Below are positions 1 to 64,000 of a DNA stretch of 64,000 nt, in pieces. The position numbers and the translations under genes are program-made. The stretch is from an uncultured Spirochaetaceae bacterium. GTDB lineage: Bacteria > Spirochaetota > Spirochaetia > Sphaerochaetales > Sphaerochaetaceae. The number at the start of each line of letters is the position of its first letter. Within the stretch, counting starts at the first letter, position 1. Below the pieces are notes generated by a model. That model saw only the letters and a list, made by a program, of their open reading frames with translations. It had not been told where the DNA came from and searched no databases. The stretch lies in assembly GCA_900321635.1 (NCBI GenBank), contig ONWV01000006.1:1-64000 (forward strand), read 5' to 3'.

Positions 1-174
1 CTGAGAAAGCCTTTGGTCAAGGATTTTGAAAATCTTTCGGATGATGTTTCTTCCTTCAAGGGCTGGTTCAGAAACAGGGTTCTTCACGCCTTTATGATTT
101 TCTTCACCACAAGCCTCGGAAGCATTGTGGGCACGGTTGTGCTGTTCCCCATCATGCTCAGAATCTTCGGCTGA
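1..174 (+). CDS. TraB/PrgY-family membrane protein, C-terminal end only
   Basis: An open frame runs from the window edge to a TGA at 172-174 and gives the last 57 residues of a protein whose start lies outside. The piece has a soluble stretch (KPLVKDFENL, then FKGWFRNRVLHAF) followed by a hydrophobic segment with GSIVGTVVLFP. This pattern matches my memory of the C-terminus of TraB/PrgY-type proteins, found in spirochaetes and archaea, where a conserved aspartate-phenylalanine patch and an arginine-rich turn precede the final membrane helix. The molecular function of the family is not established. It is convergent with radA, with 17 bases between the stops. The assignment rests on a short fragment. 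Confidence 0.5.
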   Translation: MRKPLVKDFENLSDDVSSFKGWFRNRVLHAFMIFFTTSLGSIVGTVVLFPIMLRIFG

Positions 175-191
175 GAAAAAGTACGTTTTCT

Positions 192-1538
192 TTAATTCGT
201 TGCCTTCAAGGTAAAGGCGTCACGTACCTTCTGGCATCTCTTAAGAAGTATGTTGTTTTTCTCAAAGTGCATTGAGGCCGGAACCATGGCTTTGTCAAAG
301 CCCATCTCGGAGGCTGCCTTAAGACGCCTGTCTCCGTAGTTAACAGGCCTAACCTCTCCGGCAAGGGAAAGCTCGCCGAAGCTCAGCATCTTGGCAGGAA
401 GCTCTGTTTCACTGTAAGCGGACCACAGAGCCAGCGCCAGGGCAAGTTCCACGGAAACTTCATTGACCTTTATTCCGCCGGCCACATTCACGTAGATATC
501 CTTATCTCCCAGCCTGATACCTGCATGGCGCTCTAAAATCGCACAGACACGCAGAACCCTTGAGGAATCTATCTTGTCTGAATAAACGCGGCTGTAGCCC
601 GATTTTGCTTCCACAACAAGAGCCTGAAGCTCCACAAGGAAGGTTCTGCTTCCTTCTGTTATGGCAGTATAGGAGATTCCGGGAGGAAGCGTTGCTCCTG
701 TTCTTTCCGAAATGAAGAAACTTGCAGGATCCTTTACGCCCTCAAGGCCCGAGGCCGTCATTGTAAAGATTCCGATTTCATCAACAGAGCCGAAGCGGTT
801 CTTTGCTGCCCTTATGAGCCTGACACCCATCGCTGCCTGCTCGAAGTATAAAACGGTATCTACCATGTGCTCTATGATCTTAGGACCTGCAAGAGTTCCT
901 TCCTTTGTGACATGACCTATGAAGAACACGGCCGTTCCTATGGCCTTACACAAAGCGGTGATTTCCATGCAGCAGTTTCTGATCTGTGTAACCGATCCTG
1001 CGACGGATGTAAGCTCATCCGTTGCCAGGGTCTGAAGAGAATCTATTACGGCAATCTGCGGCTTTTCGTTTTTTAAGACAGAGATAATCTTTTCAAGCTT
1101 TGTTTCACAGAAGATGTTTATTCCTTCTAGGCCAAGTCCCAGACGCTCTGCGCGCTGACGTACCTGGCTGGCACTTTCCTCTCCGGAAACATACAGAACC
1201 TTGCGACGAGCAGAGCAGCTGGCCACAACCTGTAGTAGCAGTGTGGACTTTCCTATTCCGGGCTCTCCTCCGACCAAAACGGAGCTTGATCTGACAATTC
1301 CTCCGCCCAGGACTCTGTCCAGCTCGGAGATTCCGCTTTCAAAACGGAACTCAGACTCATAAGCTACGTCGGAAAGAGTTGTGGAAGAGCATTGTAAGGA
1401 CTCCTTACCAACACCCTTCTTTTCTTCTATCTTCTCTTCTGTAAAGGAGTTCCAAGAGCCGCAGTCCGGGCATCGACCAAGCCACTTTGGGCTTGTGTAT
1501 CCGCATTGTGAACAAATAAACAGGGTTGTGCTCTTCAT
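192..1538 (-). CDS. radA: DNA repair protein RadA/Sms
   Basis: RadA is a RecA-like ATPase that works with RecA in branch migration of recombination intermediates. The 448 residues show the full family layout. There is an N-terminal zinc finger (Cys9, Cys12, Cys23, Cys26), a Walker A motif GGEPGIGKST at about 90-99, the RadA-specific KNRFG motif near residue 250, and a C-terminal Lon-protease-like domain. Length is normal for the family. The ATG at 1538 is preceded by an AAGGAG ribosome binding site about 8 bases upstream, so the start is firm. It is the last gene of the minus-strand run parA-parB-immunophilin-radA, but a stem-loop at 1582-1638 may separate it from the gene upstream. Confidence 0.96.
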   Translation of the reverse strand: MKSTTLFICSQCGYTSPKWLGRCPDCGSWNSFTEEKIEEKKGVGKESLQCSSTTLSDVAYESEFRFESGISELDRVLGGGIVRSSSVLVGGEPGIGKSTLLLQVVASCSARRKVLYVSGEESASQVRQRAERLGLGLEGINIFCETKLEKIISVLKNEKPQIAVIDSLQTLATDELTSVAGSVTQIRNCCMEITALCKAIGTAVFFIGHVTKEGTLAGPKIIEHMVDTVLYFEQAAMGVRLIRAAKNRFGSVDEIGIFTMTASGLEGVKDPASFFISERTGATLPPGISYTAITEGSRTFLVELQALVVEAKSGYSRVYSDKIDSSRVLRVCAILERHAGIRLGDKDIYVNVAGGIKVNEVSVELALALALWSAYSETELPAKMLSFGELSLAGEVRPVNYGDRRLKAASEMGFDKAMVPASMHFEKNNILLKRCQKVRDAFTLKATN

Positions 1539-1581
1539 ATTAAGGACTCCTTACAATTTCAGAATAAGCATAGAAAAATGA

Positions 1582-1638
1582 AACCTGCAACAGCGATTTC
1601 TCTATTCGGATACGAATATTTCAATTGTGTTGCAGGTT
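1582..1638 (-). terminator. Long nested hairpin, possible terminator or RNA element
   Basis: Two perfect 11-base arms, AACCTGCAACA at 1582-1592 and TGTTGCAGGTT at 1628-1638, enclose 35 bases that hold a second stem (TATTCG, GATA, CGAATA). Read on the minus strand, the outer stem is followed by TTTCATTTTTC. It lies between the stop of the immunophilin gene and the start of radA, so it could end transcription of the former. The loop is longer than in a usual intrinsic terminator, so a regulatory RNA element is also possible. Confidence 0.5.
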
Positions 1639-1661
1639 CTAATTGTTAGTCGTACTTACTA

Positions 1662-2609
1662 TCAGAAATCAAGCAGCTCGACGTCAAAAATAAGGTACGA
1701 ATTAGGCGGAATGATTCCAGGATATCCGTGTACACCGTAACCAAGCTCAGGCGGAATTATCAGGGTTCTCTTCTCGCCTTTTGACATTGTCTGAAGAGCC
1801 TCGTTCCAGCCGTCTATTACCTGGCCGATCTGGAAGCTTGCCGGCTGTCCTCTGTGAACGGAAGAATCGAACATCCTGCCGTCCAAAAGAGTTCCTGTGT
1901 AATGAACGGTGACCGTCTGCCCGTATTTAGGACAACCCTTTCCGTCTCCCTTCTTCAGAACCACATACTGAAGGCCGCTTGGTGTCTTTACGGTGTTTGG
2001 AAAGCGGTTTGCAATCTCTGCTTCAATCTTCTCAATCTCCGCTTTTCTGCGCTCCATGGCTTTTTTTGCGGCATTTTCGACAAGATCCGAGAAAATCTGC
2101 TTGGTAACCTTGAAGTTCTTGGCATCCTCTCCGATTCTCTCGATTGTGATTGTGTTGATCTTATCGCCTTGTTTGATTGAATTTACAACATCCTGGCCTT
2201 CTACAACCCTTCCGAACACTGCATGTTTGTCATTGAGCCACGGAGTTTTCACATGTGTGATGAAAAACTGGCTTCCGTTGGTTCCGGGACCTGCATTTGC
2301 CATACTCAGAACGCCAGGTCCGTCATGGCGAAGAGTCTCATCAAACTCATCCGGGAAGGAATATCCAGGTCCGCCAGTGCCGTCTCCCTTGGGGCAGCCT
2401 CCCTGAATCATGAAGTTATCAACGACTCTGTGGAAATTAAGTCCTTCATAGAAGTTCTCTCCGGGATCTTCAAGATTAAGCTCACCTTCAACAAGACCGA
2501 CGAAGTTGGCAACTGTCATAGGAACCTTCTTGTATTCCAGATTAAGAACGATTTTACCTTTGTCTGTATCAATCACGGCATAGAGGCCGTCTTTATCTTT
2601 ATAGCTCAT
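1662..2609 (-). CDS. Dual-family peptidyl-prolyl isomerase (cyclophilin-FKBP fusion)
   Basis: Two unrelated prolyl isomerase domains sit in one 315-residue chain. The N-terminal half (about 8-160) is a cyclophilin, with GGPGYSFPDEF, MANAGPGTNGSQFFI and LNDKHAVFGRV. A charged, probably helical linker rich in Ala, Lys and Glu (about 170-205) leads to an FKBP domain (about 210-315) with VHYTGTLLDGRMFDSS, the IPPELGYG motif and IPPNSYLIFDVELL. No signal peptide is seen, so it should act in the cytoplasm on folding proteins. Proteins of this design (CFBP) were described from Treponema denticola and Flavobacterium; the reverse order occurs in Toxoplasma. It lies 35 bases after parB on the same strand, with its own GGAG ribosome site. 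Confidence 0.93.
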   Translation of the reverse strand: MSYKDKDGLYAVIDTDKGKIVLNLEYKKVPMTVANFVGLVEGELNLEDPGENFYEGLNFHRVVDNFMIQGGCPKGDGTGGPGYSFPDEFDETLRHDGPGVLSMANAGPGTNGSQFFITHVKTPWLNDKHAVFGRVVEGQDVVNSIKQGDKINTITIERIGEDAKNFKVTKQIFSDLVENAAKKAMERRKAEIEKIEAEIANRFPNTVKTPSGLQYVVLKKGDGKGCPKYGQTVTVHYTGTLLDGRMFDSSVHRGQPASFQIGQVIDGWNEALQTMSKGEKRTLIIPPELGYGVHGYPGIIPPNSYLIFDVELLDF

Positions 2610-2644
2610 ATTTTCTCCTATTTCCTTATATTATAAAGAGTTAT

Positions 2645-3574
2645 TTAATCATACAAGTCGGAGCCCGGGGCTATAATCTGGTAGATTCTCTCAAGCTCTT
2701 CCTCTGATGTGAACGGAATAAGGATCTTTCCTTTTTTGATTGCACCGTTCTTGTACTTACCTTTGATTTCAACCCTGCATCCTGTTGCAGAGAGGAATTT
2801 TTCTTCAAGATAGAGAATCTCAGGCGCCTTTGATGAAACGATTTCCTTCTTATGCTCATCAGGGGCAGGTTTCACAGCACGCTTTCCGCTGTTAAGATCA
2901 GATGCTATTGTCTCAGCCTGTCTGACAGACAGATCCTCATCCATAATACGGTTGAACAGAATCTCCTGGTCCGCAGGATTCTCAACACTCAAAAGAGCTC
3001 TGGCATGACCTGAGGTGAATAGCCCCTTCTCCAAGGCATCAAGCATACGCTCGGGAAGGTTAAGAATTCTCAGACTGTTGGAGATTGCAGGTCTGCTTTT
3101 TCCTACCTTTTGAGCAAGATCTTCTTGTTTAATTCCTGACTGTACAAGAAGATAAGAGAAAGCTCTGGCCTCTTCTACAGGGTTCAGATTCTCTCTTTGG
3201 ATGTTCTCTATAAGAGATACTTCCATCCTCTGTAGGTCACTGAAAGAACGAACAAGGCAAGGTACTGTCTTAAGGCCTGCAAGCTTTGCAGCTCTATATC
3301 TTCTTTCTCCAGCCACAATCACAAAGACATTGTCAGCAATTTCTTCTACCAAAAGAGGTTGAATGATACCCTGAGAAAGAATTGAATCCTTAAGCTCCAT
3401 CAAAGCGTTGGGATCAAAGTTCTTTCTGGGCTGATTCGGGTTCGGTTTAATCAAGGAGATATCTAAATCTACCACTTTTGAACCGGTTTCCTCGAGTTTT
3501 TTCGCCTCATAGGTGGAATATTCGTCTATAAGGGAGTTAATACCCCTTCCTAATCCATATTTTTTAATCGGCAC
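2645..3574 (-). CDS. parB: Chromosome partitioning protein ParB (Spo0J)
   Basis: ParB is the CTP-dependent clamp that loads at parS and spreads on the chromosome to direct origin segregation and SMC loading. The 309-residue protein has the N-terminal CTP-binding fold with the GERRYRA motif, the central helix-turn-helix (EDLAQKVGKSRPAISNSLRIL) that reads parS, and a C-terminal dimerisation domain. The start overlaps the end of parA by 11 bases, so the two are translationally coupled. Two perfect parS sites lie about 1.1 kb away at 4663 and 4751, which supports an intact system. Confidence 0.96.
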   Translation of the reverse strand: MPIKKYGLGRGINSLIDEYSTYEAKKLEETGSKVVDLDISLIKPNPNQPRKNFDPNALMELKDSILSQGIIQPLLVEEIADNVFVIVAGERRYRAAKLAGLKTVPCLVRSFSDLQRMEVSLIENIQRENLNPVEEARAFSYLLVQSGIKQEDLAQKVGKSRPAISNSLRILNLPERMLDALEKGLFTSGHARALLSVENPADQEILFNRIMDEDLSVRQAETIASDLNSGKRAVKPAPDEHKKEIVSSKAPEILYLEEKFLSATGCRVEIKGKYKNGAIKKGKILIPFTSEEELERIYQIIAPGSDLYD

Positions 3575-4322
3575 GACTTAATATCTCCTTTGCAAGAGCA
3601 GCATATGCTTTGGCTCCGCTACAACTGTTGTCATAAGCATTAATGGGAAGTCCATGGGACGGAGCCTCACTAAGGCGCACATTTCTTGGAATCTTTGTCT
3701 CAAACACCAGTTCCTTGAAGTAAGTGCTTATGTCTTCTACAACCTCATTATTGAGATTTGCCCGCTTGGAATACATGGTAAAAACAATTCCAAGTATCTC
3801 CAAAGAGGGATTAAGCTTTTTCTTGACAGAATTTACGGTCCTAAGCAGCAGATTAAGGCCTTCCATAGCAAAATACTCACACTGCATGGGAATAACAACG
3901 CCATTTGCCCAGCAAAGAGCATTCATTGTCACCAGATCCAGTGCCGGAGGACAATCTGCAAAGATATAATCAAAACTTTCTTCCAACGGCGCAAGCGCAT
4001 TCTTAAGGAAAAACTCTCTGTTATCCTCATCTACAAGCTCAACAGCAAGACCTGCCATGTTTATACCACCGCTTAAGCAATATAATCCGTTTACAGGAGT
4101 GGTCTGAACGGCAGAAATATCCGTTTCCCCTGCTAAAAGCTCATAAATTCCTGGTTTTGATGTGTCAGCAGACACAGAACTTGAAAGATTTCCCTGGGAA
4201 TCAAGGTCAACCAAAAGAACCTTGTATCCTTCACGTGCAAGAGCCGAACCAACATTTACAGCGGTAGTTGTCTTTCCAACACCGCCTTTTTGATTCAAAA
4301 AGATTATTTTTTTTGCCTGCAT
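3564..4322 (-). CDS. parA: Chromosome partitioning ATPase ParA (Soj)
   Basis: A deviant Walker A ATPase that binds DNA non-specifically and positions ParB-parS complexes. The motif KGGVGKTT lies within the first 20 residues and is followed by the family motifs VDLDSQGN and DCPPALDLVTMNAL. The frame is open from an ATG at 4340. I chose the ATG at 4322 (MQAKKIIFLNQKGG), which gives the family's usual N-terminus and 252 residues. On the minus strand a TATATT -10 element (4329-4334) ends six bases before this codon, with GTGACT 17 bases further up and no ribosome binding site, so the mRNA may be leaderless. Confidence 0.95.
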   Translation of the reverse strand: MQAKKIIFLNQKGGVGKTTTAVNVGSALAREGYKVLLVDLDSQGNLSSSVSADTSKPGIYELLAGETDISAVQTTPVNGLYCLSGGINMAGLAVELVDEDNREFFLKNALAPLEESFDYIFADCPPALDLVTMNALCWANGVVIPMQCEYFAMEGLNLLLRTVNSVKKKLNPSLEILGIVFTMYSKRANLNNEVVEDISTYFKELVFETKIPRNVRLSEAPSHGLPINAYDNSCSGAKAYAALAKEILSRAD

Positions 4323-4364
4323 AGCCATAATATAGAGCATTATTCAGCAAAAGTCACCAATTTA

Positions 4365-4394
4365 TTGACTAGAGGCAACTTATATTGTTAGATT
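4365..4394 (+). promoter_or_regulatory. Predicted sigma-70 promoter of the NifU-like gene
   Basis: TTGACT at 4365-4370 is followed after 17-18 bases by TTAGAT/TAGATT (4388-4394). Transcription would start near 4400, just before the AGGAGG ribosome site of the gene at 4420. It lies in the 79-base divergent gap with parA. Confidence 0.55.
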
Positions 4395-4419
4395 ATTAGC
4401 GTCAGGAGGACATAAAACC

Positions 4420-4662
4420 ATGGAAGATCTTCAGAAGAAAGTGGTTGAAGCAATAGATAACGTAAGACCTTCCCTCCAGAACGACGGCGGAGACATTGAT
4501 TTCGTCAAAATGGAAGGAAACAAGGTATATGTCAAGCTCAGAGGCGCCTGCGCCGGATGCATGATGGCTGAGATGACACTTAAAAACGGTGTTGAGCGCA
4601 TGCTGCGCTACAACGTTGATGAAAACCTTGAAGTTGTTGATCTTACAATGCAAGAAGAGTGA
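4420..4662 (+). CDS. NifU-like C-terminal domain iron-sulfur scaffold protein
   Basis: An 80-residue protein consisting only of the NifU C-terminal (Nfu-type) domain. It has LQNDGGDIDFVKM near the start and the metal-binding pair in CAGCMMAEMTLKNGVE. Such small Nfu proteins hold a [4Fe-4S] cluster between two subunits and pass it to apoproteins. This organism has many Fe-S enzymes nearby (NifJ, HydA, HydB), which makes a carrier of this kind plausible. The ATG at 4420 has an AGGAGG site 8-10 bases upstream. The first parS site starts on the base after its stop codon. Confidence 0.9.
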   Translation: MEDLQKKVVEAIDNVRPSLQNDGGDIDFVKMEGNKVYVKLRGACAGCMMAEMTLKNGVERMLRYNVDENLEVVDLTMQEE

Positions 4663-4678
4663 TGTTTCACGTGAAACA
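4663..4678. promoter_or_regulatory. parS site 1
   Basis: TGTTTCACGTGAAACA is a perfect 16-base palindrome identical to the bacterial parS consensus bound by ParB. It begins directly after the stop codon of the NifU-like gene, about 1.1 kb from parB and 5 kb from dnaA. Confidence 0.97.
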
Positions 4679-4683
4679 TGATT

Positions 4684-4709
4684 AACCAGGCTTCGGCCTG
4701 GTTTTTTAT
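4684..4709 (+). terminator. Intrinsic terminator of the NifU-like gene
   Basis: An eight-base stem AACCAGGC/GCCTGGTT closes a TTCG tetraloop and is followed by a run of T. It lies between the two parS sites. Confidence 0.9.
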
Positions 4710-4750
4710 TGTCCTTTTTCCTTCAATTCAGCATACGTCTTTCTGAGCGA

Positions 4751-4766
4751 TGTTTCACGTGAAACA
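4751..4766. promoter_or_regulatory. parS site 2
   Basis: A second perfect copy of TGTTTCACGTGAAACA, 88 bases downstream of the first. The pair lies between two gene ends, where ParB spreading would first meet the NifU-like gene and gyrA. Confidence 0.97.
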
Positions 4767-4815
4767 TGATTTTTTAATTACTTGGTCTTTTTTTGTTCAA
4801 AAACCGAAACATATA

Positions 4816-4851
4816 AAAAACCGCATTCCAGATGCGTGAAATGCGGTTTTT
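4816..4851 (-). terminator. Intrinsic terminator of gyrB-gyrA
   Basis: AAAAACCGCATT at 4816-4827 pairs with AATGCGGTTTTT at 4840-4851 around a 12-base loop. On the minus strand it lies about 70 bases after the gyrA stop and ends in T residues. The A/T flanks make it usable in both directions. Confidence 0.85.
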
Positions 4852-4923
4852 GACCCTTGTTACTATTTATAGAAACAGAATAATGTGGCATTTTTCAGCC
4901 TTTTTTCATCATTTTTCTGTATC

Positions 4924-7437
4924 CTATGTAGTTGCGTTTTCGGTCACATTTTCGATTGTTCCGAGTTCGGCTGTATCACCTTCTGCCGGGATTTCTTCCT
5001 CAGGATCTTCCTCCTGGAAATCGGTCACGGTCATTGCAACAATGTAATCGTCATCAGTCTTCATCTTAAAGACGTTCACGCCGCTTGCTGCTCTACCCTG
5101 ACTTGAGATTCCATTGACATGAGTCCTGATTGTCTGGCCTTTCTTGGTGATGCAGACAAGGTCGTTTTCATCATTAACTCCAAGTGCTGAAACAAGATAC
5201 ATATCATCTTTAAGCTTGTAGATGAGCTGTCCCATTGTTCCTCTGCCATGAGCTTTGAAGAAGTCGAAGTCAACCTGCTTTCCTTTTCCGCTGTTTGTGA
5301 CAAGGATCACATTCTTTCCTTCCTCGACTCTAACAAGGCCGATGATCTCATCGTCTGAGGCAAGTTTCATACCTCTGACTCCGTGAGAAGCTCTTCCCAT
5401 GACTCTTACGCTGTCTACGCAGAACCTCAGGCCCTTTCCGTTCTTGGAGATGATCATTGCATCATCGCCAGGATTGACGAACAGACACTTGACCAGTGAA
5501 TCTCCCTCATCAAGGACAATTGCCTTGATTCCGTTCTTTCTGGCGTTGATGAAGTCGTTCAGTCTTACCTGTTTTACAACTCCAAATCTTGTTGCCATAA
5601 GAAGATACTTGTTTTCATCAAAGTCCTTGAAGTCAATTATGGCAGAGATGCTTTCGCCTTCGTCCATCTTAGGCAGAATTGCTTTGATGTTGACGCCCTT
5701 TCCGACCTTCTGGCCTTCGGGCAGCTCCCATACCTCAAAGCAGTAAGCCTTTCCGAAGTTAGTGACGAACATGATGTGGTCATGTGAGAAAGCGGAGAAC
5801 AGATGCTCCACAAAGTCCTCATCCCTCAGAGAAGCGCCTCTGACGCCCTTTCCTCCGCGGCCCTGGGATTTGTACTCATCTGCTGAAACTCTCTTCACAA
5901 AGCCCTTGTTTGTGATCACTACGACGACATCCTCTTTCTTGATGAAGTCCTTATCAACAAGTCCGTCGACTTCTCTGATGTCGATTTCGGTTCTTCTGTC
6001 GTCTCCGTACTCCTCTCCGACCTGCCTGATTTCCTTTTCAACCTCGGCGAGCATCTTCTTCTCGTCAGCAAGAAGCTCTCTGTAGAAAGCAATCTTGATT
6101 TCAAGCTCATTCAGCTCGTCGATGATCTGCTGGGTCTCCATGTGGCTCAGGCGTCCGAGTCTCATCTGGATGATGGCGTTGGCCTGCTTGTCAGACAGAG
6201 CAAAACGAGCCTGCAGGTTAAGCGAAGCCTCATCGTTGTTGGCAGCCTTCTTGATGATCTCAATGACCTCATCGATGTTCTCAAGACCGATCTTCAGACC
6301 AAGCAGGATGTGCTCTCTTTCAAGGGCCTTTGCAAGGTCGAATCTGGTTCTTCTTGTTGTGACATCCTTGCGGTGCTCGAGGTAGTAGTAGAGCATCTGC
6401 TTGAGGTTCAGACATCTCGGTCTGCCCTCGACAAGAGCCAGATTGTTGACGTTGAAGTTCGTCTGAAGGGCGGTGTTCTGGAACAGATGGTTTACTGCAA
6501 TCTCAGAAACGGCATCCTTTTTAAGCTCGATGACGATTCTTATACCGTCACGTCCGGATTCGTCTCTGATTGCCGAAATATCCTTTAGTATGTCGTCCTT
6601 ACGAAGTTCGTCGATATGCTTTACAAGCTCGGCTTTGTTGACCTGATAGGGGATTTCGGTAAAGACGATGGATTCATGCGTCTTGTGGTCCTCTATGTGG
6701 TACTGACCGCGCATTACAATCTTTCCGCGACCTGTCTCAAAGGCATCACGGATTCCCTTTGTACCGCAGATCTTGCCGTAGGTGGGGAAGTCCGGTCCCT
6801 TGATGTAGTTCATCAGCTCCATGATTGTGATGTCAGGGTTCTCGATAAGGGCGCAAAGCGCATCGGTTATTTCCCTGAGGTTATGTGGAGCCATGTTGGT
6901 GGCCATTCCTACGGCGATTCCGCTTGTTCCGTTGGCAAGCAGGAAGGGGAATCCTGCAGGAAGAACCTCGGGCTCCTTCAAGGACTCATCGAAGTTGGGA
7001 ACGAAGTTCACCGTATCCTTGTCGATATCCTGGAGCATCAGCTCGCCCATGCGGGCCATCTTGGCCTCTGTGTATCTGTATGCTGCAGGTGGGTCGCCGT
7101 CAATTGAACCGAAGTTTCCCTGAGGCTTGATGACAGGGTAGCGCAGCGAGAAGTCCTGTGCGAGTCTTACCAAAGCGTCGTAAACCGAAGCATCTCCGTG
7201 CGGATGGAATTTACCAAGCACGTCTCCGACGGTTCTTGCACACTTTTTAAATGATCCTGTGGATTTGATTCCAAGGTCATACATATCGTACAGGATTCTT
7301 CTGTGTACAGGCTTAAGTCCGTCACGTACATCAGGCAATGCACGGCTTACAATAACCGACATCGCATAGTCCAGATAGCTTTTCTTCATCTCCTCTGAGA
7401 GGTCAGATATTAGAACTCTGCTTTTCTCTTCTTCCAT
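4924..7437 (-). CDS. gyrA: DNA gyrase subunit A
   Basis: The breakage-reunion subunit of gyrase, 837 residues. The catalytic tyrosine is in [10 protein letters not shown] near residue 120, and the quinolone-resistance region [21 protein letters not shown] precedes it. The C-terminal beta-pinwheel carries the gyrase-specific GyrA box QGRGGKG, needed to wrap DNA and introduce negative supercoils. A related sequence, QGRAASG, occurs in the last blade. This marks the pair as gyrase rather than topoisomerase IV, which is encoded separately at 35-39 kb. The protein ends in an acidic tail. The start has a GGGAGG site, and the gene follows gyrB after 13 bases, so the two form an operon. Confidence 0.97.
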
Positions 7438-7450
7438 CTTCTACCTCCCG

Positions 7451-9460
7451 TCAGGCGTCAATCTGCGCGTAAGTCGCATTTTCTTCGATAAAGAGCCTTC
7501 TGGGCTCAACCTCTTCTCCCATCAGCATGGAGAACACGTGGTCCGCTTCAACAGCGTCTGAAAGATTGACCTTTCCGATGAATCTGGTTTCCGGATTCAT
7601 GGTTGTCTCCCAAAGCTGCTCGGGGTTCATTTCACCAAGACCTTTGTAGCGCTGGATCTTCACGTTCTTGGAATCGGACTCATCCTCGTTGTGATCTGAA
7701 AGGATTTTGGCCTTGTCATCATCGTTGAATGCGTAGTAGTCCTTGCCCTTGATTGTGATCTTGTAAAGCGGCGGCATGGCGAAATAGACATAGCCGGCAT
7801 CGATCAGCGGTCTCATATATCTGAAGAAGAATGTCAGAAGAAGTGTTCTGATATGGGATCCGTCGACATCGGCATCGGCCATGATGATGACCTTGTGGTA
7901 TCTGGCCCTACTTACATCGAAGTTGGCTCCAAGTCCTGCGCCGATAGAATCGATGACAGGCTGAAGCTTGTCGTTGCCCTCGACCTTGTCCTCTCTGGTT
8001 TTCTCGACGTTGAGCATCTTTCCCCAGAGCGGGAGGATTGCCTGAATCCTTCTGTCGCGGCCCTGCTTGGCGCTGCCTCCTGCGGAATCTCCCTCAACGA
8101 TGAAAATTTCGCACTGTGCAGGGTCTTTTTCGGAGCAGGGTGCAAGTTTACCCGGCAGACTCACAGAAGTCTTCTTACGGGCGTTCTCGCGTGCCTTCTT
8201 GGCAGCAATTCTTGCCTTGGAGGAGGCGACGGTCTTCTCCAGAAGGACCATGATCTGGTCAGGATGCTCGTCAAAGTAGTCATTCAGCTTCTGATAGACA
8301 AAGCTGTAGACGATTCCCTGAACGTAGGAGTTACCGAGCTTCATCTTGGTCTGACCTTCGAACTGAGGATTGGTGATCTTTACCGAAATGACAGCTGAAA
8401 GTCCCTCGCGGACATCGGAGTTGAAACCTTCCTTGAAGTCCTCGGACTCAAAGAACGCCTCGGCGCTCTTATTCTTTCCGACCATTTCCTTCATATGTAT
8501 CTGAAGCTGGTTCTTGAAAGCTGCAACAAGGCCGCTTGTGAATCCGATCAGATGCTTTCCGCCTTCTCGTGTGTTGATGTTGTTGGCAAATGAATGGATG
8601 TTCTCATCAAAACGGTCGTTGTACTGCAGCGAGAACTCGACAATAGCCTCTCCGTTGTCGTTGGACCTTTCTCCGCAATAGTAGAGAGGCTCAGTTCCCT
8701 CGGGGATGACCTTCTTGTTCTCGTTCACGTAGGAGACAAAGTCCTTGATTCCGCCTTCGAAGTGGAAAACCTTCTCCTCAGGCTCCTCAGCACGCTTGTC
8801 AATTGCGGTGATTGTGACGCCCTTGTTGAGAAACGCAAGTTCCCTGAAGCGCTCGCAAAGAACACCGAAATTGAAGTTGTCAGTCTCCATGATGGATGTG
8901 TCGGGATGGAACTTGATTGTGGTTCCTGTTCTGTCCGTGCTGCCGATCTTCTTGACAGGCTCCACAGGCTCACCAAAGTGATACTCCTGCATATACAGGT
9001 CGGGAGTTCTGTGAACCGTTGCAATCAGATGGTCGGAGAGGGCGTTTACAACGCTGACACCTACACCGTGAAGTCCTCCTGACACCTTGTATGCGCCGCC
9101 GTTGAACTTTCCTCCTGCATGCAGGTGGCACAGGGCGACCTCAAGTGTGCTGATTCCTTCTGTGGGGTGGATGTCAACGGGGATTCCTCTTCCGTTGTCT
9201 TCCACGGTGACGTAGTTTCCTTCTTCGATGGTCACCTTTATCGTGTCGCAGTAGCCAGCTACCGCTTCATCAATTGAGTTGTCAACCACCTCATAGACCA
9301 GATGGTGCAGTCCGTCAGGTCCGGTTGATCCGATGTACATACCCGGCCTGACACGTACCGCCTCAAGACCCTTGAGAACCTGAATGTTCTCTCCGGTGTA
9401 CTTGGCTGAAGTGTGGGCGAGGCTGCTCATCTGCTCTTCGTTCATTACTTCTTCTTCCAT
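7451..9460 (-). CDS. gyrB: DNA gyrase subunit B
   Basis: The ATPase subunit of gyrase, 669 residues. The GHKL ATPase domain shows EVVDNSIDEA, DNGRGIPVDIH and GGLHGVGVSVVNALS. The TOPRIM domain shows the catalytic EGDSAGG and the metal-binding DADVDGSHIRTLLL. The usual C-terminus FIEENA is present. The length is slightly longer than that of the shortest GyrB proteins. The first ATG at 9460 has an AAGGAA site, and a second ATG lies five codons inside. The gene is divergent from dnaA across 155 bases, with a good promoter in that gap. Confidence 0.97.
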   Translation of the reverse strand: MEEEVMNEEQMSSLAHTSAKYTGENIQVLKGLEAVRVRPGMYIGSTGPDGLHHLVYEVVDNSIDEAVAGYCDTIKVTIEEGNYVTVEDNGRGIPVDIHPTEGISTLEVALCHLHAGGKFNGGAYKVSGGLHGVGVSVVNALSDHLIATVHRTPDLYMQEYHFGEPVEPVKKIGSTDRTGTTIKFHPDTSIMETDNFNFGVLCERFRELAFLNKGVTITAIDKRAEEPEEKVFHFEGGIKDFVSYVNENKKVIPEGTEPLYYCGERSNDNGEAIVEFSLQYNDRFDENIHSFANNINTREGGKHLIGFTSGLVAAFKNQLQIHMKEMVGKNKSAEAFFESEDFKEGFNSDVREGLSAVISVKITNPQFEGQTKMKLGNSYVQGIVYSFVYQKLNDYFDEHPDQIMVLLEKTVASSKARIAAKKARENARKKTSVSLPGKLAPCSEKDPAQCEIFIVEGDSAGGSAKQGRDRRIQAILPLWGKMLNVEKTREDKVEGNDKLQPVIDSIGAGLGANFDVSRARYHKVIIMADADVDGSHIRTLLLTFFFRYMRPLIDAGYVYFAMPPLYKITIKGKDYYAFNDDDKAKILSDHNEDESDSKNVKIQRYKGLGEMNPEQLWETTMNPETRFIGKVNLSDAVEADHVFSMLMGEEVEPRRLFIEENATYAQIDA

Positions 9461-9497
9461 AGATATTCCTTCTACTTTATATAGTAAAACATGAAAG

Positions 9498-9526
9498 ATT
9501 ATATATTATTAAATAATAATGGGCAA
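9498..9526 (-). promoter_or_regulatory. Predicted promoter of gyrB-gyrA
   Basis: On the minus strand TTGCCC (9526-9521) is followed after exactly 17 bases by a perfect TATAAT (9503-9498). The spacer is almost wholly A and T. This places the start of transcription about 30 bases before the gyrB start codon. Confidence 0.75.
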
Positions 9527-9551
9527 CACATCAGCTAAAAAACGTTCACCC

Positions 9552-9580
9552 TTGAAAACAGAGGTTTTCAGTTATAGAAT
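9552..9580 (+). promoter_or_regulatory. Predicted dnaA promoter with an embedded inverted repeat
   Basis: TTGAAA (9552-9557) and TAGAAT (9575-9580) are separated by 17 bases. An inverted repeat, TGAAAAC-AGAG-GTTTTCA (9553-9570), covers the -35 element and spacer and could be an operator. A TTG at 9580 that would extend the dnaA frame lies inside this promoter and is unlikely to be the start. Confidence 0.6.
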
Positions 9581-9615
9581 TGACCATTGAACGCACTAAA
9601 GAGGAGTACGCGATT

Positions 9616-11004
9616 ATGAAGGAAGGCCTTTGGGAAGAAACGCTTGATAAAATCAGGGAAAATATGCCCGAAAACGAATTCTCTTCATGGTTCGGCCGTC
9701 TTGTTTTCGGAAAGGAAGAAGACGGAAAGATTACTCTCTACGTTCCCTCTGCGTTTGTCCGTGACAGGTTCGAAACAACATACAAAAGCCAGATCGAAAG
9801 CATACTCAGAACACTCGGAGATGACTCATACAGCATTGCTTTTGAAATAAAAAAGAATGCTCAAAATCAGCAGATATCTAAAAAACCTGAAGAAAAGCCT
9901 AAAACTGAGCCATCGAATCAGACTCCTGAGCCAAAGGCACAGAAGGCATCAAAAGCATCTGCAGACGACCTCATGTTCAACCCTGCCTATACGTTCGAAT
10001 CATTCATTCCAGGCGACAACAGCAGCTTCGCATACAGCGCCTGCATGGCCATTGCCAAGAATCCGGGATCCGCGTACAACCCATGTCTTTTATACGGAGG
10101 CGTAGGTCTTGGAAAGACACACCTTATTCAGAGCATCGGAAACTACATCAGAAAGAACACAAAGCTCAAGGTCGTCTATGTCACTGCGGAAAATTTCACG
10201 AATGAATACATCCAGTCGCTGAATGATAAGAACCCTCAGCAGTTCAAGAACAAATACAGAAAGGTGTCGGTTCTTCTTATAGATGATATTCATTTCCTCC
10301 AGAAGAAAGAGGGAATCCAGAACGAGCTATTCAATACCTTCAATGATCTTTATGACACGGGCCGTCAGATTGTGTTCACATGCGATCGCCCGGTTGAGGA
10401 GCTTAAGGATATCTCCGACAGACTCAGAAGCAGGTTCGAAAGGGGACTTAACATAGACCTTCTTCCTCCTAACTATGAAACCAGAGTTGCCATTCTCAGA
10501 AAGAAGTGCGAGGAAAAGAACGTAGAGTTCAGCAACGAGGTTATAGAGTACATAGCTTCAAACATCTCAAGCAACGTCAGAGCTTTGGAATCATGCCTTA
10601 CAAAGCTTATTGCATACAGCGAGCTTCTACATAAGGACATCTCATTAGAGACGGCCAAGGAGCAGCTTAGGCACATAATCAGCTCCAACAATGACACAAG
10701 CGGAATATCAATTGATCTTGTAGTTAAGGTCGTTGCATCTTACTTCGGCGTGACTCCTGCGGACATAAAGGGAAAAAACAAAAACCAGTCCGTTGTTCTT
10801 CCAAGACAGGTTGCAATGTTCCTTTGCAGAAAGATGACTGATTTCTCTACAACCGAGATAGGTACAGAGTTCGGCGGAAAGAACCATACCACAGTCATGT
10901 ACAACGTCCAGAAAATCGAAGCCAGGCTCAAATCAAGCGAAAAAGAAATCAATACTCTCATTGAGAAACTTGAGTCACAGATAAAGCTTGAATCCAAAAA
11001 ATAA
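9616..11004 (+). CDS. dnaA: Chromosomal replication initiator DnaA
   Basis: DnaA binds TTATNCACA boxes at oriC and melts the origin. I place the start at the ATG at 9616 (MKEGLWEETLDKI), which has a GAGGAG site nine bases upstream and gives 462 residues. Domain I holds the usual WF helix and is followed by a short Pro/Lys-rich linker. The AAA+ domain has Walker A YGGVGLGKTH, Walker B LLIDDIHFLQ and the arginine-finger box RLRSRFERG. Domain IV carries the DnaA signature (LPRQVAMFLCRKMT, then FGGKNHTTVMYNV). It heads the plus-strand cluster dnaA-dnaN-recF. Confidence 0.97.
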   Translation: MKEGLWEETLDKIRENMPENEFSSWFGRLVFGKEEDGKITLYVPSAFVRDRFETTYKSQIESILRTLGDDSYSIAFEIKKNAQNQQISKKPEEKPKTEPSNQTPEPKAQKASKASADDLMFNPAYTFESFIPGDNSSFAYSACMAIAKNPGSAYNPCLLYGGVGLGKTHLIQSIGNYIRKNTKLKVVYVTAENFTNEYIQSLNDKNPQQFKNKYRKVSVLLIDDIHFLQKKEGIQNELFNTFNDLYDTGRQIVFTCDRPVEELKDISDRLRSRFERGLNIDLLPPNYETRVAILRKKCEEKNVEFSNEVIEYIASNISSNVRALESCLTKLIAYSELLHKDISLETAKEQLRHIISSNNDTSGISIDLVVKVVASYFGVTPADIKGKNKNQSVVLPRQVAMFLCRKMTDFSTTEIGTEFGGKNHTTVMYNVQKIEARLKSSEKEINTLIEKLESQIKLESKK

Positions 11005-11243
11005 AACCTGTTCATAAGCTGTGTATAAACAGCATTTTCTTCAATTGTGTCTGTAGATAGTTTTTCTTTTTCAACAGGCGATGAAATCTATGCACAGATT
11101 ACTGACAACAATTCTTGTATTTTGTTGCTAATATCGCTTATGCAGGCAAAGAATTACTGGTTTATAGACATTTTTCGTGCTATTATTATTATGATTAGAT
11201 AGATTATTCCAATTTATATTAATCACCTAACAGGAGCCGCATA
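11005..11243. other. dnaA-dnaN intergenic region with DnaA boxes; candidate oriC
   Basis: This 239-base gap holds one perfect DnaA box on the minus strand (TTATACACA, 11020-11028) and one box with a single mismatch (CTATGCACA, 11088-11096). The stretch at 11160-11225 is very rich in A and T. It also holds a likely dnaN promoter, TAGACA (11165-11170) and TATTAT (11187-11192), 16 bases apart. Its position between dnaA and dnaN and the divergence of gyrB from dnaA nearby fit an origin. The number of strong boxes is low, so part of the origin may lie elsewhere. Confidence 0.5.
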
Positions 11244-12347
11244 ATGAAATTTGTCTGCAATAAGAACAACATCCTCAAAGAGCTGTCAAACGCACTTGAT
11301 TTCACATCTCAGAGAAACACACTTGCCGTATATGCCAATGTCTGTCTTTTGCTTGAAGGAAATAATCTGACAATCAAGGCAACAGACCAGAAAATGAGCT
11401 ATGTCTCAGAAATGACAGTAGATGGTCTTGAAGACGGAAGTACAACAGTTGTCTGCGACAAATTCCTCAATATAATAAAGAACCTTCCTGATTCAAACAT
11501 TGTTTTCGAGGATTCAGATGATAAGATCAGAATCAATCCTGAAGGAACTTCAATTGAATTCAAACTCAGAACAATAGAGGCTTCTGCATTCCCGAGTCTT
11601 GTATTCGGAGATGAGTCAGGATATTTCAGAGTATCCCAGAAAGATTTCACAGACATGATAGGTCAGGTAATCTTTGCAGTAAGTGATGATGAGTCAAAAT
11701 ATGCAATGAACGGTGCTCTTCTTGAAAAAGACGGAAGCGGTCTTGTCATGGTAGGAACAGACGGAAGAAGACTTTCCTATATCAACAGACAGATCGGTTC
11801 TGAGATTCCTGATTTCCCAAAGGCTACTATTCCAAGCAGATTCCTCAATCTGATTAAGAAACTTTCCGTAGGAGAGGGTGATTTTGAGATCAACGTAGGA
11901 AGCAACACAATCTCACTGAGATTCGGAAGCTGCACAATCTCATCTTCTCTTATCAAGAATGACTTTCCTGCCTATAAGCGTGTCATTCCTGAAAGTCAGT
12001 CAAAGGTTTGTATCGTAAACATCAATACCTTAAGTGATGCACTTAAGAGAGTCTCGCTTCTTGTAGAGAACAAGTTCAAGAAGATTATTCTTGAGTTCAA
12101 TGAAAACAAACTGACTGTCTACTGTGATGAAAGTGAAGTAGGTGCAGGACGTGAAGAGATTGATTGTAAGTATGAAGGTGAGAGCCAGAGATGTGCAATG
12201 AACTATACATATCTTCTCAGCCCGCTCAAGGTGATGGACGGTGAAGAAGCAAGGATAGAGTTCAGCGAACCTGGTCGTCCTTTCACAGTCAAATCCGAGC
12301 CTGAGAGAGACTATCTGCATGTGATAATGCCGATGAATCTTAACTGA
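11244..12347 (+). CDS. dnaN: DNA polymerase III beta subunit (sliding clamp)
   Basis: The ring-shaped clamp that tethers DNA polymerase III and repair proteins to DNA. The 367 residues match the family length and its three similar domains. Conserved stretches include KATDQKMSYVSE in domain I, the central TDGRRLSY motif, and the C-terminal VIMPMNL that forms part of the protein-binding pocket. The ATG follows a CAGGAG site. The polymerase alpha subunit it serves is encoded at 60 kb. It is followed after four bases by recF. Confidence 0.96.
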   Translation: MKFVCNKNNILKELSNALDFTSQRNTLAVYANVCLLLEGNNLTIKATDQKMSYVSEMTVDGLEDGSTTVVCDKFLNIIKNLPDSNIVFEDSDDKIRINPEGTSIEFKLRTIEASAFPSLVFGDESGYFRVSQKDFTDMIGQVIFAVSDDESKYAMNGALLEKDGSGLVMVGTDGRRLSYINRQIGSEIPDFPKATIPSRFLNLIKKLSVGEGDFEINVGSNTISLRFGSCTISSSLIKNDFPAYKRVIPESQSKVCIVNINTLSDALKRVSLLVENKFKKIILEFNENKLTVYCDESEVGAGREEIDCKYEGESQRCAMNYTYLLSPLKVMDGEEARIEFSEPGRPFTVKSEPERDYLHVIMPMNLN

Positions 12348-12351
12348 CATA

Positions 12352-13449
12352 ATGTTGGTAAAAAGGATTGTCCTTGACGGTTTCAGAAACATCAGGGACA
12401 GGCAGATTGATACTTCAGCAAAACAGGTAATACTCACCGGAGAAAACGGACAGGGAAAGACAAACCTCCTTGAGGCTGTCTATATGCTCTGTTACGGAAC
12501 ATCCTTCAGAACACAGAACATAAGGGATATCATCAGTCATGGAAAAGACATGATGTATCTCAGCTCCATATTCGAAGATTCCCAGGGTCTTGAACGAAAG
12601 GCAGAACTATCCTTTTCAGAAGGAAAAAAACAGATAAAACTTGACGGTAAGGAAGTAAGAGATAGAAAAGAGCTTATCTACTGTCTTCCGTGCATTGTAT
12701 TTTCACATGATGATATTGAGTTTGTAAGGGGAGAACCTGAAAACAGAAGGCGCTTCTTTGACCAGACAATGACAATGTATGATCCTGTTTTCTTTGATGA
12801 TCTCAGAAAATACAAACTAGTTCTGAAACAGAGAAACGCTGCAATCAAAGACCAGAGAACAGAACTTCTGGATATCTATGATGAAAAACTTGCTTCATAC
12901 GGATTTCAGATAATGAAGTCCAGAAGAGCCGTTGCCACATCTTTTTCTGCTATTTTTCCCGATATCTACAATGCAGTTTCCCAGGAGGACAGGGGAATAG
13001 AAATAAACTACAGACCTTCCTGGAATGAGGAACTGGGAATAGAGGGAATAATCGAGAAGCTCTTCAATCAGAGGGACGTGGATCTTAAGATGAACACCAC
13101 CACAAGCGGACCTCACAGAGACAGATTCCTTATCAGTGACAGAAACGGACTTTTCACATCATCGGCCTCAACCGGACAGATGAGACTTGCCTCTCTTGTG
13201 TTCAGATCCGCCCAGGCATCCTTTTACAGACAGAAGACAGGACAGAATCCTATATTCTTAATAGACGATGTCCTACTTGAGCTTGATTCGCAGAAAAGAG
13301 CAAGGTATTTATCATATTTAGGACATTATAATCAGGCCTTCTTTACATTCCTTCCTGAAGAAAAATACTTCGGAAGCATGTTTGAACTTGAAGGTTCACA
13401 GACTTTGATGTACACAGTAACAGAGGGGTCTTTCCATGGCAAAAACTGA
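12352..13449 (+). CDS. recF: DNA replication and repair protein RecF
   Basis: An SMC-like ATPase that helps RecO and RecR load RecA at single-strand gaps. The 365-residue protein has Walker A GENGQGKTNLLEA near residue 30, the ABC-type signature STGQMRLASLV, and Walker B FLIDDVLLELD. Length is normal. It starts four bases after the dnaN stop with no clear ribosome site of its own, which suggests coupling to dnaN. Its end overlaps the next gene by 14 bases. Confidence 0.95.
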   Translation: MLVKRIVLDGFRNIRDRQIDTSAKQVILTGENGQGKTNLLEAVYMLCYGTSFRTQNIRDIISHGKDMMYLSSIFEDSQGLERKAELSFSEGKKQIKLDGKEVRDRKELIYCLPCIVFSHDDIEFVRGEPENRRRFFDQTMTMYDPVFFDDLRKYKLVLKQRNAAIKDQRTELLDIYDEKLASYGFQIMKSRRAVATSFSAIFPDIYNAVSQEDRGIEINYRPSWNEELGIEGIIEKLFNQRDVDLKMNTTTSGPHRDRFLISDRNGLFTSSASTGQMRLASLVFRSAQASFYRQKTGQNPIFLIDDVLLELDSQKRARYLSYLGHYNQAFFTFLPEEKYFGSMFELEGSQTLMYTVTEGSFHGKN

Positions 13450-13789
13450 TTATAAGAAGAAGGATAATTACAAAGCCTTGGCTGCAGAAGACCCTGTGTC
13501 AGGAGAAGTCTTTCTTGATCAGGTCCTAGATAGATTCAACATAGATCTTAAGGACCCGATAAATCAGATTGTGATCCGTTGGAAGGATTTTGCTGGAAGC
13601 GCAATTGCAGAGCATACGGTATGCGAACGCTATAAGGACGGAGTTCTTTATCTGATATGCGACCATCCGTCCAGAGCATCATACATCAGGATGAACAGCT
13701 GTGAGATAATCAAAAAGATTACCGGAGTTTTCCCTGAACTTGATTTGAAGAAAATAGTTACGCGCGTTAAAACCAGGCGCACCACTTGA
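13436..13789 (+). CDS. DUF721 / DciA-like protein
   Basis: A basic 117-residue protein of the DUF721 family, which often lies after recF in bacteria. The folded core (about 30-115) has IVIRWKDFAGSAIAEHT and a YLICDHPSRASYIRMN strand-helix stretch typical of the family. Members called DciA act as ancestral loaders of the replicative helicase DnaB in bacteria that lack DnaC or DnaI, so such a role is plausible. It overlaps recF by 14 bases. Its stop codon lies inside the -35 element of the rpmH promoter. Confidence 0.8.
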   Translation: MAKTDYKKKDNYKALAAEDPVSGEVFLDQVLDRFNIDLKDPINQIVIRWKDFAGSAIAEHTVCERYKDGVLYLICDHPSRASYIRMNSCEIIKKITGVFPELDLKKIVTRVKTRRTT

Positions 13790-13814
13790 CGAATAAAAGC
13801 ATTAAATCTATACT
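13786..13814 (+). promoter_or_regulatory. Strong predicted promoter of rpmH-rnpA
   Basis: TTGACG (13786-13791) and TATACT (13809-13814) are exactly 17 bases apart, a near-consensus sigma-70 promoter. It starts within the stop codon of the upstream gene and would give a leader of about 60 bases before rpmH. Confidence 0.8.
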
Positions 13815-13881
13815 CAATTGCTCAGGTATACCCTGACTAAAACGAAAATCCCGCTTTAAGCGATTAAATGGAGAATAAACC

Positions 13882-14049
13882 ATGAGTTACAAAGGCAAGA
13901 GAACCTACCAGCCAAGTAAAGTCAAGAGAAACAGAAAGTTTGGATTCAGAGCCCGCATGGCAACAAAGGGCGGACGCCTCGTTCTGGCAAGAAGAAGAGC
14001 TAAGGGCAGACACAGTCTCACAGTCTCTGATGAGAAGAAGCCTTACTAA
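13882..14049 (+). CDS. rpmH: 50S ribosomal protein L34
   Basis: A 55-residue, very basic protein with the L34 signature: [20 protein letters not shown], then [15 protein letters not shown]. It is a little longer than the usual 44-50 residues because of a short C-terminal tail ([12 protein letters not shown]). The ATG has a GGAG site about seven bases upstream. The 3' end overlaps rnpA by 20 bases, a familiar arrangement for this pair. Confidence 0.97.
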
Positions 14050-14383
14050 GAACCAGATAATCAGAAAAAAAGCAGATATTGACAATGTGATGAAAGCAGG
14101 AAAAAGACAGTCTCTTTCCTGCTTTAAGTTGTCTGTAGCGAAGAATGATCTTCCTTACAGCAGGCTCATTGTGATACCTGTAAGACACTATGGAAATTCA
14201 GTCCAGAGAAACCGCATCCGCCGCCAGATAAAAGAAATCTGGAGGACAAATCAGGAGAGGATTCAGCGTGGACTGGATTTTGCTGTCGTTGTGTACCCGT
14301 CTGACGGCAGCGCCATGACGTTTGAAGAAAAGAAGACTCTGATACTCAATCTTATAGAGAGAAGCGGCTCACTCGTGGGCTGA
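14030..14383 (+). CDS. rnpA: Ribonuclease P protein component
   Basis: The protein subunit that helps the RNase P RNA mature the 5' ends of tRNAs. I start it at the ATG at 14030, inside the end of rpmH, which gives 117 residues, the usual size. The frame stays open further upstream, but that extension would run through rpmH and has no family similarity. The RNR motif ([15 protein letters not shown]) and the preceding [10 protein letters not shown] are diagnostic. A GATGAGAAG stretch gives only a weak ribosome site, so translation is probably coupled to rpmH. Confidence 0.94.
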
Positions 14384-14438
14384 TTCTTCTTTTTTACGGA
14401 CGTCTCATTTCTGTTTATCTAACGATCAGGAGTAAAGT

Positions 14439-16304
14439 ATGGAAAAGAAAACTGTCCTAGCCATAATTCTTATTACCTTAGTGCTCACCGTCAGCATGGT
14501 GCTCCAGGGAACGATGTTCACAAACAACACCGCTGCCACAGCCACTGCTGAAACAGAGCAGACTCAGAGCACACCGGTTTCAGAAACGGATGCTTCCAAG
14601 CAGGATGCGGTCATAGAGAGAAAGGCAATTGCCTCAAGCTCCTCAGCCGTGAAGTCTGTGGAAAAATTCTCATATGAGACCGATCTGTACGAAATCACCT
14701 TCGATCCCGTCGGAGCAAGCATCTATTCCATGAAGATGAGAGAGCACGCCGATGCGGACGGAGACCACGTAGACCTGATTTTCAAGGGAGAAAACGGTCA
14801 CAACGCATTTCTCATGTACTGGGGAGATGATTTTGCAAACCCGATACTTGATGCCTTCTCCTATACCATCGATGGCAAGAAGGTCATTTTCAGCAATGAC
14901 TACACAGGCGCAAGCGGAGAGAAGTTCACTGTCATAAAGACATTCGAGTTCAAAGACGGTGAGTATCTGTTCGCTGTAACGGTGGACATTGTCGGAGATG
15001 AGACTTTCAAGGGTCTTTCCACAGACTATGCATACACACTTGCCTTTGAGCCTCAGGTCGGACCTTCATTCACACAGATGAAGAACAACGCCTACGACTA
15101 CAGGCGTGTCTATATCGATGCATACAACAACAAGGGAAAGCTCAAGCGTTCCACAATCAAGTATTCATCAGCCGGAGATTTCTACACAACAGCCCATCTC
15201 AAGTGGATGAGCCTGACAGGAAAGTACTTCACAATCGTAGCTTATCCGCAGGACAACACAATTGCCTACAAGTACTCTGCAGTGAGAAGTTCCACATCTG
15301 ATGTGGTGCAGACAGACAGTCTCTATGTCTCAAGACCCGGCACCGCCTCAAGCACAAGCGACACGATCTACTTCTATGCAGGACCTCAGCTGAAGAAGTA
15401 CCTGGGTTCCTACTACAGCGGTATGGACAATGCCTGGAAGCTCAGCAACACAAACCTTGATCAGGCTATGGAAGGCGGTTCGATGTTCGGATGGCTTGAG
15501 AACATCCTCAAGTGGGCACTGACCCTCCTTTACAAGATTGTTCCGAACTACGGAATCGGAATCATTCTGCTGACAATCATCATCAAGATTCTGCTCTGGC
15601 CGCTTTCAAAGAAGAGCGCTTCCTCAACAGCCAAGATGGGAGCTCTTCAGCCTAAGATGCAGGAACTTCAGGCAAAGTACAAGGACAACCCGCAGAAGCT
15701 CAATCAGGAGACAGCTGCACTGTACAAGGAAGCAGGCGTCAGCCCGCTCGGCGGATGTCTTCCTATGCTCCTCCAGTTCCCGATCCTCATTGCAATGTAC
15801 GGACTTCTGAACAAGCACTTCGAGCTTCGCGGTGCAATGTTCATCCCGGGATGGATTCCGGATCTGTCTGTTCCTGAGACAATCGCCACACTGGGCTTCA
15901 ACCTTCCGCTTTTAGGAAACGAGATTCACCTTCTTCCGATTCTCTACACCGTGAGTATGATTTTCTCGATGAAGATCACACAGACACAGTCAAGCGGTGC
16001 TCAGAACGGCGGAATGATGAAATTCATGACATATGGAATGCCGATTCTGTTCTTCTTCATCCTGTACAGCGCACCTTCCGGACTGCTTTTGTACTGGTCA
16101 GCACAGAACGCTCTGTCCATGATCCAGCAGTTCTACACCAACAGGAAGCTTAAAAAGAACCCGAACAGCATGGAGAAACCCAAGGCACAGACGGAGGAAA
16201 AGGTTCCTGAGGCAGTGAGAAAGTATCAGGAAAAGCTCAAGAGACTTGAGGAAGAAAAGGCCAGACTTGCAAAAGAGCAGGCCAAGGGAAAAAAGAAAAA
16301 GTAA
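14439..16304 (+). CDS. yidC: Membrane protein insertase YidC
   Basis: YidC inserts and folds inner-membrane proteins, with or without SecYEG. The 621 residues follow the Gram-negative layout. There is an N-terminal membrane anchor (VLAIILITLVLTVSMVL), a large periplasmic beta-sandwich domain (about 70-320), then the conserved 60KD_IMP core with five membrane segments. The core includes the LLWPLSKKSASSTAKMGALQ hydrophilic arm region and GGCLPMLLQFPILIAMYGLL. The C-terminus is a lysine-rich tail that may touch the ribosome. The ATG has an AGGAG site. It lies between rnpA and jag in the common order. Confidence 0.97.
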   Translation: MEKKTVLAIILITLVLTVSMVLQGTMFTNNTAATATAETEQTQSTPVSETDASKQDAVIERKAIASSSSAVKSVEKFSYETDLYEITFDPVGASIYSMKMREHADADGDHVDLIFKGENGHNAFLMYWGDDFANPILDAFSYTIDGKKVIFSNDYTGASGEKFTVIKTFEFKDGEYLFAVTVDIVGDETFKGLSTDYAYTLAFEPQVGPSFTQMKNNAYDYRRVYIDAYNNKGKLKRSTIKYSSAGDFYTTAHLKWMSLTGKYFTIVAYPQDNTIAYKYSAVRSSTSDVVQTDSLYVSRPGTASSTSDTIYFYAGPQLKKYLGSYYSGMDNAWKLSNTNLDQAMEGGSMFGWLENILKWALTLLYKIVPNYGIGIILLTIIIKILLWPLSKKSASSTAKMGALQPKMQELQAKYKDNPQKLNQETAALYKEAGVSPLGGCLPMLLQFPILIAMYGLLNKHFELRGAMFIPGWIPDLSVPETIATLGFNLPLLGNEIHLLPILYTVSMIFSMKITQTQSSGAQNGGMMKFMTYGMPILFFFILYSAPSGLLLYWSAQNALSMIQQFYTNRKLKKNPNSMEKPKAQTEEKVPEAVRKYQEKLKRLEEEKARLAKEQAKGKKKK

Positions 16305-16318
16305 TCAGGGGTTTATAT

Positions 16319-17053
16319 ATGACAAGAGATTTTGAAGGAAAAACAGAGCAGGATGCCATCAATCAGGCAATTGAGGCTCTTCATATTGAGAGAGAAGACT
16401 TTGATGTCGAGATTCTGGACAACGGGAAAAGAGGTCTTTTCAAGAAGGCCAACGTGAAAATCCGCGTTCACATTGATTCTGATTCAGATGACGAAAAGGA
16501 TTCAAAGCCGTTCATCCCAAGCGACGACAGCACTTCTGATGCCGACTATGCCGACGATTATGATCAGGAGGAAGAAGAGGACCTTGAGCCCAACGAGGAG
16601 CTTGAGCAGAAGGTCTGTGAATTCATAGACCAGATGGTTTCACACATGGGCTACGAGTCAAAGACAACTGTTTCTTCCAGAAAGGGAAAAAAGGTCAATC
16701 TTGAGATCACAAGCGAGTCTTCCAGCATCATCATCGGAAGAAAGGGAAAGAACCTTGATGCCATTCAGGTTCTGGCCAACGTCTATGCCGGAAAGATCGA
16801 TACAGAGCGCAAGATCATTGTTGACTCCGAAGGCTACAGACTCAGACATGAGGAGCAGATCATCAAGACCGCTTACAGAACTGCAATGCAGGTCCGCAAG
16901 ACCGGAAGATCCCGCCTTCTTGAGCCGATGAATCCGTACGAAAGACGCCTGGTTCACACCGCATTGAATGATGTGACGGGAATTGAGACCAAGAGTGAGG
17001 GCGAGGGCCTTTACAAGCAGGTCAGAGTCATCAGCAAGAGAAAGAGATACTGA
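16319..17053 (+). CDS. jag: RNA-binding protein Jag/KhpB
   Basis: A 244-residue RNA-binding protein with three parts in the usual order. These are an N-terminal Jag domain (TEQDAINQAIEALHIEREDFDVEIL, ending in GLFKKANVKIRVH), a KH domain with IGRKGKNLDAIQ near residue 145, and an R3H domain with MNPYERRLVHTALND near residue 205. An acidic linker (about 65-95) joins the first two. Homologues bind many RNAs and affect cell division and envelope growth. It follows yidC after 14 bases and is closed by a terminator. Confidence 0.94.
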   Translation: MTRDFEGKTEQDAINQAIEALHIEREDFDVEILDNGKRGLFKKANVKIRVHIDSDSDDEKDSKPFIPSDDSTSDADYADDYDQEEEEDLEPNEELEQKVCEFIDQMVSHMGYESKTTVSSRKGKKVNLEITSESSSIIIGRKGKNLDAIQVLANVYAGKIDTERKIIVDSEGYRLRHEEQIIKTAYRTAMQVRKTGRSRLLEPMNPYERRLVHTALNDVTGIETKSEGEGLYKQVRVISKRKRY

Positions 17054-17071
17054 TAATCACGATTCTAAAAA

Positions 17072-17107
17072 TAAGGAGCCTTTCAAAACGGAAGGCTCCT
17101 ATTTTTT
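17072..17107 (+). terminator. Terminator of the dnaA-jag cluster, possibly bidirectional
   Basis: AGGAGCCTT (17074-17082) pairs with AAGGCTCCT (17092-17100) and is followed by TATTTTTT. It lies 20 bases after jag and just past the stop of the convergent aminopeptidase gene, whose transcript would also form the stem. Confidence 0.88.
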
Positions 17108-17119
17108 ATCCAAATAGAT

Positions 17120-18877
17120 TCAAAGCGGTTTTGTCGCTTCAATCAGATAGCTCTTTGCTTCTTCGTCCACCATGTCAATGAGCATGTCACGCACCCACTG
17201 ATGGTATTCGTCAATCATGCGTTTTTCATCAGCTGTAAGCATGCTTTTGACAATCAGGCCGCGTTCATACGGGCAGCAGGTCAGAACCTCAAAGGTGTAG
17301 AACTGTCCGAATTCCGTTGTCTGGGCTTCTGTGACGGCAACAAGGTTTTCTATTCTTATTCCGTGCTTGCCTTCCTTGTAGATGCCAGGCTCATCGCTTA
17401 AAACCATGCCGGGCTTAAGTGCAACAGGCTCTCCTTTTTCCGCCTTGGCGGAAATGCGCTGAGGCCCTTCATGCACAGAAAGCCTGAAGCCGACTCCGTG
17501 TCCTGTTCCGTGAAAGTAGTTCATGCCGCGCTGCCAAAGAAACTGGTGAGCAAGAACATCCAGCTGATGGCCGCTGGTCCCTTTGGGGAAGATTTGTGAA
17601 GACAGGGCAAGATGGCCCTTGAGAACAAGAGTGTAGTCTTCTTTCTGTTCGCGCGTTGCCTTGCCGAAGAGTATGGTTCTTGTGATGTCAGTTGTTCCGC
17701 AGCTGTATTGTCCGCCTGAATCCAGAACCAGTAGGCCGTTTCCTGTAATGGGGATGTCCGTCTCCTCTGTTGCACTGTAATGAACAACCGCACCGTGGGC
17801 TCCGAAACCTGCGATTGTGCTGAATGAAGGACCAAGGTAATCCTCTTCAAGCTCACGTTCCTGCGCCAGTGCCTCTGCGATTGTGACTTCTGTAAAGTCA
17901 TACTCTCCGCTTTTGACCTGGGAAAGGAAGTTCACCATTGCAACACCGTCAAGGATGTGGGCGACTCTCATGCCTTCAAGCTCTGCAGCATTCTTCACGG
18001 CCTTCAGGTCCGAAGAAAAATCGCGTCCTCTTGAGATTTTTACTCCGTTTGCTTTTTCAAGGGCGGAGGCAAGTTTCATGTTGGTCTTTTCAGGATCAAG
18101 TCTGACAGTGACGTTTGAGAGTTTTGAAAGCTCCACGGTCACATCTTCATAGCTATGGACGCTGTAGCAGTCAGGCTTAACATTCTTGAACCTGCTTTTA
18201 GGAGTAAAGAGCTTCACATCGCCAGGTCCGATGAGAAGATAGGAAAGGAAGACAGGGGTGTCCTCAACGTCCGCACCTCTGAGATTCAGAATCCAGGCAA
18301 TGTCGGTAAGACTTGAGATAAGATGATAGTCTTCGTTGTTCTGATGTCCTAGTTTGCGAATTTCTTCTATTTTTTGTGAGGCTGAAAGACCGCACAGGTC
18401 ATCGTCCATCTTTTCAACCGGATAATCGGGCATCTGTGGTCTGTCTTTCCAGATGTAGTCAAGAAGATCTTCTGTGGCCTGGATGTTGATGCCTTTTTTC
18501 TGATACTCCTCTTTTTCGCTGAGCATCAGAGTCTCTTCGGCGATTCCGACCTTTTTGTTTTTTGAAAAGTTCTTCTGAAGAAAGTCTATCGGGGAGCTTG
18601 CCTCAGGGCCGTCGATTTTTCTCATCTCAAAGACTGTGTCCTTGATCTGGTCTGCGCACTGGACGAAGTATCTTGAATCAACCCAGATCAGAGCCTCTTT
18701 CTGTGTGACAATGACGGTTCCTGCGCTTCCGGTGAAGCCGCTGATCCAGCGACGTGTGTGCCATCTTGGGCTTACATATTCGCTCTGATGAGGATCTGTT
18801 CCGTTGATGAGAAAGGCATCAAGACCTGCCTTTTTCATCTGGTTTCTGAGACATTCAACTCTTTCGTTTATTTGCAT
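17120..18877 (-). CDS. Xaa-Pro aminopeptidase (M24B, three-domain type)
   Basis: A cytoplasmic metallopeptidase that removes the first residue from peptides with proline in second place. I start at the ATG at 18877 (MQINERVECLRNQMKKAGL), which has an AAGGGG site and gives 585 residues. Two creatinase-like N-terminal domains (about 1-300) precede the pita-bread catalytic domain. The metal ligands are visible in LDSGGQYSCGTTDITRT, in HGTGHGVG, in SDEPGIYKEGKHGIRIEN and in a later glutamate. The length fits the long aminopeptidase P form shared with eukaryotes rather than the 440-residue E. coli PepP. The start overlaps the end of lgt by 23 bases. Confidence 0.9.
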   Translation of the reverse strand: MQINERVECLRNQMKKAGLDAFLINGTDPHQSEYVSPRWHTRRWISGFTGSAGTVIVTQKEALIWVDSRYFVQCADQIKDTVFEMRKIDGPEASSPIDFLQKNFSKNKKVGIAEETLMLSEKEEYQKKGINIQATEDLLDYIWKDRPQMPDYPVEKMDDDLCGLSASQKIEEIRKLGHQNNEDYHLISSLTDIAWILNLRGADVEDTPVFLSYLLIGPGDVKLFTPKSRFKNVKPDCYSVHSYEDVTVELSKLSNVTVRLDPEKTNMKLASALEKANGVKISRGRDFSSDLKAVKNAAELEGMRVAHILDGVAMVNFLSQVKSGEYDFTEVTIAEALAQERELEEDYLGPSFSTIAGFGAHGAVVHYSATEETDIPITGNGLLVLDSGGQYSCGTTDITRTILFGKATREQKEDYTLVLKGHLALSSQIFPKGTSGHQLDVLAHQFLWQRGMNYFHGTGHGVGFRLSVHEGPQRISAKAEKGEPVALKPGMVLSDEPGIYKEGKHGIRIENLVAVTEAQTTEFGQFYTFEVLTCCPYERGLIVKSMLTADEKRMIDEYHQWVRDMLIDMVDEEAKSYLIEATKPL

Positions 18878-19865
18878 TGGTTTTCCCCTTATTCTTTTTC
18901 CTGTATGTGACGGGTTCTGTTTTTTTTGCATAGATGATCATGGCTATTCCCGCCAATATCATGACAAAGCACAGAATCTGGCCCATCGAGATGTTTAAAA
19001 ACGATTTGAACAGGGCAGTGGGCTCTGTTTCCTTTCCAAGGGCGATGATGAAGCCCAGCTGGCTGTCCGGCTCTCTGAAGTACTCAAGAAAGAATCTGAC
19101 TGTTCCGTATCCGATGAAGTAGGACCCTGACATGATTCCTGGACCTGTTGTTGATGCCTTCTTTTTCGCAAGCGGCCTGATAAGAAACCACAGCACAAGC
19201 CAGAGGAAAATTCCCTCAAAGAAAGCCTCATAAAGCTGTGACGGATGGCGCGGAAGGTTCACCATGGAAACGCCGCTTATGTCCATTCCGGCTTTCTGAG
19301 CTATTTCCTGTACCCACTGAAGCTGTGTTGAGAAACGAGGAGCATCGGGGAAAACCATTCCGATTGAGCTTGCTGTGACGCGGCCCCAGAGCTCTCCGTT
19401 TATGAAGTTTCCAAGACGGCCGAAGGTGTAGCCCAAAGGGATTCCCGTAATAACGTGGTCTGCAACGTCCATAAGCCTGTAGCCATGGCGTTTTGAAAAC
19501 AGCCAGCCGCCGAAGACAGCTCCGATCACTCCTCCGTGATAGCTCATTCCCGGAAGGCCCACGAAGCGTCCGTTTCTGAACGGCCAGAATATCATCCACG
19601 GATGGGTCCAGTAGTACCACGAGCCTTCATAGAAAAGGGTGGAGAAGACCCTGGCGCCCACAATCAGAAAGCCTATGGCATAGCAGAACAGTGTCATTGA
19701 GTCATCGGCTGACATGCTGTTCATCTCACCGTGGCGGCACTGGTATCTGAATAGGGCATATGCGATTGAGAAGGCGACGATGTACATGACGGCATACCAT
19801 CTCACAGAAAGAAAAGGAACCACATAAGGTGATATCCAACTTGGGAAATCAACGTACATCTGCAT
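18855..19865 (-). CDS. lgt: Prolipoprotein diacylglyceryl transferase
   Basis: Lgt attaches diacylglycerol to the lipobox cysteine of prolipoproteins in the inner membrane. It shows the expected motifs: YHGGVIGAVFGGWLF, the signature RLGNFINGELWGR, and HPSQLYEAFFEG, among about seven membrane segments. The frame is open to 19955. I prefer the ATG at 19865 (MQMYVDFPSW), because the upstream part looks non-coding and a TGCTATCAT extended -10 element (19872-19877) ends six bases before it. With no ribosome site present, the message may be leaderless. The tail is long and very basic and overlaps the aminopeptidase gene. Confidence 0.92.
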   Translation of the reverse strand: MQMYVDFPSWISPYVVPFLSVRWYAVMYIVAFSIAYALFRYQCRHGEMNSMSADDSMTLFCYAIGFLIVGARVFSTLFYEGSWYYWTHPWMIFWPFRNGRFVGLPGMSYHGGVIGAVFGGWLFSKRHGYRLMDVADHVITGIPLGYTFGRLGNFINGELWGRVTASSIGMVFPDAPRFSTQLQWVQEIAQKAGMDISGVSMVNLPRHPSQLYEAFFEGIFLWLVLWFLIRPLAKKKASTTGPGIMSGSYFIGYGTVRFFLEYFREPDSQLGFIIALGKETEPTALFKSFLNISMGQILCFVMILAGIAMIIYAKKTEPVTYRKKNKGKTNANKRKS

Positions 19866-19981
19866 GTGTAAATGATAGCACAAACAGGGCCTTCTTTCCA
19901 TGACCGAGGCCTGAATGTGTTTTTTATGTGTCGTAGAACTTATTGAAAGACGCATCTTAAAAAAAGATGTATATTTCAGTT

Positions 19982-21466
19982 ATGAAAAAGCTAGTAACAA
20001 TGTTATTGGTTCTGGTGCTTTTCGCCTCTATTGCATATGCAAACGGCACTCCTGAGGAGCAGAGGATATTTTTCGAAAACATCATCAACAACTCCCAAGG
20101 GCCGAAAAGCGTAGCCCAAAACAACGGCGGCGCAACAAAGGCATCCACCGGATCAGAAGTAATTTCGCGTGATATGGCCACTTTGGAACGGCTTTACCAG
20201 TATGTTGAGAAGAATTACCTCTATGATATCGACTACGATGCCGTCTATGAGGCAATGGCTACTGCCTTGTTCAATACTTTGGGCGACAAATACTCTTACT
20301 ACGTGAAGGCAGAAAAGGCCGAAGACTATGGAGATGACGTCAAAGGTTCCTATGGAGGACTTGGACTTTATTTCTCAAAAAGTTATGTGCAATATCAGGA
20401 TCCTGAGGACGAGAGAACCCTTTATGCTGTCATTTCCCAGGCCTTTCCGGACACGCCGTGTTCCAGAGCCGGCCTGATGACGGGAGATCTTATAACCGAG
20501 ATCAACGGGCAGTCCGTTGTGGAACTTGAAGCCTCCGACTGTGCAAAACTTATGAAGGGTAATCCGGGAACAACCGTAAGCCTTACAATTAAAAGAGGTG
20601 CAAGCGTTTTCACAATCGACCTTGTCAGGGAGATTGTGACCGTTCCTACCGTTGTTTATGAGATGATTGATTCGGATAATGCATATCTCAGAATCCTTGA
20701 GTTCTCAAGAGGAACATACCGCTCCATTTCGGATGCTTTGGACAAGCTGTCTGCAAAGGGCATGCAGAAACTCATCATAGATTTAAGAAACAATCCCGGA
20801 GGAGATGTTGATTCTGCATTGGCTATAGTCGATCTGTTTGTCAGCAACACGGATCTTCTTTACCTTTCTTATAAGGATCCTTCAAAGAACATCCGCTATT
20901 CTGCGACAAGCAAGATCACCGTTTCCCCTGATGTTGATATAGCCATTCTCACAAACGGCGGAACAGCAAGCGCTGCGGAAATCTTTTCTGCTGCGATGAG
21001 GGATACAGGCAGAGCTGTCCTTGTCGGAACAAAGACTTTCGGAAAGGGCGTGATGCAGCTGGTTTCCTCTTTCGGTGACGGCTATATTTCCGTTACTACA
21101 GCCAGCTTCTCAGGTCCTACAGGAAAGCCCATCAACAAAGAGGGTGTTCTTCCGGATATTGAGATTGCGGATATTTCCATTGAAGAGGATGAGGTTCAGC
21201 CTTATCTTGATTTAATGAACAGCAATGCCATTTCAACCTTTGTGGACAACAACCCTGATTTCACAGATGAAAACCTGAAGAAGTTCGCCGCCCAGAATTC
21301 CGAATGCGGACTGAGGCAGGAAGTCCTTCTTCTGCTTGTCAGAAACGAATACCTCGGCAGAATGAACTATGACGACAGACCTCTTGCCGACATCAAGTAC
21401 GATGTGGTGTGTAAGACTGCCTACGACTACTTACAGTCCAAAGACAAGAGCGTAGTGAATTTCTAG
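19982..21466 (+). CDS. C-terminal processing peptidase (S41 family), exported
   Basis: A periplasmic serine protease of the Ctp/Prc group, 494 residues from the ATG at 19982. A signal peptide (MKKLVTMLLVLVLFASIAYA) is followed by a helical N-terminal part, a PDZ domain (about 115-205, with AFPDTPCSRAGLMTGDLITEING) and the S41 catalytic domain. The nucleophile lies in NGGTASAAEIFSAA and the lysine in TKTFGKGVMQ. Such proteases trim C-termini of envelope proteins. A TATATT element (19970-19975) lies six bases before the start and there is no ribosome site. It is divergent from lgt. Confidence 0.9.
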   Translation: MKKLVTMLLVLVLFASIAYANGTPEEQRIFFENIINNSQGPKSVAQNNGGATKASTGSEVISRDMATLERLYQYVEKNYLYDIDYDAVYEAMATALFNTLGDKYSYYVKAEKAEDYGDDVKGSYGGLGLYFSKSYVQYQDPEDERTLYAVISQAFPDTPCSRAGLMTGDLITEINGQSVVELEASDCAKLMKGNPGTTVSLTIKRGASVFTIDLVREIVTVPTVVYEMIDSDNAYLRILEFSRGTYRSISDALDKLSAKGMQKLIIDLRNNPGGDVDSALAIVDLFVSNTDLLYLSYKDPSKNIRYSATSKITVSPDVDIAILTNGGTASAAEIFSAAMRDTGRAVLVGTKTFGKGVMQLVSSFGDGYISVTTASFSGPTGKPINKEGVLPDIEIADISIEEDEVQPYLDLMNSNAISTFVDNNPDFTDENLKKFAAQNSECGLRQEVLLLLVRNEYLGRMNYDDRPLADIKYDVVCKTAYDYLQSKDKSVVNF

Positions 21467-21492
21467 TTATATACAACATGACCTACATGATG

Positions 21493-21520
21493 GACCTGCC
21501 TTAGGGCAGGTTCTTCTATT
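21493..21520 (+). terminator. Intrinsic terminator of the S41 peptidase gene
   Basis: ACCTGCC (21494-21500) pairs with GGCAGGT (21505-21511) across a TTAG loop, followed by TTCTTCTATT. It lies about 27 bases after the stop. The T tract is broken by C residues, so strength is uncertain. Confidence 0.7.
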
Positions 21521-21559
21521 AAAAGAAGATAAAGAGTTCAAGGTTGTTGTGTGAGTCTT

Positions 21560-21821
21560 TTTTGCACACACTATTGCACAAGTTATGCACAAGCGCTTGT
21601 CAAGGGTTGTCAGAAAACCCGTCCGAAGGCTTTTTATATCCTTCCAACTTTGGCACTAATCACCTGAGTAGTAGTATTTAATTCGTTATTTTAAAAGAAA
21701 TTAAATATGACAGTGTACATACCCGGCAATTAAAAAGTTATATAAGAATTGTTGTTGTTTTATACTCTGAAAGCCTTGAAAATAAACTAAACTTTTAATA
21801 CTTATGCACAAGTTATCGACA
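21560..21821. other. Cluster of DnaA-box-like sites around an AT-rich core
   Basis: The 346-base gap between the peptidase and rsmE holds two perfect DnaA boxes, TTATGCACA at 21583-21591 and 21802-21810, both on the plus strand. Beside the first, TGCACA cores recur at 21563, 21575 and 21586, spaced 12 and 11 bases apart. Beside the second, TTATCGACA (one mismatch) follows at 21813-21821, again 11 bases on, overlapping the rsmE stop. The sequence between (about 21660-21800) is very rich in A and T. The layout resembles an origin or a DnaA-titration site, but the flanking genes converge on it, unlike at a typical origin. Confidence 0.5.
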
Positions 21822-22595
21822 ACTTGATTCAATTATTGTCTGTACCGCCCCGATTGCGTAAATCGAGGCAGTTTCACATCTTAAAATGTTAGTTTTCAGA
21901 ACTACCGCCTTGAAAGACCTGTCAATAAGAGCCTGGCACTCGCTTTCTTCAAGACCGCCCTCCGGGCCCACAACCAGGGCCACTGCTCCGTCGAAGTCTT
22001 TCAGGCAATTAAAAAGGTCGTTGTTCTGGTTTTCTATCTTGCTCTGATGAAGCACAATGCCCATACGGGCTACACCGTCTGTTCTCTTTTCAAAGTCATC
22101 GGGAATTTCACTTATGTCTATCACGCCGCTTACTGTGGTGGGAACCATGGAGCCGCTTTGCTGTATGGCCTCGGTGACCATTGCATCATAGCGCTCGAGG
22201 CGGGTCATCTCTTTTCCTTCAAGACTGGCCACGCAGTTTCTGCTCTTCACAAGAACAATATCTCTGACTCCAGCCTCTGTTGCCTTCTTGATTATGTCGT
22301 CTGCCTTTCTTCCCTTGGGGAGGCACTGATACAGGATGATGGTCTTCTTAGGCCCTGTCTGCGGAAGGGCATCTGTTCTCTCCTGGGCGGTTTCTGCCTT
22401 CTTTGCGCTGAGAGTGCAGCTGTCCTTTGTGATCTTTTCGATGCAAAGGTCCCAGAGTCTTCCTTCTCTGTCGCGACCAGTGATGACCTGGCTTTCCTTA
22501 AGGCGCAAAGATCTCGTCAGGTATACAAAATCCTTCCCTTTGATCTCCAAAGAGGCCTGGCCTTTGAATGTCTTGGGAAGGAGGTAGAGTCTCAT
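21813..22595 (-). CDS. rsmE: 16S rRNA m3U1498 methyltransferase
   Basis: RsmE methylates N3 of U1498 in the decoding centre of 16S rRNA. The 260-residue protein has an N-terminal PUA-like domain (SLEIKGKDFVYLTRSLRLKESQ) and a C-terminal SPOUT methyltransferase knot with VVGPEGGLEESECQALI and LKTNILRCETASIYAIG, the S-adenosylmethionine-binding loops of the family. It starts seven bases after the stop of the glycosyltransferase gene and ends a minus-strand run that begins with pth. A DnaA-box-like sequence overlaps its stop codon. Confidence 0.94.
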   Translation of the reverse strand: MRLYLLPKTFKGQASLEIKGKDFVYLTRSLRLKESQVITGRDREGRLWDLCIEKITKDSCTLSAKKAETAQERTDALPQTGPKKTIILYQCLPKGRKADDIIKKATEAGVRDIVLVKSRNCVASLEGKEMTRLERYDAMVTEAIQQSGSMVPTTVSGVIDISEIPDDFEKRTDGVARMGIVLHQSKIENQNNDLFNCLKDFDGAVALVVGPEGGLEESECQALIDRSFKAVVLKTNILRCETASIYAIGAVQTIIESSCR

Positions 22596-22602
22596 AGCCT
22601 TG

Positions 22603-23781
22603 TCATCTGCTCTTTCTGTATTTCAGATTGTTGCTTCCGATGAGGTTCTGGTATCTGTCCAAAATCCTGTCCATCAGAGGTCCGTCCCAAGGAATGGGGA
22701 TTGTGTCATAGGCATTCTTTCCCATTTCCTTCTTCTGCTCTTCAGAAAGGCCCAGGTATGTCTGAATTCCCTTTGCCACGTCCTCGCTTGTGTTCTGCGT
22801 TATCAGGCCGTTCTTCATGTCATCGATTATCTCTGAAGAACATGAGCCTGCGACAGTGAGAGACGGAGTATACTGTGCGGCAGCCTCTCGTACGACCATC
22901 GGGGCATTGTCATATGTTGACGGGAACACGAAAAGATCTCCGATGGAGTACAGTGCATCCAGGGCTCCTGTGTCTGTCAGGTGTCCTGTCAGAATCGAGC
23001 AATCTTCGATGTTATTCTTTTTGATAAGTTCCCTGATTCCGCCTTCATCCGGGCCCTGTCCGGCCATCACCAGCTGGAAGGAGACACCGTTTTTCTTCAG
23101 AAGGCCGCAGGCTTCTATTGTTGTCTTGAGGTTCTTTTTCCAGCTCAGCTGTCCTACAAAGAGAAGAATCGGTATATCACGTCTGATTTTGTATTTTTCT
23201 ACAACCTCGGGAACTCGGGAGACATCCAGAACTCGCTTGTTGGTTCCGTTCGGCATGACCACGATATTTCCCTTGTATCCGTATTCTCTGAGAGTTTCTC
23301 CCGTTCCGTCGGAGACGGCCCAGACTTCGTCACACTTTGAGTAGAAGTCCGCAACCGCACGTGCACCCATCTTTGCAACAATCTTGATTCCTGTGGTCTG
23401 CAGGATGTCATCATAGAATTTGGTGTGGAAGGATCCTACGATGGGGATGTGCCATTTTTTAGCATAATGAAGGCCGCAGTTTCCTGAGAACACCGGTCCG
23501 TGAGTATGGATGATGTCCAGATTAAGCATCCTCATTCTCTGGGTGAAGTGAGGATCAAAGCGTTCGAATCCGATTCTCCAAGGCATTTTCTTGGAAAAGC
23601 TCATCGAAGTATAGTCTACTATCTCAAAAGGAAAGTTTCCCCTGAAGCCAGTGTTGTACATTGGTGCTATGACATATACCTCGTGGCCACGGGATACCAT
23701 TGTTTCGGAATAGGCCTTCATCACACGGCCCACACCATCGATGACAGGGATGAAAGACTCCCCGAACTGTCCGATTTTCAT
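22603..23781 (-). CDS. Glycosyltransferase family 4, diacylglycerol glucosyltransferase-like
   Basis: A GT-B-fold glycosyltransferase of 392 residues. The N-terminal half has IGQFGESFIPVIDGVGRVM and the DIIHTHGPVFSG and GSFHTKFYDD motifs typical of enzymes that add glucose to diacylglycerol or make related glycolipids. The C-terminal half has PILLFVGQLSWKKNLKT and the donor-binding region FPSTYDNAPMVVREA. In that last motif the usual first glutamate of the EX7E pair is replaced by an Asp-Asn pair. No signal peptide or membrane span is seen, so it would act at the inner face of the membrane. Substrate is inferred from overall resemblance only. The ATG has a GGAG site. Confidence 0.75.
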   Translation of the reverse strand: MKIGQFGESFIPVIDGVGRVMKAYSETMVSRGHEVYVIAPMYNTGFRGNFPFEIVDYTSMSFSKKMPWRIGFERFDPHFTQRMRMLNLDIIHTHGPVFSGNCGLHYAKKWHIPIVGSFHTKFYDDILQTTGIKIVAKMGARAVADFYSKCDEVWAVSDGTGETLREYGYKGNIVVMPNGTNKRVLDVSRVPEVVEKYKIRRDIPILLFVGQLSWKKNLKTTIEACGLLKKNGVSFQLVMAGQGPDEGGIRELIKKNNIEDCSILTGHLTDTGALDALYSIGDLFVFPSTYDNAPMVVREAAAQYTPSLTVAGSCSSEIIDDMKNGLITQNTSEDVAKGIQTYLGLSEEQKKEMGKNAYDTIPIPWDGPLMDRILDRYQNLIGSNNLKYRKSR

Positions 23782-23799
23782 TTTTCACTCCAAAAAAAC

Positions 23800-24543
23800 T
23801 CAGAGAATAACTGAATTCCTGAGTGTAATCAGCATAATGACGATTCCACCAATAAAGAAAAAAGCAGTACCGATTACAGAGAAGGGGAACAGTCCGTCAA
23901 AGACTGTTGCGATGAAGTTCCCTGCAAGCAGAAGTACCATAGCTGTATGTTTAAGAGCTCCGACTTTCGTCGTCTCTGAGACTGCAAGAATAAGCTGGGA
24001 CAACACTGCCAAAAAAGCGAGAATCGACAGTATTGAGAGAGGGGCCATGACATCCCAGAGCTTCGTGACTTCCTGGGTTGCCGGAATGATGTAAGTCAGA
24101 AAGGATACTGAGAACAGCCCAGCGAAAAACAATCTGAAGGCAGAACTGTGCTCGTTGACCTGATATTGAAGGGCATTTCCCAAAATGGAGAACTGTACCA
24201 TGAGCTGAGATTCAATCAGGATACGGACTAGAAGTCTTGGAGGGATGAAGCTGCGTCCTGAGATTGTGGTGAAGTAGGCCAGAATGCTCAGCTCCGACAC
24301 AGTCAGAAAGTACAGAAAGAAAATCACAAAGATGTTTCCCGGATTGATCTTTGACACGCTTGTCTTGTAATAGGCAAGCGTCATGAGAAGAATCACGGCA
24401 ACGCGTATAACAGCAAAGATGAACGGATAGCTATCCGCCGTTGTTTCGACAATGGTCATGCCGAAGATGCAGATGCCCATCTCAACGGCGGTAATCAGTA
24501 TCTGGATCAGAATGACTAAGACGCGCAGAAACTTGCTGTTCAT
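23800..24543 (-). CDS. Integral membrane protein of unknown function
   Basis: I do not recognise this 247-residue protein. It is strongly hydrophobic, with about seven predicted membrane segments. The first is near residues 5-30 and the last near 215-240, and it contains few charged residues. No known transporter or enzyme motif stands out. Its start codon overlaps the stop of the SDF transporter gene in a TGATG junction, so the two are translationally coupled. It may be an accessory subunit of that transporter, but this is inference from position alone. Confidence 0.75.
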   Translation of the reverse strand: MNSKFLRVLVILIQILITAVEMGICIFGMTIVETTADSYPFIFAVIRVAVILLMTLAYYKTSVSKINPGNIFVIFFLYFLTVSELSILAYFTTISGRSFIPPRLLVRILIESQLMVQFSILGNALQYQVNEHSSAFRLFFAGLFSVSFLTYIIPATQEVTKLWDVMAPLSILSILAFLAVLSQLILAVSETTKVGALKHTAMVLLLAGNFIATVFDGLFPFSVIGTAFFFIGGIVIMLITLRNSVIL

Positions 24544-25808
24544 CAGACGGTATCCTCTACTACGATGTCGCAGTCGGATTTCAGATGACAGGCAGTGAAG
24601 CTTGTTCCAAGTCCGGCAAGCAAGACATCAATCATAAGGGCAAGTCCGTTGAGAAGCGGAAGCAGTCCTATGAGGGAGAATTCCGTTCCTGAAAGGTTCA
24701 GATCAAGAAGTCCCAGTGCGAACGAAACTGTGAAAAGAACCTCATAGCCGGCATGAAGACAGGAAACGAAGCTTACCAAAGTGCAGGCAAAGGCAACGGT
24801 CACTGTCTGAAGGAAAGTCGGAAGACTTCCTGTAATACCGAAAATCAGGGCGCAGGTGCACATTGTGGAAACAAGGGCGCTTCCACCCTTTGTAAGAACG
24901 CTGTTAAGAGGCAGTGTCGTTGAGACAATGTTCTTCTGAATTCCGAGGTTCGTGCGGCAGTCTGTGTAAAGAGCGCTCTGGGAGAACAGATAGTTTACCG
25001 AGAAGAACGCGGCAACAGATGCTGAAATCAGCCTTGCAATCTGCCTGTAGGGATTTCTCTTGAAGCCTGTGGCCAAAGAGTAGATTAGCGGAATGGCTGC
25101 AAACAGGACAAACAGAGCCAATACGATGCACAGTGTCAGGAATCTGAACGAGTAGTGCACGGACCCGTCTTTGAAAATCGAGTAGAACCATGCCCCAGAC
25201 AGGAAGAAAAGCCCTATCCAAAGGAATCTTGCAACCAGCCTTGCCAGACGGAACATCGCCTCACTGATTGAGTTCAGTGTTATGTATGCCGGCCTTATGA
25301 CTTCTGTGGTGGGTCTTACTGCATAACCGAAGACCAGTGCGAGGAAGATGACCGGAATAAGGCAGTCTGCGGATTTGACGAAATTAAAGAAGGCGTTGAC
25401 CGACAGCGGGTTTGCGGAAACCAGTTTGGCAGCGGTTGATGAATAAAGTCCCGATGTAATGACGGAGTACTGATCAGAAGCAGTCGGGGTCGTGGATGTG
25501 GTCGGGAATGAGGCAGGAAGGATCCTGAAAACCAGTGCTGCACAGATTGAAAGCAAAAGGGATGTCAGAATAGCCCAAAAGATGGTGGAAAGCCACACGA
25601 ACGAGGTTCTTCCGCGCCTTCTTGAAAGGGATGCCGTTCCGGATGCCATTGTGAAGAAGGCAAGCGGGAAAACGATGAAAGCTCCCAGCTTCATGACAAC
25701 ATCTGCCATGAAGTTCATGGAAGAGACAAAGAACAGACTGTCTCTGAATGTGAGTTCAAAAGCAAGTCCCATGGCAGCTGCTGCCAGATAGGTCAACCAT
25801 GTCTTCAT
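24543..25808 (-). CDS. SDF-type (DAACS) sodium/proton symporter, divergent
   Basis: A 421-residue membrane protein whose layout resembles dicarboxylate/amino acid:cation symporters. There are paired N-terminal helices, a conserved MKLGAFIVFPLAFFTMASG stretch, a PVIFLALVFGYAV segment, and two hairpin-like regions near the C-terminus (FGITGSLPTFLQTVTVAFAC, then NGLALMIDVLLAGLG). The classical serine-rich and NMDGT motifs are not evident, so this is a distant member and its substrate cannot be read. A perfect TATAAT (25817-25822) lies eight bases before the ATG with no ribosome site, so the message may be leaderless. It is coupled to the membrane protein downstream. Confidence 0.6.
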   Translation of the reverse strand: MKTWLTYLAAAAMGLAFELTFRDSLFFVSSMNFMADVVMKLGAFIVFPLAFFTMASGTASLSRRRGRTSFVWLSTIFWAILTSLLLSICAALVFRILPASFPTTSTTPTASDQYSVITSGLYSSTAAKLVSANPLSVNAFFNFVKSADCLIPVIFLALVFGYAVRPTTEVIRPAYITLNSISEAMFRLARLVARFLWIGLFFLSGAWFYSIFKDGSVHYSFRFLTLCIVLALFVLFAAIPLIYSLATGFKRNPYRQIARLISASVAAFFSVNYLFSQSALYTDCRTNLGIQKNIVSTTLPLNSVLTKGGSALVSTMCTCALIFGITGSLPTFLQTVTVAFACTLVSFVSCLHAGYEVLFTVSFALGLLDLNLSGTEFSLIGLLPLLNGLALMIDVLLAGLGTSFTACHLKSDCDIVVEDTV

Positions 25809-25853
25809 ATTGTGAAATTATATTTCTTATATCTGCGTATGTCTAGTAAACCG

Positions 25854-28800
25854 TCAATCGGCCAGAAGGTTGTCCAGTTTGTACTGTGCTGCAGAACCCT
25901 TTTTGAGCCATGTGCTGATTTCCTTGCAAAGCTGCTTTTCCTGCTTGGAAGTCAGAGCTTCCTTGGCATGGATTGCCTTTGAAAGGTATGTCAGATACAT
26001 GCACTCCTGGAAGGATTCTCCTCTGAACCAGCGCACTCCCTGATATTCGTTTCTTCCGATCAGATCCAAGAATACTCTGTTTTCCAGAAGCTCTCGGATA
26101 CTTTCTTCCCTTGTCGTTGCGATTATCGAGCACATAAGGACTGTTGTCTTGGAAACTCCGAAGAAACGGTCCAGCTGAAGAATCTGGGCCACCTTCACAG
26201 CCTCTTCAAGGCTTGTTGATGAGCTGACAAACGGCAGAATCAAAAAGCAGGATGCAAAGACGCACAGAAGATCCTGGTCCATGATGGTGTTGGCGTTTGC
26301 AATAACATCCTTCTTACAGACCGCTTCAAGCTTTTTCAGAAGCTCCAGAACTGTCTGCGGCTTCATCATGTGCATGTTCAATCCGACTTTCTCGAACAGC
26401 GGGTCAAACTCTTCCATGTAGGTGTAGCAGGAACCCAGAGCCTGCATGAGGTTTCTGATGTTGATGCTGTTTCCCTTGCCCTGAAGGATGGCCTTCAGAT
26501 CCTTGTAGAACTTCTGACCCTTAATCGGTTCGACAGTCTCAAAGAACGGCTGTAGATAAAGGATTCTGATTTCGTTCTCTATGTCTGAGATTCCGTGTCC
26601 CTGATACTTTTCATAGAGCCTCTCATAGACGCCATCGATGTCCTCAACCTCGTAGATATTGGTGAAAACTTTGGTCTCATAGCCGTTAAAGGATATCTTC
26701 ATGCCTTCTTCAAACAGCTTGGCAGACGGATAGAGATAGGTCTTTCCGTTGTTGAAGTTCCTGTAGATGAGGAATCTCCTTACGCCACGTCTGAGTCTGA
26801 GGCTCTGGGCAAGTGAGACGACTTCTGTCCTGCGTTCTCCATTCTCTTTGATGAGCTTGGGAGCAGAGAGGTTTATCCAGCCTTCGACGCGCTCGTACTG
26901 GTTGTTGTAAAGGACCATGGCCATCTGGTTGTCATCACCGTTGGTGTAGGCATAGACGGATTCAAGCACGTTGCCGTATGAATCGTAGGCATCAAACAAC
27001 TGGAAGTATCTGGATTCTGAGAACAGCCAGCGCATCTTGAGAAGCGGGAAGATTCTTCTTCTGTGCTCCTCGATGAGGCCCTCGTTGGGCTTTTCGTCCC
27101 AGTAGGCTCTTTGGTATTCCATTCCGTATTTTTCCCTGAAGCCCTGAATCTGGCCGTGTCCGAACATCGGAAGGCCCGGCAGCGTTGAAAGCAGGGTACA
27201 GACTCCGAAGTACTTGTCTCCGTCGCCGAACTGGGCAATGGCTGTCTCTTCATCGGGGTTGTTCATGAAGTTGACATAGCGTTTGAGGATGTCCGGATCG
27301 TACTGCAGCGTTGCCTTTATCATGTCGCGGTACTTCTTGTTGTCCTCGTTCTTCATCATGTGCATGAAGGCGCTGTTGTAGACCCTGTGCATTCCCAACG
27401 TTCTTACAAAGTAGCTTTCCATCATCCAGAAGGCCTCGGCAAGAAGCAGCGTGTCGGGAAGTTCTCTCTGGATTCTGTCTACGACCTCTCTCCAGAACTC
27501 AATCGGAATGCGTCTGTTGAATTCCTGATCCGACATTCCGTATGTGGTTCTTCCTGCAATGTCTCCGCCTGAGCCCGGTCTTGGGTACCAGAGTCTCTGG
27601 ATGTGTTTTTTGGCAAGAGTCATGGCTGCATCGAATCTGATTACCGGGAAGTTGCGGGCAACGGCCATAATCTGCTGGATTACAGCCTCCCTGGTCTCAG
27701 GATTCAGATAATCAAGCTGTGCTGTGTCATTCCACGGCATGGATGTTCCGTCGTTTCCGTGGAAGATATACGAGACCTGACCGTTTCTTCTGTCTATTCT
27801 CTGGAAAGTGACGGCAGCGTCGGTTCTGTTGTAGTAGTGGTCCTCGATTCTGACCTCGAAATCGGGATCGTCGGAGAGGTTGGGGCCGTTGAAGGTATAG
27901 GACGGGAACGGGGGATAGGACTGCTGGACAAAGTAGTTCGGATGCCATTTCATCCAGTCGCTGTCAAGGCCGGTGTGGTTCGGGACCATGTCGCTTGCAA
28001 GCCTGATTCCGCGTGCCCAGCATCTGCCTTTGAGGTTGAAAAGTGCGTCCCATCCGCCGATTCTTGGGGAAATCTCATAACCTTTAAGCGAGTAGGCCGA
28101 TGATTCTGCATCGGGGTTTCCGCAGAGGTTCTTTATGCGCTTTGAAGCCGGGCTTCTTTCCCAAAGACCTATCAGCCACAGGGCCGTGAAGCCCGAGTTC
28201 TTAAGATCATCCAGCTCTTCATCGGGGATCTGGTCCAGACGGTGGATATCCCGCTGATACTTTTTGGAAAGCTGGTCCAGCCAGACCAGGGTGCTTTTTG
28301 CCATCATGATGACGTTGGGCATCCAGTTGCGGTCGGGAGTGAAGGACTCTATGTCGTCATTGAAAGATGAGTAGTCCGGAATGTCTATCGGACCCGGACC
28401 CTGGAAGCGGGGTTTTTCCTCTTCCTGCATGTAGTCACGGCTCTTGAGAAGAAGCGTCTTCAGATCATCAGGAAGCAGGGAGTCCCAGTGCTCCAGAATG
28501 TATGAAATCTGCTTTGCAAGAGAATCCGGAAAGAGTCTTGCAGGGAGGGTCAGGAAAGAAAACAGATCATCCTCGGTTGACTCCGAAAAGGATGTTCCTT
28601 TCAGATAGCTTCCCATCAGGGCTGTCAGAGCCTGTGTTCCTGCGGGGAAGTTCATCTTTCTCTGATCAAGCATGTCGCCTGTTGCTGCCAGAAGGGCGGG
28701 GTTTGCCTGAAGAACCTGGTGGACGAAGAATGCACGCACAGTCTCCACTTCCTTCAGGACTGAAGGATCTTTGAGCATGGTGGGGAACTTCTTGTCGTAG

Positions 28801-29102
28801 AAGGTGAGAACTTCCTTTGTCTCCTTGTTCTTCTCTGCAAGGACTGCGATTCTTGAGAACGGGTCGGCATCGCCGCCTCTGAGGAAGGTGGAGATCACCA
28901 TCTGATAAATCAGATGAAGGACCGCCGTGGTGTAGACCTTGCCGGCTGCAAGGGGATGCTCGTGGCTGTTGTTGTAAGCAAGCGACACCTCCTGGGCCTG
29001 TCTGTACATATGGTCGGCCTTGTCCGAAGTCTCGAACATCGGCTTTGTGTATGTCATCTCCTGGCGGCTGTTTTCTGAAATTCTGAAATCCCTGTTCTTC
29101 AT
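25854..29102 (-). CDS. Very long alpha-amylase-family (GH13) protein
   Basis: A cytoplasmic 1082-residue protein with a GH13 barrel in its middle. Region I is DMVPNHTG (371-378). Region II, VIRFDAAMTL, gives the nucleophile Asp491. Region III, LLLAEAFW, gives the acid Glu556. Region IV, FMNNPDEE, gives the third acid Asp617, but the histidine that normally precedes it is proline. About 260 residues before the barrel and about 300 after it match no domain I recognise. No signal peptide is present, so the substrate should be an intracellular alpha-glucan or trehalose/maltose-like sugar. It has a GGAG site, begins 13 bases after pth, and is followed by the symporter gene. Confidence 0.85.
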   Translation of the reverse strand: MKNRDFRISENSRQEMTYTKPMFETSDKADHMYRQAQEVSLAYNNSHEHPLAAGKVYTTAVLHLIYQMVISTFLRGGDADPFSRIAVLAEKNKETKEVLTFYDKKFPTMLKDPSVLKEVETVRAFFVHQVLQANPALLAATGDMLDQRKMNFPAGTQALTALMGSYLKGTSFSESTEDDLFSFLTLPARLFPDSLAKQISYILEHWDSLLPDDLKTLLLKSRDYMQEEEKPRFQGPGPIDIPDYSSFNDDIESFTPDRNWMPNVIMMAKSTLVWLDQLSKKYQRDIHRLDQIPDEELDDLKNSGFTALWLIGLWERSPASKRIKNLCGNPDAESSAYSLKGYEISPRIGGWDALFNLKGRCWARGIRLASDMVPNHTGLDSDWMKWHPNYFVQQSYPPFPSYTFNGPNLSDDPDFEVRIEDHYYNRTDAAVTFQRIDRRNGQVSYIFHGNDGTSMPWNDTAQLDYLNPETREAVIQQIMAVARNFPVIRFDAAMTLAKKHIQRLWYPRPGSGGDIAGRTTYGMSDQEFNRRIPIEFWREVVDRIQRELPDTLLLAEAFWMMESYFVRTLGMHRVYNSAFMHMMKNEDNKKYRDMIKATLQYDPDILKRYVNFMNNPDEETAIAQFGDGDKYFGVCTLLSTLPGLPMFGHGQIQGFREKYGMEYQRAYWDEKPNEGLIEEHRRRIFPLLKMRWLFSESRYFQLFDAYDSYGNVLESVYAYTNGDDNQMAMVLYNNQYERVEGWINLSAPKLIKENGERRTEVVSLAQSLRLRRGVRRFLIYRNFNNGKTYLYPSAKLFEEGMKISFNGYETKVFTNIYEVEDIDGVYERLYEKYQGHGISDIENEIRILYLQPFFETVEPIKGQKFYKDLKAILQGKGNSINIRNLMQALGSCYTYMEEFDPLFEKVGLNMHMMKPQTVLELLKKLEAVCKKDVIANANTIMDQDLLCVFASCFLILPFVSSSTSLEEAVKVAQILQLDRFFGVSKTTVLMCSIIATTREESIRELLENRVFLDLIGRNEYQGVRWFRGESFQECMYLTYLSKAIHAKEALTSKQEKQLCKEISTWLKKGSAAQYKLDNLLAD

Positions 29103-29115
29103 GTGTTCTCCAAAA

Positions 29116-29637
29116 TCAAAGTCCCATCATGTCCTTAAGCTTTCCGGCAGCCTCGTCCATGACTCTGTCCAGAGAGCTTTCCTCCGTGGGAGAGAAGCGC
29201 CCCAGAACATAGTCCGAGACCTGGATGACGGCAGGGGGTCTTCCGACTCCGATGCGAAGCCGGCGGAAGGCATCTGTTCCCAGATGCTGTTTTACGGATC
29301 TGAGTCCGTTATGTCCTCCCAATCCCCCTCCGCTCTGGAGCCTGACTTCCCCGAACGGAAGCTCTATGTCGTCATGAACCACCACAACATCGCCTGCTTT
29401 GATGTTGAAGAAGCGGCACGCCTCCTGGACGGAGATTCCGCTTTCATTCATGAATGTCTGCGGCTTCAGAAGCACGGCATCCTGCCTTTTTGCAAAAAGA
29501 CCATGGAATTTGCTCTGCCAGTTGTCCAGCTGCGGAAGAGCCTGAGTCAAACGGTCGCAGACCATCCAACCGCAGTTGTGACGGGTCTGCCTGTATAAAG
29601 GCCCGGGATTCCCCAGAAAGACAAACAAGTAAGGCAT
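29116..29637 (-). CDS. pth: Peptidyl-tRNA hydrolase
   Basis: Pth frees tRNA from peptidyl-tRNA dropped by stalled ribosomes. The family motifs are all present: FVFLGNPGPLYRQTRHNCGW with the catalytic histidine, LLKPQTFMNESG, and VVVHDDIELPFGEVRLQ. Length is 173 residues from the ATG at 29637 (MPYLFVFLGNPG), which matches the family. An earlier ATG at 29658 has an AGGGG close by and would add seven residues, so the start is not certain. It opens a minus-strand run through the GH13 gene to rsmE. Confidence 0.95.
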   Translation of the reverse strand: MPYLFVFLGNPGPLYRQTRHNCGWMVCDRLTQALPQLDNWQSKFHGLFAKRQDAVLLKPQTFMNESGISVQEACRFFNIKAGDVVVVHDDIELPFGEVRLQSGGGLGGHNGLRSVKQHLGTDAFRRLRIGVGRPPAVIQVSDYVLGRFSPTEESSLDRVMDEAAGKLKDMMGL

Positions 29638-29679
29638 ACTTAGAATAATAAAGCCCATTTCCCCTCAAATCAAGGAAAG

Positions 29680-29712
29680 TTGACAAGAGAAGAAGCTATG
29701 GTGACAATTGTC
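29680..29712 (+). promoter_or_regulatory. Promoter with palindromic operator before the DUF4416 gene
   Basis: A perfect TTGACA (29680-29685) is followed after 17 bases by GACAAT (29703-29708). The perfect palindrome GACAATTGTC (29703-29712) overlaps the -10 element. The ATG at 29715 lies six bases past the -10. Confidence 0.55.
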
Positions 29713-29714
29713 GT

Positions 29715-30245
29715 ATGGCAACAGCACGTTCTTATTCAAAGTGTGCACTGGTAATCGGTGTTCTTTCCACAGCCGAAGAAAGGCGAGCCGAGCTTCTCTC
29801 TGTCCTGGAAAAGAACTTCGGGCCCATTGAAATGCAAAGCCCCAGCATGGATTTTTCCTTCACCGACTACTATGACGGCGAGATGGGAGGCAGGCCCAAG
29901 AGGTATCTTCTTCTATTCAGCCGCCTTGTTGATCCGTCGGATCTTGCCAACATCAAAATCCGCACCAACGAGCTGGAAAAGCTTTTTGCCACAGAAGAGG
30001 GGAAGCGGCACATCAATCTGGATCCTGGCGTCCTTTCGCTTTCCTCGTTCATTCTTGCAACCTGTAAAGACCGTTCCCATCGCATTCCTCTTCACGACGG
30101 AATCTACGGCGAGACGACTTTAATCTACAAGGACCATGACTTTCAGAGTCTTCCGTGGACCTATGCGGACTACAGAAGTGATGAAATCCGTAGTCTCCTG
30201 AGGGCCTTCAGGGACATCTACAAGAAGAAAAGCGCAGAAAAATAA
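29715..30245 (+). CDS. DUF4416 family protein
   Basis: A 176-residue cytoplasmic protein of the uncharacterised DUF4416 family, found in spirochaetes and some other anaerobes and thermophiles. Features I use to place it are the N-terminal ALVIGVLST, the FTDYYDGEMG motif, KIRTNELEKLF, INLDPGVLSLSSFILATCKDRSHRI and the C-terminal FQSLPWTYADYRS. Function is unknown. It stands alone, divergent from pth, and starts without a ribosome site just after its -10 element. Confidence 0.8.
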   Translation: MATARSYSKCALVIGVLSTAEERRAELLSVLEKNFGPIEMQSPSMDFSFTDYYDGEMGGRPKRYLLLFSRLVDPSDLANIKIRTNELEKLFATEEGKRHINLDPGVLSLSSFILATCKDRSHRIPLHDGIYGETTLIYKDHDFQSLPWTYADYRSDEIRSLLRAFRDIYKKKSAEK

Positions 30246-30299
30246 AGTTTTTTTCTCAAAAAGTCGAATATTTTCGACAAAAAAACTGTATATAGGGGC

Positions 30300-31037
30300 A
30301 TGAAACGAAAAACATTCTTACTTGCTCTTGCTGCCACTGTGTCCTTGGCCCTTCTTCTTTCCTGTTCCCATCTTCCAATGAAAAGGAAAGTCCGCCTTAC
30401 CATCCCCAAACATCCCTGGGAAAGCATCACGGGGAAAAAGATGTGGTATACGCTGAAGTGGACGGACAAAGACGGGCTAAAGAGCCTGCATGTCAATCAG
30501 GACCAAAGGTCCGTCACCATCGAAGTCGAAACAGGCCGTACCGTTTTGGCCGTAGCCTATCCTTTGGGGGATTTAAGTCCATACGGGGCGGCTTTGTCTC
30601 CTGATGATACAAGAACCGATTTGGTTCTGACTCAGGAGGAAGGCTATCTTGTAAGCCTTCTTTCGGACTTGGATCCGGACATGACAGCACAGCTTAACTA
30701 TGGCCTGATTTTGGATACTATACGTGAAAAAACAGATGATATCAGGAAAATAGATGATGTTTCGCTATTAAGAGACATTCAGAACGCAGACCTGACAGAA
30801 AGCTCTTTCAAGGTCTGCGAGGCATTTGACGTGGGTCCGTTCGCGCTTTCAAACGGCATCTGGGAGAGCGAGTTTCTGAAAGACCCGGGCCTTGTTGTAC
30901 AGGACAGCATGGCCGGTCAGATCCGCCTTCCGGCCGGGGTTTTCCGTTATCTGAATGCCGAGGATAATATGGTTCTGGTTCTGATAGTGGACAGGGAAGG
31001 AAACTTCTACAGTTACCTCAAAGGCTCACAGCTTTAG
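30300..31037 (+). CDS. Putative lipoprotein of unknown function
   Basis: A 245-residue exported protein. The first 22 residues form a lipoprotein signal peptide with lipobox LLSC, which makes Cys22 the lipidated residue. The mature part looks soluble and beta-rich. I do not recognise a domain. A TATATA element (30289-30294) ends five bases before the ATG, and the near-palindrome GTCGAATATTTTCGAC (30263-30278) lies at the position expected for the -35 region, so it may be an operator. The gene converges with the P13 porin gene and their stops overlap by four bases. Lipidation would need the Lgt encoded at 19 kb. Confidence 0.8.
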   Translation: MKRKTFLLALAATVSLALLLSCSHLPMKRKVRLTIPKHPWESITGKKMWYTLKWTDKDGLKSLHVNQDQRSVTIEVETGRTVLAVAYPLGDLSPYGAALSPDDTRTDLVLTQEEGYLVSLLSDLDPDMTAQLNYGLILDTIREKTDDIRKIDDVSLLRDIQNADLTESSFKVCEAFDVGPFALSNGIWESEFLKDPGLVVQDSMAGQIRLPAGVFRYLNAEDNMVLVLIVDREGNFYSYLKGSQL

Positions 31038-31621
31038 AAGCTGACCTTTGCGGATAATGTCATTCCCATTCCGTCTTTTGTCTTTGTCGGAAGAAGTGCT
31101 ACGGCTGTTTCGTTATACCCGATTGCGTCCTTCAGCTTTGCGTTGTAGTTCTTGGAATATGTGAACGGTCGGATTGCCTGATAGACTCTCAGTCCCAAAG
31201 CTCCGATCAGCGCCACCTTGGCCAATGTCATGTCGTCACTTACTCCGCCCTTGCCTGTGATTCCGTTGATGAAGTTGTCCCAACCGTTCTTGAAGATGTT
31301 GTAGGCAACAAGGCCGAGGCACAAGGTGTCACCTGCAAGGAAGATGATTCCATGGGTTGTATCCTTCTGGCTGAAGGAGCCGCTTCCGAAGCCAAGGAAG
31401 GTGTTTTCAAGGAACGGGAAGACGACATCTACTTTTTTCCAGGTGTAGATCGATTTCTTCTGCTGCTCTGTCAGCTGGGGAGAAAGCTCCTTGATTTTTG
31501 CGACATTCTGGTCTGAAAGACCCTGGCTGATGTACTTGTTGACGTCTTTGTAGGCATCTGCGAAGGCACACGCTGCGCAGACAAGTAAAATTAGCGAGAT
31601 AATAAGCAATTTTTTCTTCAT
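31034..31621 (-). CDS. P13-family outer-membrane porin
   Basis: A 195-residue exported protein with a signal peptide (MKKKLLIISLILLVCAACAFA). The mature part matches my recollection of Borrelia P13: VFPFLENTFLGFGSGSFSQKD, a following glycine-rich hydrophobic segment, and IRPFTYSKNYNAKLKDAI near the C-terminus. P13 is unusual among porins because it is predicted to cross the outer membrane with alpha-helices. It would let small solutes through. The ATG has a GGAGA site. It lies just past the leuS terminator on the opposite side of the gene. Confidence 0.8.
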   Translation of the reverse strand: MKKKLLIISLILLVCAACAFADAYKDVNKYISQGLSDQNVAKIKELSPQLTEQQKKSIYTWKKVDVVFPFLENTFLGFGSGSFSQKDTTHGIIFLAGDTLCLGLVAYNIFKNGWDNFINGITGKGGVSDDMTLAKVALIGALGLRVYQAIRPFTYSKNYNAKLKDAIGYNETAVALLPTKTKDGMGMTLSAKVSF

Positions 31622-31695
31622 AAGTTGTTCTCCGATTGGGTTTTCCTACATAATCGTAACAGAGGCAGAGGTGGAAAGCAAGCAAGACATTTTAC

Positions 31696-31722
31696 AAAAA
31701 AAGGAGGCCCGAAGGCCTCCTC
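31696..31722 (-). terminator. Intrinsic terminator of leuS
   Basis: GGAGGCC (31703-31709) pairs with GGCCTCC (31714-31720) across a CGAA loop. On the minus strand it is followed by seven T residues, 22 bases after the leuS stop. Confidence 0.92.
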
Positions 31723-31744
31723 TGTTATTACAGATTCAATCTGC

Positions 31745-33052
31745 TTATTTTACAACAAAGCTGACAAGTTTGCCCGGAACGACAATGTCCTTTACAATGG
31801 TCGCTCCCTCAAGGTACTTTTTCACATTCTCATTGGCCTTGGCCGCTGCGATGATCTCTTCCTTGGAGGCATCCTTGCTCATCATTAGCTTTGCTCTGAC
31901 CTTTCCGTTGATCTGGCAGACAATCTGAACCTCTGAATCCACGGTAAGCTCCTCTTTGTACTTCGGCCAGCTTACATTGGCAACAGACGGCTTGTGGCCT
32001 GCCTTAGCCCAGAGCTCCTCGGCAAGATGCGGGGCATACGGTGAAAGCATCAGAATCATCGGCTCCCAGGCTTCACGCGGAAGGCTTTCCAGCTTTGAAA
32101 GGTCGTTGATGTAGACCATCATCTGGCTGATTGCCGTGTTGAAGTTAAGTGTCGCAGTATCCTCGGTGACCTTCTTGATTGTCTTGTTAAGGCTTCTGAG
32201 GATTTCAATCGGAGCTTTATCCTCTGTAAGAGGCTTTTCGTCGGCAAGGCGCCAGAGTCTGTCGATGAAGCGCCAGACACCTGCGATTCCTGTTGTTGAC
32301 CAGGGCTTTGAGACCTGAAGAGGACCCATGAACATCTCATACATTCTCATGGTGTCTGCTCCGTACTGGGCAATGACCTCATCGGGGTTTATGACGTTTT
32401 TAAGGCTCTTGGACATCTTTGCGACGACCCTCTCAAGAACCTCTCCGCTTTCCTTGTCCACAAAGACTCCCGGCTCCTTTTCCACAACCTGGTCTGCAGG
32501 AACAAGGGACTTGTTCGGCTTCTGGTAGGCAAATGATGTGATCATGCCCTGGTTGACCAGTCTTGCAAACGGCTCAGGTGTTGAGACAAGTCCAAGATCA
32601 TAAAGGACCTTGTGCCAGAATCTTGCATAAAGAAGGTGCAAGACGGCGTGCTCGGTTCCTCCGATGTAGAGGTTGACCGGCATCCAGTACTTTTCCTTGT
32701 CCGGGTCCACGAAGACCTTTTCGTTCTTCGGGTCGATGTATCTGAGGTAGTACCAGCAGGAACCTCCCCACTGAGGCATTGTGTTTGTCTCGCGCTTTGC
32801 ATCAGATCCGCACTTGGGACACTTGCAGTTTACCCAGCTGTCGATGTTGGCAAGAGGGCTCTCTCCTGTTCCTGAGGGCTGATAGCTCTTGACCTCGGGC
32901 AATGTGAGAGGAAGCTCTTTCTCAGGAACAAGGACTGTTCCGCAATGAGGACAGTGGATGAGGGGAATCGGTTCTCCCCAGTATCTCTGGCGGCTGAAGA
33001 TCCAGTCACGGAGCTTGAAGTTGACCATCTTGTGTCCGATCTTGCGCTCTTC
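31745..33052 (-). pseudogene. leuS: Leucyl-tRNA synthetase, C-terminal part after a frameshift
   Basis: This frame carries the second half of LeuRS, about 435 residues in register. It includes [21 protein letters not shown], a zinc-finger-like set of cysteines (HCPHCG, KCPKCG), the catalytic KMSKS loop (VAKMSKSLKNVINPDEV), the tRNA-binding anticodon domain and the C-terminal domain. It is one frame away from the N-terminal half, which ends at about 33053. The track of its own frame extends to an ATG at 33142, but the residues before 33052 show no LeuRS similarity. Whether this half is made depends on the nature of the frameshift. Confidence 0.85.
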
Positions 33053-33053
33053 T

Positions 33054-34259
33054 CTTCTCAATGGCATCGGCCTTGTTGAGTCCGTCCAAAAATCCGCTGT
33101 TGACATGCACTCCGTCCTCGGTCCAGGCCTGCTTCTGGACATCGACCTCGGATTTGAGGACCTCTATGATTGGAAGGTTGAACTTCTTGGCAAAGTCCCA
33201 GTCACGGGTATCGTGTGCGGGAACGGCCATGATGGCACCTGTTCCGTAGGAGATCAGTACATAGTCTGCAATCCAGATCGGAATCTCCTTACCGTTGACG
33301 GGGTTGATGGCATAGCTTCCGGAGAAGACGCCTGTTTTTTCCTTTGCAAGGTCCGTTCTGTCAAGGTCGCTCTTTTTGGCAGCCTGTGAGATGTAGTCCT
33401 TTACGGCCTTCTCGTTGTCCTTTGTGGTGAGCTTTCCGACAAGCGGATGCTCCGGGGAGATGACCATGTATGTGGCGCCGAACAGGGTGTCGCATCTGGT
33501 TGTGAAGACCTCGAGCTTTCCGTCCGGGTCGTTCTCAAGTCCTTTGACCTGGAAAAGAACGGATGCGCCTTCGGATTTTCCGATCCAGTTGCGCTGCATG
33601 AGCTTTACGGATTCGGGCCAGTCCACAAGGTCCAGATCGTCCAGAAGTCTCTGGGCGTAGGCTGTGATTTTCAGAACCCACTGGCGGATATTCTTTTTCT
33701 CGACCTGAGCTCCGCAGCGGTCGCACTTTCCTTCCTTGACCTCTTCGTTGGCAAGTCCTGTCTTGCAGTGCGGGCACCAGTTGATCGGAGCCTGGCTTTC
33801 ATAGGCAAGGCCCTTCTCGTAGAGCTTCTCGAAGATCCACTGTGTCCAGTGATAGTACTTGGGGTCGCATGTGGAAATCTCTCTGTCCCAGTCGTAGCAG
33901 AATCCCAGGCTCTTGATCTGGCGGCGGAAGGTGTTGATGTTCTTTTCCGTCGTGATTGCAGGATGGGTTCCTGTCTGAATGGCATAGTTTTCCGCAGGAA
34001 GACCGAAAGAGTCGAATCCCATCGGATGAAGGACGTTGAAACCGTTCATTCTGAGATATCTGCAGTAGATGTCGGTTGCCGTATAGCCTTCGGGATGTCC
34101 TACATGAAGGCCTGCTCCTGACGGATAGGGGAACATGTCAAGGACGTAGGCCCTCTTCTCCTTGGGGAAGGAGGGGTCTTCTGTGACTGCAAAGGTCTTG
34201 TTCTCTGCCCAGTACTTCTGCCATTTAGGCTCTGTTTCGCTGAAAGGATAACTGCTCAT
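33054..34259 (-). pseudogene. leuS: Leucyl-tRNA synthetase, N-terminal part before a frameshift
   Basis: About 402 residues of LeuRS, with the HIGH-type motif ([21 protein letters not shown]), two CxxC pairs ([16 protein letters not shown]) and the CP1 editing domain. LeuRS similarity ends at [13 protein letters not shown] near 33054. Beyond that the frame runs on as unrelated residues to a stop at 33006. The other half continues in the next frame. Compared with the family, about five residues are missing at the join, so a deletion of about 14 bases in the repeat GAGAAGAGAAGAG would explain both the shift and the gap. LeuRS is essential, so an assembly error is the first thing to exclude. Confidence 0.88.
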
Positions 34260-34267
34260 GGTTGAAT

Positions 34268-34296
34268 ATATTATTTAGATTGCCATTTTGCGTCAA
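34268..34296 (-). promoter_or_regulatory. Predicted leuS promoter
   Basis: On the minus strand TTGACG (34296-34291) and TAATAT (34273-34268) are 17 bases apart. The leuS ATG at 34259 lies eight bases past the -10, with no ribosome binding site between. Confidence 0.7.
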
Positions 34297-34351
34297 TTGA
34301 AGGGCTCTTTTTGGTGTTGTGGTTTGCCCTTGTCAGGTATATTCTTTTCAT

Positions 34352-35032
34352 ATGTTGCTCAGGCAGTACGCAGTTCTCTTTTTCTACATCCTTGACATCT
34401 CTTTCTGTCTGATTTCAATCAAGCAGAAAAACTCAAGACTCTATGCACTGACAAAGCCCTTTCTGATGCCGCTTCTTTGCACCGTCTATTTTCTTTTCCT
34501 GCCGCAGGGAGTCAGGGACCGCTGGTATCAGACCTTTGTGCTGTTTGCGCTTTCTTTCCACTGCCTTGGTGATGTTTTTCTTCTTTTTCCCAGAAACAAG
34601 AGCCGACATATGTTCTACCTTGGGATGCTGTGCTTCTTCATCGGGCATATCTTTTACACCCTGTGGTTTGTCAATGCCGATGTGGGACACTCGAAAAAGG
34701 GCGTGGTTCTGACTGTGATCTTGTGCCTTATTCTGGAGTACGGGCTTTTCAGACAGCTTGTTTTAGGGCCTCGTAAGTACGCACCGATTCTTGTACCGTA
34801 TTCATTCGGCCTTTGCGCCATGGCCGCTGCCATTGCCTCCACTGCGGGAAACGGGTCTCCCGTCTATGCCACGCTGATAAGTTTTCTAGGTGTTGCCCTG
34901 TTTTACTTTTCCGATTTCTGCATCATGAGGAGAATGGTGCGCCTTCCGCTTTTCGGCCAGATGACGGTGATGACCACCTACATTGCGGGCCAGAGTATGA
35001 TTATTCTGGGAATGCTCCTGATGCAGATGTGA
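34352..35032 (+). CDS. YhhN/TMEM86-family membrane protein
   Basis: A 226-residue membrane protein with about seven or eight segments. The YhhN family marks are ALTKPFLMPLL, FHCLGDVFLLF, GHIFYTLWFV and the C-terminal YFSDFCIM and TTYIAGQSMIILG. The animal member TMEM86B is a lysoplasmalogenase that cleaves the vinyl ether bond of lysoplasmalogens, and anaerobic bacteria can contain plasmalogens, so that role is possible but not shown. I chose the ATG at 34352 over the open frame from 34319 because TATATT (34338-34343) lies eight bases before it and the extra residues are not membrane-like. Confidence 0.82.
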   Translation: MLLRQYAVLFFYILDISFCLISIKQKNSRLYALTKPFLMPLLCTVYFLFLPQGVRDRWYQTFVLFALSFHCLGDVFLLFPRNKSRHMFYLGMLCFFIGHIFYTLWFVNADVGHSKKGVVLTVILCLILEYGLFRQLVLGPRKYAPILVPYSFGLCAMAAAIASTAGNGSPVYATLISFLGVALFYFSDFCIMRRMVRLPLFGQMTVMTTYIAGQSMIILGMLLMQM

Positions 35033-35111
35033 AAAACGCTACATCTGTGGTGAATCTTGAGAACTATTAACTACACATAGTTCATTTATTTTTGTTATAA
35101 TGTCAGCCGTT

Positions 35112-36923
35112 ATGGCAGAAATGAAATCCATTTACAATGAAAGCTCGATAAAAACCATGTCCCCGCTGGAGCATATCAGGCTCAGACCAGGTATGTACAT
35201 CGGACGCCTTGGAAACGGTACCCATGTAGATGACGGAATCTACGTCCTGATGAAGGAAGTCATAGACAACAGCATTGATGAATTCATCATGGGAGCCGGA
35301 AACAGAATCACCATCAGGCTTGAGGACAAGAAGGTAAGTGTCCGCGACCACGGCCGAGGAATTCCCCTTGGAAAGGTCATTGACTGTGTCTCTGAAATAA
35401 ACACAGGTGCAAAGTACAACGACGATGTCTTCCAGTTCAGCGTCGGTCTGAACGGAGTAGGTACCAAGGCCGTAAACGCCTTAAGCTCATGGTTCCACGT
35501 AAAATCCTTCAGAGACGGAAAATTCTTCGAGGCTTTTTTCAAAAAGGGCATTCTGACATCCCAGAACGAGGGCAGCACTGACGAGCCCAACGGAACTCTT
35601 ACCGAGTTCATCCCCGATGAGGAAGTTTTCGGCTCCTATTCTTTCAATGATGATTTCATCACCCAGAGGCTGAACAACTACTGCTACCTGAACACAGGCC
35701 TTACTCTGGACTATAACAAGCGCATCTTCAAGAGCCAGCACGGTCTTCTGGATCTTCTTGAAAAGGAAGTTCAGGACAACGGTATCTATGACATCATCCA
35801 CTACCGTGGAAAAATGATTGAGTTTGCCTTCACCCACACCCGTGAGTTCAGCGGCGAGACTTATTTCTCATACGTCAACGGACAGTATACAAGCGACGGA
35901 GGAACCCATCAGGCCGCATTCAAGGAAGGAATCCTTGCAGGCGTCAAGGAGTTCTTCAAAAAGTCCACCTGGGCACCTCAGGATGTCAGAGAGGGCATTG
36001 TCGGAGCCATAGCAATCAAGGTTCAGACCCCTGTGTTTGAAAGCCAGACAAAGAATAAGCTTGGCAACACAGAAGTCAGGATGCCGATCATCAACGAGGT
36101 CAAAGAGGCCATAATAGATCATCTTCACAAAAACAGTGATGTGGCGCAGCTTCTGAACCAGAAGATTCTGACCAACGAAAACATCAGAAAGAAGCTTTCC
36201 GAGGTAAAGAAGATTGCCAAGGAAAACGCCAAGAAGATTTCAATCAACATCCCCAAGCTCAAGGACTGCAAGTTCCACCTTGGCCAGACAGGACCTCATG
36301 CCGATATGGGAGAAAGGTCCATGATCTTCCTGACCGAGGGAGATTCTGCTTCGGGTACACTCAACACGGCGCGCGATGTAATGACACAGGCTGTATTCAG
36401 CCTCAGGGGAAAGCCCTTGAACACAAACGGCATGGCCATGACGGAGATGTACAAGAACGCCGAGCTTTACAATGTCATGGCGGCCTTGGGAATAGAGAAC
36501 GGAATAGAAGGGCTCAGGTACTCCAAGGTCATATTCGCAACAGATGCCGATATTGACGGCTATCATATCAGAATTCTTCTTCTGACTTACTTCCTAAGCT
36601 ATTTTGAGGATCTGATTCATGCCGGCCGTGTCTGGATTCTGGACACCCCGCTTTTCAGGGTAAGAAACAAGAGCGTCACGACGTACTGCTACTCCGAAGA
36701 GGAGCGCGACAACATGATGAAGCAGATCCGCGGCTCCGAGGTCACCAGATTCAAAGGCCTTGGAGAAATATCGGCCAAGGAGTTCGGACAGTTCATCGGA
36801 GAAGACATGCGCCTGATTCCCGTGACAATAGACAGCCTTGCCGATGCGCGCAGGGCCATGAACTTCTACATGGGAAACAATACCCCGGAGCGCCGGGATT
36901 TCATCATGGAAAATCTGGTGTGA
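35112..36923 (+). CDS. parE: Topoisomerase IV subunit B (ParE-like)
   Basis: The ATPase subunit of a second type II topoisomerase, 603 residues from the ATG at 35112. It has GHKL motifs (MKEVIDNSIDEF, RDHGRGIPL, GLNGVGTKAVNALS) and TOPRIM motifs (FLTEGDSASGT, ATDADIDGYHIRILLLTYF). It is shorter than GyrB and has EGDSASG in place of EGDSAGG. A TGTTATAAT extended -10 (35093-35101) overlaps an earlier ATG at 35100, so translation probably starts at 35112 on an almost leaderless message. parC follows after 11 bases. Confidence 0.92.
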   Translation: MAEMKSIYNESSIKTMSPLEHIRLRPGMYIGRLGNGTHVDDGIYVLMKEVIDNSIDEFIMGAGNRITIRLEDKKVSVRDHGRGIPLGKVIDCVSEINTGAKYNDDVFQFSVGLNGVGTKAVNALSSWFHVKSFRDGKFFEAFFKKGILTSQNEGSTDEPNGTLTEFIPDEEVFGSYSFNDDFITQRLNNYCYLNTGLTLDYNKRIFKSQHGLLDLLEKEVQDNGIYDIIHYRGKMIEFAFTHTREFSGETYFSYVNGQYTSDGGTHQAAFKEGILAGVKEFFKKSTWAPQDVREGIVGAIAIKVQTPVFESQTKNKLGNTEVRMPIINEVKEAIIDHLHKNSDVAQLLNQKILTNENIRKKLSEVKKIAKENAKKISINIPKLKDCKFHLGQTGPHADMGERSMIFLTEGDSASGTLNTARDVMTQAVFSLRGKPLNTNGMAMTEMYKNAELYNVMAALGIENGIEGLRYSKVIFATDADIDGYHIRILLLTYFLSYFEDLIHAGRVWILDTPLFRVRNKSVTTYCYSEEERDNMMKQIRGSEVTRFKGLGEISAKEFGQFIGEDMRLIPVTIDSLADARRAMNFYMGNNTPERRDFIMENLV

Positions 36924-36934
36924 GGAGGCAGTAG

Positions 36935-39031
36935 ATGGCAAACGCAAAGGATCTGTTCAGACAGAACTTCATTGAATACGCCTCCTATGTCATCAAAGAC
37001 AGGGCTATTCCGGATATCGAGGACGGCCTGAAGCCGGTTCAGAGACGAATCCTGCATACGATGATCGAGATGGACGACGGACGCTTCAACAAAGTTGCGA
37101 ACGTCGTGGGTTCAACCATGCACTACCACCCGCACGGCGACCAGTCCATCTACACCGCACTTGTGAACCTTGCCAACTGCGACCTGTTCATAGACAAGCA
37201 GGGAAACTACGGAAACTTCATGACAGGAGACGGTCCTGCCGCAGCCAGATACATCGAGTGCCGCCTGCTTCCGTTTGCAAAGAAGGTTCTGTACAACCCT
37301 GAGATCACCGAGTATGTCGAGTCCTATGACGGCAGAAACAAGGAGCCTGTAGTATTTCCGGCAAAGATTCCCGTAGTCCTGATTCAGGGAACAGAGGGTA
37401 TTGCCGTAGGAATGTCCACGAAGATTCTTCCCCACAACGCACTTGAGGTCATTGATGCTCAGATTGCGGCCATCAAGGGCGAGGACTTTACGCTTTACCC
37501 GGACTTCCCGGGCGGCGGAATCATGGACGTTTCAAACTACGAGGACGGCCTTGGATCTGTAGCTGTCAGAGCAAAGCTCGACACCTCAAACGCCAAGAAG
37601 ATCATCATCGAGGAGCTTCCCTTCGGAGTGGACAGCGAGAAGATGATCGAGTCCATCGAGAAGGCCATAAAGAAGGGTCGCCTGAAGATTCAGAGCGTAA
37701 GCGACTTCACGGCCGATACGGTCAACATCGAAATATCCCTGGCCAAGGGAACCTATACAAAGGACATAGTCGATGCCCTTTATGCCTACACAGACTGCGA
37801 GCAGAAGATTTCGGTCAACTGCCTTGTCATCAAGGACAAGCTTCCGCATGTCTGTACTGTAAGCGATGTCATAAGATACCATGCGGACCACATCCTTGAG
37901 GTCTCCAAGAAGGAGCTTGAGGTTCAGCGCGGGCATCTGTTCGACAGGCTGCACACAAGAACTCTCGAACGGATCTTCATTGAAGAGCGCATCTACAAGA
38001 GAATAGAGCAGAAGAGGACCCAGGACGCCGTTGTCAACGCAGTCAGAACAGGTTTTGAGCCATATAAGGATCAGCTTGTCAGAGACATCTCAGACGATGA
38101 CATTGACCACCTGCTCAAAATCCCAATCCGCAGAATCTCCCTGTTTGACATAGAGAAGAACAAGGAAGAGATTGACCAGATCAATGCCGACCTTAAGCAG
38201 GTGGATTATGATCTGTGCCATCTGGACGAGTATTCAATCAGAACTCTCAAGAACATCAGAGCCGACCTTGAGAACGACGAGCACAAGAGAAAGACCGTTA
38301 TCTCTGATTTCAACATGGTAGATGTAAGGGATGTTGCAAAGAGGGACCTTGATCTGCGCTACGACGGTCTTACAGGATATCTCGGAACCAATGTGAAGTC
38401 CGGAAATCCGCTGATGAAGGTCTCTGAGTTCGACAAGATTCTCATAGTCCAGAAAGACGGAACCTACTACTGCACCAATGTCTCAGACAGGATGTTCGTA
38501 GGAAAGGATATTGCATATTGCGGCCTTGCCGACAAGGAAGTTCTTGAGAACACGGTCTTCACCGTTCTGTATCTGGACAAGAAGACACGCGTCACCTACA
38601 TCAAGCGCTGCAAGCTCAGCGGCTTTATCATGAACAAGCCGTACGCACTTCTTCCGGATCCTGCCAACAATTCGATGAAGAAGCTGTCCGTTCTTCCGAA
38701 CGCAGAGGTCACTGTCACATACAAGAGCCCGTCCAGAGTCAAGGAATCCACATTCCTTTTCTCCGACTTCCTAATCAAGGGAGCAAAGGCAGGAGGAGTG
38801 ACAGTTTCCAAGAAGGAGATTGCCTCCATCAGAATCAAGCCCTGCAAGCTTGTTGAGGAGAACGTCAGGACTGCAACAGAAAGCCTGAGTGAAGTAGAGG
38901 ACGAAGAGCCCGTAGAGCAGACAGCAGAGCCGCAGGAGACTCCTGTCAGCGAGAGCGCACCCGAGTCCAAGAGCGTCAAAAAGCAGACCGATGACGAGAT
39001 GCCGGGGTTGTTTGATGATATCGATAACTGA
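36935..39031 (+). CDS. parC: Topoisomerase IV subunit A (ParC-like)
   Basis: The DNA-cleaving subunit that pairs with ParE to unlink daughter chromosomes. The 698 residues show the active-site region (STMHYHPHGDQSIYTALVN, then the tyrosine in GPAAARYIECRLLPFAKK). The C-terminal domain is short and lacks a GyrA box, which separates it from the gyrase at 5-7 kb. It ends in an acidic, proline-rich tail of about 50 residues. The ATG follows a GAGGAGGC site. The 3' end overlaps the pseudouridine synthase gene. Confidence 0.92.
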   Translation: MANAKDLFRQNFIEYASYVIKDRAIPDIEDGLKPVQRRILHTMIEMDDGRFNKVANVVGSTMHYHPHGDQSIYTALVNLANCDLFIDKQGNYGNFMTGDGPAAARYIECRLLPFAKKVLYNPEITEYVESYDGRNKEPVVFPAKIPVVLIQGTEGIAVGMSTKILPHNALEVIDAQIAAIKGEDFTLYPDFPGGGIMDVSNYEDGLGSVAVRAKLDTSNAKKIIIEELPFGVDSEKMIESIEKAIKKGRLKIQSVSDFTADTVNIEISLAKGTYTKDIVDALYAYTDCEQKISVNCLVIKDKLPHVCTVSDVIRYHADHILEVSKKELEVQRGHLFDRLHTRTLERIFIEERIYKRIEQKRTQDAVVNAVRTGFEPYKDQLVRDISDDDIDHLLKIPIRRISLFDIEKNKEEIDQINADLKQVDYDLCHLDEYSIRTLKNIRADLENDEHKRKTVISDFNMVDVRDVAKRDLDLRYDGLTGYLGTNVKSGNPLMKVSEFDKILIVQKDGTYYCTNVSDRMFVGKDIAYCGLADKEVLENTVFTVLYLDKKTRVTYIKRCKLSGFIMNKPYALLPDPANNSMKKLSVLPNAEVTVTYKSPSRVKESTFLFSDFLIKGAKAGGVTVSKKEIASIRIKPCKLVEENVRTATESLSEVEDEEPVEQTAEPQETPVSESAPESKSVKKQTDDEMPGLFDDIDN

Positions 39032-39725
39032 TTTTGAGAAGAGGGTCCTTTACGAGGACAACCACATCATCATAGTGAACAAGAACCCCGGCGAAATCGT
39101 CCAGGCGGACAAGACCGGGGACAGCACTCTGATGGATACGGTCAAAGCCTACCTCAAGGAAAAATATCAAAAGCCCGGAAATGTCTTTCTTGGGCTGCCT
39201 CACAGGCTGGACCGACCCACAAGCGGCATTGTGGTTCTTGCCAAGACTGACAAGGCCTTAAGCCGGCTGAACGATATGTTCAGAACAGGCAAGGTGGACA
39301 AAATCTACTGGGCTGTGACGGACAGGCCTCTGCCAGAAGAAAAAGGTACCCTCGTTCATTATCTTTATAGAGATGCACAAAAGAACAAAAGCTTTGCCTA
39401 TCCAAGCCCCCGCGTCAGAGGCCACAGGGAATCGGAACTTCAGGAGGCCAGGCTTGAGTACGAGACCCTGGCAAGGTCCGACAGATATACATTATTGAAA
39501 ATAAGGCTTCTGACAGGACGCCATCATCAGATTCGCGCCCAGCTTGCGGCCTGCAATGTACACATCAAGGGAGACCTGAAATACGGCTTTCCCAGATCCA
39601 ATCCTGACGGGGGAATCTGCCTGCATTCCAGAGAGGTTTCCTTTGTCCATCCTGTAAGCGGAAAAGACATTTGCGTCACAGCCCCTCTGCCCAGTGACAG
39701 AATCTGGACATTCTTTTCCCTCTGA
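39015..39725 (+). CDS. RluA-family RNA pseudouridine synthase
   Basis: A 236-residue enzyme that converts uridine to pseudouridine in rRNA or tRNA. The catalytic aspartate lies in HRLDRPTSGIVVLAKT, and the family motifs YWAVTDRPLP and LLTGRHHQIRAQLAA follow. There is no S4 domain at the N-terminus, as in the RluA and TruC subgroups. The exact target base cannot be read. I chose the ATG at 39015 (MISITDFEKRVLYED), inside the end of parC, over the frame start at 38991. The overlap implies co-expression with parC. Confidence 0.9.
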   Translation: MISITDFEKRVLYEDNHIIIVNKNPGEIVQADKTGDSTLMDTVKAYLKEKYQKPGNVFLGLPHRLDRPTSGIVVLAKTDKALSRLNDMFRTGKVDKIYWAVTDRPLPEEKGTLVHYLYRDAQKNKSFAYPSPRVRGHRESELQEARLEYETLARSDRYTLLKIRLLTGRHHQIRAQLAACNVHIKGDLKYGFPRSNPDGGICLHSREVSFVHPVSGKDICVTAPLPSDRIWTFFSL

Positions 39726-39773
39726 TTTACGGTTTTGGCAATTTTTAATCCTCGAATTGATGTATTCTCAAAG

Positions 39774-39801
39774 TTGACTTATGGCAAAACAGAGTTATAC
39801 T
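39774..39801 (+). promoter_or_regulatory. Predicted gdhA promoter
   Basis: TTGACT (39774-39779) and TATACT (39796-39801) are 16 bases apart, upstream of a TTGGAGG ribosome site. Confidence 0.7.
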
Positions 39802-39823
39802 GAAAAAGCAATTGGAGGCAAAA

Positions 39824-41161
39824 ATGTATAAACTTGATGAGTTTATGGCAGAACTTGAAAGAAAGAATCCCGCGCAGCCGGAGTTTATTCAGGCAGCCAG
39901 AGAAGTCATTTCTTCAGTTATCGATGTTGTTAATTCTAACCCGCTTTACCTCAAGAACAAAATCCTGGACAGAATCGTAGAACCAGAGAGAATCATCCAG
40001 TTCAGAGTCGAGTGGGAAGATGACAACCATGAGATTCAGGTCAACAGAGGATGGCGTGTTCAGTACAACAGTGCAATCGGTCCTTACAAGGGCGGTTTGC
40101 GTTTCCACGCCAATGTCACACTCGGCACACTGAAGTTCCTCGGCTTCGAGCAGATCTTCAAGAACTCCCTCACCACACTGCCGATGGGCGGCGGAAAGGG
40201 AGGCTCGGATTTCTCACCAAGAGGAAAGTCTGATGCAGAAATCATGAGATTCTGCCGTGCTTTCATGACAGAGCTTGAGAAGTACATCGGTCCTGATACA
40301 GATGTCCCGGCCGGAGACCTCGGAGTAGGCGGAAGAGAAATCGGATACCTCTACGGAACATACAGAAAGATCCGCAACGAGAACACCGGCGTCCTCACAG
40401 GAAAAGGATGGGGATGGGGCGGAAGCCGTGTCAGACCAGAGGCAACAGGTTACGGAACAATGTATTTCGCAAACGAAATGCTCAAGGAAAACAACGACAC
40501 CTTCGCAGGCAAGAGAGTAGCAATCTCCGGCTTCGGTAACGTCGCATGGGGCGCAGTCACAAAGGCAACCCAGCTCGGTGCCAAGGTCGTCACACTCTCA
40601 GGCCCTGACGGATACATCCTCGATGAGAACGGAGTCAACACTCCCGAGAAGATTGCCTACATGCTCGAGCTCAGAGCATCCAACATGGATGTCATTGAGC
40701 CGTACGCAAAGAAGTTCGGTGCAAAGTTCGTCAAGGGCAAGAAGCCTTGGGAAGTCCCAGTCGACATGGCATTCCCCTGTGCTCTTCAGAACGAGCTCAA
40801 CGGCGATGATGCAAAGCTCCTTATCAAGAACGGCGTCAAGTATGTCATCGAGACATCCAACATGGGATGCACCCCAGAGGCAATCGAAGCCTTCCAGGCA
40901 GCCCGTATCCCGTTCGCACCCGGCAAAGCAGCCAACGCCGGTGGAGTCGCAGTCTCCGGTCTTGAGATGTCCCAGAACGCAGAGCACTACTTCTGGACAG
41001 CCGAAGAAGTCGACCAGAAGCTTCACGTTATCATGAAAGACATCCACGACAACTGCGTCAAAGAAGGCAAGTGCCCGGATGGCTACATCGACTACGTGAA
41101 GGGTGCTAATATTGCGGGCTTTAAAAAGGTTGCCGACGCCATGTGCCAGCAAGGCTTCTAA
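39824..41161 (+). CDS. gdhA: Glutamate dehydrogenase, probably NADP-specific
   Basis: This enzyme joins ammonia to 2-oxoglutarate. The 445 residues match the hexameric bacterial form of GdhA. Visible motifs are GPYKGGLRFHANVTLGTLKF, the catalytic-lysine region LPMGGGKGGSDF, PAGDLGVGGREIGYLYG, and the dinucleotide fold ISGFGNVAWGA. Overall length and pattern resemble the NADP-type enzyme, but cofactor cannot be proven by reading. The ATG at 39824 has a perfect GGAGG site. A TTG at 39812 overlaps that site and is rejected. Its terminator is 263 bases downstream, beyond two repeats. Confidence 0.95.
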   Translation: MYKLDEFMAELERKNPAQPEFIQAAREVISSVIDVVNSNPLYLKNKILDRIVEPERIIQFRVEWEDDNHEIQVNRGWRVQYNSAIGPYKGGLRFHANVTLGTLKFLGFEQIFKNSLTTLPMGGGKGGSDFSPRGKSDAEIMRFCRAFMTELEKYIGPDTDVPAGDLGVGGREIGYLYGTYRKIRNENTGVLTGKGWGWGGSRVRPEATGYGTMYFANEMLKENNDTFAGKRVAISGFGNVAWGAVTKATQLGAKVVTLSGPDGYILDENGVNTPEKIAYMLELRASNMDVIEPYAKKFGAKFVKGKKPWEVPVDMAFPCALQNELNGDDAKLLIKNGVKYVIETSNMGCTPEAIEAFQAARIPFAPGKAANAGGVAVSGLEMSQNAEHYFWTAEEVDQKLHVIMKDIHDNCVKEGKCPDGYIDYVKGANIAGFKKVADAMCQQGF

Positions 41162-41220
41162 AACGCAATTTCATCCGCGATTTCTGCGGCTTCATCTCAG
41201 CGCCTACCACCGAGGTATGT

Positions 41221-41261
41221 CGCTTCGATGCGCCGCAGCCTCGCGGCGAACTAGCGTTTTA
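41221..41261. repeat. 41-bp GC-rich direct repeat, copy 1
   Basis: A 41-base unit starting CGCTTCGATGCGCCGCAGCC and identical to copy 2 at 41352. It contains a six-base stem CGCCGC/GCGGCG around AGCCTC. Its final GCGTTTTAG also pairs with CTAAAACGC at 41157-41165, at the gdhA stop. The surrounding 240 bases are richer in G and C than other gaps in the window. Confidence 0.9.
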
Positions 41262-41351
41262 GCGGGAATGGTCGTTGCGCTCAGGCCGTGCCGCACGCAC
41301 TGTCCTTCGCTTGCGTCCTAGAAAACCCCTCGTCTATTTGAATTACTTTGG

Positions 41352-41392
41352 CGCTTCGATGCGCCGCAGCCTCGCGGCGAACTAGCGTTTTA
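41352..41392. repeat. 41-bp GC-rich direct repeat, copy 2
   Basis: A perfect copy of the unit at 41221, 131 bases further on, and in the same orientation. The repeat pair lies between gdhA and its terminator. Nothing in the 90 bases between the copies reads as a gene. Confidence 0.9.
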
Positions 41393-41423
41393 TTTATTGA
41401 AAACATTCATATTGATTTGACAG

Positions 41424-41458
41424 ACAGCTGTGCAGGAAACTGTGCAGCTGTTTTTTTT
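41424..41458 (+). terminator. Intrinsic terminator downstream of gdhA
   Basis: ACAGCTGTGCA (41424-41434) pairs with TGTGCAGCTGT (41441-41451), with two G-U pairs, around GGAAAC, and is followed by eight T residues. It is the only strong terminator after gdhA and lies 263 bases from the stop. Confidence 0.9.
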
Positions 41459-41462
41459 CTAC

Positions 41463-41553
41463 GATTTGCAGAGTTTTGCAAGATTTCCAAGATTTGCAAG
41501 ATTTCCAAGATTTCCAAGCTTTGCAAGATTTGCACGATTTGCAAGATTTGCTT
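41463..41553. repeat. Ten tandem 9-bp repeats
   Basis: Units of GATTTGCAA or GATTTCCAA repeat ten times with small changes. One extra base separates the first unit from the second. The array starts five bases after the T run of the terminator and ends 24 bases before the ATG of the next gene. It overlaps the likely promoter: TAATAT at about 41554-41559, with TTGCAC from a repeat unit 17 bases upstream. Confidence 0.92.
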
Positions 41554-41577
41554 AATATGTTACCCAACGGAGGGCTG

Positions 41578-44496
41578 ATGCACTACGAGCTTGATGAAAC
41601 CTGGAAACCTTTCTCCTCTCTGATGCTGAAGCATATTTATAATATTCTTCTCATCTGTTCCGAATATGACCGCTTCATGCTTGAGGAAGACGGACGAGTG
41701 GAGGAGGCTCTTTACAAGGAGTATACCTCATTGGGACTTTCCAACCCTCCGAAGATAACGCATGTCAGCAGCGAGCAGGAGGCTCTGTCTCTTCTTAGAA
41801 GCCTCAATTTTGATCTTGTAATCTCAATGCTTGATTTGGGAACAGACCGTGTGGAGGTACTTGCCCAGCAGGTCAAAGCCATTAACCCCGAACTGCCGTT
41901 CATAGCTCTTTCCCCGTCTCCCGACCACAGGAAGGCAAAGGTCCTTAAAGGCGAGGACTGCCCGTTCATTGACTATATGTTCTACTGGCTCGGAGACCCC
42001 TCTGTGTTCCTTGCAATGACAAAGCTTGTAGAGGACCGCATGAATGTGGATCACGACACAGATGAAGCCGATGTCCAGGTCATAATCTTTGTAGAAGATT
42101 CCGTGCGTTTCATCTCTTCATATCTGCCTCAGATGTATATGCTTCTGATCGAGCAGAACAGAGCATCGATCCGCGAGGCACTGAACGAGTGGGGCACAAA
42201 GCTCAGAATGCGCGGCCGTCCGAAAATTCTTCTTGCCAAAACCTATGATCAGGCCATGGGACTTTACTACAAGTACAGACAGAACGTTCTGGGAGTAATC
42301 ACAGATCTTACATTCGATTCCCCCTGGGGCCGCAATCTTGCCGGAGCCCATATCATAGAGGAAGTTCAGAAGGACAACCCCGAGTGCCCGATTCTGCTTC
42401 AATCCACAAGCAGGGAAGAGGCGGGCGAAGTTGCAAAAAAGTACGGAACGGACTTTATCTGGAAGCTGTCTCCGGACAGACACATGGACCTTGCGGAGCA
42501 CTTTAAGACAAGATATGACTTCGGTCCGTTTGTCTTCAAAGACCCCGCTACAGGAGCTGTTCTTGCAACCGTCTCAAGGATGAAGGAGCTTCAGGAAACG
42601 CTGAAGATCGTTCCGATCGAGTCCTTCATCTACCACACAAGGAAAAACGATTTCTCAAGATGGCTCAGAGCCCAGTCCCTCTATCAGCTTGCAGCCAAGA
42701 TAAAGCCAATCACGCTGAAAAGAGATGCCTCCAATGCAGAAGAGACGCGCGAGCTTATCTACAAGACAATCAAAGAATACAGAAAGGAACGCACCAGAGG
42801 AACAATAGCCCAGTTCAACAGGGAAAACTATGATGAGACGCTGTTCTTCTCAAGAATAGGCGATGGTTCTCTTGGCGGAAAGGGCCGAGGCCTTGCCTTC
42901 ATTGCATTGGAGATGAAGGCTGCAGGCATCAGAAAGAAATATGACGGAATAAGAGTCTCGATTCCAAGGACCGTTGTAATCTCCACGGAGGTTTTTGACC
43001 AGTTCATGGAATACAACCACTTCTGGCCGGGAGACTTCATGCAAAAGTCGGACGACGAGATTCTTACGACCTTCATCGAAGGAAAGCTTCCCCAGGACTT
43101 TGCACTGGATCTTGCGCGCATTGCCGAGGTCATGACAGTTCCCATTTCAGTTCGTTCTTCCTCGCTTTTGGAAGACAGCCATTTCCAGCCGTTTGCTGGC
43201 GTCTACCAGACCTGCATGATTCCCAATGTCGGACCAATTGAGAAGAGGATTTCGGATCTGGAGAAGGCCGTGAAGACGGTGTGGGCCTCAACCTATTTCT
43301 GCAACGCAAGGGAGTATCTCAAGCGTACGGGCCACGGAGTAGAGGATGAAAAGATGGCCGTTATCCTTCAGAACGTCACAGGACGCGACTATGACGGATT
43401 CTGGCTTCCAAACATCTCCGGTGTGGCAAGGTCTTTGGATTACTATCCTGCGGGAAACAGAACAGCCGAGGACGGAATAGGAATGCTTGCATTCGGAATG
43501 GGCAAGACCATAGTGGACGAAGGTTCCGCTTTCCGCTTCTGCCCTGCAAAACCCAAGATTCCCGTCAGCACCATGAACGGCAGAGTCTCTTCGCAGAGTA
43601 TGTTCTATGCCCTGGACAGAAGCAGGGAGTTTGATCCTCACAAAGACATAGACAACCTTGTTCAGATGGATCTTGAAAAAGCCTACGATTGGCCCACGGC
43701 CACACGCGGCCTTGTCTCTGTCATGACGCCTTCGGGCTTTCTGTCGGAAAACTCGGGTGACGAGGGTTTTAAGAGCCTGACGTTCAACGGAATCATAAAA
43801 TATGACATGATTCCGCTTGCTCGGATCATCGATGATGTTCTGAAGCTCGGAACAAAGACAATGTCAGAACCCGTTGAAATTGAGTTTGCCGTGAACATGG
43901 AGCATGAGGAGTGGATAGATTTTTCAATCCTTCAGATAAGGCCTATTTCCAACAGCGACAGATTCGAGGACATAGATGTCTCCGAAGAGGAGATGGAAAG
44001 AGCCCTTGTTTCCTGCACTCATGTCATGGGAAACGGCTCTGCCGAAGGAATCAGGGACATTATCTGTGTCAAACCCGATGTCTTTAAGCGCTCTGAGATG
44101 GTTCAGATGGCGTCTGAGCTTGAGATGCTCAACAAGGCTATGGAGCAGCAGTATGTTCTGATTGTGGCAGGAAGGCTTGGGTCTTCGGACAACTGGCTTG
44201 GAATCCCGTGTTCCTGGCCGCAGATCTCAAAGGCCCATGTCATAGTGGAAACAGGTCTTGCCGACATTCAGGCAGAGCCCAGCGAGGGAACACACTTCTT
44301 CCAGAACGTGACTTCCTTAGGCTGTCTCTATCTTTCCAACAATCCGCTGACAGGGGACGGAAGGCTGGACTTTGAGGGCATTCTGAGCCTTCCCAAAGTG
44401 GAGGAGACCAAGCATTTTGTCCACGTACGCACAGAGGAAGATCTTGTGATCAAGGCCGACGGCCTCAGCGGAAAGGCTGTTGTCAGTAAGGCATAG
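41578..44496 (+). CDS. Receiver-like / PPDK N-terminal domain fusion protein
   Basis: A 972-residue cytoplasmic protein. The N-terminal part has two segments that look like response-regulator receivers: about 20-150, with LLICSEYDRF and DLVISMLDLG, and about 160-310, with VQVIIFVEDSVR and LGVITDLTFDSP. From about 420 it has the ATP-grasp domain of pyruvate phosphate dikinase and PEP synthase (RIGDGSLGGKGRGLAF, then VPISVRSSSLLEDSHFQPFAGVY near 520). The phosphohistidine swivel domain (GGxTSHA) and the PEP/pyruvate barrel of true PPDK are not seen. So it is not an ordinary PEP synthase, and its substrate is unknown. The ATG has a GGAGG site. An open frame reaches back through the 9-bp repeats to a TTG at 41476. 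Confidence 0.82.
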   Translation: MHYELDETWKPFSSLMLKHIYNILLICSEYDRFMLEEDGRVEEALYKEYTSLGLSNPPKITHVSSEQEALSLLRSLNFDLVISMLDLGTDRVEVLAQQVKAINPELPFIALSPSPDHRKAKVLKGEDCPFIDYMFYWLGDPSVFLAMTKLVEDRMNVDHDTDEADVQVIIFVEDSVRFISSYLPQMYMLLIEQNRASIREALNEWGTKLRMRGRPKILLAKTYDQAMGLYYKYRQNVLGVITDLTFDSPWGRNLAGAHIIEEVQKDNPECPILLQSTSREEAGEVAKKYGTDFIWKLSPDRHMDLAEHFKTRYDFGPFVFKDPATGAVLATVSRMKELQETLKIVPIESFIYHTRKNDFSRWLRAQSLYQLAAKIKPITLKRDASNAEETRELIYKTIKEYRKERTRGTIAQFNRENYDETLFFSRIGDGSLGGKGRGLAFIALEMKAAGIRKKYDGIRVSIPRTVVISTEVFDQFMEYNHFWPGDFMQKSDDEILTTFIEGKLPQDFALDLARIAEVMTVPISVRSSSLLEDSHFQPFAGVYQTCMIPNVGPIEKRISDLEKAVKTVWASTYFCNAREYLKRTGHGVEDEKMAVILQNVTGRDYDGFWLPNISGVARSLDYYPAGNRTAEDGIGMLAFGMGKTIVDEGSAFRFCPAKPKIPVSTMNGRVSSQSMFYALDRSREFDPHKDIDNLVQMDLEKAYDWPTATRGLVSVMTPSGFLSENSGDEGFKSLTFNGIIKYDMIPLARIIDDVLKLGTKTMSEPVEIEFAVNMEHEEWIDFSILQIRPISNSDRFEDIDVSEEEMERALVSCTHVMGNGSAEGIRDIICVKPDVFKRSEMVQMASELEMLNKAMEQQYVLIVAGRLGSSDNWLGIPCSWPQISKAHVIVETGLADIQAEPSEGTHFFQNVTSLGCLYLSNNPLTGDGRLDFEGILSLPKVEETKHFVHVRTEEDLVIKADGLSGKAVVSKA

Positions 44497-45112
44497 ACTG
44501 AGCCCATGAGCTGTCAAGAAGGCTCATGAGGTCATTCATGTCCAGAATCTCGTAGTCTTTGGGAAGAACAAACAGGGACGGATCTGCCTTGGGTGTGATT
44601 GAAGAGATGAATATTGCGTAGTTTTCTTCCGGACCTTTTTCCTGGATGGCGTAAATGTCGTTTCCGCTGTACCAGTAGATGGTCTGCTTGTCTCCTTCTA
44701 TAAGTGTTTCATAGTAGAGGTTCTTGCCGTCGAATTTGCCGTTGCCGTTTTTCGTGTAAACAAAGACAGGCGGGAACTGCAGCATTGTTTCGCTGCCGAT
44801 CGGCATGATCATGGCCATCTTTTCCTTTTCGTCGTACATGTAGAGCTTTCCGTCGTTTTTGAACAGGACTCCGGCCTTGTTGCCGTCTACGATGCTTTCC
44901 ATGAGGTATTCACCGTTTTTCAGTGCGATGGTGACAGGAAGGCTGTCTCCTTCCCTGTTTCCTGATTCGTTGATCGTGCAGTTAATTCCTTTGATGGTGA
45001 AATCTCCGGTCTTGAAGATGTTTCCGTACTTTGTGAATTTTGTCGATGTGGCGGCAAAGACAAAAGTTGCGCAGAAAAGAACAACAACAATGAAAAGCAG
45101 AGCTTTCTTCAT
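44483..45112 (-). CDS. Exported protein of unknown function
   Basis: A 209-residue protein with a clear signal peptide (MKKALLFIVVVLFCATFVFA) and no lipobox, so it should be periplasmic or beyond. The mature part is rich in beta-forming residues (FTIKGINCTINESGN, LYMYDEKEKMAMIMPIG, IYWYSGNDIYAIQEKG). It loosely recalls LolA-like or other lipid-handling beta-barrel halves, but I cannot assign a family. The gene has an AGGAAGG site and overlaps the 3' end of the convergent PPDK-like gene by 14 bases. Confidence 0.75.
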   Translation of the reverse strand: MKKALLFIVVVLFCATFVFAATSTKFTKYGNIFKTGDFTIKGINCTINESGNREGDSLPVTIALKNGEYLMESIVDGNKAGVLFKNDGKLYMYDEKEKMAMIMPIGSETMLQFPPVFVYTKNGNGKFDGKNLYYETLIEGDKQTIYWYSGNDIYAIQEKGPEENYAIFISSITPKADPSLFVLPKDYEILDMNDLMSLLDSSWAQSMPY

Positions 45113-45171
45113 GGCATACCTTCCTTATATGTTTACTTTATCGTCCAATAATTAGTTGCCGTCAAGAAAAA

Positions 45172-45202
45172 AAAGGGGAACCGCGTAGGCGATTCCCCTT
45201 TC
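45172..45202 (-). terminator. Intrinsic terminator of nifJ
   Basis: AAAGGGGAA (45172-45180) pairs with TTCCCCTTT (45193-45201), with further pairing inside. On the minus strand it is followed by eight T residues, 18 bases after the stop. Confidence 0.9.
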
Positions 45203-45219
45203 TCATCTGGTGTGAGCTA

Positions 45220-48200
45220 TCACTCGTTGTACATCGCAATGAGCTTTGTGAGGTGCTCATAGCGCTTCTTTGCCTCTTCCTCGTTCAGCTTGAACAGGAC
45301 ATCGGCACGAGCCGGGAACTCACGTGTGAGTCTGCTGTAACGGGCCTCGTTCATCAGGAACTCCTGGTATCCGCCTGCCGGAGCCTTGGAGTCGAGAGTG
45401 AACTTCTTCTCTGCTTCCGGATTGTAGCGGAACAGGTTCCAGTAACCGCAGTCGACAGCCTTCTTCATTTCCTTCTGGCAGTTGGTCATTCCGCCCTTGA
45501 TTGAGTGCATCTCACAAGGAGCATAACCGATGATCAGAGAAGGTCCATGATAGGCCTCGGCCTCTGTGATGGCCTTGATTGTCTGGGCCGGGTTTGCACC
45601 CATTGCAACCTGTGCGACATAGACGTAGCCGTACTGCATTGCAATCTCTGAGAGGGACTTCTTCTTGACTTCCTTACCGGCGGCAGCAAACTGTGCGACC
45701 TGTCCGATGTTGGATGCCTTGGAAGCCTGTCCACCTGTGTTGGAGTAGACCTCAGTGTCGAATACGAAGATGTTGACGTCCTTCTTGGAAGCGATGACAT
45801 GGTCAAGTCCACCGTAACCGATATCGTATGCCCATCCGTCTCCTCCGAAGATCCAGACTGACTTCTTGCCCAGGTATTCCTTCTTCTCAAGGATTGCCTT
45901 GGCTGCTGCATCTCCCTTTTTCTCGAGAGCTGCAATCAGAGCCGCTGTAGGAGCCTTGTTGGCTTCGCCGTCTGCCATTGTGTCGAGCCAAGCCTTTGCG
46001 ACGTCCTGGAGGGAAGCGTCTGCCTCGGCGATTGCCTTGACCTGCTCAGCCAGATCCTCACGGATCTTGTCCTGTCCGATGAACATTCCAAGACCGTGCT
46101 CTGCGTTATCCTCGAACAGTGAGTTGCACCATGCCGGTCCGTGACCGTTCTTGTCGGTGCAGTACGGGGATGTTGAAGCCGGGCCGCCCCAGATTGAAGA
46201 ACAACCTGTTGCGTTGGAGATGTACATTCTGTCTCCGAACAGCTGTGTGACAAGGCGGGCATAGCTGGTCTCTGCACAACCTGCACAGGAGCCTGAGAAC
46301 TCCAGCATCGGCTGGCGGAACTGGCTTCCCTTGACTGTGTAGTCCTGCATATCCTTCTTGTCGGATACCTTTGCGACGCAGTAGTCGAATACCGGCTGCT
46401 GTGCAAGCTCCTCTTCCTGCGGGACCATGGTCAGAGCTGCAACAGGACATGCGCCTACGCAGACTCCGCAACCCATACAATCGAGCGGGGAGATGGCGAT
46501 TGTGAACTTGTAGACGCCCTTGCCCTTTCCGGCCTTGACGTCGACGACCTGTGCTGCTGCCGGGATGGCTGCTGCTTCCTCAGCTGTGAGGGCATAAGGT
46601 CTGATTGTTGCGTGCGGGCAGACATAAGAACAGTTGTTACACTGGATACACTTGGAAGCTTCCCACTTGGGAACTGAGACTGCAACGCCTCTCTTCTCGT
46701 ATGCTGCTGCACCAAGCTCGAACTGACCGTCCACATGATCCATGAATGCTGAGACCGGGAGGCTGTCGCCGTCCATCTTGTCAACAGGATCAAGGATGTT
46801 TGTGACCATCTTGACCAGCTCAGCCTTTCCGACCTTCTTGGCTGCTGCCTTCTCATCGGTTGCGTTTGCCCAGTCTGCTGGAACGTTGAACTTCTTGAAA
46901 GCTGTAGCACCAAGGTCAATGGCCTTGTGGTTCATGTCAACGATGTCCTGGCCCTTCTTGAGGTAAGACTGTGTTGCCTTTTCCTTCATGTGGGCGATTG
47001 CCTCTTCCTGAGGCATGACCTTTGCCAGTGTGAAGAATGCGCTCTGGAGAATTGTGTTTGTTCTCTTGCCCATTCCGATCTTCTGTGCGAGGTCAATAGC
47101 ATCGATGGTGTAGACCTGGATGTTGTTCTTTGCGATATAGCGCTTGGAAGCTGCATCGACGTGGTGTGAGAGTTCCTCGTCATTCCACTGGCAGTTGATC
47201 ATGTAAACTCCGTTCGGCTTGACGTCCTGGACCATCTTGAAGCCCTTTGTGACGTAGCTGGGGTTGTGACATGCAACGAAGTCTGCCTTGTTGATGTAGT
47301 ACGGGCTCTTGATCGGATGATCGCCGAATCTGAGGTGGCTGATTGTCACGCCGCCTGTCTTCTTTGAGTCATACTGGAAGTAAGCCTGGACATACTTGTC
47401 GGTGTAGTCTCCGATGATCTTGATGGAGTTCTTGTTTGCTCCGACTGTTCCGTCTCCGCCGAGGCCCCAGAATTTGCACTCGATAGTTCCGGGAGCTGCT
47501 GTGTTCGGGCAGTTCTTGTCTTCCTCGAGGCTGAGGTTTGTAACATCATCGACGATTCCGATTGTGAACTGGCGCTTCGGAGCAGCCTTCTTAAGCTCGT
47601 TGAATACTGCGAACACTGATGAAGGTGGAGTATCCTTGGAACCGAGTCCGTAGCGGCCTCCGACGATCTTGATGTTCTCAAGACCTGCGTTTGCAAAGGC
47701 TGTGACGACATCGAGGTAAAGCGGCTCACCCTGTGCGCCGGGCTCCTTTGTTCTGTCGAGGACTGCAACCTTCTTGACTGTCTTCGGAAGAGCTGCGATG
47801 AGTCTGTCTGCTGCAAACGGTCTGTAAAGTCTGACCTTGATGATACCGACCTTCTCTCCGTGAGCGTTGAGGTAATCAATAACCTCGTCTGCGACGTCGC
47901 AGATTGAACCCATGGCGATGATGACGCGGTCTGCATCAGGAGCTCCGTAGTAGTTGAAGAGCTTGTAGTCTGTTCCGAGCTTGGCGTTGATCTTGTCCAT
48001 GTAGGACTCGACGACTGCAGGAAGATCATCATAGAACTTGTTGCAGGCTTCTCTGTGCTGGAAGAAGATGTCTCCGTTCTCGTGGCTTCCTCTCATGTGC
48101 GGGTGCTCAGGATTGAGAGCATGCTTTCTGAATTCCTCAACGGCCTTCATGTCGCACATGTCCTTGAGATCTGCATAATCCCAGACTGCGATCTTCTGAA

Positions 48201-48738
48201 TCTCGTGACTGGTTCTGAATCCATCAAAGAAATTGATGAAAGGAACCTTTCCTGTAAGAGCTGAAAGGTGGGCCACAGGGGAGAGGTCCATGACTTCCTG
48301 AACGTTGCCCTCGCAGAGCATTGCGAAACCTGTCTGGCGGCAAGCCATGACATCACTGTGGTCACCGAAGATGTTCAGAGCCTGTGTAGAGACTGTTCTT
48401 GCGCTGACGTGGAACACACAAGGAAGCTGCTCAGCAGCAATCTTGTACATGTTCGGGATCATCAGCAGAAGTCCCTGTGATGCTGTGTAGGTGGTTGTCA
48501 GTGCACCGGCTCCGAGAGAACCGTGGACTGCTCCAGCTGCACCAGCTTCTGACTGCATCTCAACGACCTTTACTTTTGTGCCGAAGATGTTCTTCAGGCC
48601 GTTTGCGCTCCACTGGTCGACAAAGTCCGCCATTGGGCTTGAAGGGGTGATGGGATAAATGGCAGCAACTTCGGAGAAAGCATAGCTTACGTGAGCAGCT
48701 GCATTGTTACCATCCATGGATTTCATTTTTCTCACCAT
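45220..48738 (-). CDS. nifJ: Pyruvate:ferredoxin oxidoreductase
   Basis: A homodimeric enzyme that splits pyruvate to acetyl-CoA and CO2 and passes two electrons to ferredoxin. The single 1172-residue chain has the standard order of domains. The pyruvate-binding domain comes first (AAIYPITPSSPMAD), followed by the gamma domain. A two-cluster ferredoxin domain is near 690-770 (CIQCNNCSYVCPHATI and CMGCGVCVGACPVAAL). The thiamine diphosphate domain, with its proximal cluster cysteines, closes the chain (SCAGCAETSYARL, NATGCSSIWGG, FGGDGWAYDIGYGG). An AAGGAGG site precedes the ATG. It would feed reduced ferredoxin to the hydrogenase encoded next to it. Confidence 0.97.
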   Translation of the reverse strand: MVRKMKSMDGNNAAAHVSYAFSEVAAIYPITPSSPMADFVDQWSANGLKNIFGTKVKVVEMQSEAGAAGAVHGSLGAGALTTTYTASQGLLLMIPNMYKIAAEQLPCVFHVSARTVSTQALNIFGDHSDVMACRQTGFAMLCEGNVQEVMDLSPVAHLSALTGKVPFINFFDGFRTSHEIQKIAVWDYADLKDMCDMKAVEEFRKHALNPEHPHMRGSHENGDIFFQHREACNKFYDDLPAVVESYMDKINAKLGTDYKLFNYYGAPDADRVIIAMGSICDVADEVIDYLNAHGEKVGIIKVRLYRPFAADRLIAALPKTVKKVAVLDRTKEPGAQGEPLYLDVVTAFANAGLENIKIVGGRYGLGSKDTPPSSVFAVFNELKKAAPKRQFTIGIVDDVTNLSLEEDKNCPNTAAPGTIECKFWGLGGDGTVGANKNSIKIIGDYTDKYVQAYFQYDSKKTGGVTISHLRFGDHPIKSPYYINKADFVACHNPSYVTKGFKMVQDVKPNGVYMINCQWNDEELSHHVDAASKRYIAKNNIQVYTIDAIDLAQKIGMGKRTNTILQSAFFTLAKVMPQEEAIAHMKEKATQSYLKKGQDIVDMNHKAIDLGATAFKKFNVPADWANATDEKAAAKKVGKAELVKMVTNILDPVDKMDGDSLPVSAFMDHVDGQFELGAAAYEKRGVAVSVPKWEASKCIQCNNCSYVCPHATIRPYALTAEEAAAIPAAAQVVDVKAGKGKGVYKFTIAISPLDCMGCGVCVGACPVAALTMVPQEEELAQQPVFDYCVAKVSDKKDMQDYTVKGSQFRQPMLEFSGSCAGCAETSYARLVTQLFGDRMYISNATGCSSIWGGPASTSPYCTDKNGHGPAWCNSLFEDNAEHGLGMFIGQDKIREDLAEQVKAIAEADASLQDVAKAWLDTMADGEANKAPTAALIAALEKKGDAAAKAILEKKEYLGKKSVWIFGGDGWAYDIGYGGLDHVIASKKDVNIFVFDTEVYSNTGGQASKASNIGQVAQFAAAGKEVKKKSLSEIAMQYGYVYVAQVAMGANPAQTIKAITEAEAYHGPSLIIGYAPCEMHSIKGGMTNCQKEMKKAVDCGYWNLFRYNPEAEKKFTLDSKAPAGGYQEFLMNEARYSRLTREFPARADVLFKLNEEEAKKRYEHLTKLIAMYNE

Positions 48739-48897
48739 GAAAGAAGCCTCCTTGATATGGATTCGTCGTTCCTATTTTCCGACGCCCATACTTATTCGAA
48801 TGAAAATAAATGTCCGGCAAAAAGGCTAACCCGACCTTTTGTGCCATTATTGAGGATAAACTGAAATAGATATATTTACAAGATTAGTAATAAAAGA

Positions 48898-48926
48898 ATT
48901 CCGCCCACATTGTATGCAGGCGGAAT
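48898..48926 (-). terminator. Intrinsic terminator of the hydrogenase operon
   Basis: ATTCCGCC (48898-48905) pairs with GGCGGAAT (48919-48926) around 13 bases. On the minus strand it is followed by TCTTTTATTA, 25 bases after hydA. The rest of the 213-base gap up to nifJ holds only AT-rich sequence that should carry the nifJ promoter. Confidence 0.85.
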
Positions 48927-48951
48927 CGGTTGCAATCTCACAAAAGCGCTA

Positions 48952-50718
48952 TTACCTGAAGGCTTCTCTTCCCTCGTAGTGGGTGTGGAGCAGCTCATGC
49001 GCAAGGTGCGAATTCGGCTCTCCGAGGAACTTCTCGTAAAGCTCGATGACCTGCGGGTTTTTGTGGGACTGGCGCAGAGTCTGTCTTTCGTCCTCTGAGT
49101 ACAGGGCCTTGGCGCGCTTTTCCTTGTATGTGTCAAGAATGTCATCATCCTCGTGCGGAAGGAAGACCGGCCTGATGTAGGGCTGTCCGCCGCCGTTGAT
49201 GCAGCCACCCGGGCATCCCATTATCTCGATGAACTGGTACTTGGACTTTCCTGCGCGGATTTCATCAAGAAGAATCTTTGCAGACTTCATTCCGGAAGCA
49301 ATGGCCACGCTGACCTTTGTTCCGTTGATATCCAGAGTTGCCTCTCTGACACCTGCATCGTGTCCGCGGACCTCGTCGAATGTAATCTTTCCGTACTCCT
49401 TGCCTGTGAGCTTGTAGTAGACGGTTCTCAGGGCGGCTTCCATGACGCCTCCTGTGACTCCGAAGATAACGGCTGCTCCTGTGTAGTCTCCCATGATGTC
49501 CTGATCCCAGTCCTCATCGGGAAGCATGTCATATCTGATTCCGCTTCTTCTGATCATCTTGGCAAGCTCGCGTGTTGTGATGACGGCATCAACATCCCTG
49601 ATTCCGTCATGCTCCATCATCGGTCTGTCCTTTTCGAACTTCTTTGCCACGCAAGGCATGACAGAGACTACAAAGACCTCTTTGGGGTCATAGCCGTTCT
49701 GCTTTGCCCAATAGGATTTGATGATGGCTCCCTGCATCTGGTGCGGGGACTTGCAGCTTGAGACGTGAGGTAAAAGGTCTGCGTAGTTGCACTCGGCATA
49801 GTTGATCCATCCCGGTGAGCAGCTTGTGATCATGGGAAGGACACCGCCGTTTTTGATTCTTCCGAGAAGCTCTGTGCCTTCCTCCATGATGGTGAGGTCG
49901 GCTCCGAAGTTGACATCGTAGACACGCTCAAAGCCGAGTCTTCTCATGGCGGCGATCATCTTGCCGGTGGTCGGTGTGCCTACAGGATAACCGAACTCTT
50001 CTCCGATTGCGGCTCTGACAGCAGGAGCTGCCTGGATGACCACATGTTTTCCTGATCTTAAGGCATCATCGACCTTGTCGATCTCCGATTTCTCCATAAG
50101 GGCTCCGGTGGGGCAGACTGAGACGCACTGTCCGCACTGGATGCAAGGTGAGTTCTGGAAGCTTCTGTTCTGAGCAGGGGCGACGATTGTGTTGAAACCT
50201 CTGTTCTCAAAGCCAAGGACGCTCAGTCCGTGGGCATTCTGACAACGTGCGATACAGCGTCCGCAGAGGATGCACTTGGAGGTGTCTCTGATAAGAGCAG
50301 GGGCAAGGACATCGAGTGTTGTCTCTGAATGGACACCCTCATATGCCTTCTCTCTTGCTCCTGTAAGCTGGGCCACATAGAGAAGCTCGCAGGAGCCGTT
50401 CTTGTCGCACTGCTGACAGTCCTTGCTGTGGTTTGACAGAAGAAGCTCGACACTGCGTCTTCTTGCCTCAATTGCCTTTGGGGTGGAAATTCTGATTTCC
50501 ATTCCCTCGCTTACGGGGTAGACGCAGCTGGCCACAAGACCTCTGGCGCCTGTTGCCTCTACAAGGCAGACGCGGCAGGAGCCCTGGTTGCACTCACCGT
50601 GGTTGAATGCGCAAAGAGACGGGATTTCGTAACCGCATTTTCTGGCTGCCTCCAAAATGGTGAGGCCGCTTTCCACCTGATAGGGGATTCCTTCAATCTT
50701 AATGTTGACTAATGACAT
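48952..50718 (-). CDS. hydA: [FeFe] hydrogenase catalytic subunit (HydA)
   Basis: The H2-producing subunit of a multimeric, NADH- and ferredoxin-linked hydrogenase, 588 residues. From the N-terminus it has a [2Fe-2S] domain (CGYEIPSLC, then CNQGSCRVC), a His/Cys cluster motif (HSKDCQQCDKNGSC), and two [4Fe-4S] motifs (CILCGRCIARC, CIQCGQCVSVC). The H-cluster motifs follow: TSCSPGW (L1), MPCVAKK (L2) and MGCPGGCINGGGQP (L3). No extra C-terminal cluster is present. The active site would need HydE, HydF and HydG maturases, which are not in this window. It follows hydB after 12 bases. Confidence 0.97.
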   Translation of the reverse strand: MSLVNIKIEGIPYQVESGLTILEAARKCGYEIPSLCAFNHGECNQGSCRVCLVEATGARGLVASCVYPVSEGMEIRISTPKAIEARRRSVELLLSNHSKDCQQCDKNGSCELLYVAQLTGAREKAYEGVHSETTLDVLAPALIRDTSKCILCGRCIARCQNAHGLSVLGFENRGFNTIVAPAQNRSFQNSPCIQCGQCVSVCPTGALMEKSEIDKVDDALRSGKHVVIQAAPAVRAAIGEEFGYPVGTPTTGKMIAAMRRLGFERVYDVNFGADLTIMEEGTELLGRIKNGGVLPMITSCSPGWINYAECNYADLLPHVSSCKSPHQMQGAIIKSYWAKQNGYDPKEVFVVSVMPCVAKKFEKDRPMMEHDGIRDVDAVITTRELAKMIRRSGIRYDMLPDEDWDQDIMGDYTGAAVIFGVTGGVMEAALRTVYYKLTGKEYGKITFDEVRGHDAGVREATLDINGTKVSVAIASGMKSAKILLDEIRAGKSKYQFIEIMGCPGGCINGGGQPYIRPVFLPHEDDDILDTYKEKRAKALYSEDERQTLRQSHKNPQVIELYEKFLGEPNSHLAHELLHTHYEGREAFR

Positions 50719-50730
50719 GGCTTTCCTCCC

Positions 50731-52614
50731 TTATCTCTTCTCGATTGCCTTGAACTTACATGTGCTGATACAGGCTCCGCACTTGATACACTTGGCAGCA
50801 TCGATCTTCATTGATGCGAGCTTGTGGTTCGGTGCAACGTAGTCTGTTCTGGAGATGGCGCCAACCGGGCATCCCTTGGCACACATTCCGCAGCCGATAC
50901 ACTTGTCCTGATCGATTGTGAAGGTCATGAGCTTCTTGCAGACGTGGGCCGGACATCTCTTTTCCACGATGTGTGCAAGGTATTCATCCTTGAAGTGGGC
51001 AAGAGTCGAGTTGATCGGGTTTGCCGATGTCTGTCCCAGTGCGCACAGCGAGTTTGTCTTGACGGTGTCACTGAGCTGCTCAAGTTCAGCCAGGTCTTCC
51101 ATTGTTCCTCTGCCTTCTGTGATGCGGGTGAGGATCTCAAGCATGCGCTTTGTTCCGATACGGCACGGTGTGCACTTTCCGCAGGACTCATCGCAGATGA
51201 ACTCCATGTAGAACTTAGCAACATCGACCATACAGTTGTCCTCGTCCATGACAATGGCTCCGCCTGAACCCATCATCGATCCCTTTGCGACAAGGTTGTC
51301 AAAGTCAATCGGCTCGTCCAGGTATTCCTCTGTCAGACATCCTCCGGAAGGACCTCCGGTCTGGATTGCCTTGAACTTCTTTCCGTTGGGGATTCCTCCG
51401 CCGATGTCATAGATCAGCTCTCTCAAGGTTGTTCCCATCGGGACTTCGACAAGTCCGACGTTGTTGACCTTTCCTCCAAGAGCAAAGACCTTTGTTCCCT
51501 TGGATCTTTCCGTTCCTACGGAAGCGAATGCCTGGGCACCGTTTCTGAGAATGTAGGGGACACATGCCAGTGTCTCGACGTTGTTGACGATGGTCGGCTT
51601 GCCCCAAAGTCCCTTGACTGCAGGAAATGGCGGTCTGGGTCTGGGCATTCCGCGCTTGCCTTCGATTGAGTTGAGAAGGGCTGTCTCCTCACCGCATACG
51701 AAAGCACCTGCTCCCAGTCTGAGATGACAGCGGAAGCTGAAGTTTGTTCCCAGGATGTTGTCTCCGAGAAGGCCTTCTTCCTCAGCCTGCTTGATTGCGA
51801 TGCGAAGTCTCTTGACGGCGATGGGGTACTCGGCTCTGACATAGAAGTAACCGTTCTGGGCACCTATGGCATAACCTGCGATGACCATTCCCTCGATGAC
51901 TGCAAGGGGATTTCCCTCAAGGATCGAGCGGTCCATGAATGCACCCGGGTCTCCCTCGTCTCCGTTACATACGACATATTTCTCATCACCCTGTGAGTTG
52001 AGGGCAAACTGCCATTTTCTTCCTGTTGGGAATCCGCCGCCGCCTCTTCCTCTGAGTCCGCTTTCCAGAATGTCATTGATAACATCCTGCTGGCTCATTG
52101 AAAGGGCTTTTCTGAGGCCCTGGAAACCGCCCATACCCAGACTTTCGTTGATGTTCTCCGGGTTGATGACTCCGCAGCCGTACAGTGCGACACGACGCTG
52201 CTTCTTGTAGAAGTTGATCTCGTCCTGCTTTGCGACCTTTTCCTTTGTGGCAGGGTCGACATAGAGAAGACGCTCTACAATCTCTCCGTTTCTGATGTCC
52301 TTTTCGACAATCTCCTCAACGTCATCGACCTTGACCAGTCTGTAGAGGGTGTCTTCCGGATAGATTTTCACAAAAGGTCCCTGTGAGCAGAAGCCGAAGC
52401 ATCCGACCTGGTTGACTGTGGCCTTATCTGAAAGACCCTTCTGCTTCAGGACTTCCTCGAACTTTGCCTTAATCTCGTCCGAATGGCTTGAAAGACAACC
52501 TGTTCCTCCGCAGAGAACGATGTGTCTCTTGTTGTCCAGTCCCTTGATCTTGTCATCGAGACATTTGGTGCAGACGGAGATTTTCTGATTCAATTCTTCA
52601 ACAGTCTTAATCAT
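50731..52614 (-). CDS. hydB: Hydrogenase NADH-binding subunit (HydB, NuoF-like)
   Basis: The flavin subunit, 627 residues, where electrons from NADH and ferredoxin meet in HydABC enzymes. An N-terminal thioredoxin-like [2Fe-2S] domain (CGGTGC, then VGCFGFCSQGP) precedes the NuoF core. That core has the FMN/NADH loops GRGGGGFPTGRKW and NGDEGDPGAFMDRS, and the [4Fe-4S] ligands in ESCGKCTPCRIGTKR with a later SLCALGQ. Two more [4Fe-4S] motifs close the protein (CIGCGMCAKGC and CIKCGACISTC). This layout is typical of bifurcating or NADH-linked [FeFe] hydrogenases. Its start overlaps the stop of hydC by one base. Confidence 0.95.
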   Translation of the reverse strand: MIKTVEELNQKISVCTKCLDDKIKGLDNKRHIVLCGGTGCLSSHSDEIKAKFEEVLKQKGLSDKATVNQVGCFGFCSQGPFVKIYPEDTLYRLVKVDDVEEIVEKDIRNGEIVERLLYVDPATKEKVAKQDEINFYKKQRRVALYGCGVINPENINESLGMGGFQGLRKALSMSQQDVINDILESGLRGRGGGGFPTGRKWQFALNSQGDEKYVVCNGDEGDPGAFMDRSILEGNPLAVIEGMVIAGYAIGAQNGYFYVRAEYPIAVKRLRIAIKQAEEEGLLGDNILGTNFSFRCHLRLGAGAFVCGEETALLNSIEGKRGMPRPRPPFPAVKGLWGKPTIVNNVETLACVPYILRNGAQAFASVGTERSKGTKVFALGGKVNNVGLVEVPMGTTLRELIYDIGGGIPNGKKFKAIQTGGPSGGCLTEEYLDEPIDFDNLVAKGSMMGSGGAIVMDEDNCMVDVAKFYMEFICDESCGKCTPCRIGTKRMLEILTRITEGRGTMEDLAELEQLSDTVKTNSLCALGQTSANPINSTLAHFKDEYLAHIVEKRCPAHVCKKLMTFTIDQDKCIGCGMCAKGCPVGAISRTDYVAPNHKLASMKIDAAKCIKCGACISTCKFKAIEKR

Positions 52615-53102
52615 CAGAGTGCACCCTCCTTTTCTCTGAGTTCTTTGATGATGGCCGGAACCTTGTCTACGGACATCTTCGGATAGACGGTGCCGCTGAT
52701 GCTTACAGCCGGTGCGATTCCGCAGGCTCCGATGCAGCGCAGGGCATCAAGAGTGAACAGTCCGTCAGAAGTGGTCTGTCCCGGTTTGATTCCAAGGATC
52801 TCGGAAAACTTATCAATGACATTCTGCGCACCTTTGACGTAGCAGGCCGTACCGAGACAGCATCCGATGATGTACTTTCCCTTGGGATTCAGAGAGAAGA
52901 ACGAGTAGAAGGTGACAACCCCGTAGATCTCGGCGACAGAGATTCCGGTCTCGGCCGAGACCAGTTCCTGCACCTCGAGCGGAATGTATCCGTACTCGTT
53001 CTGGATGTCGCTGAGAATCATCATGAGAGGTGTCTTCTCGTTTTTGTAACGGGAGCAGATCTCCTTGATCTGAGCGACAGCTTTTTCCTGAAGCTTTGCC
53101 AT
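52614..53102 (-). CDS. hydC: Hydrogenase NuoE-like subunit (HydC)
   Basis: A 162-residue [2Fe-2S] thioredoxin-fold protein like NuoE. The cluster ligands lie in CCLGTACYVKG and ALRCIGACGIAPAV. The helical N-terminus (EYGYIPLEVQELVS) and YGVVTFYSFFSL are family features. The ATG at 53102 has a GGAGG site; a TTG four codons upstream overlaps that site and is rejected. It starts only 23 bases after the stop of the ABC transporter ATPase gene, with no terminator between, so the transporter and hydrogenase look co-transcribed. Confidence 0.94.
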   Translation of the reverse strand: MAKLQEKAVAQIKEICSRYKNEKTPLMMILSDIQNEYGYIPLEVQELVSAETGISVAEIYGVVTFYSFFSLNPKGKYIIGCCLGTACYVKGAQNVIDKFSEILGIKPGQTTSDGLFTLDALRCIGACGIAPAVSISGTVYPKMSVDKVPAIIKELREKEGAL

Positions 53103-53125
53103 TTTTTCCTCCAATTGGATTAGTT

Positions 53126-53695
53126 TTAAATACCTATTTTGTCCGGATCGTCGATCCGTATTATCGTCGCATCAAGTGCCTCGGCCTCTTTGACAGAGTG
53201 CGTCGACACAATTGTGAGCTTTCCTTCTTTCTTTATCAGCTGTGCACAGCTTCTCATGAGATTCTCATCCAAACCCTTGAAGGGCTCATCCAGAAGAAGG
53301 GTTTCAGATTTGAATGCCAGTGCCCTTGCCAGGGCCACGCGCCTTTTCATTCCTCCTGACATCTTGGAAAGCTCCATATCCGGCTCAAGGCCAAGATCCC
53401 TGAGGAGGGCAGAAGCTTTTTTGTCATCTTTGTTGTCAAGAACCAGAGCTACATTCTCTTTTGCATTAAGCCAGGGAAGAAGCCTGTCTTCCTGGAACAT
53501 CACAGAGCAGGGCCTCTTTATGCCTGTTATGCTTCCGCTGTCCTGCCTGAGAAGACCTGCAATCAGGTGTAAAAGCGTTGTCTTTCCGCATCCGGATTTT
53601 CCCATAAGGCAGATTGTCTTGCTCTCCGTGCTGATGTTCAGGTTTCTGAACACGCTCTTTTTCCCGTAGCTGAAGCAGAGGTTCTCAATTTTCAT
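53126..53695 (-). CDS. ABC transporter ATP-binding protein (NitT/TauT type)
   Basis: A short 189-residue ABC ATPase with all motifs: Walker A GKSGCGKTTLLHLIAG, Q-loop MFQEDRLLPW, signature KMSGGMKRRVALARA, Walker B TLLLDEPFKGLDE and the switch histidine in VSTHSVKEAEAL. Closest in style to the ATPases of nitrate, taurine and aliphatic sulfonate importers (SsuB-like), but lacking the usual C-terminal extension of about 50 residues. It overlaps the permease gene by 11 bases. Substrate is not readable. Confidence 0.9.
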   Translation of the reverse strand: MKIENLCFSYGKKSVFRNLNISTESKTICLMGKSGCGKTTLLHLIAGLLRQDSGSITGIKRPCSVMFQEDRLLPWLNAKENVALVLDNKDDKKASALLRDLGLEPDMELSKMSGGMKRRVALARALAFKSETLLLDEPFKGLDENLMRSCAQLIKKEGKLTIVSTHSVKEAEALDATIIRIDDPDKIGI

Positions 53696-54443
53696 CGGAA
53701 ACCTCCTTTTTCAGAAGATTCTTCACAAGGCGCTCGAGAAGAAAGCTCAAAGCTATGACGGAAGCCGTCCATGCGAAAAGCTCCGCCGTCTCAAGATACA
53801 CCTTGGAAAAGAAGATGTTTGAACCTATGGCTTTCTTGGGCTGGCTCAGAACCTCTGCCGCGATGCCCGATTTCCAGGCAAAGCCCAAGGAAGTGATGCA
53901 GGCGGCTTTAAGAGAGGCCATCATTGAAGGCACAAGGACATAGCGGAAGGTTTTCTTTCTTCCCAGATTGTAGGCGCGCGCCATTTCAAAGAGCTTTACA
54001 TTGCGGCTTCTGTATGCCTCGTTCAGATTTCCCCAGATTACGGGTGTGACAATCATGGCTGACATCAGAACAGGGACGGCACCCTTACTCATCCAAAGCA
54101 TGGCCAGGATTATGAACGAGGCCACCGGAGTTGCCCTGACTATTTTCACCACAGGGGAAAGCAGGGAATCCAGAACAACCGAAGAACAGCAGGCAAAAGA
54201 AAGGGCGCAGCCTGCGGCGACTCCGATTATGTAGCCAAGTGTGATGCGAAAAAGCGTCATGAGAATGCTGGTCCAGAAAACACCTTGTCCTGCCAAAGAA
54301 ACCAAAGCCCTGAAAACCCTAATGGGGCCGGGAAGTATCAGCTCTTTACCGACGGCCATTGATGCAAGCTGCCAGACTAAAAGCCAGAACAGGGCGGAAG
54401 TGACGGGGCTGGATAGAATGGTCTTGAACCGACCTTCTCTCAT
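53685..54443 (-). CDS. ABC transporter permease (NitT/TauT type)
   Basis: A 252-residue inner-membrane protein with about six segments, of the SsuC/TauC kind. It has the coupling-helix EAA-like region (EMARAYNLGRKKTFRYVLVPSMMASLKAA, given here by its position near 155-183) and WKSGIAAEVLSQPKKAIG. The start overlaps the stop of the binding protein gene in an ATGA-type junction, which couples the two. It is the second gene of the transporter set. Confidence 0.9.
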   Translation of the reverse strand: MREGRFKTILSSPVTSALFWLLVWQLASMAVGKELILPGPIRVFRALVSLAGQGVFWTSILMTLFRITLGYIIGVAAGCALSFACCSSVVLDSLLSPVVKIVRATPVASFIILAMLWMSKGAVPVLMSAMIVTPVIWGNLNEAYRSRNVKLFEMARAYNLGRKKTFRYVLVPSMMASLKAACITSLGFAWKSGIAAEVLSQPKKAIGSNIFFSKVYLETAELFAWTASVIALSFLLERLVKNLLKKEVSDEN

Positions 54444-55414
54444 CAGAAATCTCCGAGGCTGTAAAAGTCATCACCGGGCATCTTGCCGCCGATGGATTTC
54501 GGGTTGAAATCGTAAAGGACCTTGAGATAGCCTTCGATTGACGGTCTGACATCATCTCCACAGATGTAAATCAGGTTGCAGTCAGGTATGGCTTTTTCTG
54601 CCACGGCTGCAGACGGGACAATTGAAAACTTTGCGCAAAGCTGTGCTGCCTGGGAAGGATTTTGCTTTGTGAAGTTGATGGAAGATCCGTATTCATCAAG
54701 AAAAGCCATGACCTCAATCGGGTGGTTTTTTGCAAAATCGGATCTGACAACGATGCATCCCATGGTCAGGATTCCGGAAGTGTTTAGGCTGTCCCATTCT
54801 TTTGAAAGGTCAAGGGCTGTGCGCATGCTCTTGTTTTTCATAAGGACCGTTGTCACTGCGGGGACGGGGAGCATGCAGACACCGATTTCTCCCGTGGCGG
54901 CTCTGGTTGTCAGCTCAGCACTGTCCATGAATATAAGCTCTGCATCCTTGTCCGGGTCTATTCCGTTTTGTGAAAGGATGAACCTGAGAACATATTCGGG
55001 GTTGGAACCCTGGCCCACGGCGTAAATGGTCTTTCCTTTAAGGTCGGCGACGCTCTTTATGCTGTCTCCGTTTTCAAGAATGTACAGGACTCCGGCTGTG
55101 TTCAGGGCGGCAAGTCTTACCGCTCCGCTTGTCTTGTTGTAAAGCGATGCCGCCGCATTTGTCGGAATGGCGGCTATATCAAGCTGGCCCGCTGCGATCT
55201 GGGCAATCATGTCTGTGGCTTCGGAAAGGAGAGTGACTGAATATTTGTTTCGGGTCTTTCCTTCCTCGTTGAGGGAAAGAAGCTGACAGGCTCCGATTCC
55301 GGTGGGCCCTTTGAGAACTCCGAACCTTACCTCGGAAGCCGGGGCACAGAAGGCAGGGATAATGACGGCAAATAAGAGAACAACAACCAAGACAGCTTTG
55401 CGGAAATTGAGCAT
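54443..55414 (-). CDS. ABC transporter substrate-binding protein, unknown ligand
   Basis: A 323-residue exported protein. The first 23 residues are a signal peptide (MLNFRKAVLVVVLLFAVIIP, cut after AFC or CAPA). The mature part is a type II periplasmic-binding fold, with GVLKGPTGIGACQLLS at the start, AGQLDIAAIPTNAAASLYN, and LKGKTIYAVGQGSNPEYVLR. This group is widespread in anaerobes next to SsuBC-like components, with no agreed ligand. The ATG has a GGAGGA site. It heads the apparent operon that continues through the permease, the ATPase and hydC-hydB-hydA. Confidence 0.88.
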   Translation of the reverse strand: MLNFRKAVLVVVLLFAVIIPAFCAPASEVRFGVLKGPTGIGACQLLSLNEEGKTRNKYSVTLLSEATDMIAQIAAGQLDIAAIPTNAAASLYNKTSGAVRLAALNTAGVLYILENGDSIKSVADLKGKTIYAVGQGSNPEYVLRFILSQNGIDPDKDAELIFMDSAELTTRAATGEIGVCMLPVPAVTTVLMKNKSMRTALDLSKEWDSLNTSGILTMGCIVVRSDFAKNHPIEVMAFLDEYGSSINFTKQNPSQAAQLCAKFSIVPSAAVAEKAIPDCNLIYICGDDVRPSIEGYLKVLYDFNPKSIGGKMPGDDFYSLGDF

Positions 55415-55652
55415 TCTTGATTTCCTCCGGAAGAATTACATGTACTGGTGAAACATTAATACGGGAAGGCATGAAAGCACAATAATGTTTCTCTTCTTAT
55501 TTAAAAGAAATTTATGTTCTTCTGTGTAAGATTATTCCTCTTTTGTTTCACTTAATCACTCTTTGGAACATTGTTGGCGGTATTGCTCACATTTTCCGAC
55601 CCTTTGGAGTTCTGTTGCCTTTATGCTGTTCCCATAAATGCCCTGTAGGTGG

Positions 55653-55672
55653 CATAATTACACTGCCGGAGG
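55653..55672 (+). promoter_or_regulatory. Extended -10 promoter and ribosome site of murQ
   Basis: CATAAT (55653-55658) is preceded by a TG in the extended -10 position. GGAGG (55668-55672) lies eight bases before the murQ ATG. The remainder of the 266-base divergent gap (55415-55652) holds no gene that I can see and no clear second promoter. Confidence 0.55.
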
Positions 55673-55680
55673 AATCAAGT

Positions 55681-56598
55681 ATGGCTGATGTGAATTTGGT
55701 CGGAATGACTACCGAGACACGCAACGCGGCATCTGCGGATCTGGATATCATGACATCCCTTGAAATCGTCACCCTGATGAACAGCGAGGATGCGAAAATC
55801 TGTTCGGCCGTAAAGACAGAGCTTCCAAAAATAGCCGATGCTGTGGACCTTTGTGTCTCTTCCCTTGAAGAGGGTGGAAGAATCATCTACATAGGAGCCG
55901 GAACAAGCGGAAGACTCGGGGCAATTGACGCCGCAGAGTGTCCTCCGACATTCGGAGTTGCTCCCGGCACTGTCATAGGTCTTATCGCCGGAGGCCAGCA
56001 GATAGACATAAGTCTTTCGGCAGACAGGGAAGACAGCAAGGAGTGCGGAAAAGAGGACCTTCAGTCGGTGAATCTCTGTAGCCGCGATACCGTAATTGGT
56101 GTTGCCGCAAGCGGACGTACCCCTTATGTCATAGGCGGTCTTGAGTATGCAAAGAGTCTTGGATGTAAGACTGCATCAATAGCCTGTAACAGGGATTCTG
56201 CCATTGGAAAAATAGCAGATGTTGCAATTGAGGCCATTGTTGGGCCTGAGGTTCTTACCGGATCCACAAGACTCAGAGCAGGAACCGCACAGAAGATGGT
56301 TTTGAATATGATTTCCACGGCCAGCATGGTCAGAACCGGTAAATGCTATAAAAATCTGATGGTTGATGTAGTTCAGACGAACGCCAAGCTTGAATCCCGC
56401 GCCCAGGGAATCCTCATGGAGGCTACAGGACTTTCAAGAGAAGAGGCAAAAGATGTTCTGAAGAAAGCAAACGGAAGCGTCAAACGCGCTGTTGTGATGA
56501 CGCTTGCCGCTTGCTCTGCAGAAGAGGCCGACAGGCGCCTTGAATCTTCCAAGGGTCATGTGCGCGACGCTGTTTCCAGGAAGGACGGAACCAGATGA
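55681..56598 (+). CDS. murQ: N-acetylmuramic acid 6-phosphate etherase
   Basis: MurQ cleaves the lactyl ether of MurNAc-6-phosphate to give GlcNAc-6-phosphate and D-lactate, in recycling of peptidoglycan. The 305 residues fit the family. The start region has LVGMTTETRNAASADLD, and the SIS domain carries YIGAGTSGRLGAIDAAECPP with the catalytic glutamate. Later motifs are AASGRTPYVIGGL, GPEVLTGSTRLRAGTAQK and VDVVQTNAKL. The ATG at 55681 has a GGAGG site. The open frame from 55543 has no family similarity. Four bases overlap the kinase gene. Confidence 0.95.
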   Translation: MADVNLVGMTTETRNAASADLDIMTSLEIVTLMNSEDAKICSAVKTELPKIADAVDLCVSSLEEGGRIIYIGAGTSGRLGAIDAAECPPTFGVAPGTVIGLIAGGQQIDISLSADREDSKECGKEDLQSVNLCSRDTVIGVAASGRTPYVIGGLEYAKSLGCKTASIACNRDSAIGKIADVAIEAIVGPEVLTGSTRLRAGTAQKMVLNMISTASMVRTGKCYKNLMVDVVQTNAKLESRAQGILMEATGLSREEAKDVLKKANGSVKRAVVMTLAACSAEEADRRLESSKGHVRDAVSRKDGTR

Positions 56599-57500
56599 GC
56601 GCTTTTGCAGCAGGGGTGGATGGAGGCGGAACAAAGACCACTGTCGTCTGCTGTTTTGAGGACGGAAGGTCTGAAAGCAGGACATTCGGGCCTTTCAATC
56701 TCAACGGCATAGGTGAGGACTCTTTCAGAAAAATGCTGCTTGAAATCAGGAACTATCTGGAAAGTCTCGGAGAGTGCAGGGCTCTGTGTTTCGGAGCCTC
56801 TGGTGTGGACAACAGCCTGATGTCCGTTCTTGTGAACGAGGTTTTTTCGGAATCCGAAGTCACAATCAAGCTCCTCTCAGATTATGAAATTGCCCATAGC
56901 GGAGCACTCGATGCAAAAGAGGGTATAATTGTTGTTTCCGGGACGGGCTCTGTGTGCTTCGGAAAGAACGGCCGGGGAGAAAGCGCAAGAAGCGGAGGAT
57001 GGGGACATATTATCGGAGACAGGGGAAGCGGATATGGTCTGGGCCATGATGCCTTGGTTGCCGTGACAGATTTTCTTGACGGTAAGGGTGAGAAAACCGC
57101 CCTGTCTGACATGATTTCAAAGGAAGTGGGGCTATTTGACCAGAGCACGATAATCTCATATGTCTATCAGCATGATAAGAGTGCCGTTGCCGCCTTGGCT
57201 CCGATTGTTGAAAAGGCATGCAGTAAGGGTGATGACACGGCGGCCTCAATTGTGGATGATAATGCCGGGGCTCTTGTCCGAGATGTTGCAGCCGTTGCGA
57301 AGCGCCTTGGACTTGAAAGCTCAAAAGTCGCCTTTCTCGGAGGACTTCTTGAAAATGATACATGTTTCAGGAAATCTTTCGTGAGACAGCTTCGGAAACA
57401 GCTTCCGAATCTTGTGATTGTTGAGAAAGCTCACAGCGCCTCAGAGGGGGCTGCCATGATTGCAATGGCTATGGCAGGTTTTGAATATGGGAAAAAGTGA
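56595..57500 (+). CDS. BadF/BcrA-type kinase, probable N-acetylglucosamine or MurNAc kinase
   Basis: A 301-residue sugar kinase of the ASKHA fold. It has the phosphate-binding loop GVDGGGTKTTVV at the start, GIIVVSGTGSVCFGKN, and GGWGHIIGDRGSGYGLGHDAL, as in GlcNAc kinases of the BadF/BadG family. Because it follows murQ with an ATGA overlap, the substrate is likely to be an amino sugar from the cell wall, GlcNAc or MurNAc. If MurNAc enters through the MFS carrier without phosphorylation, a kinase of this kind would be needed before MurQ can act. Confidence 0.85.
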   Translation: MSAFAAGVDGGGTKTTVVCCFEDGRSESRTFGPFNLNGIGEDSFRKMLLEIRNYLESLGECRALCFGASGVDNSLMSVLVNEVFSESEVTIKLLSDYEIAHSGALDAKEGIIVVSGTGSVCFGKNGRGESARSGGWGHIIGDRGSGYGLGHDALVAVTDFLDGKGEKTALSDMISKEVGLFDQSTIISYVYQHDKSAVAALAPIVEKACSKGDDTAASIVDDNAGALVRDVAAVAKRLGLESSKVAFLGGLLENDTCFRKSFVRQLRKQLPNLVIVEKAHSASEGAAMIAMAMAGFEYGKK

Positions 57501-58704
57501 CAGACTCAAAAGAATATATCCCTGGCTGATTCTGGTCAGCTGCTGTCTTCTGCAGGGAGCGGGACTTGGAATCATCAGTAACTGCGCCGGGGTGTTCTAC
57601 GTCCCCGTGATGGAAGATTTTGGCGTTTCAATGGCCAGCGTCTCGCTCTATGTGACCATCAACAACGTGTTTCAGTGTATCAGCACGCTGTTTGTCATAA
57701 AGATCATCGGCCGCTTCAAGGTAAAGAACCTCATACCGCTTTCGGGCCTGGTCGTGGGTCTTGCCCAGATTTCCCTTGCTTTTTCAAGGTCCATCATCCA
57801 TTGGTATGTCTGTGCCGTGATCCAGGGCGTCTTCATTGTCTATGTGACGGGAATCCTCATTCCGCTTGCTGTTTCAAACTGGTTCACAAAGAGGGCGGGT
57901 TTTGCACTTGGAATGACGGCTATGTCGGCAGGTCTTGTGGGTGCTCTGATGAGTGCGCTTTTGGGAGTTCTTATTGCCAGATACTCCTGGAGGGCCGCAA
58001 TAGCCGTTTCCGGAATTGTAATAGTGATCATGACTGTTCCGATGCAGTATCTTGTCATGGATCTTGTGCCGGAAAACAAGGGATGTGTGCCTTTCGGAGG
58101 CTTTGCTGAGGCTCCTGTTCCCACCGATTCAGGATCTAAGAGGATTCCGTTTGACATCAGATTCGTTTCCATTGTGATGATCGCATCCTGCGCATCATTT
58201 TCGGCCATCTTCAACAACCAGCTTCCGGCGTTGGGTCTGAAACGGGGCCTCACGTTGGTGGCTCCGACACTGCTTCTTTCACTGAACATGTTCGGAAACA
58301 TGAGCTCCAAGATAAGCTTCGGAGCTTTGAATGACTCTTTGGGAGCAAAGAGGACAACTCTTGTTGCCTGTCTGATCGTGGCCCTCGCGTCGTTTCTTCT
58401 GATTGCGGGAGGCGATCTTGTAATCTGCTTTGCGGCGTTTTTGTTCGGCTTCAATTCCGTCATAGCCACGACGCAGCCACCTCTTCTTGCAAAGGAAGTT
58501 TACAGCCGCAGGGAGTATCCCATGTCCCTTCAGGTTGCCCAGATTTCGGTCAGACTCTCATATGCTCTGTTTGCATTTGTCGAAGGTGCTCTTTATGACA
58601 TGTGGGGAGAATTCAAGCCGATTCTGCTGCTGCAGATTGCAGACTGCGCCCTGTGCATGGTCTTTGTGTTCCTTGTTTACTCAAAGAGGAAAAAGAAAGC
58701 CTGA
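57487..58704 (+). CDS. MFS transporter, candidate amino-sugar or muropeptide carrier
   Basis: A 405-residue carrier with twelve predicted membrane segments in two bundles of six. It shows the opening AGLGIISNCAGVFYVPVMEDFG and a second half beginning FDIRFVSIVMIASCASF. A central cytoplasmic loop near 200-225 is polar. I start at the ATG at 57487, 14 bases inside the end of the kinase gene. Its place after murQ and the kinase suggests that it imports a cell-wall sugar, instead of the PTS (MurP) found with murQ in E. coli. The substrate is inference. Confidence 0.85.
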   Translation: MGKSDRLKRIYPWLILVSCCLLQGAGLGIISNCAGVFYVPVMEDFGVSMASVSLYVTINNVFQCISTLFVIKIIGRFKVKNLIPLSGLVVGLAQISLAFSRSIIHWYVCAVIQGVFIVYVTGILIPLAVSNWFTKRAGFALGMTAMSAGLVGALMSALLGVLIARYSWRAAIAVSGIVIVIMTVPMQYLVMDLVPENKGCVPFGGFAEAPVPTDSGSKRIPFDIRFVSIVMIASCASFSAIFNNQLPALGLKRGLTLVAPTLLLSLNMFGNMSSKISFGALNDSLGAKRTTLVACLIVALASFLLIAGGDLVICFAAFLFGFNSVIATTQPPLLAKEVYSRREYPMSLQVAQISVRLSYALFAFVEGALYDMWGEFKPILLLQIADCALCMVFVFLVYSKRKKKA

Positions 58705-58708
58705 GCTC

Positions 58709-59680
58709 TTATCTGTACATTTTCAGGATGTTCTCAAGGTAATCCTTCAGCTTGGTTCTGAATTTCAGCGGCTCAAGAACCTCTACTGCGTCTCCGCACT
58801 GGATTATTCTCAGAATCAGTTCAATTGAGTTTTCGGCCTCGAAGCGGCAGATGCGGCTTCCGTCCTCGTTCTTCTGGGTCTCGATTTCACCGTGGGTGAG
58901 GGTGTCAAATGAGTTCAGAGCGCTCTTCTGTTTCACCAGAAGGGTAAGAGGAATTGTGTCCACGACATAATCGGGAGAAGCGGGGGTCTCCATGCGCTTG
59001 AAGGCCTTGAGGTTGTCGGGAATGGTATAGGTCTCATTCAGGATCGTCGCGCTTTTGATCTTTGATATATCAAGTGTGATGATTTCCGTGGTGTGGCGGA
59101 GTCTTCCCGTGACGGTGACGGGGTTACGGCCCTTGTCGTTTTCGACAAAACCTATGAAGTAGGGAGCAAGCTCGGTCTCTTCGTCGATTGTGTTGCCGTT
59201 TTCCTGATGCGTATGGACGATTCTGACAATGCGGCCGGAAACCCAGGCGTCGATCAACACCTCAAGAGTCTCGTTCTGAAGAGTATTTGCCATGTTGGCT
59301 TCGGAGTCCACCTGGTCTGCTATGGTCATGATGTTGGCGCTGACCTTGGGAGCATAGCCCTGCATTCCCACAGCAATCTTTCTCAGTCCCGAGGCCAGAT
59401 GAGGGGTTCTGAATTCAGAGTTCTTCAGAAGCATCTCCACGCCCATGTTCAGAGCAAGGCTCTCATAGACGCTTAAGGCAAGGGGCTCGTCATCTCCCTT
59501 GGGGATGATTTTCACAAGATTCTTGTCCTCATAGATTTCGCTGTACTGCTTAAGCTCGTCTATGTAGCGGCCGATGGTGCTTCTGTGAACACCGATTCGT
59601 CTTGCGATGTCTGATTTTCTGAGTCCCTCAGGGTGGCTTCTGAGTATCAGTTCGAGCTGGGCTACACGTTCTCCCTTCAT
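58709..59680 (-). CDS. HTH-WYL transcriptional regulator
   Basis: A 323-residue regulator. The N-terminal winged helix-turn-helix has LRKSDIARRIGVHRSTIGRY, and the middle and C-terminal part forms a WYL-type sensing domain (VLIDAWVSGRIVRIVHTH, then RHTTEIITLDISKIKSATI) with a WCX-like end. I chose the ATG at 59680 (MKGERVAQLELILR), which has a GGAGAGG site. The frame is open for 34 more codons but those run through the operator-like repeats. It converges with the MFS gene four bases away. It may control the murQ set, slyX-dnaE or itself. WYL domains often bind nucleic acids or small ligands. Confidence 0.85.
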   Translation of the reverse strand: MKGERVAQLELILRSHPEGLRKSDIARRIGVHRSTIGRYIDELKQYSEIYEDKNLVKIIPKGDDEPLALSVYESLALNMGVEMLLKNSEFRTPHLASGLRKIAVGMQGYAPKVSANIMTIADQVDSEANMANTLQNETLEVLIDAWVSGRIVRIVHTHQENGNTIDEETELAPYFIGFVENDKGRNPVTVTGRLRHTTEIITLDISKIKSATILNETYTIPDNLKAFKRMETPASPDYVVDTIPLTLLVKQKSALNSFDTLTHGEIETQKNEDGSRICRFEAENSIELILRIIQCGDAVEVLEPLKFRTKLKDYLENILKMYR

Positions 59681-59700
59681 GCTTTCCTCTCCGTTGTGTT

Positions 59701-59781
59701 TGTTGCATGTTGCAACACTTTCTGTTAGAAAGTATACTGTTTTTAAGCAACAAATTGCAACAATAGTTTCATTTTGTTGCA
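59701..59781. promoter_or_regulatory. Repeated TGTTGCA operator-like sites
   Basis: The gap between the WYL regulator and slyX holds five copies of TGTTGC or its complement GCAACA: at 59701, the palindrome TGTTGCAACA at 59708-59717, 59747-59752, 59757-59762 and 59775-59781. Such a cluster upstream of a regulator gene is typical of its own binding sites. Confidence 0.6.
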
Positions 59782-59804
59782 TTTTTCTGAGTAAGGAGGC
59801 CTAT

Positions 59805-60005
59805 ATGGGCGACAAAGAAGACAGACTTTTGAAACTCGAGACCGACATGGCCTACCTCCAGGACACGGTAGCCCAGCTCAACGACATTGTGGTGGCCCAG
59901 CAGGCCATGATGATGAAGCTTGAAAAGCAGAACGAGGCCTTGAACAGGCGTATAGAGGACCTGGACACAGAAGCCAGACCAAACCGCAAACCGCCTCACT
60001 ATTGA
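59805..60005 (+). CDS. slyX: SlyX-family small protein
   Basis: A 66-residue, highly charged protein that should form a coiled coil over most of its length, with hydrophobic residues at regular spacing (TDMAYLQDTVAQLNDIVVAQ). It ends in KPPHY, the C-terminal mark of SlyX. The role of SlyX is unknown. The ATG has a strong AAGGAGG site. The open frame continues upstream to 59607, but those codons lie antisense to the WYL gene and are not real. Confidence 0.88.
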   Translation: MGDKEDRLLKLETDMAYLQDTVAQLNDIVVAQQAMMMKLEKQNEALNRRIEDLDTEARPNRKPPHY

Positions 60006-60059
60006 TGTTTCCAGTTCCCCCTTTTTCTGTTACATTTAATATGAGGAAAAATCGGGAAA

Positions 60060-63000
60060 ATGACAGACTTCGTACACCTTCACAATCACACAGACTTCTC
60101 CCTTCTTGACGGTGCCGCATCCATTTCAAAATATGTGGCAAAAGCCAAGGAATACGGGATGAAGGCCCTTGCCATCACCGACCATGGAAACATGTTCGGA
60201 GTTCTTGACTTCTACGATGCCTGTAACAAAGCCGGAATCCAGCCGATTCCCGGCTGTGAGTTCTATATCAATCCCGACGGCCGTGCCAGCAGGGAAGCCG
60301 GAAACCACTATTATCATCTGATTCTTCTTGCGATGAACGACAAGGGCTATCACAACCTGATGGAGCTCAACAGCATCGCGTTTCTTGAAGGCTTCTACTA
60401 CAAACCCAGAATCGACAACGAGGTTCTGGCACAGCACTCAGAGGGCCTTATCTGCACTTCAGCATGTCTTGCCGGCGAGATTTCCCAGAAGCTTCTGGAC
60501 GGCAACGTAGAGGGTGCTTACGAGACAGCCCGCTGGTACAAGAACCTCTTCGGAGACCGTTATTACATTGAAATTCAGAATCACTTCATCCCCGAGGAGG
60601 TGAGAGTTCTTCCTCAGCTTGTCAAACTTGCCCGAGACCTTGATATCAAGCTGGTTGCAACCAACGATATCCACTACATCGACAAGGACGATGCCAACGC
60701 GCACGACATTCTTCTGTGCATTGGAACAGGCAAGAAGAAGGCGGACGAGGACCGCATGAGGTTCCAGACCCAGGAATTCTACATGAAGAGTCCTGACGAG
60801 ATGGCAGAGCTTTTTTCTGAGTATCCTGATGCGATTTCCAACACCGTGGAACTTGCCGAGCGCTGCAAGTGTGAAATCCAGTTCCCAGGGCCTCAGCTTC
60901 CCAGCGTCGATGTTCCGCCTCAGTACAAGGACACCAAGGAGTATCTTACAGCTCTTTCCTGGGACGGCCTCAGGCGCAGATACCCCGGCTATGAGAGCGA
61001 CCCTGAAAAGAAGAAGATCCTTGAGGACAGACTGAGCTATGAGCTTGGCGTCATCCTGAAGATGGGTTTTGACGGCTACTACCTCATTGTCAGAGATTAC
61101 ATCTACTGGGCAAAGACACACGATATTCCTGTAGGAGCCGGACGTGGTTCAGGAGCAGGTTCCATGGTCGCATACTGTGTTGACATCACGAACGTGGACC
61201 CCATAGCGCACGATCTTCTGTTCGAGCGATTTCTGAACCCCGAGCGAGTCTCTCTTCCTGATTTTGATATTGACTTCTGCTTCGAAGGACGTCAGAGCGT
61301 CATAGACTATGTCACGGACCACTACGGGGTAGACAGGGTGGGACAGATAGCCACCTTCGGAACCCTCAAGGCCAAGGCTGTTGTCAAGGATGTTGCAAGA
61401 GTTCTGGATATTCCTTTTGATGAGTCCAACAGAATAACAAAGCTGATTCTTGAAACTCTTCCTGATGAGGCAAAGGCAGCTCATGTATCCTCTCTTTTGG
61501 AGTGGTCCATCCATGTTTCTCCTGAGCTTCAGGAGCTGAGGGAGCGAGGTGGAGTCTACGAGGAGCTTTTTGATGTATCTCTCAGGCTGGAGAACCTTGC
61601 CCGTCACGTCTCAACCCATGCATGCGGCGTCGTAATAGGAAAGACAGCTTTAAAGGACTATGTCCCGCTTTACAAGGATCCCAAGTCCGGCGGCATCACC
61701 ACCCAGTACACGATGAACAACCTCGAGCGCTGCGGTCTTGTCAAAATGGACTTTCTGGGACTGAAGACACTGACTCTTATCAGAAACACACAGCGTCTGA
61801 TTCACAAGCGCCTTCCTGACTTTGACATCGAGAAGGTCCGCTATGATGACAAAGAGACCTTCGAGATGCTCTCAAAGGGTGACAGCATGATGGTGTTCCA
61901 GCTTGAAAGCCCGGGAATGCAGAAGAACCTCAGGCTTCTTGAGCCTACAAGGTTCGACGAATTGGACGCCATGGTCTCTCTGTACAGACCGGGTCCTATG
62001 GAGTACATTCCGCGCTACATTGATTCAAAGCAGGGAAGAATCCCCATTCAGTACCCCGATCCTTCGTTGGAGAACCTTCTCAAGCCGACATACGGAGTCA
62101 TTGTCTATCAGGAGCAGGTCATGCGTGTGGCTCAGATAATCGCAGGCTTCACCCTGGGAGAAGCAGATACCCTGAGAAAGATTATGGGAAAGAAAAAGGT
62201 CAAGGAGATGCCTGCCCAGAGAGAGAAGTTCATCAAAGGAGCTATGGCCCTTGGGCACTCCGAAGAGCATGCTGCGGATATTTTCCACATGCTTGAGCCT
62301 TTTGCAAAGTACGGTTTTAACAAGAGCCACAGCGTCTGCTACACGCTTCTGGCCTACAGAACAGCATACCTCAAGTGCCACTTCAAGGCAGAGTTTTTGG
62401 CAGCCAACCTGACAAACGAAATAGGTTCCGGAGACAAGTACAAGGAGTATCTGGACTATGTCAAAGGTCAGGGCATCCAGATTCTGCCGCCTTCTGTCAA
62501 CGATTCGGATATGTACTTCAACGTAGTTGACGGAAAGCTCATCTACGGCCTTGTAGGAGTCAAGGGTCTTGGTGCTCCGACAGTTCAGAGCATACTTGAA
62601 GAGAGGGAGAAGAACGGAAAATACAAGGACTTTCTTGATTTCATAAAACGAAGCGACCCCAAGGTTCTGAACTCAGGTGTTCTTGAAGGCCTGATCAATG
62701 CAGGTGCCTTGGACTGCTTCGGCTACAACAGGCCGACTCTTTTGGCAAACTATGAGCTTGCCATCAAATCCACCAAGGAAGACAAGGATGCCCAGATGAT
62801 GGGACAGAACCTCCTTTTTGGTGCGGACGATGACAGCGTCAACAACTTCGAGATGAAGATTAAACCGGACTACGGTTTCCTGGAAAAGCTTGAAATAGAG
62901 AAAAATTACCTTGGTTTCTATGTTTCAGGCCATCCTTTGGATTCTTACAAGACGGCTTGGGAGAACTGTGTGAAGCACGATCTTTCAAAGCCGGAAAGAA

Positions 63001-63536
63001 TCGTAGAGGGTTTGAAATATGACTTCATCGGCATGGTGACGGAGAAAAAAGAGGTTCAGACCAAGGCAGGCGGAAAGATGGGACGCCTTACTATCGAGGA
63101 CTACAACGGAAAGCTTGAGGTGACCGTCTTCCCGAAGCAGTGGGCAATGTGCGCACTTGGAATCGAGGTTGGAAAGATCATAGGACTGCACGGAGCCTTC
63201 AAGTCTTATAACGACAGAATGGGCTATGCGGCGGATGTGGTTTACGGCGATCCGAATCAGATGAAGCCGGAACGTCCGAAAAAGGTCTGGATCGAGGTTG
63301 ACCAGAGCATCTATGCCGGACGCGATTCTCTCAGGGAGATAAGAAGTGTTCTTGTGAAGCACCGCGGAACTGCGGATGTCACGTTTGTCGTGTATCCCAG
63401 AACAGATGAGGATGGAAAGCTTTCAGGTCATCCGAGAAAGATTGTCTGCGGTGACAAGTTCTCCGTAGACGGAAGCCGCGAACTTCTGGGTGCCCTGAAA
63501 GAGTGCCAGAGCGTCTATGATGTCTATTCGGCATAA
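60060..63536 (+). CDS. dnaE: DNA polymerase III alpha subunit
   Basis: The replicative polymerase, 1158 residues, of the DnaE1 type. The N-terminal PHP domain has FVHLHNHTDFSLLDGA. The catalytic aspartates lie in LPDFDIDFCFEGRQ near residue 405, after the GRGSGAGSMVAY motif. The middle has VYQEQVMRVAQIIAGF and KYGFNKSHSVCYTLLAYRTAYLK. The C-terminal part has an OB fold (GRLTIEDYNGKLEVTVFPKQW), and a late region binds the clamp and tau. Length is normal. It follows slyX after 54 bases with an AGGA site. Confidence 0.97.
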   Translation: MTDFVHLHNHTDFSLLDGAASISKYVAKAKEYGMKALAITDHGNMFGVLDFYDACNKAGIQPIPGCEFYINPDGRASREAGNHYYHLILLAMNDKGYHNLMELNSIAFLEGFYYKPRIDNEVLAQHSEGLICTSACLAGEISQKLLDGNVEGAYETARWYKNLFGDRYYIEIQNHFIPEEVRVLPQLVKLARDLDIKLVATNDIHYIDKDDANAHDILLCIGTGKKKADEDRMRFQTQEFYMKSPDEMAELFSEYPDAISNTVELAERCKCEIQFPGPQLPSVDVPPQYKDTKEYLTALSWDGLRRRYPGYESDPEKKKILEDRLSYELGVILKMGFDGYYLIVRDYIYWAKTHDIPVGAGRGSGAGSMVAYCVDITNVDPIAHDLLFERFLNPERVSLPDFDIDFCFEGRQSVIDYVTDHYGVDRVGQIATFGTLKAKAVVKDVARVLDIPFDESNRITKLILETLPDEAKAAHVSSLLEWSIHVSPELQELRERGGVYEELFDVSLRLENLARHVSTHACGVVIGKTALKDYVPLYKDPKSGGITTQYTMNNLERCGLVKMDFLGLKTLTLIRNTQRLIHKRLPDFDIEKVRYDDKETFEMLSKGDSMMVFQLESPGMQKNLRLLEPTRFDELDAMVSLYRPGPMEYIPRYIDSKQGRIPIQYPDPSLENLLKPTYGVIVYQEQVMRVAQIIAGFTLGEADTLRKIMGKKKVKEMPAQREKFIKGAMALGHSEEHAADIFHMLEPFAKYGFNKSHSVCYTLLAYRTAYLKCHFKAEFLAANLTNEIGSGDKYKEYLDYVKGQGIQILPPSVNDSDMYFNVVDGKLIYGLVGVKGLGAPTVQSILEEREKNGKYKDFLDFIKRSDPKVLNSGVLEGLINAGALDCFGYNRPTLLANYELAIKSTKEDKDAQMMGQNLLFGADDDSVNNFEMKIKPDYGFLEKLEIEKNYLGFYVSGHPLDSYKTAWENCVKHDLSKPERIVEGLKYDFIGMVTEKKEVQTKAGGKMGRLTIEDYNGKLEVTVFPKQWAMCALGIEVGKIIGLHGAFKSYNDRMGYAADVVYGDPNQMKPERPKKVWIEVDQSIYAGRDSLREIRSVLVKHRGTADVTFVVYPRTDEDGKLSGHPRKIVCGDKFSVDGSRELLGALKECQSVYDVYSA

Positions 63537-63551
63537 AGAAAGAGGACTGGG

Positions 63552-64000
63552 ATGGAATTGGTTAAAGGTATCTGCGGATTCGCAGCAATGGTATTGGGTC
63601 TTTATTCGACATTGATTCTGATAAGAATCATAGTATCCTGGGCGGTTTTGATAAAACGCCGCGGCGGATGGAACGCAGGTCCTTATTACAATGCCGAACA
63701 GGGAGAAAACGGCTCTGTCCTTGAGTCTGCCGATACTATTTTGGGAAAGCTCTGCGACCCCTATCTGAACATCTTCAAGGGAGTTAAGTCCCTTCGCCGT
63801 TCTGTTCTGGATCTGACACCTGTTCTGGCTTTGGTCATTCTGAACATGGTCAAAAGCATCCTCTCTCTGATTTCCAAAGTGCAGGACGTCACAGTCTGGA
63901 TGGTTCTTGCCATAATCATCCAGGGGCTTTGGAGCTCTCTTATCTCGTTTTTGCTGATTCTGCTTATCGTGGTTCTGATTGTCAGATTCTTTTTGGGAAA
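63552..64000 (+). CDS. YggT family membrane protein, cut by the window edge
   Basis: An open frame begins at an ATG with a GAGG site and runs to the end of the window, giving 149 residues. It has a first membrane helix (about 8-33, with MVLGLYSTLILIRIIVSWAV), then a polar loop, ILGKLCDPYLNIFKGV, a second helix and a final hydrophobic segment. The pattern with CDPYL after a loop is that of YggT, a protein of membrane or division function that is not well defined. In this protein the loop between the first helix and CDPYL is longer than usual. Confidence 0.82.
   Translation, partial: MELVKGICGFAAMVLGLYSTLILIRIIVSWAVLIKRRGGWNAGPYYNAEQGENGSVLESADTILGKLCDPYLNIFKGVKSLRRSVLDLTPVLALVILNMVKSILSLISKVQDVTVWMVLAIIIQGLWSSLISFLLILLIVVLIVRFFLG

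Follow-up and report, generated by a model that had tools for sequence, protein, structure and literature searches.

A receiver–ATP-grasp protein family encoded beside glutamate dehydrogenase genes in Spirochaetota and Bacteroidota

Glutamate dehydrogenase (GDH) is a main ammonium entry point in gut and rumen Bacteroidota and Spirochaetota, and in the textbook picture glutamine synthetase, controlled by the nucleotidyltransferases GlnE and GlnD, is the covalently controlled step. Pyruvate phosphate dikinase (PPDK), PEP synthase and rifampin phosphotransferase share a PPDK_N ATP-grasp domain, and mutation of K22 and R117 of rifampin phosphotransferase abolishes drug phosphorylation (PMC4844700). 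The HpeI half-enzyme of the split dikinase HpeHI is an ATP-grasp protein with no swivel domain in its own chain (PMC12167813). Pyruvate phosphate dikinases are also named, with no detail, among the effector domains associated with receivers that lack the phospho-accepting aspartate (PMC4395418). A literature search found no paper that describes a fusion of PPDK_N with receivers or a link between such a fusion and GDH; both enzyme names occur in PMC12096838, which is unrelated to this link.

Here we analyze a 64,000-nucleotide stretch of DNA from an uncultured Spirochaetaceae bacterium (the window), in which the gene just upstream of the REC-REC-ATP-grasp gene encodes GDH (Table 1). The GDH gene ends in a strong terminator (RNA fold -21.8 kcal/mol, z -3.55). 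Two GC-rich 44-nt copies, 98% identical, lie between GDH and this terminator (41218-41261 and 41349-41392), and no further copies were found in the window's genome or in the congeners searched. Along the DNA, the tandem array is followed by GGAGG and then by the ATG at 41578. The methionine encoded there (MHYELDETW...) is kept in congeners that have no homologous upstream sequence, and the longer frame from a TTG at 41476, which the first-pass annotation had offered as a possible N-terminal (QDF/QDL) extension, is thus best taken as an artefact of the stop-free 9-bp unit.

Table 1. Positions of the features of the locus in the window.
Feature	Coordinates	Strand	Basis or remark
Glutamate dehydrogenase (GDH, PRK14030 subfamily), partner gene	39812..41161	+	NCBIfam NF010633, 783 bits, above cut-off
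Intrinsic terminator of GDH gene	41422..41461	+	14-bp stem, then T run
9-bp tandem array, 10 units, leader TTTGCAGA-GTTTTGCAA	41463..41553	+	dispersed-family member
REC-REC-ATP-grasp protein, 972 aa	41578..44496	+	ATG start, preceded by Shine-Dalgarno GGAGG
Receiver 1 (about aa 20-161)	41635..42060	+	sequence, alignment, AF2 model, Foldseek; degenerate
Receiver 2 (about aa 165-313)	42070..42516	+	alignment, Foldseek; intact
PPDK_N ATP-grasp domain (aa 431-807)	42868..43998	+	Pfam, Foldseek, alignment
C-terminal domain (aa 808-972)	43999..44493	+	alignment, AF2; no known fold match

Pfam places PPDK_N at residues 431-807 of the protein (E 1e-37), with a sub-threshold receiver match at 59-116. 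An AlphaFold2 model built with 32 relatives (mean pLDDT 84) matches, by Foldseek, tandem-receiver proteins (PleD) and the ATP-grasp domain of rifampin phosphotransferase; since tandem-receiver proteins are among these matches, two receiver folds are present, and the domain content proposed from the first reading, two receivers joined to a PPDK/PEP-synthase-type ATP-grasp domain, is confirmed. Receiver 2 carries the acidic pair, phospho-Asp, S/T and K of a response regulator, with E173, D243, S276 and K296 invariant in all REC-type alignment rows, whereas Receiver 1 is missing the aspartate at the phosphorylation position (FDLVISML). No cognate histidine kinase gene was found adjoining the gene. 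The protein shares its tandem N-terminal receiver folds with PleD, and N-terminal receiver folds likewise with PorX, but the outputs of proteins of this type are GGDEF or alkaline-phosphatase-like domains, whereas the output here is an ATP-grasp domain.

An alignment of 50 family members of both branches (see below) shows K435, R526, E769 and Q786 of the ATP-grasp domain to be invariant (50/50). By motif position, K435 and R526 correspond to K22 and R117 of rifampin phosphotransferase, and the domain thus has the catalytic Lys and Arg of the dikinases in a PF01326 match. The rest of a dikinase is not recognizable: a Pfam search of the 972 residues found no swivel His domain (PF00391, GGxT[SC]H) and no PEP-binding TIM barrel, in line with the first-pass annotation, and the RIF-type substrate domain is also absent. 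A barrel cannot fit, because the chain stops 165 residues past the ATP-grasp domain, and the genome of the window has its sole PF00391 place on a different contig (C72). Compared with the dikinases, the protein instead has N-terminal receivers and a C-terminal domain unrelated to theirs. Lack of a swivel need not abolish function, because split dikinases such as HpeHI work without one in the same chain (PMC12167813); HpeI is Foldseek rank 5 for the model. Two-component dikinases of the HpeHI/PpsAB type thus share with this protein an ATP-grasp module that has no recognizable same-chain swivel, but the protein differs from them in its receivers, in a conserved C-terminal domain of its own and in its neighbor, which is GDH and not an HpeH-like gene.

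The last ~165 residues form a separate domain, which AlphaFold2 models alone with a pLDDT of 94. Its residues R866, E891, S902, G904, H906 and F907 are invariant in the alignment of family members and resemble the residues of an active site or a binding site. A search of PDB and BFVD with the model by Foldseek returned no match with E<=0.001. Strand order and a Gly-Thr-His at a helix start had suggested a divergent swivel, but neither a probability of 3.7% in hhalign against the swivel profile nor the same Foldseek result supports this candidate. A defence-system reading was rejected, as PADLOC gave no defence-system match for the protein. The 972-aa protein is a member of an uncharacterized family of ATP-using signalling proteins.

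The main new result is the linkage of this family to GDH, which, like the conserved C-terminal domain, the first-pass annotation had missed. We sampled 70 family members from the phylum (Spirochaetota) and nearer relatives, counting GDH as a domain match, and found GDH within 5 kb of 56 of the 70, a conserved gene linkage of the kind taken to mark a GDH regulator. The remaining 14 comprise 12 on contigs without GDH and two with GDH farther away on the same contig. In most relatives the adjoining gene is a GDH of cluster c1; in a few genomes (G020, G031) the family gene and GDH are not adjacent. The chance expectation for this adjacency is negligible by a binomial calculation in which members are not phylogenetically independent. 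GDH is present in 36/36 relatives with the family gene and missing in 8/25 without it (Fisher P 4e-4, without phylogenetic correction). Family gene and GDH stand in six relative arrangements overall, three for the REC-type and four for the second branch, and the linkage is therefore not one frozen synteny block. The adjacent GDHs are spread over several distant GDH clades. Where a genome encodes two GDHs, it is with one of them that the family member is paired.

Outside Spirochaetota, sampling covered three Bacteroidota records; a plasmid search with a second-branch protein returned the same three and nothing else, and a scan of genome contigs with one protein found only five close Spirochaetales relatives. 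In Parabacteroides distasonis the annotated gdhA is next door and divergent to the family gene, and the Phocaeicola gene is also GDH-linked; the Prevotella record has the family gene and no GDH inside its 8 kb flanks. In both the Parabacteroides (L097) and the Phocaeicola (L099) record a GDH gene stands on either side of the family gene within several kb, and in the former the intervening stretch holds RapZ-like and nucleotidyltransferase-family genes. The Parabacteroides protein is annotated merely as 'PEP/pyruvate-binding domain-containing protein'. The linkage to GDH thus holds across phyla (Spirochaetota and Bacteroidota) and across GDH lineages.

Members of the second branch (775-1075 aa) have the same core, ATP-grasp plus C-terminal domain, without receivers. 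Several carry a C-terminal nucleotidyltransferase domain, and these also adjoin GDH. Proteins with C-terminal NTP_transf_2 stand beside GudB-like GDHs at five loci (L120, on contig C35 of G058; L155; L158; L159; L161), and the order at the first of these is GDH, a 564-aa core-only protein and a 1054-aa protein of core plus nucleotidyltransferase. The family therefore consists of a constant core with variable attachments: REC-REC, an unassigned N-terminus or a C-terminal nucleotidyltransferase. A constant core with exchangeable inputs, tied to different GDHs, fits a regulator better than a metabolic enzyme.

Because the family gene adjoins GDH in most genomes examined, the family probably controls GDH. 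We tentatively favor, at somewhat short of an even chance, the reading that the 972-aa protein regulates GDH, or nitrogen metabolism at the GDH step, as an ATP-grasp phosphotransferase under receiver control. A histidine kinase would phosphorylate Asp243 of receiver 2, with receiver 1 serving as a pseudo-receiver and structural partner, and this phosphorylation would open or close the PPDK-type ATP-grasp domain. That domain would then split ATP and hand on the phosphate to GDH itself or to a partner bound to it, perhaps via His906, which is invariant in the C-terminal domain, and GDH activity would thereby change. The His906 relay is a guess, since no homology to a swivel was detected in the C-terminal domain. 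The earlier proposal of a phosphotransfer or regulatory role with another molecule as the target is likely on this evidence, with GDH now as the putative target. What the sequences establish is the domain content, the intact ATP-grasp and receiver-2 residues, the invariant C-terminal set and the linkage. Linkage by itself does not prove GDH to be the substrate; the protein might bind GDH and leave it unmodified, or the chemistry on which it acts might be that of 2-oxoglutarate, glutamate or ammonium.

An alternative is a small-molecule kinase or ligase in the GDH pathway that uses ATP to activate glutamate, 2-oxoglutarate or another nitrogen metabolite, as the PEP synthase-like enzymes PigC, RedH, rifampin phosphotransferase and HpeHI act on their substrates, with the receivers switching it on under the GDH condition. 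In NCBIfam the ATP-grasp domain best matches small-molecule enzymes (PigC, RedH, PEP synthase and rifampin phosphotransferase), and HpeI provides a precedent for a swivel-less ATP-grasp enzyme (PMC12167813). However, neither a substrate-binding domain nor a swivel is recognizable in the protein, the regulatory modules on the core are exchangeable, and the linkage is to several GDH lineages and not to other metabolic genes; we regard this alternative as unlikely. Somewhat more improbable is a GDH adaptor or inhibitor whose binding would depend on ATP and on the phosphorylated receiver and would involve no phosphate transfer. Such a protein would account for the strong GDH linkage and for the lack of a phosphate-carrying swivel by Pfam, hhalign and Foldseek, but in 50/50 members both the catalytic residues of the ATP-grasp domain and R/E/H of the C-terminal domain are invariant, a degree of conservation that binding alone should not require.

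We also characterized the array that separates the GDH terminator from the start of the REC-REC-ATP-grasp gene. Tandem Repeats Finder bears out the ten 9-bp units that had been noted before the gene (41463-41551: period 9, 9.8 copies, 86% matches, far above the rest of the window). Arrays of the same family, with a GATTTGCAA unit and the leader TTTGCAGA-GTTTTGCAA, occur at about 12-14 intergenic sites in the window's genome, upstream of genes, downstream of genes and between convergent genes, in both orientations. They are also found at a few sites in the nearest relative (G010, 97% identical protein), whose contig with the family gene is also on record from a yak abomasum MAG. The array contigs are C29, C36, C39, C52, C61, C68, C70 and C78 of G000 and C7, C119, C216 and C274 of G010. 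Apart from one weak 3-mismatch match in G003, no array was found in the other genomes searched, backwards-pattern controls gave zero matches, and the array is missing before the family gene in congeners whose proteins are 74-86% identical.

Dispersed intergenic arrays of short units are known from cyanobacteria as short tandemly repeated repetitive (STRR) sequences. The family described here resembles these in its short-unit tandem arrays dispersed in intergenic DNA and differs in having a conserved leader and a 9-bp GATTTGCAA unit; among the genomes searched it is confined to two Spirochaetales MAGs that are close relatives. The flanks of arrays at four loci (L074, at about 2188-2440; L078; L082; L083) hold other 9-bp-unit repeats, such as the AAGCCTACC and GAGCTTTAC types, whose translations read as GLIGLIGL runs, and the genus may host several 9-bp array families.

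Comparison of repeat number, as the first-pass annotation had proposed, shows 10 units here and 7 in the sister species. Four orthologous sites could be compared between the species, and at each the arrays differ in length by whole units (27, 27, 18 and 27 bp, or 3, 3, 2 and 3 units); unit number is thus unstable on the species time scale. No sigma-70-like site was found within 41100-41700. A repeat conserved at, and specific to, a regulated promoter is not what we observe; the array is dispersed, and it is absent at this site in other congeners. The array is thus probably not a promoter switch but is a separate dispersed intergenic repeat, and nothing ties its unit number to expression of the 972-aa gene. 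That it tunes the promoter of this gene by phase variation, as had been suggested, is very improbable: it lies just upstream of the start codon and varies in unit number, but that variation is seen only between species, the array recurs at unrelated sites that include gaps between convergent genes, congeners keep the gene without it, and no sigma-70-like site was found in the region.

Returning to the GDH reading, a broader version of it, which we hold with more doubt, is that the family may be widespread and, with a new-fold C-terminal domain, may exert reversible covalent control of GDH in Spirochaetota and Bacteroidota. It would then do for GDH what the modifying enzymes do for glutamine synthetase, and its inputs (receivers, nucleotidyltransferase) would be exchangeable. 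The proposed likeness to GlnE/GlnD lies in a dedicated enzyme controlling a nitrogen-assimilation enzyme, and some family relatives also carry a nucleotidyltransferase domain; the difference is that the target would be GDH and that the core is an ATP-grasp domain with no homology to the GlnE/GlnD core. Reversible inactivation of GDH in Bacteroides fragilis was reportedly described in the 1980s, and if this reading is true, the family would be a candidate for the agent behind it. As the gene pair is present in culturable Parabacteroides and Phocaeicola, the idea is directly testable. If true, a dedicated, signal-controlled GDH enzyme would change the textbook picture centered on glutamine synthetase.
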